Assembly: GCA_013151635.1 (NCBI GenBank)
Contig: JAADHV010000049.1
Span: forward strand, 1-37,876
Direction of reading: 5' to 3'
DNA length: 37,876 nucleotides
DNA from: Deltaproteobacteria bacterium
GTDB lineage: Bacteria > Desulfobacterota > Desulfobacteria > Desulfobacterales > Desulfobacteraceae
Position 1 is the stretch's first letter; every line of letters starts with the position of its first letter. The position numbers and the translations under genes are program-made. Under the pieces are notes generated by a model. It saw nothing but the letters and a program-made list of their open reading frames with translations, did not search any database and was not told where the DNA came from. Positions 1 to 37,876 of this stretch are shown piece by piece.

Positions 1-49
1 TTTTATTTAAAATCAATACGGTTTGTCAACAAAAAAATTAAAATGAATA

Positions 50-78
50 TTGACTTGTCGCCTTTTATTGAGTACTAA
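50..78 (+). promoter_or_regulatory. Possible sigma70 promoter for the B12 riboswitch transcript
   Basis: TTGACT at 50-55 is followed after 17 bases by TACTAA at 73-78. The -35 box is good and the -10 box is weak (about three of six consensus positions). The expected transcription start near 85 would lie just ahead of the riboswitch P1 stem at 98, which is what supports the call. The surrounding 97 bases are AT-rich and contain no gene. Confidence 0.35.
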
Positions 79-97
79 ACTGCTGTTATTTTAAAGG

Positions 98-253
98 TTG
101 CCCTGGCCAACGGAACACGGTGAAACTCCGTGACGGTCCCGCCGCTGTAACCGGAAATACCTGTTTTTTTTAAAAAAATTATGGTCACTGTTAAAACGGG
201 AAGGCCTGAAAAAAACAGGTTTAATGCCGGAAGTCAGAAGACGAGCCAGGCAA
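98..253 (+). ncRNA. Cobalamin (B12) riboswitch
   Basis: This is an adenosylcobalamin-type riboswitch leader. The closing stem pairs 98-107 (TTGCCCTGGC) with 245-253 (GCCAGGCAA). Inside it are the conserved core segments GCCGCTGTAACCGG near 141-154 and the B12-box-like GCCGGAAGTCAGAAGAC near 226-242. A variable arm rich in A and T lies between them. It sits directly upstream of bzaF and cobT, both linked to the lower ligand of cobamides, so control by cobamide level makes sense. Together with the terminator that follows, it suggests transcription attenuation: bound cobamide would favour termination before bzaF. Confidence 0.93.
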
Positions 254-276
254 TAAAAATTGTAAAATCTGATGGC

Positions 277-320
277 AAAGGGTTTTGTAAGAATTTATCT
301 CTTGCAAAAACCCTTTTTTT
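277..320 (+). terminator. Intrinsic terminator, expression platform of the B12 riboswitch
   Basis: A 15-base-pair stem with one bulged A pairs 277-291 with 301-316 (one G-U pair), around a 9-base loop, and runs into seven T residues at 314-320. It lies between the aptamer and the bzaF ribosome binding site. Its position and T-tract point to premature termination as the regulatory output rather than blocking of translation. Confidence 0.85.
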
Positions 321-353
321 GGTTTTGCTTTGAGGTTCAATAGCGAGGAGACT

Positions 354-1658
354 ATGACAACACAACTTGAGCATGCCCGCCAGGGTACTATTACAAAAGA
401 AATTCAAATCGTGGCTGAAACAGAAGGACTGTCCGAAGCCTTTATCATGGACCATGTGGCAAAGGGTGAAATTGTTATTCCCTGCAATCCGGGAAGAAAA
501 CACCAGAAGGTCACAGGGATCGGAACAGGCCTTAGAACAAAGGTCAATGCGTCCATTGGAACGTCATCCGACATCTGCGACATCAATCTTGAGGTGAAAA
601 AGGCAGAAGCTGCAAAGGAAGAAGGGGCTGACACCCTCATGGAATTATCCGCTGCCGGGAATCTTGATGAAATTAGAAGAACCGTTCTTGCCAGCACTGA
701 TCTTGCTGTTGGGAATGTACCTTTGTACCAGGCCTTTAAAGAAACCATCCGGAAATATAAAAATCCTGCTAAACTGGACCCTGAATACCTGTTTGACCTG
801 ATAGAAAAACAATTGGATGACGGTCTAAGTTTTATGGCCATCCACTGCGGGATCAACCGGTATACAATTGAAAGATTAAGAAAACAGGGTTTCAGGTACG
901 GCGGGCTCGCCTCCAAGGGCGGTACATACATGGTGGCATGGATGGACATCAATAAAAAAGAAAACCCGTTATACGAACAATTTGACCGGGTTTGCGGGCT
1001 GATGAAAAAATACGACGCAGTCCTTTCCCTTGGTAACGGGATCAGGGCCGGGGCCATCCATGACAGCCATGACCGTGCCCAGATGGCGGAAATGATCATC
1101 AACTGCGAGCTTGCTGAAACAGGCCGGGACCTTGGTTGCCAGATGATGGTGGAAGGCCCGGGCCATGTCCCCCTGGATGAAATCAAAGGGAATATCATGC
1201 TTGAAAAACGCATGTCCGGCAATGCCCCGTACTATGTTCTTGGCCCCATCCCCTGTGATACCGGTGCCGGATATGATCACATCAGCGCTGCCATTGGAGC
1301 TGCAAGTTCTGCCAGGTTCGGGGCAGATCTGATCTGCTATATAACCCCGGCCGAACATCTTGCACTGCCCGACATAAGTGATGTGAGAGAAGGGGTAAGG
1401 GCCACAAGGCTTGCAGCCCGCATAGGCGATATTTCCAAATACCCGGAAAGGCGGGAAAATGAAAAAAAGGCGGCCATGGCAAGAAGGGATATGAGATGGA
1501 ATGATCTTGAAAAATATCTTCTTTTCCCGGAAATCGCCAGGCAGACCAGGGATAGCAGGGCTCCTGCGCAAAAAGAAACCTGCACCATGTGCGGGGATTT
1601 TTGTGCCATGAAAAAAGGAATGGAAATATTTGAAAAAGATATTACTAAAAAAAGGTGA
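354..1658 (+). CDS. bzaF: ThiC-family radical SAM enzyme, probable 5-hydroxybenzimidazole synthase BzaF
   Basis: This 434-residue protein belongs to the ThiC family of radical SAM enzymes, which rearrange aminoimidazole ribotide (AIR). ThiC makes the thiamine pyrimidine. Its paralog BzaF makes 5-hydroxybenzimidazole, the anaerobic precursor of the B12 lower ligand. The family cluster motif is at the C-terminus, with cysteines at about residues 410, 413 and 417 (CTMCGDFC). The family-typical stretch GPGHVPLDEI is present in mid-protein. I call BzaF rather than ThiC because a cobalamin riboswitch precedes the gene and cobT follows it; sequence alone does not separate the two with certainty. The start at 354 follows GAGGAG at 345-350; an in-frame TTG at 330 has no better site. 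The stop is followed 5 bases later by the cobT start, indicating one transcript. Confidence 0.85.
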   Translation: MTTQLEHARQGTITKEIQIVAETEGLSEAFIMDHVAKGEIVIPCNPGRKHQKVTGIGTGLRTKVNASIGTSSDICDINLEVKKAEAAKEEGADTLMELSAAGNLDEIRRTVLASTDLAVGNVPLYQAFKETIRKYKNPAKLDPEYLFDLIEKQLDDGLSFMAIHCGINRYTIERLRKQGFRYGGLASKGGTYMVAWMDINKKENPLYEQFDRVCGLMKKYDAVLSLGNGIRAGAIHDSHDRAQMAEMIINCELAETGRDLGCQMMVEGPGHVPLDEIKGNIMLEKRMSGNAPYYVLGPIPCDTGAGYDHISAAIGAASSARFGADLICYITPAEHLALPDISDVREGVRATRLAARIGDISKYPERRENEKKAAMARRDMRWNDLEKYLLFPEIARQTRDSRAPAQKETCTMCGDFCAMKKGMEIFEKDITKKR

Positions 1659-1663
1659 CTATT

Positions 1664-2725
1664 ATGACATTATTAGACCAGACCATTTTATCCATTGATA
1701 AATCGCTTGATGAAGATGCATTTCATGCAGCAAAAAAGCGGCTGGCCAACCAGGCTAAGCCTGCCGGAAGCCTTGGGGTCATGGAAGACATTTCAGCAAG
1801 GCTTGCCGCCATTAAAGGCACCATTAACGTAAATCTTTCCAATAAGAGAATAGTTACCTGTGCCGGCGACCACGGGGTGGCAAAAGAAGGAGTAAGCCTT
1901 TTTCCCCCGGAAGTCACCCCCCGGATGGTATATAATTTTGCTGACAAAGGGGCATCAGTCAACGTGATCGGAAAACATGCAGGGGCAATTGTAAAAGCGG
2001 CTGACCTCGGGGTAAATCATGACTTTGAGCCAGACCTTCCCATATTTCATAAAAAAATCAGGTACGGGACCGCCAATTTCACAAAAGAGCCTGCCATGAG
2101 CCGCAAGGAAGCCATTTTATCCATTGAAGCAGGGATTGAAATTGTAAACGAGCTTGAGGCAGAGGCGCCTGTGGATCTTTTGGGAACAGGCGACATGGGA
2201 ATTGGCAATACCACCCCTTCTTCAGCCATCATTGCCGCTTTTTCCGGCATTGAAGTTGAAAAACTCACGGGCCGCGGCACTGGAATTGATGACCAGGCTT
2301 TAAACAATAAAATTGCCGTCATCAAAAAAGGACTTACCCTCCACAAACCTGATCCCCATGATCCGATTGATGTCCTGTCAAAGGTTGGCGGCCTTGAAAT
2401 CGGAGGGCTTGCAGGCCTTGTCCTGGGTGCTGCGAGCAGGGGCATCCCGGTTATATGCGATGGTTTGATATCCACTGCCGGTGCTTTGATTGCCTGTGAA
2501 CTTGCGCCAGAGGCAAAAAATTATCTTTTCGCAAGCCATAAATCCGTGGAAAAAGGTCACAGGTTCATGCATGAAAGGCTCGGCCTTGAACCCCTGATTG
2601 ATCTTGGATTCAGGCTGGGTGAAGGAACGGGCGCTGCTGTCTGCATGGAGCTCTTAGATCTTTCCACAAGAATTCTTGCTGATATTAAAACCTTTGAAGA
2701 AGTCGGTATCCATGATGCACAGTAA
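1664..2725 (+). CDS. cobT: Nicotinate-nucleotide--dimethylbenzimidazole phosphoribosyltransferase
   Basis: CobT transfers the phosphoribosyl group of nicotinate mononucleotide onto a benzimidazole base, giving the alpha-ribotide used as the lower ligand of cobamides. The 353-residue length is normal for the family. Diagnostic stretches include AGDHGV near the N-terminus, GTGDMGIGNTT in the middle and GEGTGAA near the C-terminus, whose Glu corresponds to the catalytic base of Salmonella CobT. The ATG at 1664 is preferred over the in-frame GTG at 1655 because AGGTGA at 1653-1658 forms a ribosome binding site and overlaps the bzaF stop. Co-transcription with bzaF under the B12 riboswitch pairs base synthesis with base activation. 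Confidence 0.95.
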   Translation: MTLLDQTILSIDKSLDEDAFHAAKKRLANQAKPAGSLGVMEDISARLAAIKGTINVNLSNKRIVTCAGDHGVAKEGVSLFPPEVTPRMVYNFADKGASVNVIGKHAGAIVKAADLGVNHDFEPDLPIFHKKIRYGTANFTKEPAMSRKEAILSIEAGIEIVNELEAEAPVDLLGTGDMGIGNTTPSSAIIAAFSGIEVEKLTGRGTGIDDQALNNKIAVIKKGLTLHKPDPHDPIDVLSKVGGLEIGGLAGLVLGAASRGIPVICDGLISTAGALIACELAPEAKNYLFASHKSVEKGHRFMHERLGLEPLIDLGFRLGEGTGAAVCMELLDLSTRILADIKTFEEVGIHDAQ

Positions 2726-2746
2726 AAAATAGCACCTGGTGCCAAA

Positions 2747-2775
2747 AATAGGGGTTTTTACCTATTGTAATTTTT
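2747..2775 (+). terminator. Weak possible terminator after cobT
   Basis: A 6-bp stem (AATAGG at 2747-2752 with CCTATT at 2761-2766) is followed by a short T-run at 2771-2775. The stem is AT-rich and short, so this is a tentative end for the bzaF-cobT transcript. Confidence 0.22.
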
Positions 2776-2831
2776 CCGTCCCTGTGTAAATCTTGATTTC
2801 ATAAAATCCATAAGTTCAAAGGGAATAATTT

Positions 2832-4250
2832 TTGGCACAAACTATTGATATTGATACTCTGATAGGGATAGTATCCAGGGGCGGAAAAATTACCACAGGG
2901 ATTGATGTGTATAACAGCCATGGCACCCTTTTGTTGAACAAAGAATTTCTTGTAACCAATTCAAAAATTCTTGAAAAGATCAAAGAAAACGGTGTTAGAG
3001 AAGTTCCGCTGAGCGCTGACGGGAAAAGCGGTATTTGGGATACAAAAGGCAATCTTATTTCCGTTGACAGGCACGCTTCCAGTCTGGAAAAAGTCCCGTC
3101 CTCTTTTCCGGGTGTCTCTTTAAACAGTATTGAAAAGCGGCTATACGAGATAGAAGAAACCACAAAGCTGGCCCGGGAAAACTATGAAACCGCAAAGACA
3201 TGCATCAAACAGGCCCTCACAGATATCAAGGATACAGGAGGCCAGTTTGACTATGACGAAGTAAGCTCACATGTTTTCCGTTTAGTCGAATTCCTGACCA
3301 TTATGGACAATCCCTTTTCCTACCTGACAAGGGAAATATTTTCCTATGATGATTACCTTTATAATCACTCCATCAATGTCTGCACCATCGGTACTGCAAT
3401 CATTAATAAATTCAATTTGATTTTCAGTACAATGATCAACGCCCACCTCAATTCCAAAGAGGAAGATGCTCATGATCCCTTCGGCGAACAGCCGGAAGCC
3501 ATGAAAAATACTTATCGCCACTTTCAGAAAGATGAGCTGCAGAATATTTCCCTTGGTTTTTTTCTTCACGATATCGGCAAGGTTCTGGTGCCGGATCTTA
3601 TATTGAATAAAACCGGGAAATTGACAAATGAAGAATTTGATACCGTAAAAAAGCATTCCTATGATTTCGGCCTTGCAATTCTTGAAAAAAACGAGTTGAG
3701 CAATCCGTTTATCATCAATATTGTAAAATACCACCATGCTCCCCTTTACAGGGGTGAAAACCGGTGTTATCCCCTGGACAGGCTGCCGGAAGAAATCCCG
3801 GTATATGCAAAAGTCTGCAAACTTGCAGATATTTATGATGCCATGACCTCAAAACGAAGCTATAAAGAGGCCTCAAACCAGATTAATGCTGTCACACAGA
3901 TTTTCCGGTCCTATGCCAGGAAAGACACCATTCTTCAATATATCCTTCATTCCTTTATCAAGAGTATCGGGATTTATCCCCCGGGAAGCATTGTGTTTCT
4001 GCGCAACGGACAGATGGGCTATGTCCTTGAAAGTCACGGACCCTTTATTATTCCTTTCACGGACACAAAGGGCGACAGTCTTTCAGAAAAACCGGATCCC
4101 CTGGATTTAAGTGATTCCAACCTGGATGACGCACTGAAAATAGATAATAGAAGGAGCATTAAAAAACCCTTTGAAGTCTATGAGCTTTTGCCCTCATATT
4201 TAAAACCCAGGCATCAGGACCCAGAAAGGGTTCCTGGTTTGTCAAACTAA
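2832..4250 (+). CDS. HD-GYP-like phosphohydrolase with degenerate GYP motif
   Basis: A 472-residue protein with an HD-GYP-type domain in its second half, the class that degrades cyclic di-GMP. Visible metal-site elements are an early His (YNHS, about residue 179), HDIGK (about 246-250), a His near 275 (KKHSYDFG), HH at about 301-302 and the helix with KLADIYDAMTSKRSY. The signature usually reading HHE...GYP is altered to HHAP...RCYP. An acidic insertion of roughly 30 residues lies between the first His and the HD pair. The N-terminal 100 residues hold no domain I recognise. Translation probably starts at TTG 2832, with AAGGGA at 2819-2824 seven bases upstream. The two-component gene at 4273 follows closely and is probably co-transcribed. 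Catalytic activity is uncertain because of the altered motif. Confidence 0.82.
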   Translation: MAQTIDIDTLIGIVSRGGKITTGIDVYNSHGTLLLNKEFLVTNSKILEKIKENGVREVPLSADGKSGIWDTKGNLISVDRHASSLEKVPSSFPGVSLNSIEKRLYEIEETTKLARENYETAKTCIKQALTDIKDTGGQFDYDEVSSHVFRLVEFLTIMDNPFSYLTREIFSYDDYLYNHSINVCTIGTAIINKFNLIFSTMINAHLNSKEEDAHDPFGEQPEAMKNTYRHFQKDELQNISLGFFLHDIGKVLVPDLILNKTGKLTNEEFDTVKKHSYDFGLAILEKNELSNPFIINIVKYHHAPLYRGENRCYPLDRLPEEIPVYAKVCKLADIYDAMTSKRSYKEASNQINAVTQIFRSYARKDTILQYILHSFIKSIGIYPPGSIVFLRNGQMGYVLESHGPFIIPFTDTKGDSLSEKPDPLDLSDSNLDDALKIDNRRSIKKPFEVYELLPSYLKPRHQDPERVPGLSN

Positions 4251-4272
4251 TTTTGGAAAACCGGGAAGGAAT

Positions 4273-6219
4273 ATGGAAAAAAGGCTGCTCATAGTTGATG
4301 ACGAAGCCAGGCTGACTGAGTCATTCAAAATTATTTTTGAAACCAAGGGATTTTTTGTCAGGACATCTTCCAATGCCCTTGATGCCATTGAAATTTTTAA
4401 AAAAAACCCTTTCAAGGTTGTATTGTCTGATATCCAGATGGATAAAATGAACGGGATTGAGCTTATGCATGCCTTAAAACAGATTGATCCCTGTGTACAG
4501 ATCATCTTTTTAACAGGTTATGCCTCTGTTGAAAATGCAGCAAACGCATTAAAACAGAACAATGCATTTGAATATCTTGAAAAGCCTGTCAGGAATATGG
4601 ATGTTATTTACGAAACCATTGAGCGGGCAGAAAAAAGATATGACCTTGAAACACACCTGGTCACCCGGAAAAAGAAAACCGAGAAAGGATTTGCCATATT
4701 CAAGGATATATTTGATTCAATGGAGGCTGCTGTTTATGTATCTGATATGCAGACCCATGAATTAATTTATGCCAATAAAAAACTTATAAAATCATTTGGA
4801 TATGATGATCTGAAAGCCATTGAAGGGCAAAAATGCTGGCAGGCTGTCCAGAAGGGCCAGGAAGGCCCCTGCCCCTTCTGCACGAACAAAAGGTTACTCC
4901 AGCCTGATGGAAGTCCGGGGGAACCTTACGAATGGGAATTTCGCAACACACGCAACCTTCGCTGGTACAGCATTGTTGACAAGGCTGTCAAGTGGTATGA
5001 CAAAAGGATCGTCCGGCTTGAAACCGCCTTTGATATCACCGGGAAAAAAGAGCATGAAAAACTTTTCCGGGAATTTGAAAAAGCCATTGAAACTTCCAAA
5101 AAGCTTGAAAGTATCGGCACCCTGGCCGGTGGGGTTGCCCACGATTTCAACAACACCCTGTCCACAATCATAGGGAATATCAATCTTGCCCAGCTGAACT
5201 GCCCTGATGATGAGACACAAAAATACCTGCGAGTCGCCGAGCAAGGTGTCATGCAGGCAAAAAGCATATCCTCAAAGCTGATTTCGTTTGCAAGGGGCGG
5301 CAGGCCGTTAAAAAAAGAAACCAATATTGAAGAATTGATCCGGCAGATCCTTGAGAGTAGACTTGATCCGGAAAAAATCACATTTTCCTTTGAGCCGGAC
5401 AGGATTTCCGGCTCCTTTTATGCCGATCCGGACCAGCTTAAGATTGCAATTGAAAACATGCTTCAAAATTCTGTTGAATCAATGGACGGACATGGCCGGA
5501 TTAATGTTTCTGCAAGATACCTTGAGCAACCGCCCAGAACCCCCGGGATTTTCATTTCCATTTCAGATTCAGGCTGCGGCATACCAAGGGAAAACCTGGA
5601 CATGATTTTTAATCCATACTTCACCACCAAACCCCTGGACAGCCGGAAAAGCAAGGGCCTTGGCCTTAGTGTTGCATGGTCCATCATCTCAAGGCACGGT
5701 GGCAAAATCAATGTCGAATCAACCTTGGAAGAAGGAACAACCGTCCACATCTTTCTACCGGCTTTCAATAAACAAGGCTTGGAAAACAATGGTGGGAAAA
5801 ACCATAAACCCAGGGCCCGGGCAGCATCGCTTTTATATAAAGATATAATAAGAGTTCTTGTCATGGATGATGACGAGCTGATTCTGGATGTCATCTCCAA
5901 GCTGTTGAGACGTCTTGGATATGAACCGTTTGCAGCATCTAACGGGAGTCAGGCCATTGAAATCTGTAAAAAAGCCGCCGCCTGCGGCCGGAAAATCGAT
6001 ATCGCCCTGCTTGATTATGATATACAAAACGACCTGGGCGGATTCCCAACCCTGGAGCAACTCCAGAAGACAGACCCCGATATCAGGGGACTTCTGATTA
6101 CCGGCCATTGTGATGATATGGAAATAAAAAAATTCAAGCACTATGGTTTTGTTGACATGCTTGAAAAACCTTTTTCCATAAAGCACTTAAACAATAAGAT
6201 AAGAAAGCTTCTTGCATGA
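4273..6219 (+). CDS. Hybrid sensor kinase: REC-PAS-HisKA-HATPase-REC
   Basis: A 648-residue cytoplasmic signalling protein without transmembrane segments. Domains in order: receiver 1 (residues 1-120, phospho-Asp 53 in LSDIQM, Lys in EKPV), PAS domain (about 145-260, containing CPFC), dimerisation helix with His 290 in GGVAHDFNNTLS, ATPase domain with N-box NMLQNSVES, DSGCGIP and GLGLSV, and receiver 2 (about 529-648, Asp in LLDYD). Input therefore probably comes from an upstream kinase through receiver 1, with a modulating signal through the PAS domain. The CPFC pair could bind metal or sense redox, as in related PAS domains of sulfate reducers; that is inference. GGAAGG lies 3 bases before the ATG. 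It probably forms a unit with the HD-GYP-like gene. Confidence 0.93.
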   Translation: MEKRLLIVDDEARLTESFKIIFETKGFFVRTSSNALDAIEIFKKNPFKVVLSDIQMDKMNGIELMHALKQIDPCVQIIFLTGYASVENAANALKQNNAFEYLEKPVRNMDVIYETIERAEKRYDLETHLVTRKKKTEKGFAIFKDIFDSMEAAVYVSDMQTHELIYANKKLIKSFGYDDLKAIEGQKCWQAVQKGQEGPCPFCTNKRLLQPDGSPGEPYEWEFRNTRNLRWYSIVDKAVKWYDKRIVRLETAFDITGKKEHEKLFREFEKAIETSKKLESIGTLAGGVAHDFNNTLSTIIGNINLAQLNCPDDETQKYLRVAEQGVMQAKSISSKLISFARGGRPLKKETNIEELIRQILESRLDPEKITFSFEPDRISGSFYADPDQLKIAIENMLQNSVESMDGHGRINVSARYLEQPPRTPGIFISISDSGCGIPRENLDMIFNPYFTTKPLDSRKSKGLGLSVAWSIISRHGGKINVESTLEEGTTVHIFLPAFNKQGLENNGGKNHKPRARAASLLYKDIIRVLVMDDDELILDVISKLLRRLGYEPFAASNGSQAIEICKKAAACGRKIDIALLDYDIQNDLGGFPTLEQLQKTDPDIRGLLITGHCDDMEIKKFKHYGFVDMLEKPFSIKHLNNKIRKLLA

Positions 6220-6246
6220 ACAATGCTTTCATGTAAAGCATCCACC

Positions 6247-6435
6247 CTATTTTACAAGTTCGAATAAATTAAATTTCGAGGCTTTCTTGTCAAAAGTAAT
6301 AACAACCTTGCAACCATTCATTCTTACAGAATGTGCAATTAACAAATCAGAAAGATCATATTTGTTTAACTGGACAAACTGAATCCTTGAAAAATTCCTT
6401 CGGACTTGATACAGCAAAGATTAACAAGGCACATC
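6247..6435 (-). pseudogene. C-terminal remnant of a PIN-domain (VapC-like) toxin
   Basis: Reading the minus strand from an ATG at 6435 to TAG at 6247-6249 gives 62 residues. They contain KYDLSDLLIAHSVRMNGCKV followed by VITFDKKASK and FELVK. This is the typical last third of a PIN-domain RNase: an acidic D..D residue set on a helix, then the strand VITFDKK with the final acidic residue. The first half of the domain with its initial catalytic Asp is missing, and no antitoxin is visible. The fragment lies in the gap between the kinase at 4273 and the Fe-S scaffold gene at 6506, otherwise empty. It is best read as debris of a toxin-antitoxin locus. Confidence 0.62.
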
Positions 6436-6505
6436 ACAACTCAATAAAGGGGATCGGTAAATTTAGAAAACAGCCTTTATTAAACTTAGGAAAGGAGATT
6501 TATCA

Positions 6506-7198
6506 ATGAACTATACACCTGAAATTGAAGGGATGCACTGTGTTGTAAAAGGTGCAGAAAACGGTCCTGCCCCGATCCCGGAAGAAGGAAAATGGGTACA
6601 GGCGAAACATATAACAGATATCTCAGGATTCACACACGGTGTTGGCACATGCGCACCCCAGCAGGGAGGGTGCAAGCTCACCTTGAATGTTAAAAAGGGA
6701 ATTATTGAAGAGGCCCTGATTGAAACAATAGGGTGTACCGGCATGACCCATTCTGCTGCCATGGCATCTGAAATCCTTCCCGGCAAGACAATCCTTGAGG
6801 CATTGAACAGTGACCTTGTATGTGATGCCATCAATGTTGCAATGAGAGAATTATTCCTCCAGATCGCTTATGGCCGGACCCAGACTGCTTTCTCAGAAGG
6901 CGGCCTTCCCATAGGGGCCGGTCTTGAAGATATCGGGAAAGGGTTGAGGAGCGTCATCGGGACGACATACGGCACAAAGGCAAAGGGCCCAAGATACCTT
7001 GAAGTGGCAGAAGGCTATGTAACAAAACTCGCCCTTGATGCAGATGATGAAATTATCGGTTATAAATTTGTTCAGCTCGGGATCATGATGGATAATATCT
7101 CAAAGGGCGTGGACCCGGGTGAAGCATTTGAGAAGGCAACCGGGACATATGGCAGGTTTTCTGAAGCGGTTAAGACAATCAACCCGAGACATGAATAA
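6506..7198 (+). CDS. NifU/IscU-like iron-sulfur scaffold family protein, partner of GGGtGRT protein
   Basis: A 230-residue protein whose residues about 45-150 resemble the NifU/IscU N-terminal scaffold fold: GTCAPQQGGCKLTLNV, then IGCTGMTHSAAMASEILPGK. Conserved cysteines are thus placed like the first two ligands of IscU, and a third Cys occurs in DLVCDA. The C-terminal 80 residues extend beyond a scaffold domain and are not recognised. AAAGGAG precedes the ATG at a good distance. The GGGtGRT-family gene begins 12 bases downstream, so the two form an operon. This pairing recurs in anaerobes as far as I recall, and the biological role is unknown to me. General cluster assembly is not established, since no cysteine desulfurase is adjacent. 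Confidence 0.78.
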   Translation: MNYTPEIEGMHCVVKGAENGPAPIPEEGKWVQAKHITDISGFTHGVGTCAPQQGGCKLTLNVKKGIIEEALIETIGCTGMTHSAAMASEILPGKTILEALNSDLVCDAINVAMRELFLQIAYGRTQTAFSEGGLPIGAGLEDIGKGLRSVIGTTYGTKAKGPRYLEVAEGYVTKLALDADDEIIGYKFVQLGIMMDNISKGVDPGEAFEKATGTYGRFSEAVKTINPRHE

Positions 7199-7210
7199 GG
7201 AGGAATAAAA

Positions 7211-8209
7211 ATGGCTTTATTTGAAGGTTACGAAAGAAGGATCAACCAGATTTCTCCTCTTTTGGAAAAATACAATATGAACTCAATTGAGGATGCAAAG
7301 CAAATTTGCAGCCAGAAAGGCCTTGATATTCACGAACTGGTATTGCAAATCCAGCCCATAGCTTTTGAAAATGCCTGCTGGGCATATACACTGGGGGCTG
7401 CCATTGCTATCAAAAAAAACCAGAAAGGCGCCAGTGACGTTGCCGTCACCCTTGGAGAAGGTCTTCAGGCTTTCTGTATCCCGGGCTCGGTTGCAGATGA
7501 CAGGAAAGTAGGTATAGGCCATGGCAACCTTGCCTCAATGCTGTTAAAAGAAACGACAAAGTGTTTTGCTTTCCTTGCAGGCCATGAATCCTTTGCCGCG
7601 GCAGAAGGCGCCATAGGCCTTGCAAAATCAGCCAACAAGGCAAGAAAAGAGCCTCTCAGGGTTATTTTAAACGGTCTTGGCAAAGATGCTGCGCATATTA
7701 TTTCCAGGGTCAACGGTTTTACCCATGTTAAAACCAGCTTTGACTATGATACGGGTAAGGTCAGGATTGAAACGGAAAAAGCATACTCTAAAGGTGAAAG
7801 GGCAAAAGTAAGATGCTATGGCGCTGATGACGTGCGTGAGGGCGTGGCTATACTTCATCTTGAAAAAGTTGATGTTTCCATTACCGGCAATTCAACAAAT
7901 CCGACAAGGTTTCAGCACCCTGTTGCCGGAACCTATAAAAAAGAATGCCATCTGGCAGGGAAAAATTATTTTTCAGTGGCCTCCGGCGGCGGCACGGGAA
8001 GAACACTCCACCCGGACAACATGGCGGCGGGCCCGGCCTCTTACGGCATGACCGACACAATGGGAAGGATGCACTCCGATGCCCAGTTTGCAGGATCATC
8101 TTCCGTGCCGGCCCATGTTGACATGATGGGTTTCATTGGCATGGGGAACAATCCAATGGTCGGGGCATCTGTTGCTGTGGCCGTTGCAGTTGAGCAGGCA
8201 ATGGATTAA
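7211..8209 (+). CDS. GGGtGRT family protein of unknown function
   Basis: The 332-residue sequence carries the family-naming motif as SGGGTGRTLHPDNMA near residue 260, followed by a glycine- and methionine-rich tail (YGMTDTMGRMHSDAQFAG, then HVDMMGFIGMGNNPMVGAS). The middle has GHGNLASML and AGHESFAAAEGAIGLAKSA. No catalytic motif of a named enzyme class is visible. It is a predicted cytoplasmic protein without signal peptide. AAGGAGG at 7197-7203 precedes the ATG. The gene is coupled to the NifU-like gene upstream, suggesting that its product is a client or partner of that Fe-S scaffold. Confidence 0.85.
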   Translation: MALFEGYERRINQISPLLEKYNMNSIEDAKQICSQKGLDIHELVLQIQPIAFENACWAYTLGAAIAIKKNQKGASDVAVTLGEGLQAFCIPGSVADDRKVGIGHGNLASMLLKETTKCFAFLAGHESFAAAEGAIGLAKSANKARKEPLRVILNGLGKDAAHIISRVNGFTHVKTSFDYDTGKVRIETEKAYSKGERAKVRCYGADDVREGVAILHLEKVDVSITGNSTNPTRFQHPVAGTYKKECHLAGKNYFSVASGGGTGRTLHPDNMAAGPASYGMTDTMGRMHSDAQFAGSSSVPAHVDMMGFIGMGNNPMVGASVAVAVAVEQAMD

Positions 8210-8241
8210 AATTGAACTCTTATCTATTTTAAGACCTGCAG

Positions 8242-9138
8242 ATGAAACTTTTGGACAAAAAAGCACAGATCCAGAATATCACCCTTGCAGGTCTTGCCGT
8301 AAATATCATCCTGTCCGTTACAAAATTTTTATTAGGCTTTTTTGGTCACAGCCAGGCGGTCGTGGCAGATGCTTTACACAGCTTTTCAGACACAAGTTCC
8401 GACCTTGTCATTTTATTCGGGGTAAAATACTGGACAGCCCCCCCGGATGACGGCCACCCCTACGGCCATCAAAAAATCGAATCGTGCATTACTATTATTA
8501 TCGGATTGATCCTCATTGTTGTGGCCTGTGCAATCGGATATAACGGCCTTGTGTCACTGCAGGGAAGAAACCAGCCTGAATTGGACAGGATCGTCATTAT
8601 AGGTCCTCTTCTCTCGATTGTCATAAAAGAAATCCTTTTCAGGTATACCTACAAGGTTGGTATTAAAACCAATTCCTCTTCCGTTAAAGCAAATGCCTGG
8701 CACCACCGGACCGACGCATTATCCTCCATTCCCGTCCTTATTACCGTTCTTGCAACCTTGATCGATCCGGGATTGGGATTTCTCGACCAGGTCGGGGCCA
8801 TTATTGTTTCAGCCTTTATTATTAAAGTGGGCCTTGAAATCTTTTTCACCAATATCAATGATCTTCTGGATACGGGAATCTCAAGGGAAAAAATCATTGA
8901 AATGGAAAAAACGATTGACAATATACAAGGTGTAAAAGGACTTCATAAGTTAAGAACCAGGAAACTTGCAAATTACATTTTTATTGATCTTCACCTGGAA
9001 GTTGACGGGCAGTTGCCTGTTGTAAAAGGCCACGATATATCAGAAGAGGTAAAAAAGATCCTGATTCAAAGCAACCCTAAGATTATCGACGTCATGGTCC
9101 ACCTGGAACCTGAAAAAATCATTAAAGGCTCAGAATAA
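8242..9138 (+). CDS. Cation diffusion facilitator (CDF) family metal exporter
   Basis: A 298-residue inner-membrane antiporter that exports divalent metal ions. Transmembrane segment 2 contains VADALHSFSDTSSDL and segment 5 contains HHRTDALSS; both carry the H-x3-D pattern that forms the transport site. HPYGHQKIE marks the loop after segment 2. The C-terminal cytoplasmic domain (about 210-298), with VKGLHKLRTRKL and IDLHLEVDG, matches the CDF dimerisation domain. Metal specificity (Zn, Fe, Mn, Co) cannot be set from this alone. The ribosome binding site before ATG 8242 is weak. The gene follows the GGGtGRT operon by 32 bases and may be read through from it, perhaps linking it to iron handling; that link is inference. 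Confidence 0.92.
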   Translation: MKLLDKKAQIQNITLAGLAVNIILSVTKFLLGFFGHSQAVVADALHSFSDTSSDLVILFGVKYWTAPPDDGHPYGHQKIESCITIIIGLILIVVACAIGYNGLVSLQGRNQPELDRIVIIGPLLSIVIKEILFRYTYKVGIKTNSSSVKANAWHHRTDALSSIPVLITVLATLIDPGLGFLDQVGAIIVSAFIIKVGLEIFFTNINDLLDTGISREKIIEMEKTIDNIQGVKGLHKLRTRKLANYIFIDLHLEVDGQLPVVKGHDISEEVKKILIQSNPKIIDVMVHLEPEKIIKGSE

Positions 9139-9190
9139 AAAAAATATAATATCCACGGGCAGGAAATAAATTCAAGGCAGGGGATAAAGA

Positions 9191-11056
9191 TTGTTTAAAA
9201 AAATACCATCATGGAAACAAAAGGCCCTCTCTCCAAAGGATGTATTAAAAAAAATTGAGCCGGGAATGAACATTTTCATCGGCACTGGTGCGGCAGAACC
9301 AAGAACGCTTGTAAACTGCCTTATGCAAGCCAGGGGATACAGGCTACAGGATCTGACGCTGATCCAGCTTGTCAGTTTTGGGGATGCAATTTCATACAAG
9401 GCACTACAATCCAAAAAATACCGGCTTAAAACCTTTTTTTCCGGATGGGTTTCTGCAGAAGCCATATCTGCCGGCCAGGTTGACCTTGTACCCTCAAGAT
9501 TCTCAGCCATCCCGCGGCTCATGAAGGAAGGACAGATCCCTATTGATATTGCCTTTGTGCAGATAACACCACCCAACAGAGCAGGGTATTGCAGTCTTGG
9601 TGTGGGAGTTGATGTGGCAAGAAGGGCAATGGAGCATGCAGATCTTGTCGTTGGTGAAGTCAACCATGACATCCCTTTCACTTTAGGGGATACATTTGTT
9701 CCGTTTGATGCATTTGACATAATCATTGAGTCTATTGACCCGCCGTTTTATTTTCCAAGGTTCAAGGTAGACCCTGTGTTTGACAAGCTGGCAGCCAATG
9801 TCGCTTCTGTAATTGAAGACGGCAGTTGCCTTGCTTTTACTTTCGGCCCGATTTTCGAGGCCCTGCCCGGACATCTTGCCGGAAAAAAAGATCTGGGGAT
9901 TCATACACCGTTTTTTACGGATGCATTAATGGAACTTGTTAAAAGCGGTGCGGTCACCAACCGGAGAAAAGGCCTTTTCAGGGGAAGGTCTTTAACAGCT
10001 TATGCACTTGGCAGTAAAGAGTTAATGCACTTTCTTGATAAAAATCCAATAGTTGAATTTCAAAGCATTGATAAAGTCTTTAACCCGATGGAGATCGGGC
10101 GAAACCACCGGTTTGTGTTTATTATACCTGTAAGACGCGTCGATCTTTCAGGCCTTGTCGCCCTGCATAACAGCAAAGGAAATGTTACGGCAGGCCCGGG
10201 CCAGATGGCAGATTTCTTTAATGGTGCTGAAATTTCCCGGGGTGGCTATACCATTGTTGCCCTTCCCAGCAGGAACCGTATGGGAGTTGCCAATATCCGC
10301 CTTTCAGTGGAGAATTCTCCCGATTTATTAAGTATTCCGGAATCCATTGACCTTGTTGCAACAGAACACGGGATTGCCCATTTACGCGGAAAAACCTTAA
10401 GAGAGCGTGCCCAGGCCCTTATCGAAATTGCCCACCCTGAAGACCGGCCCGCACTGGTTGAAGGGGCAAAAAAAATAAATGTCCTGTATCAGGATCAGAT
10501 TTTTCTGGCAGACAGTGCTCATTTTTATCCTTCTGATATTGAAACGCGCCATACGTTCAAGGATAATATTAATGTACGTTTCAGGGCCATAAAACCATCT
10601 GACGAAGACCAGATGAGACAGCTCTTTTATAGATTTTCCGACAAGGCTATCTATTACCGTTATTTCAGCCCCATAAAAACCATGCCCCATGAAAAAATGC
10701 AGGAGTATGTAAATGTTGACTACCGGAATGTACTGTCCATTGTTGCTCTTGTTGGAGAGCCGGGACAGCAGACCATTATTGCCGAAGCAAGGTTTGCAAA
10801 GCATCAGGACAAACCTTTTGTGGATATTGCTTTTGTTGTTGACGAAGCATACCAGGGATGCGGGATTGCCACCCATCTTTATCAAATACTTGCAAGGCTG
10901 GCCAGAGACAGGGGAGCCCAGGGCATGACCGCAGATATTCTGCCTTCCAACATGGCCATGCTTAAAGTTCTTGAAAAAGGCAATTTCCCGGTCCAGGCGA
11001 AACTGGAGCAGGGTGTTTATGCGTTGACCATTGATTTATCAGGGCAAAAAGGCTGA
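9191..11056 (+). CDS. Acetyl-CoA hydrolase/transferase fused to a C-terminal GNAT acetyltransferase domain
   Basis: A 621-residue two-part protein. Residues 1 to about 440 form an acetyl-CoA hydrolase/4-hydroxybutyrate CoA-transferase-type domain: GMNIFIGTGAAEPRTL at the start, NPIVEF, whose Glu lies where the family's catalytic Glu is expected, VTAGPGQMADFFNGA, and ATEHGIAHLRGKTLRERA at the end. Residues about 455-621 are a GNAT domain starting at VRFRAIKPSDE, with the acetyl-CoA loop YQGCGIATHL. The first part moves CoA between acyl groups or hydrolyses acyl-CoA; the second may acetylate a protein lysine or use the same acetyl-CoA pool. The fusion is known in bacteria, but its logic is unclear. 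The start is TTG 9191, with GGGG at 9180-9183. Confidence 0.9.
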   Translation: MFKKIPSWKQKALSPKDVLKKIEPGMNIFIGTGAAEPRTLVNCLMQARGYRLQDLTLIQLVSFGDAISYKALQSKKYRLKTFFSGWVSAEAISAGQVDLVPSRFSAIPRLMKEGQIPIDIAFVQITPPNRAGYCSLGVGVDVARRAMEHADLVVGEVNHDIPFTLGDTFVPFDAFDIIIESIDPPFYFPRFKVDPVFDKLAANVASVIEDGSCLAFTFGPIFEALPGHLAGKKDLGIHTPFFTDALMELVKSGAVTNRRKGLFRGRSLTAYALGSKELMHFLDKNPIVEFQSIDKVFNPMEIGRNHRFVFIIPVRRVDLSGLVALHNSKGNVTAGPGQMADFFNGAEISRGGYTIVALPSRNRMGVANIRLSVENSPDLLSIPESIDLVATEHGIAHLRGKTLRERAQALIEIAHPEDRPALVEGAKKINVLYQDQIFLADSAHFYPSDIETRHTFKDNINVRFRAIKPSDEDQMRQLFYRFSDKAIYYRYFSPIKTMPHEKMQEYVNVDYRNVLSIVALVGEPGQQTIIAEARFAKHQDKPFVDIAFVVDEAYQGCGIATHLYQILARLARDRGAQGMTADILPSNMAMLKVLEKGNFPVQAKLEQGVYALTIDLSGQKG

Positions 11057-11074
11057 GATTTTCTTTTCTAAAGC

Positions 11075-12109
11075 TTATAATAACAGATCTTCCTGGGTAA
11101 TGATCAGGTTCCTGCCATTGTTCTTGGCCATATAAAGAGCATCATCCGATCTTTTTATAAGGCTTTGTTCCGGTTCATTCAGTTTGTATAAGGCAATCCC
11201 CATTGAAACTGTTACTTTTCCCATGGTCTCGCCGGTTTCTTTAAGCTTCCATTCCTTTGTTGACAAGGCATTTTTAATTTTTTGCCCAACAGCCTTTGCG
11301 CCCTCAATCCCTGTTTCAGGCAAAAGGATCAAAAACTCTTCCCCCCCATATCTGGCCGCGATATCATTTCTTCTCAAATGGTCCTTCAGCATCTGGGCAA
11401 TACTTCTTAAAAGGCTGTCCCCCACCAGATGCCCGAAAGTATCATTTACCCTTTTAAAATGATCAATATCCACCATGATAATAGAAAATGGCGAATCATT
11501 CTGTTTGGCCCTGATTCTTTCCAGCTCAAGCTTTTTTTCAAGCCCTCTCCTGTTGATCAATGAAGTTAAGGAATCTGTCTGTGCTTCCTGCTGGGATTTT
11601 TCCAATTCCTTTTGCAATTGTTTTAAATCTTCAGAAGATATTTTCATCCTGGTTTGAAGCCTTTTGCCGGAATGAACAAGCTCTTTGGTTTCAATAATCA
11701 TCCGGTCAACAATAACCTTGATCTCATTATAGTCGTGGACTTCACTGATTTGAACTGCCAAATCTCCCAGGTTCTTTCCGTGTCCTGCAAGATCTCCTTC
11801 CGTATCTAAAACATGATTTGTTATCTCTTTTAACATTAAAGAAATTTTAGTTAAAAGCCTGCTTATAATGATTCTGTCACCATCAGCCACATATTTTTGA
11901 TACAGTCGTTCAACCTTATTGTTATTAAAGGGTTTGGCGTTTTCGATCAAGTGGTCAACAGCTTTTTTTAATTTTATATTTTTACCGGATACATACTCAT
12001 ACCACACCGTGTAATTTACAGGATTGACAGGCAGATTGTATTTCGCAATATAATTCAGGGCAAGTCTTAAATATTCACCTGCCGTAGTTCTTTCTTCCGT
12101 ATAATTCAT
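11075..12109 (-). CDS. GGDEF diguanylate cyclase
   Basis: A 344-residue diguanylate cyclase making cyclic di-GMP. The C-terminal GGDEF domain has the active signature RYGGEEF and, five residues before it, the inhibitory product-binding site RRND (RxxD), so product feedback is likely. Residues 1-170 are helical, with a coiled coil just before the cyclase domain; the start TAGEYLRLALNYIAKYNLPV resembles an N-terminal region seen in other delta-proteobacterial cyclases but not named. The frame is open for another 84 codons upstream, but the start at 12109 is chosen because AGGTGG lies just before it on the minus strand. No membrane segments. It could oppose the HD-GYP-like protein at 2832. Confidence 0.92.
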   Translation of the reverse strand: MNYTEERTTAGEYLRLALNYIAKYNLPVNPVNYTVWYEYVSGKNIKLKKAVDHLIENAKPFNNNKVERLYQKYVADGDRIIISRLLTKISLMLKEITNHVLDTEGDLAGHGKNLGDLAVQISEVHDYNEIKVIVDRMIIETKELVHSGKRLQTRMKISSEDLKQLQKELEKSQQEAQTDSLTSLINRRGLEKKLELERIRAKQNDSPFSIIMVDIDHFKRVNDTFGHLVGDSLLRSIAQMLKDHLRRNDIAARYGGEEFLILLPETGIEGAKAVGQKIKNALSTKEWKLKETGETMGKVTVSMGIALYKLNEPEQSLIKRSDDALYMAKNNGRNLIITQEDLLL

Positions 12110-12394
12110 ATACCACCTAAACTGTAACATGTTTCGTCCGGCCGTTATTTTAAAGGCACATCCACAAGTCAAGCAGTAAATGACCGGATTTGTTTTATCA
12201 ATTGTCCTTTTGCAGACATTTTTATCCAAAACATAAAATATTGTCAACAGGTTACTTTTGCTGCCACCGGCCCTGGGCAAACCCTTACAAACAACCCTTA
12301 AGAAAACCGGGAGGTCCTTTTTCGTCCGGCCTTTTTTTAAAAAAAACCAGGCTGGCAGCACAAAAAATCTATTGGTCTTTAAATAGTACGGGCA

Positions 12395-12817
12395 CTATTT
12401 TGTAATAAAAACAGGGCAATCAGATTTATGAATAACCATGTGGGCAACACTGCCGAGTAACAGGCCTGCAAAATCCGTGACACCCCTTGAGCCCATAACA
12501 ACCAGATCGATATTCTCAATTTTTACCACTTCAGGTATTTTATTACCTGGTGTTCCCTCAAGAATGCGGACATCAAACTTCACATCTGCCTGTTCAAGCA
12601 TACTTATAAAAGGGTCAACAAGCTCTTCGGATGCCTTGTTGATTTCATTAACTGCCTGCTGGAAATAGGGTTCTGCAAGAACAATGGGGAAGCGGGCATG
12701 GCAATGGAGCAGGATTATTTTAGCATCCATAAGGCCGGCAAGCTCGATCGCATACCTGGTTGAATGTGTTGAATGCTCTGATCCGTCAACCGGGTTCAAG
12801 ATTTTTTTGATATTCAT
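12395..12817 (-). CDS. Universal stress protein, UspA family
   Basis: A 140-residue single-domain UspA protein. It starts with KILNPVDGSEHS and ends with the ATP-binding pattern GSRG...GSVAHMVIH (G-x2-G-x9-G-S), so it belongs to the nucleotide-binding subgroup. Such proteins are small cytoplasmic dimers produced under starvation or stress. AAGGAG precedes the ATG at 12817. A hairpin lies directly upstream of that ribosome binding site (12832-12850). The diguanylate cyclase gene is downstream on the same strand after 285 bases, so co-transcription is possible but not evident. Confidence 0.94.
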   Translation of the reverse strand: MNIKKILNPVDGSEHSTHSTRYAIELAGLMDAKIILLHCHARFPIVLAEPYFQQAVNEINKASEELVDPFISMLEQADVKFDVRILEGTPGNKIPEVVKIENIDLVVMGSRGVTDFAGLLLGSVAHMVIHKSDCPVFITK

Positions 12818-12831
12818 GACGTTCTCCTTTC

Positions 12832-12850
12832 CAGCCTGATGACCAGGCTG
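12832..12850 (-). promoter_or_regulatory. Hairpin in the 5' untranslated region of the usp gene
   Basis: A perfect 7-bp inverted repeat (CAGCCTG at 12832-12838 and CAGGCTG at 12844-12850) with a 5-base loop. On the minus strand it ends a few bases before the AAGGAG site of the universal stress protein gene. It could stabilise the message, affect ribosome access or be an operator; the sequence does not decide between these. Confidence 0.4.
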
Positions 12851-12950
12851 ATATCATCTCCTTGTACATGAAAAAAAATTCCGGTTCACAACTTCTTAAA
12901 AGAAAGGACAAAACAACTGAACAGGTTTTAACAGGATATAATTTGAGCAT

Positions 12951-12979
12951 ACTATATTTCTAAGAAATTGTCATATAGT
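12951..12979. promoter_or_regulatory. Inverted repeat upstream of the metY promoter, operator candidate
   Basis: ACTATAT at 12951-12957 and ATATAGT at 12973-12979 form a perfect 7-base inverted repeat with 15 bases between, within which TTTCTAAGAAA is itself nearly palindromic. It is centred about 40 bases upstream of the -35 box at 13003. Placement fits a binding site for a regulator of the methionine operon. No SAM riboswitch was recognised in this leader. Confidence 0.35.
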
Positions 12980-13002
12980 TTATAAAGAAATCAAACTAAA
13001 TC

Positions 13003-13031
13003 TTGACAAGCACCTACCACAATGTGATACT
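13003..13031 (+). promoter_or_regulatory. sigma70-like promoter of the metYXW-nadA operon
   Basis: A perfect -35 box TTGACA at 13003-13008 is followed, 17 bases on, by GATACT at 13026-13031 (four of six consensus positions). The predicted start near 13038 leaves a short leader before metY, with GGAGAA at 13056-13061 as ribosome binding site. Among the promoters proposed here it has the only perfect -35 box. Confidence 0.65.
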
Positions 13032-13073
13032 CTGTTTTTCTTAAAAATCATACTTGGAGAAAAGGCAAATATC

Positions 13074-14327
13074 ATGAACAAAAAAAAAAATTATCATTTT
13101 GAAACAAAAGCGATTCATGAAGGTTTAAAAGACACCCCATGGCAGGGGGCCACCCTCCCTCCTATTTTCCAGACTGCAGCGCACTACCATGAAAGCGCGG
13201 ACAGCCTGAGCAAAACATTTGCCGGTAAGACAGGGGAGCATATTTATATGCGGCTCAGCAACCCCACCAACAGGTTTCTTGAACAAAAGCTGGCAGCCCT
13301 TGAATCAGGAGCTGCTGCCGTTGTAACCGGTTCCGGAATGGCAGCCATTAACAACGCCTGTATGACCCTGCTTTCCGCCGGAGATGAATTTGTTGCCAGC
13401 AAATCCCTTTTCATGTCTTCATATACACTTTTTACAAATATTTTTAAAAAATACGGCATCAGCGCAAAGCTTGTTGATCCTTTAAGCCTTGATGACATTG
13501 AGCAGGCCATAAACAAGAAAACACGGTTTGTCTATATGGAAACCATTACTAATCCGGGCATGGAAATTGCCGATATTAAAAGCATAGCCGAAATTGCCCA
13601 CGAAAATGGCGTACCGCTCATGATTGACAACACACTGGCTTCCCCCTGGCTTTGCAGGCCCATTGAACTTGGTGCAGACATTGTTTTGCACTCAACCACC
13701 AAGTACCTTTCCGGCCATGGTGCCGCCATGGGCGGTGTGGTGGTGGATGCAGGGAACTTTGACTGGACCGGGGAAAAATTTTCTGATTTCGCGCCTTTTG
13801 TTGAGCAGAGAGGAAATCTTGCATTTATACACAGGCTGTTTAAAGAATATCATATCAATTTCGGCACCACACCTGCGCCGCTGCACTCTTATCTCACAGT
13901 CATCGGGTTAAACACCCTTGGCCTTCGCATGGAACGTCAGATGGAAAATACCATAAAGGCTGCAAGCTTTCTAAAAGAACAGCCAAAAGTTGAATGGGTC
14001 AATTTCCCGGGGTTTGAGGACCATAAATGCCATGAAATCGCAAAAACCCAGTTTATGGACAAAGGGTTTGGTGCCATGCTCACTTTCGGGCTAAAAGACC
14101 AGGAATCGTGTTTCAAGCTTGTTGATCATCTTGGCATGATTTTAAACCTGGCCAATCTTGGGGACTGCAAAACCTTGATTATTCACCCTTACTCATCCCA
14201 ATATATAACTTTTCCCGAAGACCTTAAAAATCAACTTGCAGACCCCCAGCTTCTGAGGCTTTCCCTTGGAGTCGAGCATGTTGAGGATATTTTAAATGAT
14301 CTTGCAAAAGCCCTTGAACCAGTTTAA
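13074..14327 (+). CDS. metY: O-acetylhomoserine sulfhydrylase (PLP-dependent)
   Basis: The 417-residue enzyme joins sulfide to O-acetylhomoserine, giving homocysteine for methionine synthesis. It is a Cys/Met-metabolism PLP enzyme: the cofactor lysine is in HSTTKYLSGHG, the phosphate-binding segment in TGSGMAAINNA, and the start FETKAIHEG is typical. The following metX makes its acetylated substrate, which favours MetY over cystathionine gamma-synthase or a lyase. In a sulfate reducer, sulfide is abundant, so direct sulfhydrylation is expected. The ATG is preceded by GGAGAAAAGG. metX starts 3 bases after the stop. Confidence 0.94.
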   Translation: MNKKKNYHFETKAIHEGLKDTPWQGATLPPIFQTAAHYHESADSLSKTFAGKTGEHIYMRLSNPTNRFLEQKLAALESGAAAVVTGSGMAAINNACMTLLSAGDEFVASKSLFMSSYTLFTNIFKKYGISAKLVDPLSLDDIEQAINKKTRFVYMETITNPGMEIADIKSIAEIAHENGVPLMIDNTLASPWLCRPIELGADIVLHSTTKYLSGHGAAMGGVVVDAGNFDWTGEKFSDFAPFVEQRGNLAFIHRLFKEYHINFGTTPAPLHSYLTVIGLNTLGLRMERQMENTIKAASFLKEQPKVEWVNFPGFEDHKCHEIAKTQFMDKGFGAMLTFGLKDQESCFKLVDHLGMILNLANLGDCKTLIIHPYSSQYITFPEDLKNQLADPQLLRLSLGVEHVEDILNDLAKALEPV

Positions 14328-14330
14328 AAT

Positions 14331-15491
14331 ATGAGCGAGTACACAAGCCATAACCGGAACGGCCAAACCATTGGCATTGTTAAAAAGCAATTTTTTTCCT
14401 TTGCCGCACCCCCTGACAGACTGAAGCTCGAAAGCGGTGCAGACATCGGCCCTGTAACCATTGCCTATGAAACCTGCGGGTCTTTGAACCAGGATAAAAC
14501 CAATGTTATTCTCGTACTCCATGCACTTTCCGGAGATTCCCATGTGGCAGGGTATTATGACCCGAAAGATGCCAAGCCCGGCTGGTGGGATATCATGGTA
14601 GGCCCTGGCAAAGGAATTGATACGGACAGATATTTTGTAATCTGCTCCAATATTATAGGGTCCTGTGCCGGATCAACAGGACCATCCTCCATCAATCCGG
14701 AAACAGGCAGAGAATACGGAACTGATTTTCCCTTTATAACTGTCGGGGATATGGTTGAAACCCAAAAGGCCCTGATCAACCACCTGGGGATCAAATCTCT
14801 CTTATCAGTGATAGGAGGATCGGTCGGTGGCATGCAGGCCCTTGAATGGTGTACAAGGTTCCCGGATATGGTTAAATCAGTGATTCCCCTTGCGACAACC
14901 ACACGGCATTCAGCTCTGGCTATTGCCTTTAATGAAGTTGCAAGACAAGCTATCATGGCTGACCCGAACTGGAATAAAGGACATTATTATTCCGGCAAAA
15001 AACCTGACATGGGCCTTGCCATTGCCAGGATGATCGGGCATATCACTTATCTTTCAGATGAGTCCATGCGCCTGAAATTCGGGCGGAAGCTTCAAAACAG
15101 GTCTGCATTAAGCTTTGAATTCGGTGCTGAATTTCAGGTGGAAAGTTATCTTCAATACCAGGGTAACAAATTTATTGAACGTTTTGACGCCAATTCTTTT
15201 TTGTATATCACCAAGGCTGCGGATTATTTTGATCTGGCAGGGCAATATGGCTCAGGCTCTCTTGTTAAAGCCTTTTCCAAATGCAAAGCAAAATTTTTAA
15301 TCGTTTCTTATACCTCTGACTGGCTTTACCCGACGTATCAGTCAAAAGAAATGGTCAAAGCCATGAAAAAAAACAACCTGGATGTCAGCTTTTGTGAAAT
15401 CGATTCCCAATGGGGGCATGATGCCTTTTTACTTCCCAGTGACCGGCTTGACAATCTGATCAAAGGATTTCTAAGGGGTGTGCCAAATTGA
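14331..15491 (+). CDS. metX: Homoserine O-acetyltransferase
   Basis: A 386-residue alpha/beta hydrolase-fold acyltransferase that activates homoserine with acetyl-CoA. The nucleophile Ser lies in GGSVGGMQALEW, and the rest of the triad in YTSDWLYP (Asp) and QWGHDAFLLP (His). The substrate-binding region has SGDSHVAGYYDP and SCAGSTGPSSINP, typical of MetX. It begins 3 bases after the metY stop and lacks a clear ribosome binding site of its own, so translational coupling to metY is likely. Its end overlaps the metW start by four bases. Confidence 0.96.
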   Translation: MSEYTSHNRNGQTIGIVKKQFFSFAAPPDRLKLESGADIGPVTIAYETCGSLNQDKTNVILVLHALSGDSHVAGYYDPKDAKPGWWDIMVGPGKGIDTDRYFVICSNIIGSCAGSTGPSSINPETGREYGTDFPFITVGDMVETQKALINHLGIKSLLSVIGGSVGGMQALEWCTRFPDMVKSVIPLATTTRHSALAIAFNEVARQAIMADPNWNKGHYYSGKKPDMGLAIARMIGHITYLSDESMRLKFGRKLQNRSALSFEFGAEFQVESYLQYQGNKFIERFDANSFLYITKAADYFDLAGQYGSGSLVKAFSKCKAKFLIVSYTSDWLYPTYQSKEMVKAMKKNNLDVSFCEIDSQWGHDAFLLPSDRLDNLIKGFLRGVPN

Positions 15492-16102
15492 AGCCTGATC
15501 ATTTAAGATATGACTTGAAAATCATTGCTTCCTGGATTGAACCGGGGGCCTCAATATTAGGCCTTGGCTGCGGGGAAGGAGACCTTCTTTTCTGGCTTAA
15601 AAAAGAAAAAAACGTAAAGGAACGGGGCATAGAGATACAAGAATCAAAAGTGGTCAAATGTATTGAAAAAGGGATCTCGGTTTTACAGGGTGACATTAAA
15701 GAAGAGATTGAAGACTATCCTGACAATGCCTTTGATTATGCGATCCTGTCCCAGACCCTTCAGCAGGTCTATGAGCCGTCAAGCCTGATTCATTCCATGA
15801 TGAGGGTGGCAAAGATGGGTGTGGTCAGTTTTCCCAACTTTGGCCATATCAAGGTCCGCATGCAATTGGCATTTAAAGGACAGGCCCCTGTGACCAGGGA
15901 GCTTCCCTATTCATGGCATAACACCCCCAACATCAGGGTCTTGAGCCTGGAGGACTTTGAAAAATTTTCTAACCAGGTCGGGTTTAAAATTCTGAAAAAA
16001 GCTGCAATTAACACGAAAAACAATCAACGCCACGGCAAGATGGTAAGCTTTTTACCTAACCTGTTTGCTACCTATGGCATATTTTTGATTGGTAAGGAAT
16101 AA
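15488..16102 (+). CDS. metW: MetW, methyltransferase-fold partner of MetX
   Basis: A 204-residue protein of the MetW family. Residues 20-35 hold a SAM-binding-like glycine motif (ILGLGCGEGDLL), and SQTLQQVYEP and VVSFPNFGH are typical family stretches. MetW is found next to MetX and is thought to support or complex with the acetyltransferase; a methylation reaction is not established. The start is TTG 15488, which overlaps the metX stop; GGGGTG lies about 9 bases upstream. nadA begins 2 bases after the stop. Confidence 0.92.
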   Translation: MKPDHLRYDLKIIASWIEPGASILGLGCGEGDLLFWLKKEKNVKERGIEIQESKVVKCIEKGISVLQGDIKEEIEDYPDNAFDYAILSQTLQQVYEPSSLIHSMMRVAKMGVVSFPNFGHIKVRMQLAFKGQAPVTRELPYSWHNTPNIRVLSLEDFEKFSNQVGFKILKKAAINTKNNQRHGKMVSFLPNLFATYGIFLIGKE

Positions 16103-16104
16103 AC

Positions 16105-17151
16105 ATGGAAAACAAAGAGATTGATAAAGCAATAATAGAAAAAATTATCAGGATAAAACAAAAATCAGGGAACAAGCTTGTTATCCTGACCCATCATTAT
16201 CAAAGAAAAGAGATCATTGATCTAGGCGACCACAAGGGAGATTCTTTTGGCCTCTCTCAAAGGGCTGCCACGGATAAGAATGCAAAATATATTATTTTTT
16301 GTGGTGTCCATTTTATGGCGGAAAGTGCAGCGATCCTTGCAAAAGCCCACCAGACCGTACAAATTCCTGATATGGATGCCGGTTGCTGGATGGCTGACAT
16401 GGCGGATGCCTTTCTCGTTGAAAGGGCCTGGAATGAAGTTGCAGCCATTGTGGGGGAAAACAGGACCACCCCTCTTGTTTACATGAATTCCGACGCCTAT
16501 ATCAAGGCCCATTGCGGAAAAAACAACGGGGCTGTCTGCACATCTTCCAATGCGCCCAAAGCCTTTGAATGGGCGTTAGGGCAAAGAGAAAAAATTTTCT
16601 TTTTCCCTGATGAACATCTTGGCCGGAATACAGGGAATCATCTTGGCATCCCGGAAGATGAAATGATTTTATGGGATCCTGAAAAACCATTGGGCGGCAA
16701 CAGCGAATCCGACATAAAAAAAGCAAAAGTGTTATTGTGGAAAGGATATTGCCTGGTTCATACCAGGTTTACGATAAATGACATAAAAACCATGCGAAAA
16801 AACTTTCCTGATGCAAAAATAGTCGTGCATCCCGAATGTACTGGTGAAGTTGTCAAAGCATCTGATGCAGTGGGTTCCACAAGTTTTATTGTCAAATATG
16901 TTTCCAATGCACCCAAAAATTCCACGATCATAATTGGCACTGAAATCAATTTGGTCAAACGGCTTGTCACGGGATGCCCGGATAAAAGGATTCTCCCGCT
17001 AAAGGACTCGCTTTGCCCCAATATGTATAAAATCAATTTAAAAAACCTTTTAGCCTGCCTTGAAAACATTGGGAAAATCAATATTGTTACAGTAGACGAA
17101 AAAATCAAAAAATATGCTGTCATTGCCCTTGAAAACATGCTGAACCTGTAA
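16105..17151 (+). CDS. nadA: Quinolinate synthase A
   Basis: This 348-residue Fe-S enzyme condenses iminoaspartate with dihydroxyacetone phosphate to quinolinate, the NAD precursor. The three cluster cysteines are recognisable in GAVCTSSNA, HPECTGEV and DSLCPNM. Substrate residues appear in LTHHYQR and MNSDAYIKAHCGK. The start lies 2 bases after metW and the operon ends here; neither nadB nor nadC is present in the window. It is the last gene of the metYXW operon, an unusual combination that may be incidental. The 72 bases that follow show no convincing terminator. Confidence 0.96.
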   Translation: MENKEIDKAIIEKIIRIKQKSGNKLVILTHHYQRKEIIDLGDHKGDSFGLSQRAATDKNAKYIIFCGVHFMAESAAILAKAHQTVQIPDMDAGCWMADMADAFLVERAWNEVAAIVGENRTTPLVYMNSDAYIKAHCGKNNGAVCTSSNAPKAFEWALGQREKIFFFPDEHLGRNTGNHLGIPEDEMILWDPEKPLGGNSESDIKKAKVLLWKGYCLVHTRFTINDIKTMRKNFPDAKIVVHPECTGEVVKASDAVGSTSFIVKYVSNAPKNSTIIIGTEINLVKRLVTGCPDKRILPLKDSLCPNMYKINLKNLLACLENIGKINIVTVDEKIKKYAVIALENMLNL

Positions 17152-17223
17152 AACCGGAAACATGCACGATACTTAAAATCCCCGGTATATCTTTAATCAC
17201 AAGTACAAATGATCCAGGATTAA

Positions 17224-19512
17224 CTATGTATCTAAAACCTGCCTTAAAAAATAAGATAATTCTTTAAGGGCAACAGGCTTTTTTAAAATTTTTTTAATGG
17301 ATACCGGATCAAGATTATTTTTTTGGATAAAAGCACCATGGCCCGTACAAAGTATAACAGGCACATCAGGGTTTATATCATATATTTTACAGGCAAGCTC
17401 TATCCCGGTTAAATCCGGCATGGTCATATCAGTCATAATAACATCAAACATATCCGGATTTGTTTTAAACACATTGAATGCATTAAGGCTGCCTGTAAAA
17501 CAGGTGACAGCATACCCAAGTTTTTCCAACATGCAGGTTTCCATGGCTGCCACTTTTTTATCATCATCCACCAGCAGGACTCTCTCCGTCCCTGTTTTAA
17601 CGGGCATATCTTCCGGTTCTGCCATTTCAACACCTTTATATTCCCGGCACACCGGGAAAAAGATATCAAACCTGGTTCCTTTTTCCTTTTCACTTTTAAC
17701 AAAAATATGCCCTTTATGGCTTTTTACAATTCCCTGGACCACAGAAAGACCGATACCAGAACCCCTGCCCTCTTCTTTTGTAGAAAAATACGGATCAAAT
17801 ATCTTATCATAAATATCATTATCAATCCCAATGCCCGTATCTTCCACAGCCAGACGGACAAAATTTGCGGGTTCACCAATCAATTTTGAATCAACCTGCC
17901 CGGTATTCTTTTCCTCCCTAAGCGATATATCAAGGATACCGCCGGTTTCTCCCATTGCATGATATGCATTGGTTACAAGATTCATAATTATCTGGTGAAT
18001 CTGAACAGGGTCCCCGAGAATATACCCGCAGGTTTTATCAATATTTACATTTACCTTTATTGTTGCGGGCAGGAATGACCGGACAAGTATCATGGAATCC
18101 CGGATGGCATCCACTGGGTTTAAAAGCTTTAACTCATGCTCTTTTTGCCTGCTGAAAGTAAGAATTTGATTGACAAGCTCTTTTGCATGCTTCACGCAAT
18201 CGAGTATAACATCAAGATATTTTGTATCTGGATTATCTTTCGCAGTATCCATTAAAAGCATTTCCGCATAACCTGAGATCGGGGATAAAATATTGTTAAA
18301 ATCATGGGCGATCCCGCCGGCAAGTGTCCCTATCGCTTCCATCTTCTGTGCCTGGAACAATTGTTTTTCAAGACCTTTGCGCTGGGAAATATCCATAATC
18401 ATTGCACGAAGCTCTTCAATTTTACCTGATTTATCTTTAACAGCTTCAATGGAAAGGCTCACCCAGACGGGTATTTTATTGTCCGGCTTTATTCTTAATT
18501 CCATATCTTTAATAACTTCACCACTTCCAAGGCTGCCCAGAATACCGGAAAAAATTTTATCGCCCCCGGGTCGTTCAAAAAAGAAGTTTACAGCATTCCC
18601 GCCTGTAAAATCATCTTTCCCATAACCGAACAAAATTTTGGCCTTTTGATTGTACTTTAATATATCACCTTTTGGATTCATTGAGATATAGGCAATGGGG
18701 GCATTCTCATAAAGATCGCGATATTTTTTTTCATTTTCAATTAACTCCATGGAAGTTTTACGAAGATGTTTTTCTTTCCGCCATAAGAGCCGTGCGCCTT
18801 TTTTACCCGTGAGCTGTCCAAGATATGCAAGAGAAGATGCTTCAACAAGTTTGATCAATACATCCAGCCTTTTTTTCAATTCTTTTTTTCTTACAAATTT
18901 TGACCCCTTGATTTCAAGCAAATCCAGGTTAGCGGTATTAATAACCAGGATGCCGTAATCGGGCAGGTAAATATAAATAGAATTACTGGAGCCAAAGTGA
19001 CTGACGATTCTTGTATCAAGTTTAATACCCTTTCCAGGTTTTTTTACGAAATTTCCATTATAACTGAAAAAAGGGACTTGCTGATATTTTTTTTCACTCT
19101 TCTCAACATAAACATACTTATCCGTATCAGGACAAATGATAACACTGATACCTTTTTTATAATAATCTGCAAAATTTCGAAGCACGTGGGATATAATTCC
19201 GTCATTATCTTTTCTTTCACCTTTTTGACCGGTTTTAAAAAAAAATACAGGGCTTAATCTCCTGGCAGAAACAATCCCTGGTCCGAACATTTTTAGAATT
19301 AACCCTTTCAAGCCTTTACCATCAAATTTATCCATGATGCCCCGGTCCCACATGCTGGTTGGCAAGAACCTGATTTTCGAATGATTTGTTCCATACAGGA
19401 TGCCGGTCTGCCTGGCATCAAAAAGCTCAAGAGATACTTTTAACAGTTTTTTTAAAGGATTTCCCCTTTTAAAAAAATTTTTTTCGACCATCTCAACGTC
19501 TATTGGTTTCAT
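17224..19512 (-). CDS. Hybrid histidine kinase with an unrecognised N-terminal domain (copy 1)
   Basis: About 762 residues. Order: an uncharacterised N-terminal domain (1-225) with no transmembrane helix, a short coiled coil, PAS (about 263-380), a dimerisation helix with phospho-His in GGIAHDFNNILSP (about 403-405), an ATPase domain with NLVTNAYHAMG, DTGIGI, FDPYFSTK and GSGIGLSV, and a C-terminal receiver with Asp in IMTDMTMPDLTG. The N-terminal region begins FFKRGNPLKKLLKVSLELFD and also holds ILYGTNHSK and YLPDYGILVINTA; it may be a GAF-like cytosolic sensor. Start 19512 is preferred over 19518 because AAAGG then sits at proper distance. It is a clear paralog of the next gene. Confidence 0.92.
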   Translation of the reverse strand: MKPIDVEMVEKNFFKRGNPLKKLLKVSLELFDARQTGILYGTNHSKIRFLPTSMWDRGIMDKFDGKGLKGLILKMFGPGIVSARRLSPVFFFKTGQKGERKDNDGIISHVLRNFADYYKKGISVIICPDTDKYVYVEKSEKKYQQVPFFSYNGNFVKKPGKGIKLDTRIVSHFGSSNSIYIYLPDYGILVINTANLDLLEIKGSKFVRKKELKKRLDVLIKLVEASSLAYLGQLTGKKGARLLWRKEKHLRKTSMELIENEKKYRDLYENAPIAYISMNPKGDILKYNQKAKILFGYGKDDFTGGNAVNFFFERPGGDKIFSGILGSLGSGEVIKDMELRIKPDNKIPVWVSLSIEAVKDKSGKIEELRAMIMDISQRKGLEKQLFQAQKMEAIGTLAGGIAHDFNNILSPISGYAEMLLMDTAKDNPDTKYLDVILDCVKHAKELVNQILTFSRQKEHELKLLNPVDAIRDSMILVRSFLPATIKVNVNIDKTCGYILGDPVQIHQIIMNLVTNAYHAMGETGGILDISLREEKNTGQVDSKLIGEPANFVRLAVEDTGIGIDNDIYDKIFDPYFSTKEEGRGSGIGLSVVQGIVKSHKGHIFVKSEKEKGTRFDIFFPVCREYKGVEMAEPEDMPVKTGTERVLLVDDDKKVAAMETCMLEKLGYAVTCFTGSLNAFNVFKTNPDMFDVIMTDMTMPDLTGIELACKIYDINPDVPVILCTGHGAFIQKNNLDPVSIKKILKKPVALKELSYFLRQVLDT

Positions 19513-19654
19513 AATCATCCTTTTTTAGAAAACAGTAAAAAAACATGGGAATTTGTAAAATATATGAAAACACAAACCTCATTATCAGGTCAAGACCAAA
19601 AGAAAAACTTGAATAAAAGCAAAAACAGGCAGAATCCTGTATGGGGAGATGCTT

Positions 19655-21952
19655 TTATGTATTCTGGCTGTCCAGGATATCCCTGACTAAATTCGACACA
19701 TCTTTTACGCTGACAGGTTTGTGTAAAAAACCTTTAATCCCTTGAATATCGTATTTGTTCTTATTAATGTGCTCACCATAGCCGGTACAGAGAATAATGG
19801 GGATGTCAGGCCGGATTCCGGTTATTTCTTCAGAAAACGCATAACCTGTGAGCCCCGGCATGGTCAGATCGGTTATGACAAGGTCAAACTCATGCGGCGA
19901 TTTTTTAAATGTTTCCAATGCAATAGGGCTCTCAAGGCGGCAGGTCACCTGGTACCCTAATTTCTCCAGCATGTGCTGTTCCATGAATGCCACTTTTTTA
20001 TCATCATCAACCAGGAGTATGCTCTCGTTTCCTTTCTGGATGGGCCTGTCCTCTTTAACCTTGTCTTCTATCTTGATATCCCCGGCATACAAGGGAAGAT
20101 ACACTTCAAAACAGGTCCCTTCCCCTTCTTTTGATTTAACATTGATATACCCCTTGTGGGACTGGATGATTCCGTGGACGACAGAAAGCCCGATACCCGA
20201 TCCCTTGCCTTCTTTTTTGGTTGTAAAAAAAGGATCAAAAATCCTTTCCAGCACACCTGGAGGAATTCCAGGCCCTGTGTCCGCAATTCGCAGATATACA
20301 TATGATCCTGGATTTAAGGGAAAAATCGTATTGTCCTCTTTTATTACAATCTCGTCCAGGAGGACATCAAGGGCTCCTCCTTTTTCTTCCATGGCATGAT
20401 ATGCATTTGAAATCAGGTTCATGACAACCTGGTGTATCTGGATAGGATCAACCATCAGAAGGCCGCACTCCTCATTAATTTCCTCCCTGATTTCAATGGT
20501 TGCAGGCAAAAATGATCTTGCAAGTGTCATGGCTTCCTTAACAAATACATGGGGCCGCAATAACTTAAACTCATTGTCTTTCTGTTTTGAAAAGGTGAGC
20601 ATCTGGTTGACCAGACCTTTGGCATACAAAGCGCAGTCATGTATGATTTCAAGGTGCTCCCTTTCTTTGGACTCTTTATCTTTTGCCTCCATCAACAGCA
20701 TTTCAGAATAGCCTGCAATGGGGGTAAGGATATTATTAAAATCATGTGCAATACCTCCGGCAAAGGTACCGATGGCTTCCATTTTCTGGGCGTGAAGCAA
20801 TTGTTTCTCAAGTTCTTTACGTTCGGATATGTCAATGGCCATGGCCCGGATCTCAACAATTTCACCATATTTATCCCTGATAGCATCCAGTGAAAGGCTT
20901 ACCCAGATATCTTCCTGTTGTTTATTCCTGAACTTCATATCAACATCCCTGGCAGGGTTACCCTGTTCAAGATCTAATTTAACCTGTCCAGGATCAGCCG
21001 CATTCCCTTTGTCATCCACATGGAATTCCATTATATCTTTACCGATCAGTTCTTCTTTTTCATAGCCTGAAAGTTTTACGGTATTATAATTACATTTAAT
21101 GATTATTCCCTGGTTATCCATGGAAAAATATGCAATGGGTGCATTTTCGTAAAGATCACGATATTTTTTTTCGTTTTTCACCAGCTCAAACGATGTCTTT
21201 CTCAGTTGCTGTTCTTTTTGCCACAACAACCTGGCCCCTCTTTTCCCATGAAGCTGGCCCAATGCTGCAAGAGATGCTGTTTCCACAAGCCTGATCAGCA
21301 TATCGAATTTTTGTTTCAGTTCTTTTTGCCTGGCAAATCCTGATTCGACCCTGTCCATCAAACCAGGGTCTGCCGTATTGATCACCAGGATTCCATAGGC
21401 CGGGATATAAATGGAAACATAATTTTTCGCCTGGAAATATTTTATAATATTCAGATCCACTCTAAGCTTGATATCCGGTTCATTAATGGCTGTTCCATCA
21501 TAGCTGTAGAAAGGTATGCAGGCATATTGATCATTGACCTTATAAATATTATTTGAGATATCAGGGCTGAAAAGAATACTGATACCCTGCTTGTAGTAGC
21601 TGGCACAGGTTCGCAGCATATAGGCAATTATCCCGTCATTGTCTTCTGTCCGGCCTGCCTTGCCATTTTTAAAAAAATAAACAGGGCTTAATTTTTTCAA
21701 TGTGACAATTGTTGTGCCAAAATACTTTAAGATCCTGCCTTTGGAGCCTTTCCCGTCAAACATATCCATGACGCCGCGATCCCAGTCACTTGTCGGGAGA
21801 AATTTAACTTTTGATTCGTCTGTGCCGTATAGCACACCCACCTGTTCTGCCTGTAAAAGTTCCAGGGCGATCTTTAAAAGCTTGGTAAAAGGATTTCCTC
21901 TTTTAAAGAAACTCTTTTCGATTCCTTTAATATCCATGTTTATTTCAGACAC
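19655..21952 (-). CDS. Hybrid histidine kinase with an unrecognised N-terminal domain (copy 2)
   Basis: A 765-residue protein with the same order as the gene downstream: N-terminal unknown domain (1-230), coiled coil, PAS with ENAPIAYFSM, phospho-His in GGIAHDFNNILTP, ATPase domain (NLISNAYHAM, DTGPGIP, GSGIGLSV), and receiver with Asp in VITDLTMPGLTG. The N-terminal domain conserves FFKRGNP, VGVLYGTDES, FLPTSDWDRGVMDMFDGKG, LSPVYFFK and YIPAYGILVINTA with copy 1. The start appears to be GTG at 21952; a later ATG at 21937 is possible, and neither has a strong ribosome site. It lies 142 bases upstream of copy 1, so both are probably expressed together. The signal is unknown. Confidence 0.92.
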   Translation of the reverse strand: MSEINMDIKGIEKSFFKRGNPFTKLLKIALELLQAEQVGVLYGTDESKVKFLPTSDWDRGVMDMFDGKGSKGRILKYFGTTIVTLKKLSPVYFFKNGKAGRTEDNDGIIAYMLRTCASYYKQGISILFSPDISNNIYKVNDQYACIPFYSYDGTAINEPDIKLRVDLNIIKYFQAKNYVSIYIPAYGILVINTADPGLMDRVESGFARQKELKQKFDMLIRLVETASLAALGQLHGKRGARLLWQKEQQLRKTSFELVKNEKKYRDLYENAPIAYFSMDNQGIIIKCNYNTVKLSGYEKEELIGKDIMEFHVDDKGNAADPGQVKLDLEQGNPARDVDMKFRNKQQEDIWVSLSLDAIRDKYGEIVEIRAMAIDISERKELEKQLLHAQKMEAIGTFAGGIAHDFNNILTPIAGYSEMLLMEAKDKESKEREHLEIIHDCALYAKGLVNQMLTFSKQKDNEFKLLRPHVFVKEAMTLARSFLPATIEIREEINEECGLLMVDPIQIHQVVMNLISNAYHAMEEKGGALDVLLDEIVIKEDNTIFPLNPGSYVYLRIADTGPGIPPGVLERIFDPFFTTKKEGKGSGIGLSVVHGIIQSHKGYINVKSKEGEGTCFEVYLPLYAGDIKIEDKVKEDRPIQKGNESILLVDDDKKVAFMEQHMLEKLGYQVTCRLESPIALETFKKSPHEFDLVITDLTMPGLTGYAFSEEITGIRPDIPIILCTGYGEHINKNKYDIQGIKGFLHKPVSVKDVSNLVRDILDSQNT

Positions 21953-22214
21953 AATCCCAATCTCTCAGATTAAAAAATGAAAATAAAATCAGATACGTTT
22001 ATTGATAATAATCAAACCAGAAAAACACGTATGGGTCAAGCCAAAAAGCCCTGAATAAAAGGATTATAGATAAGAACCAAAAAAAAGCCACTGAATGTTA
22101 ATAAAAATCGTGCTTGAAAACTCTTTTTTTATGATTTATCAATATAGGGTTATGGACTGACGAAAAGGAAATAATATCAGTGTTTACTCTAATTAACCTG
22201 AAAAGAGCCAATCT

Positions 22215-23114
22215 ATGAGAATAGTAACCAGACCAGATTTTGACGGGATTGTATGTGCGGTTCTGCTTCGATGCGCCCTGAACATTGACAAGGAGATTTA
22301 CTGGGTTGAGCCCCATGAAATCCAGGCCGGGCAAGCTGCAATTTTAAAAGGAGATATCATTGCAAATCTTCCCTATTCACCAGACTGCACTTTATGGTTT
22401 GACCACCACGTATCAAACAAGCCCCCAAAAAAAATTAAAGGCAGATTTGAAATTGCCCCGTCCGCAGCAAATGTCATTTACAAGTATTACAAAAAACAAG
22501 GCATGCTGGACAACCGTTATGATGAGCTGGTCTTTAACACGGATATCATCGACTCAGCCGATTTAAACCGGGACCAGGTCCGGTGTCCTGAAAAATATCC
22601 ATATATTATTTTATCCATGACCATCAGGAACAAGGATTATAAAGACCTGCCCTATTGGAATAAACTGGCAGGCCTCCTGGCAGACCAAAGCATTGACCAT
22701 GTCCTTAAAGAACTTGAAGTAAAAAAGCGCTGTGAAAGGGTTGTAAAAGAGAATGCAGCATTTGAAAAACATTTGCTGCTGCATACAAAAACCATTCACA
22801 ACATATCCATTACCGATTTCAGATCCCTTGATTCCGTGCCCGATGGCAACCGCTTTTTGACATATTCACTATTCCCTGAAAGTATTGCCAGCGTAAAAAT
22901 CAGGTTTGACAGTCCTGAGCATAAACACATACAGCTAAGTATTGGCCGCAGTATTTTCAACCAGCAATGCAATGTTAACATCGGGAACCTTATGGCCCGG
23001 TTCGGCGGGGGAGGCCATGCAGGTGCCGGGGGCTGTACCCTTAAAACAAAAAACGCCGGCAAAGCCATTGAACAGATCCTTGACATCATGTTTCAAAATA
23101 AAAAACAATCTTAA
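22215..23114 (+). CDS. DHH-family phosphoesterase
   Basis: A 299-residue DHH/DHHA1 protein. Metal-binding motifs are RPDFDGIVCA at the start, LWFDHH (about residues 57-62), which names the family, and FNTDIIDSAD. The C-terminal DHHA1 domain ends with RFGGGGHAGAGGC. Family members hydrolyse phosphodiester or phosphoanhydride bonds: nano-RNase, cyclic dinucleotide phosphodiesterase or exopolyphosphatase. The first motif has RPDFDG instead of the usual HxDxDG, and which substrate is used cannot be told. Its stop overlaps the stop of the opposing gene in a TTAA at 23111-23114. Confidence 0.88.
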   Translation: MRIVTRPDFDGIVCAVLLRCALNIDKEIYWVEPHEIQAGQAAILKGDIIANLPYSPDCTLWFDHHVSNKPPKKIKGRFEIAPSAANVIYKYYKKQGMLDNRYDELVFNTDIIDSADLNRDQVRCPEKYPYIILSMTIRNKDYKDLPYWNKLAGLLADQSIDHVLKELEVKKRCERVVKENAAFEKHLLLHTKTIHNISITDFRSLDSVPDGNRFLTYSLFPESIASVKIRFDSPEHKHIQLSIGRSIFNQQCNVNIGNLMARFGGGGHAGAGGCTLKTKNAGKAIEQILDIMFQNKKQS

Positions 23115-23407
23115 AGTTTATTTTTAACACTTTCGATCTTATCCGCCATGGTCTGTTCCCTGTCAACCCTTGTGCCTGCCTTAATTGTGGTTGTTATTCT
23201 CGGAGCCCCCATTTCGTGGATCCTTTCATGGCATTTTTTTACCACATCAAATACCTTGTCCCAATCTCCTTCTATGTTGGTACCATAGGCATGAAGCCGG
23301 TATTCAAGCCCTGCTTCATTTATAATTTTCTGGCATGCCGCCACATATTTTGATACGGAAAGGCCAACCCCGATGGGCACCACACAAAGGTCAATAATAA
23401 CATTCAT
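23111..23407 (-). CDS. MTH1187/YqgV family thiamine-binding protein
   Basis: A 98-residue protein of the MTH1187 (DUF77) family, small ferredoxin-like folds that form tetramers and have been shown in some members to bind thiamine. Typical stretches are VVPIGVGLSVSKYVA, YRLHAYGTNIEGDWD and MGAPRITTTIKAGTR. The length is standard. AAGGAG lies before the ATG at 23407. It is convergent with the DHH gene, sharing the stop palindrome TTAA. There is no thiamine gene next to it; the ThiC-like gene at 354 is probably not for thiamine. Confidence 0.9.
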   Translation of the reverse strand: MNVIIDLCVVPIGVGLSVSKYVAACQKIINEAGLEYRLHAYGTNIEGDWDKVFDVVKKCHERIHEMGAPRITTTIKAGTRVDREQTMADKIESVKNKL

Positions 23408-23573
23408 TTTAAAACTCCTTTTTGTTTTCCATTAACAAGTGCATTCTATTGATTTTCTTTACCGGAAGCAAGCAGGAGAATGCAAGCCGGGTGTAATATA
23501 AAATAAGGTTTTATAAATACGGAACAATTTGCTATTAACAAACTGGTTTATGTTTATGATATCAGCATAAAAA

Positions 23574-23969
23574 ATGTTAGAGGGAAAAATGGCAAAAATA
23601 GAAGGGTTCAGAATAAAAAATTACAGAGTACTGAAAGATATAACAATTGGTAAGCTGTGGAATCTACAGAAAGTCAAACCCCTTTCGCCATTAACTGCGG
23701 TTATTGGGAAAAACGGCGTAGGGAAGAGTACTCTGTTTGACGCTTTTGGATTTCTTTCAGGTTGTCTGAATAATGGGGTGGAACAAGCCTGTGATGTGAG
23801 TAAAAGAGGTGAGTTTAAACGAATAAGATCTCAAGGGATAAAAGATCCTATCGAATTTGAAATTTACTATACGCAAGATGGCAAATCCAGACCCATTACA
23901 TATAAATTAGCGATAGACCTTGATAAAACAGAAAGGCCGAATTCCAAAAAACATGAAAGGAACGACTGA
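23574..23969 (+). pseudogene. Truncated AAA (RecF/SMC-like) ATPase
   Basis: A 131-residue open frame with an N-terminal FRIKNYRVLKDITI and Walker A VIGKNGVGKSTLFDAF, as in overcoming-lysogeny-type or AAA_21-type ATPases. It stops shortly after KLAIDLDKTERP. The signature, Walker B and C-terminal half of such proteins (usually 350-400 residues) are gone. The sequence runs straight into the remains of a DUF4276-like protein in another frame. I read it as a deletion derivative of a two-gene ATPase/DUF4276 unit. The start may be 23574 or the ATG at 23589 with AGAGGGA upstream. Confidence 0.72.
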
Positions 23970-24203
23970 TCCTGAAAAAAGAATATTGCTTGACAGATTG
24001 CCCAGGCTCTTGAATGGTTATGGCAAAACATTTTCCGCCTATCCTGGCGGGTCTCTGGAATTAAAAAAATGTGGTTGGCATTCTGTTGGTAAAATCAAAT
24101 CCGAGTGGGCTGAAAAAATCACTCCTTTCATGGACATAAAAAAAATAAATCTGATAGTTTTTGCTATTTTAGGAATACTGTAAAGCGTTTGGTTAAAATA
24201 TAA
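23965..24203 (+). pseudogene. Internally deleted, frameshifted DUF4276-like protein remnant
   Basis: In one frame the DNA reads KRILLDRLPRLLNGYGKTF, then LELKKCGWHSVGKIKSEWAE and KITPFMDIKK, which resembles the N-terminal and C-terminal parts of DUF4276 proteins with the middle missing. After a run of eight A at 24138-24145, the family-like C-terminus continues one frame over as NKSDSFCYFRNTVKRLVKI, ending at TAA 24201-24203. A one-base change in the A-run would restore the frame; it could be a real mutation, a phase-variable tract or a sequencing error. The neighbour upstream is the truncated ATPase. Confidence 0.6.
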
Positions 24204-24217
24204 AGGCAGGAAAAAGT

Positions 24218-24790
24218 ATGGGGCCTCATAAAGTCAGGCTGATGATGAAGGCTGAAAGGGATATGGCGGCCAGACGGTTCAGACGGCAAAGAAACAAAAA
24301 CTATCTTGCAAAACCTGGCATCCACGAGTGTGCAATTGTATTGGATCATTTAAAACCAAGCTATAATATCGGCAAAATTTTCAGAAGTGCCGAGGCTTTC
24401 GGAACACGTGAAATACATTTGGTAGGCATTGATTTTTTTGACCCGGCTCCGGGCATGGGGGCGTTCAAATGGATCCCGGCTATTTTTCACAAAACCTTTT
24501 TCTCATGCTATACAAACCTTATCAACAAAGGATATGCCCTTTATGTTCTTGAGCCAGGCAAAGGCCAATCCATTGCACAAACAAACCTGCCAAAAAAAAG
24601 TGCATTTATTCTGGGCCATGAAGAATTTGGTATCAGCTTTGAGCCGAATCTCTTCCCCGGGATTGAGTGTCTTAACATTCCCCAGTTTGGAAAATCCCAA
24701 AGCCTGAACGTGAGTGTGGCAGGATCAATTATTTTATATGAATACATCCGCCAGCATGGAAGGATTGACAAAAAAAACCAGGGTTATTAA
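24218..24790 (+). CDS. SpoU/TrmH-family RNA 2'-O-methyltransferase
   Basis: A 190-residue SPOUT methyltransferase acting on tRNA or rRNA ribose. The three family motifs are visible: motif 1 LDHLKPSYNIGKIFRSAEAF (about residues 44-63, with the catalytic Arg), motif 2 FILGHEEFGIS and motif 3 IPQFGKSQSLNVSVAGSI. The first 40 residues are basic (RRFRRQRNKNYL) and may contact RNA. The substrate is undefined; TrmH or TrmL type is possible. It begins 14 bases after the DUF4276 remnant and 49 bases before nadE. Confidence 0.93.
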   Translation: MGPHKVRLMMKAERDMAARRFRRQRNKNYLAKPGIHECAIVLDHLKPSYNIGKIFRSAEAFGTREIHLVGIDFFDPAPGMGAFKWIPAIFHKTFFSCYTNLINKGYALYVLEPGKGQSIAQTNLPKKSAFILGHEEFGISFEPNLFPGIECLNIPQFGKSQSLNVSVAGSIILYEYIRQHGRIDKKNQGY

Positions 24791-24839
24791 AATCATAATC
24801 AAATTTTCAACATAAAAAAATATTATAGGAATTATATTT

Positions 24840-25619
24840 ATGAAAACCAAACAGGTAATTGATCATATTGTACACTGGCTTAAAGCTTATCTTGATCAAA
24901 CCGGTTTAAAAGGGTTTACCATTGGTGTTTCAGGTGGGATTGACTCTGCTGTTACATCGTGCCTTTGCGCCAGGACAAGAAGGCCTGTCCTGGCCCTTAA
25001 CATGCCTATTTACCAGGCAAAAGACCAGGTCTCAAGATCTGCTGACCATATTTCATGGCTCAAAAAAAACTTTAATAATGTTAAAGGCATTGAAGTTGAG
25101 CTTTCAAGTATTTTTGATCAGATAAAAAAAAGTTTTCCCCATGATATTCAAGACGGCCTGACCATGGCCAATACCCGGTCAAGGCTTCGCATGCTCACCT
25201 TGTATGCCTTTGCTTCCAGCCATAAAATGCTGGTGGCAGGAACAGGCAATAAGGTTGAAGATTTCGGGGTGGGCTTTTTTACCAAGCATGGGGATGGCGG
25301 CGTGGATCTTTCCCCCATTGCAGACCTTTTAAAAACACAGGTTTATGATTTGGGTAAACGCCTGGGCATTATTGAAGATATCCTGGAAGCAGCACCTACA
25401 GATGGCCTGTGGGAAGATAACAGGACCGATGAAAACCAGATTGGCGCAAGCTATGCAGAGCTGGAATGGGCAATGAAATACCTTGATTCACCCAAAAAAG
25501 ATCCCTTGAGCAATAGACAGAAAAAAATCCTTTCCATTTTTAAAGGATTTAACGCTGCCAATAAACATAAAATGAACCCCATACCGGTCTGCCTTATCCC
25601 CGGGGATTTAAAAGAATAA
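24840..25619 (+). CDS. nadE: NAD+ synthetase, ammonia-dependent
   Basis: This 259-residue enzyme amidates deamido-NAD to NAD. The ATP pyrophosphatase motif is VSGGIDSAVTSC (about residues 31-42). Further family stretches are GTGNKVEDFGVGFFTKHGDG and SPIADLLKTQVYDLGKRL, then EAAPTDGLW. No glutaminase domain is fused, so free ammonia is the likely nitrogen donor. nadA lies about 8 kb away on the same strand. The following gene is convergent, with 44 bases between. Confidence 0.95.
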   Translation: MKTKQVIDHIVHWLKAYLDQTGLKGFTIGVSGGIDSAVTSCLCARTRRPVLALNMPIYQAKDQVSRSADHISWLKKNFNNVKGIEVELSSIFDQIKKSFPHDIQDGLTMANTRSRLRMLTLYAFASSHKMLVAGTGNKVEDFGVGFFTKHGDGGVDLSPIADLLKTQVYDLGKRLGIIEDILEAAPTDGLWEDNRTDENQIGASYAELEWAMKYLDSPKKDPLSNRQKKILSIFKGFNAANKHKMNPIPVCLIPGDLKE

Positions 25620-25663
25620 TCCATACTATCTTATGAAGGCTGGCTAAAAATGGCTTTTCCGGT

Positions 25664-26455
25664 TTACACCTCTGGAATACCAAGACTGCACGGCAATAGG
25701 ACCTGGCATTTCCCGCATACATGGGTAGTTTGTTCCAGGTCTGCCAGTTCCTTTGTTTTATGAAGATTGGAATTTAACCTGGCCCAGCATTTTTTCCGGT
25801 TTATCCCTGTCTTTTCCGACACGGCCCCGACAGGGCAGCGTTTTACACAGGCAAGGCATTTATGGCCGTTTTTATAAAGGCAAAGTTCTTTTTCGCTTAC
25901 CAGAGGGCTGTCACCAAAATCAGCTTCAGTGACCAGGCTGCCAAGACGGCCGGCGCATCCTGACGGAGTGATGAACTGGGCATTGACACCGAAACGGCCA
26001 AGACCTGCCACATATCCCAGGTGCTTATGGGACCAGCGGGCCATTAGTTTCTCATGGTCAAAATTATGGGTTGCCGGGATCAAAGCAGATTTGTATCCTG
26101 CCTTTTCAAGAAAAAATTTAATTTGTTCACAAAGCTTATTAATAAGTTTATTGGTGGATTCATATGCAAGCCCCCAGTTCCGGCAGGGGACATCACCTTT
26201 ATGATTTTCCCGTGCAAGTTCCTTGATAAAAGGAACAAAAAAAATAACCACAGACCTGCCTGTGGACAAAAGCTCTTCTGGAAGGGCGTGGTCATCTGCC
26301 GCAATTTCAGGCAGGATATCAAAACGTTCATCTGCCTTTGCCGTGACGGCAAGGGGAAGCCGCCATATTTTTTTTTGCCCTGTGGCCTTTGGATACCCTT
26401 CTACAAATTTTTCAATAAATACTCTTAAATCACCGGGTGTGACATGCTTTGTCAT
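25664..26455 (-). CDS. QueG-like double [4Fe-4S] protein of unknown function
   Basis: A 263-residue protein related to epoxyqueuosine reductase-like ferredoxin proteins. The C-terminal half has a ferredoxin-type cluster motif CLACVKRCPVGAV with Cys further on in RKKCWARLN, and a second set VCGKCQVLLPCSLGIP. The middle contains HLGYVAGLGRFGVNAQFITP and LGSLVTEADFG, typical of that group. It is shorter than true QueG and lacks its HEAT-repeat tail, so queuosine synthesis is unlikely; homologs occur beside corrinoid enzymes and reductive dehalogenases. The start at 26455 is chosen because GAGGTG precedes it; the frame opens 5 codons earlier. Confidence 0.82.
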   Translation of the reverse strand: MTKHVTPGDLRVFIEKFVEGYPKATGQKKIWRLPLAVTAKADERFDILPEIAADDHALPEELLSTGRSVVIFFVPFIKELARENHKGDVPCRNWGLAYESTNKLINKLCEQIKFFLEKAGYKSALIPATHNFDHEKLMARWSHKHLGYVAGLGRFGVNAQFITPSGCAGRLGSLVTEADFGDSPLVSEKELCLYKNGHKCLACVKRCPVGAVSEKTGINRKKCWARLNSNLHKTKELADLEQTTHVCGKCQVLLPCSLGIPEV

Positions 26456-26578
26456 GATCACCTCTATCATTATAATTTTTCACCTACAAAAAATACTAAC
26501 TTACCACAAATCACTTGAAAACCATAATGAATTCCCATGGAATCGTGGGACACCCGGGTTTCACACAAGCTCGAAACA

Positions 26579-26617
26579 GGCAGGGCCACCCCCTGTTGTC
26601 CGGAAAATAGCCCTGCC
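26579..26617. repeat. Stem-loop between the QueG-like and phosphatase genes
   Basis: GGCAGGGC at 26579-26586 and GCCCTGCC at 26610-26617 form a perfect 8-bp GC-rich stem around 23 bases. A second small hairpin (CCCATG/CGTGGG) lies just beside it near 26534-26549. No T-tract follows on either strand, so it is not a normal intrinsic terminator. The region between the two minus-strand genes otherwise holds nothing I recognise. Confidence 0.45.
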
Positions 26618-26638
26618 CCGATGTATCAATGGCAGGAT

Positions 26639-27709
26639 TTAGTTTATACCAATATCCTTTGGCCGGACCATGATCCAGTTTTTATCCGCCGTCACTTTCA
26701 AGTCAAGTTCTTTTTCCTGGCGGGCCCTGAGAGCAAAAGCTTTTTGGGTCTTTTTCCAATACTTTTCCTTCCTGTTGATCCAGAGCTTAAGACCGCCCTT
26801 TGCATAATCTGAATAAAAAAGCATAAAATGATCATTTGGAGAATCTCCTGCAACCAGAATGGGTCTTTTAACGGGGTGAATATAATCCTTGATAGCGGCA
26901 AGTTTTCCGACATACATGGTATTTGGCCCCCAGATATAGGGGGTTAGCTCCTTTTTATAATGGGTCTCTTTGGTATACTTGTCATCAAAAAAGTGGCCTC
27001 GTTTAATCTGGAGACGGGCAGTTGTAACATCAAAGGTTTTCCTGTCCTTTAAAAGGCAGGAAACGCCAATGACATTTTCAGGCTTTACATTGATGCCGTA
27101 TTTTGGATCGGAAACCACCATCCTGGCGAGTTCTTCAAGGGCAGCAGATACGACATATACCTCAATACCATTTGCCTGCAATGCATTGATCAATTCTCTC
27201 TGGCCAGGATAAATCCTGGGGGTTTCAGGCTTGTATTCAACCAGCTTGCCGTTGTCCCAGTATTTACAGGGAACTTTAGCCCCGTTTAATGCAAACAAGT
27301 CATCCACATAATTTTTCAACTCGCCCAGGGTAAAACCGCTGAAAACCTGGGCAATCCAGGGATATCCGACTTTATGGTCGATATCATACAATTTATAGGC
27401 ATAGGAAACCAGGGTATCCTCTGGATGAAAGGGAATCAGCTTCAAGGAAGGGTCTATGGTTCTGCGGGTCAAAAGCCCCTTGTTTTCAAGATAAGGGAGA
27501 AGGGATTCTTCAAGGTCCCTGTACCAGATGGTGTTGTCTGCATCAAATACTGCATACTCGCCTTGATCAGCATGCTGTTCAATAAATTTTTCAAGTATTT
27601 TTGCCTCTTTTTGCGGCCAGTGTTTCAACTCGACCCCGAATGAAAAAGACACGCTGACAAATACCAGCACAAATCCCAGGAACAGACCGATTTTAATGTG
27701 ACGTTTCAT
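26639..27709 (-). CDS. pchP: Periplasmic HAD phosphatase, probable phosphorylcholine phosphatase
   Basis: A 356-residue HAD hydrolase with a signal peptide (MKRHIK then a hydrophobic core to about residue 25), so it works in the periplasm. HAD motifs are AVFDADNTIW (nucleophile Asp and acid/base Asp), YVVSAALEEL (motif II) and LVAGDSPNDHFML (acidic motif). The whole length resembles Pseudomonas phosphorylcholine phosphatase as I remember it: ELKHWP, DLEESLLPYLENKG, PWIAQVFSGFTLGELK, NVIGVSCLLKDRKT and KGGLKLWINRKEKY. It would release choline and phosphate from phosphocholine. Start 27709 follows GGAGGAAACC. The open frame reaches 46 codons further upstream, but these lack a signal peptide. 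It is the last gene behind the Liv importer. Confidence 0.88.
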   Translation of the reverse strand: MKRHIKIGLFLGFVLVFVSVSFSFGVELKHWPQKEAKILEKFIEQHADQGEYAVFDADNTIWYRDLEESLLPYLENKGLLTRRTIDPSLKLIPFHPEDTLVSYAYKLYDIDHKVGYPWIAQVFSGFTLGELKNYVDDLFALNGAKVPCKYWDNGKLVEYKPETPRIYPGQRELINALQANGIEVYVVSAALEELARMVVSDPKYGINVKPENVIGVSCLLKDRKTFDVTTARLQIKRGHFFDDKYTKETHYKKELTPYIWGPNTMYVGKLAAIKDYIHPVKRPILVAGDSPNDHFMLFYSDYAKGGLKLWINRKEKYWKKTQKAFALRARQEKELDLKVTADKNWIMVRPKDIGIN

Positions 27710-27749
27710 GGTTTCCTCCGAAAGTTTATGATATAAGAGATAATTGCAT

Positions 27750-27781
27750 CTCAGGGGAAATTTATAGCAATTTCCCCTGAG
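27750..27781. repeat. Perfect 13-bp inverted repeat between binding-protein gene and pchP
   Basis: CTCAGGGGAAATT (27750-27762) pairs exactly with AATTTCCCCTGAG (27769-27781) around 6 bases. It lies after the binding-protein stop and before pchP in the direction of transcription. There is no T-tract on the minus strand, so partial termination or protection of the upstream message against 3' decay is likelier than full termination. This fits the usual need for more binding protein than downstream product. Confidence 0.6.
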
Positions 27782-27861
27782 GATGTGTGACGTTTCAGGA
27801 TGGCAGCGGTTCTCCTTCTGTGTCCGCAGGCGGGGAACTGCTGTCATTTGATTTGCTTTTT

Positions 27862-29082
27862 TTATTTAATCCATCTTGGTACCTGGAATTTATAATTTTT
27901 ATAGGGTTTTGTGGGCGGATCTGTAAAAATGGCGACCATTTCCCCGTTCTGTACCTGGTAATGGGCAATGGGCACATCCCCACCCGCCCTCATGACATGA
28001 TCTGCGTCCCATTTCCACCACCCGGTTTCCCCTTTATATCCTTTGGTGGCAATATAATTATTAATCTTGTCATGTGCCTTTTCATCCCCGACAGCTTTAA
28101 CAGCCGCGGCCCATGCTTTAACACCGCTGTAAGCTGCCCACGATCCTGCCTGGGGCAGATGGTGCCAGATGGTGTTAAATTTTTTCAACCAGGCCTGGGC
28201 TTCAGGCGTGGGTGCCTCAGGCGTAGGCATGGCAGTGGGGACTTCACCGATAATACCGTCTGCCTCTTTGCCCATGGTTCCCACAACTTCCCTTGGCACC
28301 AGGGAATACCCGTAACTCAAAATAGACTTGGTGGGTTTTTTCATGAACTGCCGGAAAAACGTGATCACTTCCTGGGCAGACACGATTTCCACATGAATGA
28401 TGGCAGGTTTGATCTTCCGGATTTTAGTCAGCAAAGGGCCCCACTGGTTGGTGCCATAGGGAACCAGTTCATGCATGGCCACTTTCCACCCTTTTTTCTT
28501 AAAATTCTTTTCCAGGGTATCCCCTACTTCCGTACCCCAGGCGTCATCCGCTGTTATTATAACAACCTTTTTATTGGGATATTCATAAGGCAATGCCATC
28601 AGCACGTTAAACATGCTCTTGGCCTGGTTGATACCGGTATCGGTGAGCTGAAAGATATTATTGTATTGCTTCTTGTTCTGCTTGTAAATATCCACGGCAG
28701 TCTGTGATCCGTCATCAGCGAAAAACGAAGCCGTATATTTTCCATAGGCCCGGACATCCTGGCCCCATCCGGCCCACCCTGCGTGGACGGAATCAACCTT
28801 TAATTTTCCACAAAGATAGTCAGCGCCCTGCATGACCCGTTCCGGTGCAAATTCCTGGGTATCAAACCGCACAGGTTCCAGCTTTTTGCCAAGGAGCCCG
28901 CCTGCTTCATTGATTTCGTCAATAGCCATTTTAATCCCTTTCCAATAATTGTCGCCTGTATCGGTATAAGGGCCTGTCATGGCCAGGGGAACTCCGACTT
29001 TAATCACGCCTTTGGCCCATGCGCCCTGTGCCATGAACAAACTTAAAACCAGGATTAATAATAGACTTAATGTTTTTTTCAT
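27862..29082 (-). CDS. Liv-type ABC importer substrate-binding protein
   Basis: A 406-residue periplasmic binding protein of the branched-chain amino acid (Peripla_BP_6) family. Residues 1-23 are a signal peptide ending AQGAWA; the mature part starts KGVIKVGVPLAMTGPYTDTG, as in LivJ relatives. No lipobox Cys is seen. AAGGAGGTAGG lies before the ATG. Despite the family name, ligands range widely. The mature protein has many Trp and Tyr residues (AGWAGWGQD, GWWKWD), and its setting next to pchP, betA and aor suggests choline or a related quaternary amine; that is inference. Confidence 0.9.
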   Translation of the reverse strand: MKKTLSLLLILVLSLFMAQGAWAKGVIKVGVPLAMTGPYTDTGDNYWKGIKMAIDEINEAGGLLGKKLEPVRFDTQEFAPERVMQGADYLCGKLKVDSVHAGWAGWGQDVRAYGKYTASFFADDGSQTAVDIYKQNKKQYNNIFQLTDTGINQAKSMFNVLMALPYEYPNKKVVIITADDAWGTEVGDTLEKNFKKKGWKVAMHELVPYGTNQWGPLLTKIRKIKPAIIHVEIVSAQEVITFFRQFMKKPTKSILSYGYSLVPREVVGTMGKEADGIIGEVPTAMPTPEAPTPEAQAWLKKFNTIWHHLPQAGSWAAYSGVKAWAAAVKAVGDEKAHDKINNYIATKGYKGETGWWKWDADHVMRAGGDVPIAHYQVQNGEMVAIFTDPPTKPYKNYKFQVPRWIK

Positions 29083-29110
29083 CCTACCTCCTTGAATAAT
29101 TGTTATTATT

Positions 29111-30085
29111 TCAATTTAAGCTACGCACTTTCTTTTTTTTTAAAAATATTTTTTCAAACATCCCCACGATGCCATCCGGCAGTAAAAGGACCAGGATCAC
29201 AACCATTGCACCCAGTGTAATGGGGCGGAAAGACCCTAAGGGGGACAGCATTTCATTGATGGCAATGGTGATAAATGCGCCGATGATGGCACCGGGAAAT
29301 TTTCCTACGCCGCCGATGACCAGGATAACCATAAGGGTGACAAAAAGATCAATCCCCAGCATCCGTGTGGAGAGCATGCCCACATAATGGGCGTAAAATC
29401 CGCCGATAACCCCGGTGAGAAACGAAGTCAGGGCAAATACCATGAGCTTGTACTTGAATGCGCTCACGCCAAGGCAGGAGGCAAACTCCTCTGCGTCTTT
29501 AAGGGCCAGAAATGCAGTCCCCCAGTGGGATTTAATCACAGCCAGAATAATGCCAGAACAGATAACAGCCACAAAAAGCATGAGGTAAAAATAAGGGACA
29601 GGTTCCGAGCTTGTAAAGGTATATCCGAATATATTCATAGGCTGGATGGTCAAAATTCCCCTGGAGCCGCCAGTACCGATCGCCCGGCCGATGCCCCCCT
29701 TGAGAACCGGTTCCAGGATCATATGAACGGCAAAAGTGACAAGGGCGATATAAGCCCCTTTGAGTTTCAGGCAGGGAAGACCGACAAGAATGCCGATTCC
29801 TGCTGCAATCACCCCGGCAAGGAAAACGGCAAATATGGGGGGAATTCCAAATTTTGCCGTGATAATTGCAGATGCATAAGCCCCTATGACAAAAAATGCG
29901 ACCTGGCCAAAGGAAAAAATCCCGGCAAATCCCATGATAAGATCCCAGCATGAGGCCACAACAGACCATATCAGGCACATTATCAGTATATGCATGATAA
30001 AATTGGTGGACCCGAAAAACAAAGGAAGAACCGCCACGATACTCCAGATAACAGCCAGTAATTTTGCAATGCGTTTGTGTTCCAT
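29111..30085 (-). CDS. livM: Liv-type ABC importer permease, LivM family
   Basis: A 324-residue integral membrane permease with about eight to ten hydrophobic segments. Family features are DLIMGFAGIFSFGQVAFFVIG (the LivM signature region), GTGGSRGILTIQP and VIGGVGKFPGAIIGA near the C-terminus. The C-terminus is basic (KIFLKKKKVR). It pairs with LivH, starts 4 bases after the livH stop with a G-rich ribosome site, and is followed by the binding-protein gene. Confidence 0.92.
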   Translation of the reverse strand: MEHKRIAKLLAVIWSIVAVLPLFFGSTNFIMHILIMCLIWSVVASCWDLIMGFAGIFSFGQVAFFVIGAYASAIITAKFGIPPIFAVFLAGVIAAGIGILVGLPCLKLKGAYIALVTFAVHMILEPVLKGGIGRAIGTGGSRGILTIQPMNIFGYTFTSSEPVPYFYLMLFVAVICSGIILAVIKSHWGTAFLALKDAEEFASCLGVSAFKYKLMVFALTSFLTGVIGGFYAHYVGMLSTRMLGIDLFVTLMVILVIGGVGKFPGAIIGAFITIAINEMLSPLGSFRPITLGAMVVILVLLLPDGIVGMFEKIFLKKKKVRSLN

Positions 30086-30089
30086 TGAT

Positions 30090-30962
30090 TTACCCCCATT
30101 TCCCCATAAGTCCCTGGGGTCTTATAGCCAGGGTTGTCAACAATACTGCAAATAATGCAATCAAGGTCCAGTTCATGCCGAACTGCCATCCGACAAAAGC
30201 CTCAAGCATGCCCACGATAAATGCGGCATAAAGGCCGCCCTTGATACTGCCCATACCCCCGAAAGCCGTTATTACCCAGGCTTTGATAAGAATATTCCAG
30301 CCACCTCCGGGTGTTACAAAATATTTCTGGGCCAGAAGGATTCCACCCATGCCAACCATAACCGTTGAAATGGCAAAGGTGGCGGCAAACACAAATTCCT
30401 TGGGGATTCCCACGATCTGGGCTCCGGCCGGGTTCTGGGCAACAGCCCTGACTGACATGCCGGTCCGGGTATTGTTGAGAAACCACCGGAAAAGAAGAAT
30501 ACCGCCAATGGACAGAACAAAAATCACCACATCCTGGTAGGAGAGAATAAAATCACCCACTTCAAAGGCTCCTTCCAGAATAGAGGGTAAGGACTTCATC
30601 CTTGCCCCGAATACCACCTGGTAGGAATTATCCAGAAAAAGGGCCAGTCCCAGGGTGATCATCATCACCTTGATTTCCCAGTCATCCCGCTTCCGCAACG
30701 GTGCCACCAGCAATTTTTCAATAAAAAAACCGAAAACCAGCAGCACGGGAGCGGCAAGACAGAACACCACCAGGTAATTTTTAAAATAGGCCACTCCGAA
30801 CAGCAAAAATGCAATATAGCCGCCCATGCTGTAAAAGGAGCCATAAGCAAAATTAAAGGCCTTGGAGACCCCGTAAATCAAAGTAAGGCCTACTGCCATG
30901 AGGGCGTAGACCGACCCGTTGATAAGGCCGCTGATGATAACATCCATAATCTCAATAAGCAT
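30090..30962 (-). CDS. livH: Liv-type ABC importer permease, LivH family
   Basis: A 290-residue integral membrane permease. Typical LivH stretches are LINGSVYALMAVGLTLIYGV, KAFNFAYGSFYSMGGYIAF, GMSVRAVAQNPAGAQIVGI and ITAFGGMGSIKGGLYAA. It forms the channel with LivM. AGGAGA precedes the ATG at 30962. It lies 14 bases after livF. The gene order livG-livF-livH-livM-binding protein differs from the common order in which the binding protein comes first. Confidence 0.93.
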   Translation of the reverse strand: MLIEIMDVIISGLINGSVYALMAVGLTLIYGVSKAFNFAYGSFYSMGGYIAFLLFGVAYFKNYLVVFCLAAPVLLVFGFFIEKLLVAPLRKRDDWEIKVMMITLGLALFLDNSYQVVFGARMKSLPSILEGAFEVGDFILSYQDVVIFVLSIGGILLFRWFLNNTRTGMSVRAVAQNPAGAQIVGIPKEFVFAATFAISTVMVGMGGILLAQKYFVTPGGGWNILIKAWVITAFGGMGSIKGGLYAAFIVGMLEAFVGWQFGMNWTLIALFAVLLTTLAIRPQGLMGKWG

Positions 30963-30976
30963 TATTGATTCTCCTG

Positions 30977-31681
30977 TTACATGCCAAGAAAAATTTCTTT
31001 CAGGTGGTCATTGCCAAGCGCTTCATCCTTGGTCCCTTCAAAGGAAATCCTGCCTTCCTCCAGAACATAAAGTTTGTCGGCAAGTTCGGTGATCTGGGGG
31101 ATATTCTGTTCCACCACAAGAACCGTCATGCCCTGGCTGTTGATCTCCCTTATAATCCTTCCCACCTCATCTCTCAAATTGGGCTGAAGGCCCAGGGAAG
31201 GCTCGTCTATGGCCAAAAACTTTGCATTGGACATAAGGCCCCTTGCAATGGCAAGCATCCTTGCTTCCCCACCACTCATGGTGGAGGCAAGTTGTAATTT
31301 ACGCTCTTTTAAGCGGGGGAAAAGGGAAAAAACCTTTTCCAGGTTTGTTGCTTCATAGGGCCTTGCCGCCTTGGAATAGGCCCCAAGCTTTAAGTTTTCC
31401 AATACTGTCATTTCAGGGAACAATTCACGGTTTTCCGCAATATAGGTAATTCCCTTGTTTACCAGTTTTTCCGCACCCAGGCCTGCAATATTTTCTCCAT
31501 TGTATTCAATATGGCCGGTGACCTTATTTACAAGGCCGCAGATGGATTTTAAAAAAGTGCTTTTCCCATGGCCGTTGGGACCCAGCATCACAACGATCTG
31601 GCCCTTTTTAACTTCCATGGAAACATTCTTCAATACATGGAAGTCATCGTAGTAGGCATCTAACTTGCTGATTTTAATCAT
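30977..31681 (-). CDS. livF: Liv-type ABC importer ATPase, LivF family
   Basis: A 234-residue ATPase. Walker A is GPNGHGKST, the ABC signature is MSGGEARMLAIARGLM and Walker B is KFLAIDEPSLGL; the switch His position is taken by Gln in VVEQNIPQ, usual for LivF. The start at 31681 overlaps the end of livG by eight bases and has a GGGGG stretch upstream, so coupling is likely; an upstream frame extension of 8 codons is inside livG. It should dimerise with LivG. Confidence 0.93.
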   Translation of the reverse strand: MIKISKLDAYYDDFHVLKNVSMEVKKGQIVVMLGPNGHGKSTFLKSICGLVNKVTGHIEYNGENIAGLGAEKLVNKGITYIAENRELFPEMTVLENLKLGAYSKAARPYEATNLEKVFSLFPRLKERKLQLASTMSGGEARMLAIARGLMSNAKFLAIDEPSLGLQPNLRDEVGRIIREINSQGMTVLVVEQNIPQITELADKLYVLEEGRISFEGTKDEALGNDHLKEIFLGM

Positions 31682-32384
31682 TATTACCCCCAAGATAACA
31701 TTCAATCACCCTTGGATCGCTGGTCACATCCACAGGATTGCCGCAGCAGACTTCAGTACCGGTTTCAATTATCAAAAGTTTTTCAGTCAATTCGGTCAGG
31801 ACCTTCATAAAGTGCTCAATAATAATGATGGTGATCCCCATCTCCCGGTTAATCCTTTGAACAAGGTTCATGAGCTTCATAATTTCTTTTGCATTTGAAC
31901 CTGCCATGGGTTCATCCAGCATCAGTACCCGTGGTTTGGTGGCAAGGGCAGCGCCTATCATAAGCATTTTCTTGTCCAGGAGATTAAGTTGTCCCGTGGA
32001 AGAATCCCGCTTGTCAATAAGGTTGACAAACCTTAAAATTTTTTCCACATAATCGTGTTCAAATCCGTCCCTGCTTCCGAAATGACTTCCCACGCCAATA
32101 CTTTTTTCAACGCTTAAACTGGGGAAGGTCTGGGGGATCTGAAAGGTTCTTGAAATCCCTAGTTTTGCAATCTGGTGTGGGGGAAGGCCCCTGATTTCTC
32201 CATTATTAAAGGTAACTGAACCTTCAAAAGGGTAAAGGCCTGTAATCAGGTTGTAAAGGGTGGATTTCCCGGCGCCGTTGGGTCCTGCAATTCCAAAGAC
32301 CTGGCCTTGTTCAACTTCAAAGCTCAGGTTGTTGACTGCGGTCAATTCGCCAAATTTCTTGGTAACATTGGTCATTTTAAGCAT
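31674..32384 (-). CDS. livG: Liv-type ABC importer ATPase, LivG family, with unusual signature motif
   Basis: A 236-residue ATPase with Walker A GPNGAGKST, Walker B VLMLDEPMAG and switch His in IIIIEHFMK. The ABC signature, normally LSxGQ- or PYGxQ-like in this family, reads STGQLNLLDKKMLMIG, with GAAL where the ARAL of relatives would be, so it is degenerate. The partner LivF has a canonical signature. The start at 32384 is chosen because the AGGT before it fits a ribosome site and the typical LivG start MLKMTNVTKKFG follows; 12 more codons are open upstream. It is the first gene of the importer operon, facing the aor operon. Confidence 0.9.
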   Translation of the reverse strand: MLKMTNVTKKFGELTAVNNLSFEVEQGQVFGIAGPNGAGKSTLYNLITGLYPFEGSVTFNNGEIRGLPPHQIAKLGISRTFQIPQTFPSLSVEKSIGVGSHFGSRDGFEHDYVEKILRFVNLIDKRDSSTGQLNLLDKKMLMIGAALATKPRVLMLDEPMAGSNAKEIMKLMNLVQRINREMGITIIIIEHFMKVLTELTEKLLIIETGTEVCCGNPVDVTSDPRVIECYLGGNND

Positions 32385-32430
32385 CTTACCTGTTCCTTCC
32401 TTCGAGTTGAAGTTGAACACAGTTTTGCTA

Positions 32431-32452
32431 TCACGTAGTATGTAATAGGTGA
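32431..32452. promoter_or_regulatory. Palindromic operator-like site 1, livG side
   Basis: A 22-base near-palindrome with left half TCACGTAGTAT and right half GTAATAGGTGA, flanked by TA on both sides. Sixteen of 22 positions are symmetric. Nearly the same sequence recurs at 32514-32535. The length and symmetry suit a TetR-type dimer site. It lies about 50 bases upstream of the livG start. Confidence 0.55.
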
Positions 32453-32512
32453 TATGTAATCATAGCCATAGCACAGGTTTTTTTTTAAATCAACAAAAAA
32501 AGGGGAAAGCTG

Positions 32513-32541
32513 TTTACATAGTACATAATATGTGATATTTT
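32513..32541 (+). promoter_or_regulatory. sigma70-like promoter of the ferredoxin-aor-tetR operon
   Basis: TTTACA at 32513-32518 (five of six matches to the -35 consensus), a 17-base spacer and TATTTT at 32536-32541 (four of six). The ribosome binding site AGGAGA lies at 32567-32572. The spacer is almost wholly occupied by operator-like site 2, so a bound regulator would block RNA polymerase. Confidence 0.5.
32514..32535. promoter_or_regulatory. Palindromic operator-like site 2, aor side
   Basis: Left half TTACATAGTAC and right half ATAATATGTGA. On the same symmetry scheme as site 1 (TCAC-n-TA-n-TA, two bases, then TA-n-TA-n-GTGA), only the second base differs. The two centres are 83 bases apart in the divergent intergenic region, one near each operon. 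The site coincides with the spacer of the promoter at 32513-32541. The TetR gene at 34817 is the obvious candidate regulator. Confidence 0.55.
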
Positions 32542-32577
32542 CCTTTTCCAGAATAAAAACTTTATCAGGAGAAAGCT

Positions 32578-32997
32578 ATCAAGGCCTTTATTCATACAAA
32601 CTTTGACAAATGCACAGGGTGCAGTATCTGCCAGCTTGCGTGCAGCATGGACCTGATCAAGGGATATAATCCCGGGCGGTCCCGCATTTTCATTCACCAT
32701 AAAAATGAAAACCTTTTTCACTTCCCAATGGTCTGCAACCAGTGTGAAAATGCCTATTGTCTGACTGTCTGCCCTGCCGGGGCCATCCTGCGAAACAAGG
32801 ACGGCATCGTTCTTATTGACCATGATAAATGCATCGGCTGTGGCCTGTGTGCTGAATACTGCCCGATCAAGGCCGTGATAATTGATCCTGATACCAGAAA
32901 GGCTGTTAAATGCGAATTGTGCCAGGGGAACCCCTTATGCGTTGAAGCCTGCCCCACCGGAGCCCTTGAACTTGTTCACAAAAGGAAAAATCAATGA
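32578..32997 (+). CDS. Four-cluster ferredoxin, electron-transfer partner of the aldehyde oxidoreductase, apparent ATC start
   Basis: About 139 residues with four [4Fe-4S] cysteine sets: CTGCSICQLAC at the start, CNQCENAYCLTVCPAG, CIGCGLCAEYCPIKAV and CELCQGNPLCVEACPTGAL. This is the DmsB/HycB-like type often encoded beside tungsten aldehyde oxidoreductases. The frame contains no ATG, GTG or TTG between the stop at 32554 and the first cluster. The first ATG (32644) comes after it and would delete its cysteines. A strong AGGAGA at 32567-32572 sits 5 bases before ATC at 32578, so initiation at ATC, or an ATG-to-ATC change or base error, is the simplest reading. The stop overlaps the aor start (ATGA). 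Confidence 0.85.
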   Translation: MKAFIHTNFDKCTGCSICQLACSMDLIKGYNPGRSRIFIHHKNENLFHFPMVCNQCENAYCLTVCPAGAILRNKDGIVLIDHDKCIGCGLCAEYCPIKAVIIDPDTRKAVKCELCQGNPLCVEACPTGALELVHKRKNQ

Positions 32998-34796
32998 CTT
33001 GCGCCTGCACAAACAAACTGCTGAGGATTGATTTAACCCGCGAATCCTTTGAAATCCTTCCGGTTCTTGACACCCTTAAAGCCGATTTTATCGGGGGAAA
33101 GGGGTTTGGAGCAAAGTTTCTTCATGAAGGGGTTTCCCCTGGCACTGATCCTATGGGGAAAGACAATTTACTTATGTTCATGACCGGGCCTTTGACAGGA
33201 ACCATGGCCCCGGCCATGCGGGGCTGCGTGGTCACAAAATCGCCTTTAACCGGAATTTTCCTGGATTCCTATTTCGGGGGCAGGTTTGCGCCCGAGATCA
33301 AATATGCAGGATATGACGGTATCATTATAACAGGATGTGCAAAAAGGCCCTCTTATATCCGTATTGATGATGACCATGTGGAGATCCGGGATGCACGGTA
33401 TTTATGGGGGAAAGATACCCTTGAAACCAATCGCCTGATTAAAAATGAACTTACCGATGAAACAATCAAGATCGCAAGTATCGGTAAGGCAGGGGAGAAC
33501 AGGGTATTGTTTGCCCTTATCTGCTGTGAATACAACCGCCAGGCAGGCCGGGGCGGGGCCGGGGCTGTCATGGGGTCTAAAAATCTTAAAGCCATTGCAA
33601 TCAAGGGTACAAAACCTGTGGCTGTCCATGATGTAAAGGGATTTATAAAAGCCTGTGCCACGGCTTTTAAAGAACTTGAAACATGCCCGGATGTTGAGGC
33701 CTTAAAAATTGCCGGAACAGCTTCTGCGGTTGAATTTGCCAATGAAGCAGGACTCCTGCCCCATAAAAATTACAAAAACGGAACTTTTTCCAAGGCTGCC
33801 ATGCTGGCGGATAAGGGACAGTCAAAGCATTTATGGCTGGGCAGTTCTGCCTGCATGGGGTGTCCTGTTGCATGCAGCAAGACAGGAGCTGTCCGCACTG
33901 GAATTTATAAGGGTTTTGTTACGGATATTGTAGAATATGAATCCTGTGCCCTCATGGGCTCCAACCTTGATATTTCAGATATCCGGGCTGTAGCCCACCT
34001 TGTCCGCCTCTGCGATCTTTACGGGATGGACTCCATGTCCACGGGCAATATTATCGGCTTTGCCATGGAGGCCTGTGAAAAAGGACTTATCTCTTCTCCT
34101 GCCGGCATCAAGCTAAAATTTGGCAATGTGGCGGCGGCAGAACACCTTATCCACACCATTGCCGGTCAAACAGACGAACTTGGAAAAATTTTATCCAAAG
34201 GGGTAAAAAAGGCGGCAAAAAAAATAGGCAAAAAAGCCTGCGATATTGCCGTCCATACCAAGGGCCTTGAATCTCCGGCCTGGGGCCCAAGGGGGGTATC
34301 GGGCATGGGGCTTGCTCTTATGACCACAGATCGGGGCGGATGCCACCAGAGAGGATTTCCCGTGGCCTATGAATTATCAAGAGAATGGGAAGGGCATCCT
34401 CTTGATCCTCTTTTACCTGAAGGAAAAGCCAGTATGGTGATTGCCCTGCAAAATTATTCGGCCGGCACAGACACCCTTGTTAAATGTGATTTTGGCAGTT
34501 TCGGTATCTCCAAAGCTACCTATGCAGAACTTCTTTCTACTGCAACAGGACGCAAGGCTGATCCTGAGATTTTCAGTCGAACCGGAGAGCGAATCTGGAA
34601 CCTTGTAAGATGCTTTAACCTGGCACAGGGAATGGATGCATCGTCAGACACTCTTCCCCCGCGATTTGTAAATGAGGCACTTCCCGACGGGCCTTCCAGG
34701 GGCCACAGGATTTCAAAAAAAGATATGGCCTATATGATTCAGGAGTATTATAAGCTAAGGGGATGGAACAAAAAAGGTGTTCCGCAAAAACCCTGA
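32994..34796 (+). CDS. aor: Aldehyde:ferredoxin oxidoreductase, tungsten-type
   Basis: A 600-residue AOR-family enzyme oxidising an aldehyde to the carboxylic acid with a tungsten bis-pterin cofactor and one [4Fe-4S] cluster. Seen: the N-terminal domain with FIGGKGFGAKFLHE and MTGPLTGT, the cofactor loop QAGRGGAGAVMGSKNLKA, the cluster cysteines SACMGCPVACSK plus a late Cys in KCDFGSFG, and SPAWGPRGVSGMGLALMTTDRG. The ATG overlaps the stop of the ferredoxin gene, so the two are translationally coupled. In place between importer, phosphocholine phosphatase and choline dehydrogenase genes, betaine aldehyde is the inferred substrate; a general detoxifying role is the alternative. Confidence 0.94.
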   Translation: MTCACTNKLLRIDLTRESFEILPVLDTLKADFIGGKGFGAKFLHEGVSPGTDPMGKDNLLMFMTGPLTGTMAPAMRGCVVTKSPLTGIFLDSYFGGRFAPEIKYAGYDGIIITGCAKRPSYIRIDDDHVEIRDARYLWGKDTLETNRLIKNELTDETIKIASIGKAGENRVLFALICCEYNRQAGRGGAGAVMGSKNLKAIAIKGTKPVAVHDVKGFIKACATAFKELETCPDVEALKIAGTASAVEFANEAGLLPHKNYKNGTFSKAAMLADKGQSKHLWLGSSACMGCPVACSKTGAVRTGIYKGFVTDIVEYESCALMGSNLDISDIRAVAHLVRLCDLYGMDSMSTGNIIGFAMEACEKGLISSPAGIKLKFGNVAAAEHLIHTIAGQTDELGKILSKGVKKAAKKIGKKACDIAVHTKGLESPAWGPRGVSGMGLALMTTDRGGCHQRGFPVAYELSREWEGHPLDPLLPEGKASMVIALQNYSAGTDTLVKCDFGSFGISKATYAELLSTATGRKADPEIFSRTGERIWNLVRCFNLAQGMDASSDTLPPRFVNEALPDGPSRGHRISKKDMAYMIQEYYKLRGWNKKGVPQKP

Positions 34797-34816
34797 ATCA
34801 ATAAAGGATAAAAACC

Positions 34817-35407
34817 ATGACGGATCCTATTAACAAAAAAGAGGCCAAACGCATTGCCACGAGGAAGCGGATTCTTGAAACCGCCACTCATTTATTTGCA
34901 AGACTCGGGTACCACAAAACCACGATCCAGGACATTGCCTACCACATCGGCATGACCACGGGTGCCGTGTTTCATCACTATGATTCCAAGGCGGATATTC
35001 TGGACGATGTGGTAAAAGAACTTGATCACAGCTTTGACCGTTATATTGAGTACTTAAGCCATGATCACACAAATTATAAAAGAATGATTAACGGAATGAT
35101 GGATATTTTCATGGACAGGTTTCATTACCACCCCGACACCATCATTGCGCTTGCTTCCCTGGCGGCTGAGTTCAGCGGCATCAGGGGCCCTGTTATTGTA
35201 AAAACCCAGGCAGCCTATGATAAATTTGTGGATGCCTTTGAAAAAGCCCTGGACAGGATTTCCAAAAAGGGAACCAACAGGGCTGCCGCAGTCTGTTTTA
35301 TCTCAGGCCTTCAGGGCGTGGCCCTCCAGGCCCTGGTAAGGGACGGCGAAATGGATATCAAAGAATTAGTAGCAGGTTTCATCAGCCTTGTGACTGAAAA
35401 CCGGTAG
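34817..35407 (+). CDS. TetR/AcrR family transcriptional regulator
   Basis: A 196-residue regulator. The N-terminal helix-turn-helix is plain: RKRILETATHLFARLGYHKT, then IQDIAYHIGMTTGAVFHHYD and SKADIL. The C-terminal ligand-binding domain is divergent, as is normal, and ends at ELVAGFISLVTENR. It lies 20 bases after aor, in the same transcript. The two palindromes at 32431 and 32514 are its likely operators, giving autoregulation together with control of the importer. It might be a BetI analogue that senses choline or betaine aldehyde; sequence alone cannot show this. Confidence 0.93.
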   Translation: MTDPINKKEAKRIATRKRILETATHLFARLGYHKTTIQDIAYHIGMTTGAVFHHYDSKADILDDVVKELDHSFDRYIEYLSHDHTNYKRMINGMMDIFMDRFHYHPDTIIALASLAAEFSGIRGPVIVKTQAAYDKFVDAFEKALDRISKKGTNRAAAVCFISGLQGVALQALVRDGEMDIKELVAGFISLVTENR

Positions 35408-35437
35408 GGCATTAAAAACCTGCCGCCTTTATTTTTT
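35402..35437 (+). terminator. Intrinsic terminator after the tetR gene
   Basis: CGGTAGG at 35402-35408 pairs with CCTGCCG at 35419-35425 (one G-T pair) around 10 bases, and a T-rich run follows at 35428-35437. It overlaps the tetR stop and separates the operon from betA, which would then have its own promoter in the 130 bases that follow; I could not settle on one there. Confidence 0.5.
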
Positions 35438-35563
35438 TATCCTCCAAACGCTGAAACAATGCCCGGGCTGCGGTTTGAATCTCAAGAAGATGCCGGATTC
35501 AGGCTGCAATTGAATGGTCTGGTTGTAATTGTACTTGTTTTATATTGATAAGGAGTTGTGAGG

Positions 35564-37219
35564 ATGAAAAAAAATTATGATTATATCATTATTGGCGGTG
35601 GTTCTGCAGGGTGTGTTCTTGCCAACAGGCTCAGCCTTGACCCTTCAAGCAATGTCCTGGTGCTGGAAGCAGGACGGCCCGATTATATCTGGGATATTTT
35701 TATTCATATGCCCGCAGGTTTGACCTTTCCCCTGGGCAATAAATATTATGACTGGTGCTATGAAACCGAGCCTGAGCCCCATATGCAAAACAGGAAAATT
35801 TTCCACGGCCGGGGCAAAGTCCTGGGCGGGTCATCCAGTATCAACGGCATGATCTATATTCGCGGCAATGCCATGGATTACGAGAAATGGGCAAAGGATC
35901 CAGGCATGGAAAATTGGGACTATGCCCACAACCTCCCTTATTTTAAACGAGCCGAGAACAGGCTCAAAGGCCCGGATGAATACCATGGCACAAAAGGACC
36001 GCTTATCCTTGAAACAGGGCCCTGTAAAAACCCGCTTTTCCATGCATTCTTAAGTTCCGCCAAAGAGGCAGGTTACCCTTTAACCAGTGATGTCAACGGA
36101 TTCCAGCAGGAAGGCTTTGGCGCCTTTGACCGGAATATCAGCCAAGGCCGCCGCCTCAGTGCAGCAAGAGCCTATCTTCACCCGGTCATGAAGCAAAGGC
36201 CCAACCTGGATGTCATCTGCCGGGCCCTGACCACAAAAATCCTGTTTAAAGGCAAAAAAGCGGTTGGTGTGGAATTTATCAAGGGTAAAAAAAGGCAAAC
36301 CCAAACCATCCATTCCAATGAAGTCATCTGTTGCGGCGGTTCCATCAACTCACCCCAGATCCTCCAGTTGTCAGGTATTGGCAATGCCAAAGAACTTGAA
36401 AAAACCGGTGTCAAGCCGATCCATGACCTTCCGGGGGTGGGAGAAAACATGCAGGACCACCTGGAAGTCTATGTCCAGTATAAGAGCAAGAAACCCGTGT
36501 CCATGAATTCCGCCCTTAAATGGTGGAAAAAACCCTTTATCGGTTACCAGTGGCTTTTCCACAGGAAAGGAGCAGCTGCCACAAACCATTTTGAGGCAGG
36601 AGGGTTTATAAGGAGCAATGAAGACGTTAAATACCCCAATATCCAATTTCACTTTTTACCCCTGGCCATCCGTTATGACGGCACCCAGCCAAGCCACGAC
36701 CACGGTTACCAGGTCCATGTGGGCCCGATGTATTCCAATGCCATCGGGTCTGTTAAAATCAAATCTGCCGATCCCGGGCAGCACCCGGCCCTTTGCTTCA
36801 ACTATTTATCCACCGACCAGGATAGAAGAGAATGGGTGGAAGCCATAAGGTGCGCCAGAAAAATCATGAACCAGCCTGCCTTTGATGAATTCAACGGGGG
36901 TGAAATTTCCCCTGGTACTAATGTCCGGACAGATAAAGATATACTGGAATGGGTTGCCAGAGACGCAGAAACAGCTCTTCATCCATCTTGCACCTGTAAA
37001 ATGGGAAAAGACAATATGGCCGTAGTAGATCCTGATACCATGAGAGTCCACGGTATTGAAAACCTGCGCGTTGTGGATGCTTCCGTCATGCCCTATGTCA
37101 CCAATGGTAATATCTACGCCCCCACCATGATGGTGGCGGAAAAAGCCTGTGACATAATCCTTGGCAATACCCTGGAGCCGCCTTCAAAGGCAAAATTTTA
37201 CCGCCACCACGCAGGATAA
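35564..37219 (+). CDS. betA: Choline dehydrogenase, GMC flavoprotein
   Basis: A 551-residue FAD enzyme oxidising choline to betaine aldehyde. The FAD site is [17 protein letters not shown] at the start. GMC signature 1 is [15 protein letters not shown] and signature 2 is [16 protein letters not shown]. The catalytic His is in HPSCTCKMG, and the end reads [20 protein letters not shown]. Resemblance to BetA runs through the whole chain ([42 protein letters not shown] at the end), well beyond the shared GMC motifs. Start 35564 has AAGGAG at a good distance; the GTG at 35558 is too close to it. Electrons probably go to quinone or another carrier, since oxygen is absent in this lifestyle. It does not overlap any betB. 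Confidence 0.92.
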
Positions 37220-37264
37220 AAAGCAATCGTTACAGCCCGGCCGGATTTTTTAACCTTGCAAAAC

Positions 37265-37756
37265 CTAGTCCAGGTCCAATTTTGCCTTACATTTATTACA
37301 TGTTACAGCACCCCGGAACACTTTATTGCCGCATTCAGGACAAAAATACCGGGCTTCTTCATCCCGGATAAATTTTTGAGTGCCAAAATCCCGTCTGTAT
37401 GGAACAGCCCGCAGAATCACTTTTTTCCCAACAGCCATGGGAAAATTTTCAATATATTTACAGGGGAATTCATTGCATTGATGACACCCTGTATATCCTT
37501 TTTTCAGCGTGCATTCTCTTATTTCACACTGCTCGCAATGCACAAACCTGTCATTGGACAGGCACCCGTGGCATCGTATGTCTTCGGGCTTTAGATCCTC
37601 ACTGCTGGGAAGAGTGCCCTTGCCCGGGATTTTACCTTTATAAAGATTTACCAATCGTTCTTTAAATTTTTGATTATTATCACGATCTGCAAGATAAATG
37701 GCGCAGACTCCGCAATAAAGTCCGCAAGGAGAAATCAAATCCTGGTTTGGTTTCAT
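37265..37756 (-). CDS. Cysteine-rich DUF3795 family protein
   Basis: A 163-residue protein with many cysteines: SPCGLYCGVCAIY at the start (the DUF3795 hallmark), then CHGCLSN, CEQCEIRECTLKKG, CHQCNEFPCKYI, and a separate zinc-ribbon-like end CPECGNK...CNKCKAKL. A metal-binding role, zinc or Fe-S, is likely, but the function is unknown. AAAGGA precedes the ATG at 37756. It is convergent with betA and shows no link to it. Confidence 0.85.
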   Translation of the reverse strand: MKPNQDLISPCGLYCGVCAIYLADRDNNQKFKERLVNLYKGKIPGKGTLPSSEDLKPEDIRCHGCLSNDRFVHCEQCEIRECTLKKGYTGCHQCNEFPCKYIENFPMAVGKKVILRAVPYRRDFGTQKFIRDEEARYFCPECGNKVFRGAVTCNKCKAKLDLD

Positions 37757-37809
37757 AATTCTAATCCTTTCTTAATTCTAAGATTTTTAAAAAAACAGTT
37801 TTAAGTCGA

Positions 37810-37825
37810 GACCGGTCGGTATATT
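37810..37825. promoter_or_regulatory. Possible TetR-type operator/promoter for a gene beyond the window
   Basis: GACCGGTCGGT at 37810-37820 contains GACCG and CGGT as facing half-sites, a common form for TetR/AcrR operators, and overlaps TATATT at 37820-37825, a plausible -10 box. The remaining 120 bases after the DUF3795 gene contain no reading frame, so this is probably the control region of the next gene on the plus strand. Confidence 0.35.
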
Positions 37826-37876
37826 AAAATGGCAAATAAAAGGGTTCATTAAAAAAATATTCCCTTATTTTTTTAA

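Follow-up and report, generated by a model that had tools for sequence, protein, structure and literature searches.

Gene content of the island

The window, a stretch of 37,876 nt from a genome of the Desulfobacteraceae (contig JAADHV010000049.1), contains two divergent gene groups. On the minus strand, a gene for a PchP-like HAD phosphatase of 356 aa (26639..27709, phmmer match to PDB 4as2) lies at the end of a Liv-type importer operon, which encodes a Liv-type (type I) substrate-binding protein (27862..29082; PF13458, 139 bits), LivM- and LivH-type permeases (29111..30085 and 30090..30962, both PF02653) and LivF- and LivG-type ATPases (30977..31681 and 31674..32420, matching the NCBIfam UrtE/LivF and LivG/UrtD models, respectively, under their cut-offs). 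On the plus strand are a four-cluster ferredoxin, probably with an ATC start (32578..32997), an aldehyde:ferredoxin oxidoreductase (AOR) of a choline-linked clade, for which we propose the function of betaine aldehyde:ferredoxin oxidoreductase (32994..34796), a TetR-family regulator (34817..35407, PF00440) and BetA, a choline dehydrogenase of the GMC family (35558..37219). Every gene described in the sequence-only reading, i.e. a secreted PchP-like phosphatase ending a Liv-type importer operon, divergent from ferredoxin, AOR, TetR and BetA, is found at its place, and the contig is likewise free of the BetB-type aldehyde dehydrogenase said to be missing from the window, with no PF00171 match at E ≤ 0.001. 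The four-cluster ferredoxin of that reading stands if translation starts at the ATC codon at 32578: only from this codon are four 4-Cys motifs read, the start given by the ORF tool being 32647. The ATC is preceded by AGGAG, an upstream in-frame standard start is absent here, and ATC is found at the same position in 18 of 38 loci; at its other end, the ferredoxin stop overlaps the AOR start.

With the betA equivalog model (TIGR01810, cut-off 732.1) the BetA protein reaches 866.6 bits, and with PRK02106 (cut-off 605) 899.8; its identity to the E. coli protein is 54.7%. All four AOR-linked members scanned pass the equivalog cut-off. The TetR regulator is not BetI by cut-off (30.6, cut-off 201.3), and its type was found in 24/43 AOR loci. 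With regard to the importer, the substrate-binding protein reaches only 66.3 with the branched-chain model NF011933 (cut-off 477) and its solved relatives are weak matches, which makes branched-chain amino acid import less likely as its default role. W103 and other aromatic residues are invariant in an alignment of 18 rows of this protein. No match to BetT was found within the window at E ≤ 1e-3.

The phosphatase matches Pseudomonas aeruginosa PchP (4as2; E 6.4e-105 with phmmer), and by eye its N-terminus, with the start taken at MKRHIKIG, resembles a signal peptide. The phmmer alignment shows that it keeps the HAD motifs (D31, D33, T35, S166, K242, D262 and D267) as well as E42 and E43, while D265 of PchP is Asn and the aromatic triplet YYY82-84 is YAY (residue roles from excerpts of PMC3170909); it also differs from PchP in the position of its gene, the last of a Liv importer operon. 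PchP was rejected as a conserved component of the island, as matches were confined to 5 of 38 genomes: the window genome, G028 (35%, residues 9-324) and three with partial matches at 34-41%. In relatives, PhoA-like proteins occupy the position of PchP.

Conservation of the island and alternation of AOR and BetB

The order Desulfobacterales was searched for BetA loci at ≥60% identity, which gave 66 loci in 64 of the 389 genomes; two BetA matches at 39-42% identity were set aside from this count. Most genomes compared are MAGs. The island is also carried by Desulfospira joergensenii DSM 10085, an isolate with a name and a sequenced genome. An AOR of the choline-linked clade was found on the same stretch in 42 of the 66 loci and BetB in 16, with a further two having a piece of BetB at a contig end and six having neither. 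No locus had both, as is expected if the two enzymes do the same job. Mapping the AOR/BetB label on the BetA tree requires at least four changes, with at least two forced by the starred branches; the shuffle tests depend in part on near-copies. The window genome has about 15 AOR genes in 4.2 Mb (16 matches, some being pieces), and by arithmetic the chance of any AOR gene lying within a given 14 kb is about 5%, against the 42/66 observed. The arrangement of liv divergent from ferredoxin-AOR-(TetR)-BetA was found again in other genera, and thus the gene order is not due to chance. The synteny anticipated by the sequence-only reading is therefore conserved for liv, aor and betA, whereas pchP falls outside the conserved island. 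Liv-type importers were present in 25/42 AOR loci vs 0/16 BetB loci, and the stretches retrieved for 15/42 AOR loci showed no importer of the Liv or ChoX type.

The alternation can also be followed in individual genomes. In G008, from the same genus as the window genome, genes for a ChoX-like substrate-binding protein, BetA, a GntR regulator and BetB are consecutive, and a close orthologue of the choline-linked AOR is absent (best 40%). Genomes G283 and G329 have a ChoX-like protein (331.7 and 329.0, respectively, under the cut-off of 379), BetA over the cut-off and ferredoxin-AOR together, with no BetB on the AOR-bearing stretch. In two Clostridiales MAGs, an AOR with 60-62% identity adjoins GbsB, a choline dehydrogenase unrelated to BetA (600.8 and 626.4, cut-off 550), and an OpuAC-type substrate-binding protein and molybdopterin genes are located near this pair. 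Both the ChoX-like-BetA-AOR loci and the Clostridiales AOR-GbsB pairs fit the reading that AOR replaces BetB.

With respect to BetB elsewhere, none over the cut-off was found in the window genome (best 455.9 vs 668.6 bits; genome 95% complete). A hidden BetB was rejected, as one of the two full-length PF00171 proteins of this genome is closest to SSADH, without reaching the cut-off, and the other to MMSDH, with a score over the cut-off. Using a threshold of 600 bits, BetB was found elsewhere in 1 of the 42 AOR genomes, namely Desulfospira joergensenii (G378; 664.8 bits, on a separate contig from the island), so that the predicted absence of betB holds for the window genome and fails in this one. 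The predicted absence of cutC was borne out, with no CutC over the cut-off (TIGR04394) in 38 genomes; a candidate in the window genome, its single match, was rejected at 500.1 vs a cut-off of 1050. The sequence-only reading that AOR stands in for BetB after BetA is thus supported by the liv-aor-betA synteny and by the occurrence of AOR or BetB, never both, at the 66 loci.

MtgB-like methyltransferase genes were located on the contig of the island in G005, G249 and G344, and the window genome also encodes one. Near the island of G005 there are in addition ETF subunits and a protein with DAO, FAO_M and GCV_T domains, which is dimethylglycine-dehydrogenase-like.

A distinct clade of AOR

Both AOR domains are present in the window protein (AFOR_N, PF02730, 251.2 bits; AFOR_C, PF01314, 382.6 bits), and its CxxCxxxC motif and distal cluster Cys align with those of 1aor, its closest solved structure (406.8 bits, vs 260 bits for WOR5/ASOR). 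The 42 choline-linked AORs (40 from the order and two from Clostridiales) form one clade when compared with 40 other AORs (SH-aLRT 100). Thr243, Glu311, Glu313 and His448 are retained in 42/42, while Tyr427 of the Pyrococcus furiosus AOR is replaced by Trp in 40 (Trp430 in the window protein) and by Phe in two. Further changes are Ser94 to Phe in 42/42 and Tyr452 to Phe in 41/42, the latter in a column that is variable in other AORs too. The second-shell set of AOR sensu stricto (Thr243, Glu313, Tyr427 and His448) is therefore not complete, with Tyr427 changed throughout the clade; excerpts of PMC12096430 describe these four residues as occurring in most but not all AORs, and note single substitutions.

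A proposed route from choline to glycine betaine and its alternatives

From the gene content and its distribution we consider it quite probable that the island functions as a module for oxidising choline anaerobically, in which AOR takes the place of the NAD-linked BetB. Part of the choline would be freed from phosphocholine by the PchP-like phosphatase outside the cytoplasm in the window genome, and choline would enter through the Liv-type importer. Judging from its family, BetA would convert choline to betaine aldehyde, which the tungsten-type AOR of the distinct clade would oxidise to glycine betaine, passing two electrons to the co-encoded four-cluster ferredoxin. Glycine betaine would then be demethylated by the MtgB-type methyltransferase of the same genome, which makes catabolism the probable role of the island, with a possible function in osmoprotection.

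The latter reading, in which the enzymes act as proposed and the island serves glycine betaine synthesis for osmoprotection rather than catabolism, overlaps with the preferred explanation because it is the purpose and not the AOR step which is at issue. The organisms are marine, and betAB is called osmoprotective in Pseudodesulfovibrio and a Desulfovibrio-related strain (excerpts of PMC11505543 and PMC6491731), but the MtgB-like, ETF and dimethylglycine-dehydrogenase-like genes near the G005 island, the MtgB-like gene of the window genome and the lack of a BetT match in the window make it unlikely that osmoprotection is the main purpose.

E. coli BetA is itself able to oxidise betaine aldehyde, and thus AOR need not be essential: BetA could perform both oxidations, leaving AOR only to clear betaine aldehyde that escapes, or toxic aldehydes of other kinds. 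While this agrees with genome G046, where no AOR or BetB lies within about 6 kb of BetA and a ChoX-like substrate-binding protein, it seems improbable given that the same AOR clade is paired with the unrelated GbsB in Clostridiales, and that AOR and BetB are mutually exclusive at the BetA loci. The substrate could also be a different amino alcohol or a short-chain alcohol, such as dimethylethanolamine, taken up via the Liv system, with the betA label being a family-level guess. The presence of Liv importers in AOR loci but in none of the BetB loci and the weak solved relatives of the binding protein agree with this. In Desulfovibrio, moreover, aor genes next to alcohol dehydrogenase genes have been linked to ethanol use (excerpts of PMC6491731), so that finding the two enzymes together does not by itself point to choline. 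Nevertheless, the AOR-linked BetA proteins scanned all pass the equivalog cut-off, and choline or betaine is also indicated by the partners, GbsB and ChoX-like proteins, and by the MtgB-like neighbours, which makes another alcohol a very improbable substrate.

Returning to the module with AOR as replacement for BetB, many marine sulfate reducers appear, from their gene content, to turn choline into glycine betaine via a tungsten-type, ferredoxin-linked enzyme. On balance we also favour the wider view that tungsten AORs of this clade constitute a further, non-homologous class of betaine aldehyde-oxidising enzymes across Desulfobacterales and into Clostridia. Enzymes of this class would have traded places with BetB at the choline operon on several occasions, would recognise the trimethylammonium group in part through Trp430, and would let choline oxidation yield low-potential electrons for energy conservation. 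Whether choline gives rise to trimethylamine, from which methane can be formed, or to something else depends on how it is broken down under anaerobic conditions. If the proposal is true, oxidation to glycine betaine would avoid the release of trimethylamine, and more energy would be conserved by reducing ferredoxin than by reducing NAD. It would also give one AOR clade a physiological substrate and an active-site signature, Trp for Tyr427, with which more members can be found. The proposal can be tested in Desulfospira joergensenii DSM 10085, for which no report of growth on choline was found in literature other than its 1997 description.

Comparison with known systems

An AOR in a choline operon is not proposed in excerpts of PMC12096430, PMC11505543, PMC6295475, PMC8163858, PMC10344839, PMC6491731 and PMC12029414, papers among the literature matches listed for AOR in connection with choline, betaine or its aldehyde. 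The sole related claim in these excerpts is that of the review PMC12096430, which credits WOR5 of P. furiosus with betaine aldehyde oxidation as the second step from taurine. WOR5/ASOR belongs to the same AOR superfamily and would share this activity with the clade, but it is less close to the window AOR than 1aor, is part of a sulfonate route, and according to the same excerpts has His for Tyr and lacks the Thr, whereas the choline-linked clade keeps Thr and has Trp. AOR sensu stricto (P. furiosus, 1aor) shares with the clade both AFOR domains, the cluster Cys and Thr243, Glu311, Glu313 and His448, and differs in the Tyr427, Ser94 and Tyr452 positions and in the tie of the clade to a choline dehydrogenase operon. 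The Desulfovibrio aor-adh pair similarly has aor next to an alcohol dehydrogenase gene (excerpts of PMC6491731), although it is linked to ethanol there, while the island contains a choline dehydrogenase over the cut-off.

The CutC choline TMA-lyase also allows anaerobic use of choline, but no CutC is over the cut-off in the 38 genomes, and the route proposed for the island would keep the C-N bond. GbsA of the Bacillus GbsAB pathway is an aldehyde dehydrogenase; the two Clostridiales combine a GbsB over the cut-off with the AOR clade, and have AOR in the place of GbsA. Finally, the island shares with the BetA-BetB pathway a BetA over the cut-off, the same proposed two-step chemistry and, in two AOR loci, a ChoX-like substrate-binding protein, and differs from it in that a ferredoxin-linked AOR would replace BetB, the regulator is TetR or GntR and not BetI by cut-off, and the importer, where seen, is mostly Liv-type.

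Island genes and aldehyde-oxidising enzymes in the window's genome

The gene content described for the island in the sequence-only reading (26639-37219) was confirmed: livG, livF, livH, livM, a type I substrate-binding protein (SBP) and a HAD phosphatase lie in that order on the minus strand, and a ferredoxin, an aldehyde:ferredoxin oxidoreductase (AOR), a TetR regulator and BetA lie in that order on the plus strand. From these genes we infer the catalytic activities, the tungsten of the AOR, a gain in energy, the ligand of the importer and a signal for the regulator. BetA scores above the equivalog cut-off, is 54.7% identical to E. coli BetA, and is present as a single copy in the genome (4.21 Mb in 136 contigs, 95.4% complete, the window being contig 1), and hence the window AOR is the only one adjoining BetA among 16 AOR family matches, part of which are pieces.

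Neither BetB (best 455.9 vs 668.6 bits) nor CutC (one glycyl radical enzyme, 500 vs 1050 bits) was found above cut-off in this genome, consistent with their predicted absence. The five PF00171 matches comprise three fragments or weak matches and two full-length proteins, one nearest to SSADH (596 bits vs a cut-off of 646) and the other to MMSDH (528 bits vs 449).

The ferredoxin (32578-32997) seemingly starts with ATC, with AGGAG in front. Across 38 loci the start codon was ATC in 18, ATT in four and ATA in one, and 14 of the 18 ATC loci have no standard start in frame upstream; more distant relatives often have one a few codons upstream. A conserved non-standard start codon would, if so, be unusual.

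Conservation of the AOR-BetA arrangement and its alternation with BetB

We searched 38 near-relative genomes, the window's own included, and found an AOR ortholog with 72-82% identity in nine (G000, G002, G004, G005, G013, G014, G018, G019 and G020), the next best AORs having at most 43% identity. As proposed, BetA follows AOR and TetR on the same contig in eight of the nine; in G020 the AOR is at one contig end and BetA at another. The AOR extends past the contig end in G005 and G019. In G021 the available sequence has just the end of BetA, where a contig begins, and in G011 just its last 60 codons or so, too little to judge linkage. None of the 38 genomes passed the cut-off of the BADH model. 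The BetB of one relative, G008, reached 658.9 bits on this model and passes a second BetB model (806 vs 593); its neighbours are a BetA (71% identity to the window BetA), a regulator of the GntR family and an SBP that is ChoX-like, slightly under cut-off (347.7 vs 379), in a genome in which no close ortholog of the window AOR was found. A distant AOR family gene adjoins this betB (L130:13107-14990; GAPOR model 346 bits vs a cut-off of 1300).

The search for BetA was expanded to 389 genomes drawn from the order (E ≤ 1e-100), giving 68 matches in 66 genomes. After exclusion of two matches with 39-42% identity, 66 loci from 64 genomes were retained. An AOR (at least 53% identity) is present on the same stretch at 42 loci and BetB at 16, with a BetB piece at a contig end at two more (L190 and L213), and no fetched stretch contained both. 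Six loci have neither (L131, L151, L186, L215, L216 and L217), five being at or near a contig end, the exception being L186, which has a ChoX-like SBP. Liv genes are found at 25/42 AOR loci vs 0/16 BetB loci, and ChoX-like SBPs at 2/42 vs 16/16. Neither type was found at 15/42 AOR loci, possibly because too little flanking sequence was fetched. At the two loci where an AOR occurs together with a ChoX-like SBP (G283 and G329; BetA 820 and 808 vs a cut-off of 732, SBPs 332 and 329 vs 379), the AOR is located in what, judged by its genes, is an otherwise canonical choline operon.

Genome-wide, using a threshold of at least 600 bits which we set ourselves (the curated cut-off is exceeded in six genomes out of 61), BetB was found in 16 of the 18 genomes with a BetB locus, the two missing being those with truncated BetB, and in one of the 42 AOR-carrying genomes, Desulfospira joergensenii DSM 10085 (G378). 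G378, with both enzymes, argues against a strict either/or rule. When the AOR and BetB labels were mapped on a BetA tree (67 rows), a minimum of four changes was required, starred branches forcing two of these, compared to a mean of 16.5 for shuffled labels; the tree was built with a quick method, three of the labels were assigned manually, and some rows are near-copies.

A single AOR clade with an altered active site

The AOR was also found at 37 named loci, several from the same genomes as above, 24 of which have at least 60% identity. At these 24 the downstream enzyme is BetA in 20 and an Fe-type alcohol dehydrogenase in two, while two end too early to see. The two with the Fe-type dehydrogenase are Clostridiales MAGs, and their dehydrogenases pass the cut-off for the choline dehydrogenase GbsB (600.8 and 626.4 vs 550), with OpuAC-type SBPs (33-37% identity to the G008 ChoX-like SBP) and molybdopterin synthesis genes nearby. 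As this AOR clade is paired with two unrelated choline dehydrogenase families, which is hard to explain otherwise, it probably uses their common product. Both Clostridiales loci also contain a second, distant AOR (29-30% identity; L113:1520-3250 and L114:2245-3972), adjoining another Fe-type alcohol dehydrogenase (34-41%), with molybdopterin genes close by.

In an AOR tree, a single branch (SH-aLRT 100, stem length 0.61) separates all 42 choline-linked AORs of sufficient length (40 from the order and the two from Clostridiales) from 40 other AORs, several of which are long-branched. According to PMC12096430, Thr243, Glu313, Tyr427 and His448 (P. furiosus numbering) are second-shell residues conserved in most AORs, Tyr427 having a role in placing the aldehyde. 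Thr243, Glu311, Glu313 and His448 are kept in 42/42 choline-linked AORs, while Tyr427 is replaced by Trp in 40 and Phe in two; in the 40 background AORs this column has Tyr in 30 and Trp in one. Ser94 is replaced by Phe in all 42 and Tyr452 by Phe in 41, the latter column being variable in the background too. The added aromatics would suit a trimethylammonium group via cation-pi contact. Together, synteny, mutual exclusion at BetA loci, the single clade and the Tyr427 change provide independent comparative support for an AOR in the place of BetB after BetA.

Apparent exchange of the importer and varied content of the phosphatase slot

The Liv importer (27862-32420 in the window) is of two types at the same position, with about 85% vs about 55% identity to the window SBP (L067-L075). 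The AOR and BetA beside both types stay at least 72% identical to those of the window, and the importer seems to have been swapped independently of AOR-BetA. At one locus (L075:1250-2710, in G005:C29) a gene which looks transposase-like by sequence lies between livG and the AOR start.

The phosphatase has a signal-like N-terminus and matches P. aeruginosa PchP (E 6.4e-105), retaining D31, D33, T35, S166, K242, D262 and D267 and the choline-related E42/E43, with Ala for Y83 (residue roles as given in PMC3170909). A PchP-like gene as a conserved part of the island was not borne out, as among the 38 genomes a close homolog was found only in the window's own. Behind the SBP, G013, G018 and G020 have an alkaline phosphatase (PF00245) in its place; PhoA-like genes are present at L181 and at 7/24 named loci (six with at least 70% identity, one with 33%), with genomes overlapping those three. 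In G004 and G014 the slot holds an Fe-type alcohol dehydrogenase, and the one scanned (G004) scores 354 with the ErcA model and 342 with the GbsB model, in both cases under the cut-off of 550. The presence of unrelated phosphatases in one slot suggests that the importer may take up the remainder of a phosphate ester.

Probable downstream use of glycine betaine and comparison with known systems

On a contig different from that of the island, the window's genome encodes an MttB family protein without in-frame stop. The solved structures nearest to it are 9yce, a glycine betaine methyltransferase (E 3.7e-134), and 2qne; its score is under the trimethylamine methyltransferase cut-off (353 vs 525). 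Many MttB family genes in these genomes (e.g. G000:C33:2560-3972) have one in-frame TAG, as expected of pyrrolysine methyltransferases. In G249 a close homolog of the MtgB-like protein of the window's genome (89%; E 2.6e-139 to 9yce) is encoded within 5 kb of BetA, as is a BCCT transporter. In G344 BetA is itself split over two frames; beyond it there are a BetT-like match, at about 4 kb, and MtgB-like pieces, at about 5.4 kb (81 and 94%, in two frames, truncated where the stretch ends). G005 has an 87% MtgB-like homolog at 1.5 kb from BetA. At most 10 kb from the BetA region, it also encodes ETF subunits and a protein with the domains DAO+FAO_M+GCV_T, which is the architecture of dimethylglycine or sarcosine dehydrogenases. 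This linkage in the three genomes favours a catabolic role for the predicted choline oxidation.

Canonical betAB of sulfate reducers have already been described (PMC11505543, PMC6491731), and for 'Ca. Formimonas warabiya' anaerobic choline use via glycine betaine and dimethylglycine has been proposed, with choline and betaine aldehyde dehydrogenases (PMC8163858). An aor gene adjoining an alcohol dehydrogenase has been tied to ethanol use (PMC6491731), and P. furiosus WOR5 is reported to oxidise betaine aldehyde following attack on taurine (PMC12096430); WOR5 is more distant from the window AOR than is the P. furiosus AOR (1aor). We found no report of an AOR within a choline operon in the mostly open-access literature searched. 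As betAB and an anaerobic choline route are known, the finding is a variation on a known pathway, the new element being a predicted tungsten-type enzyme that occupies the place of BetB.
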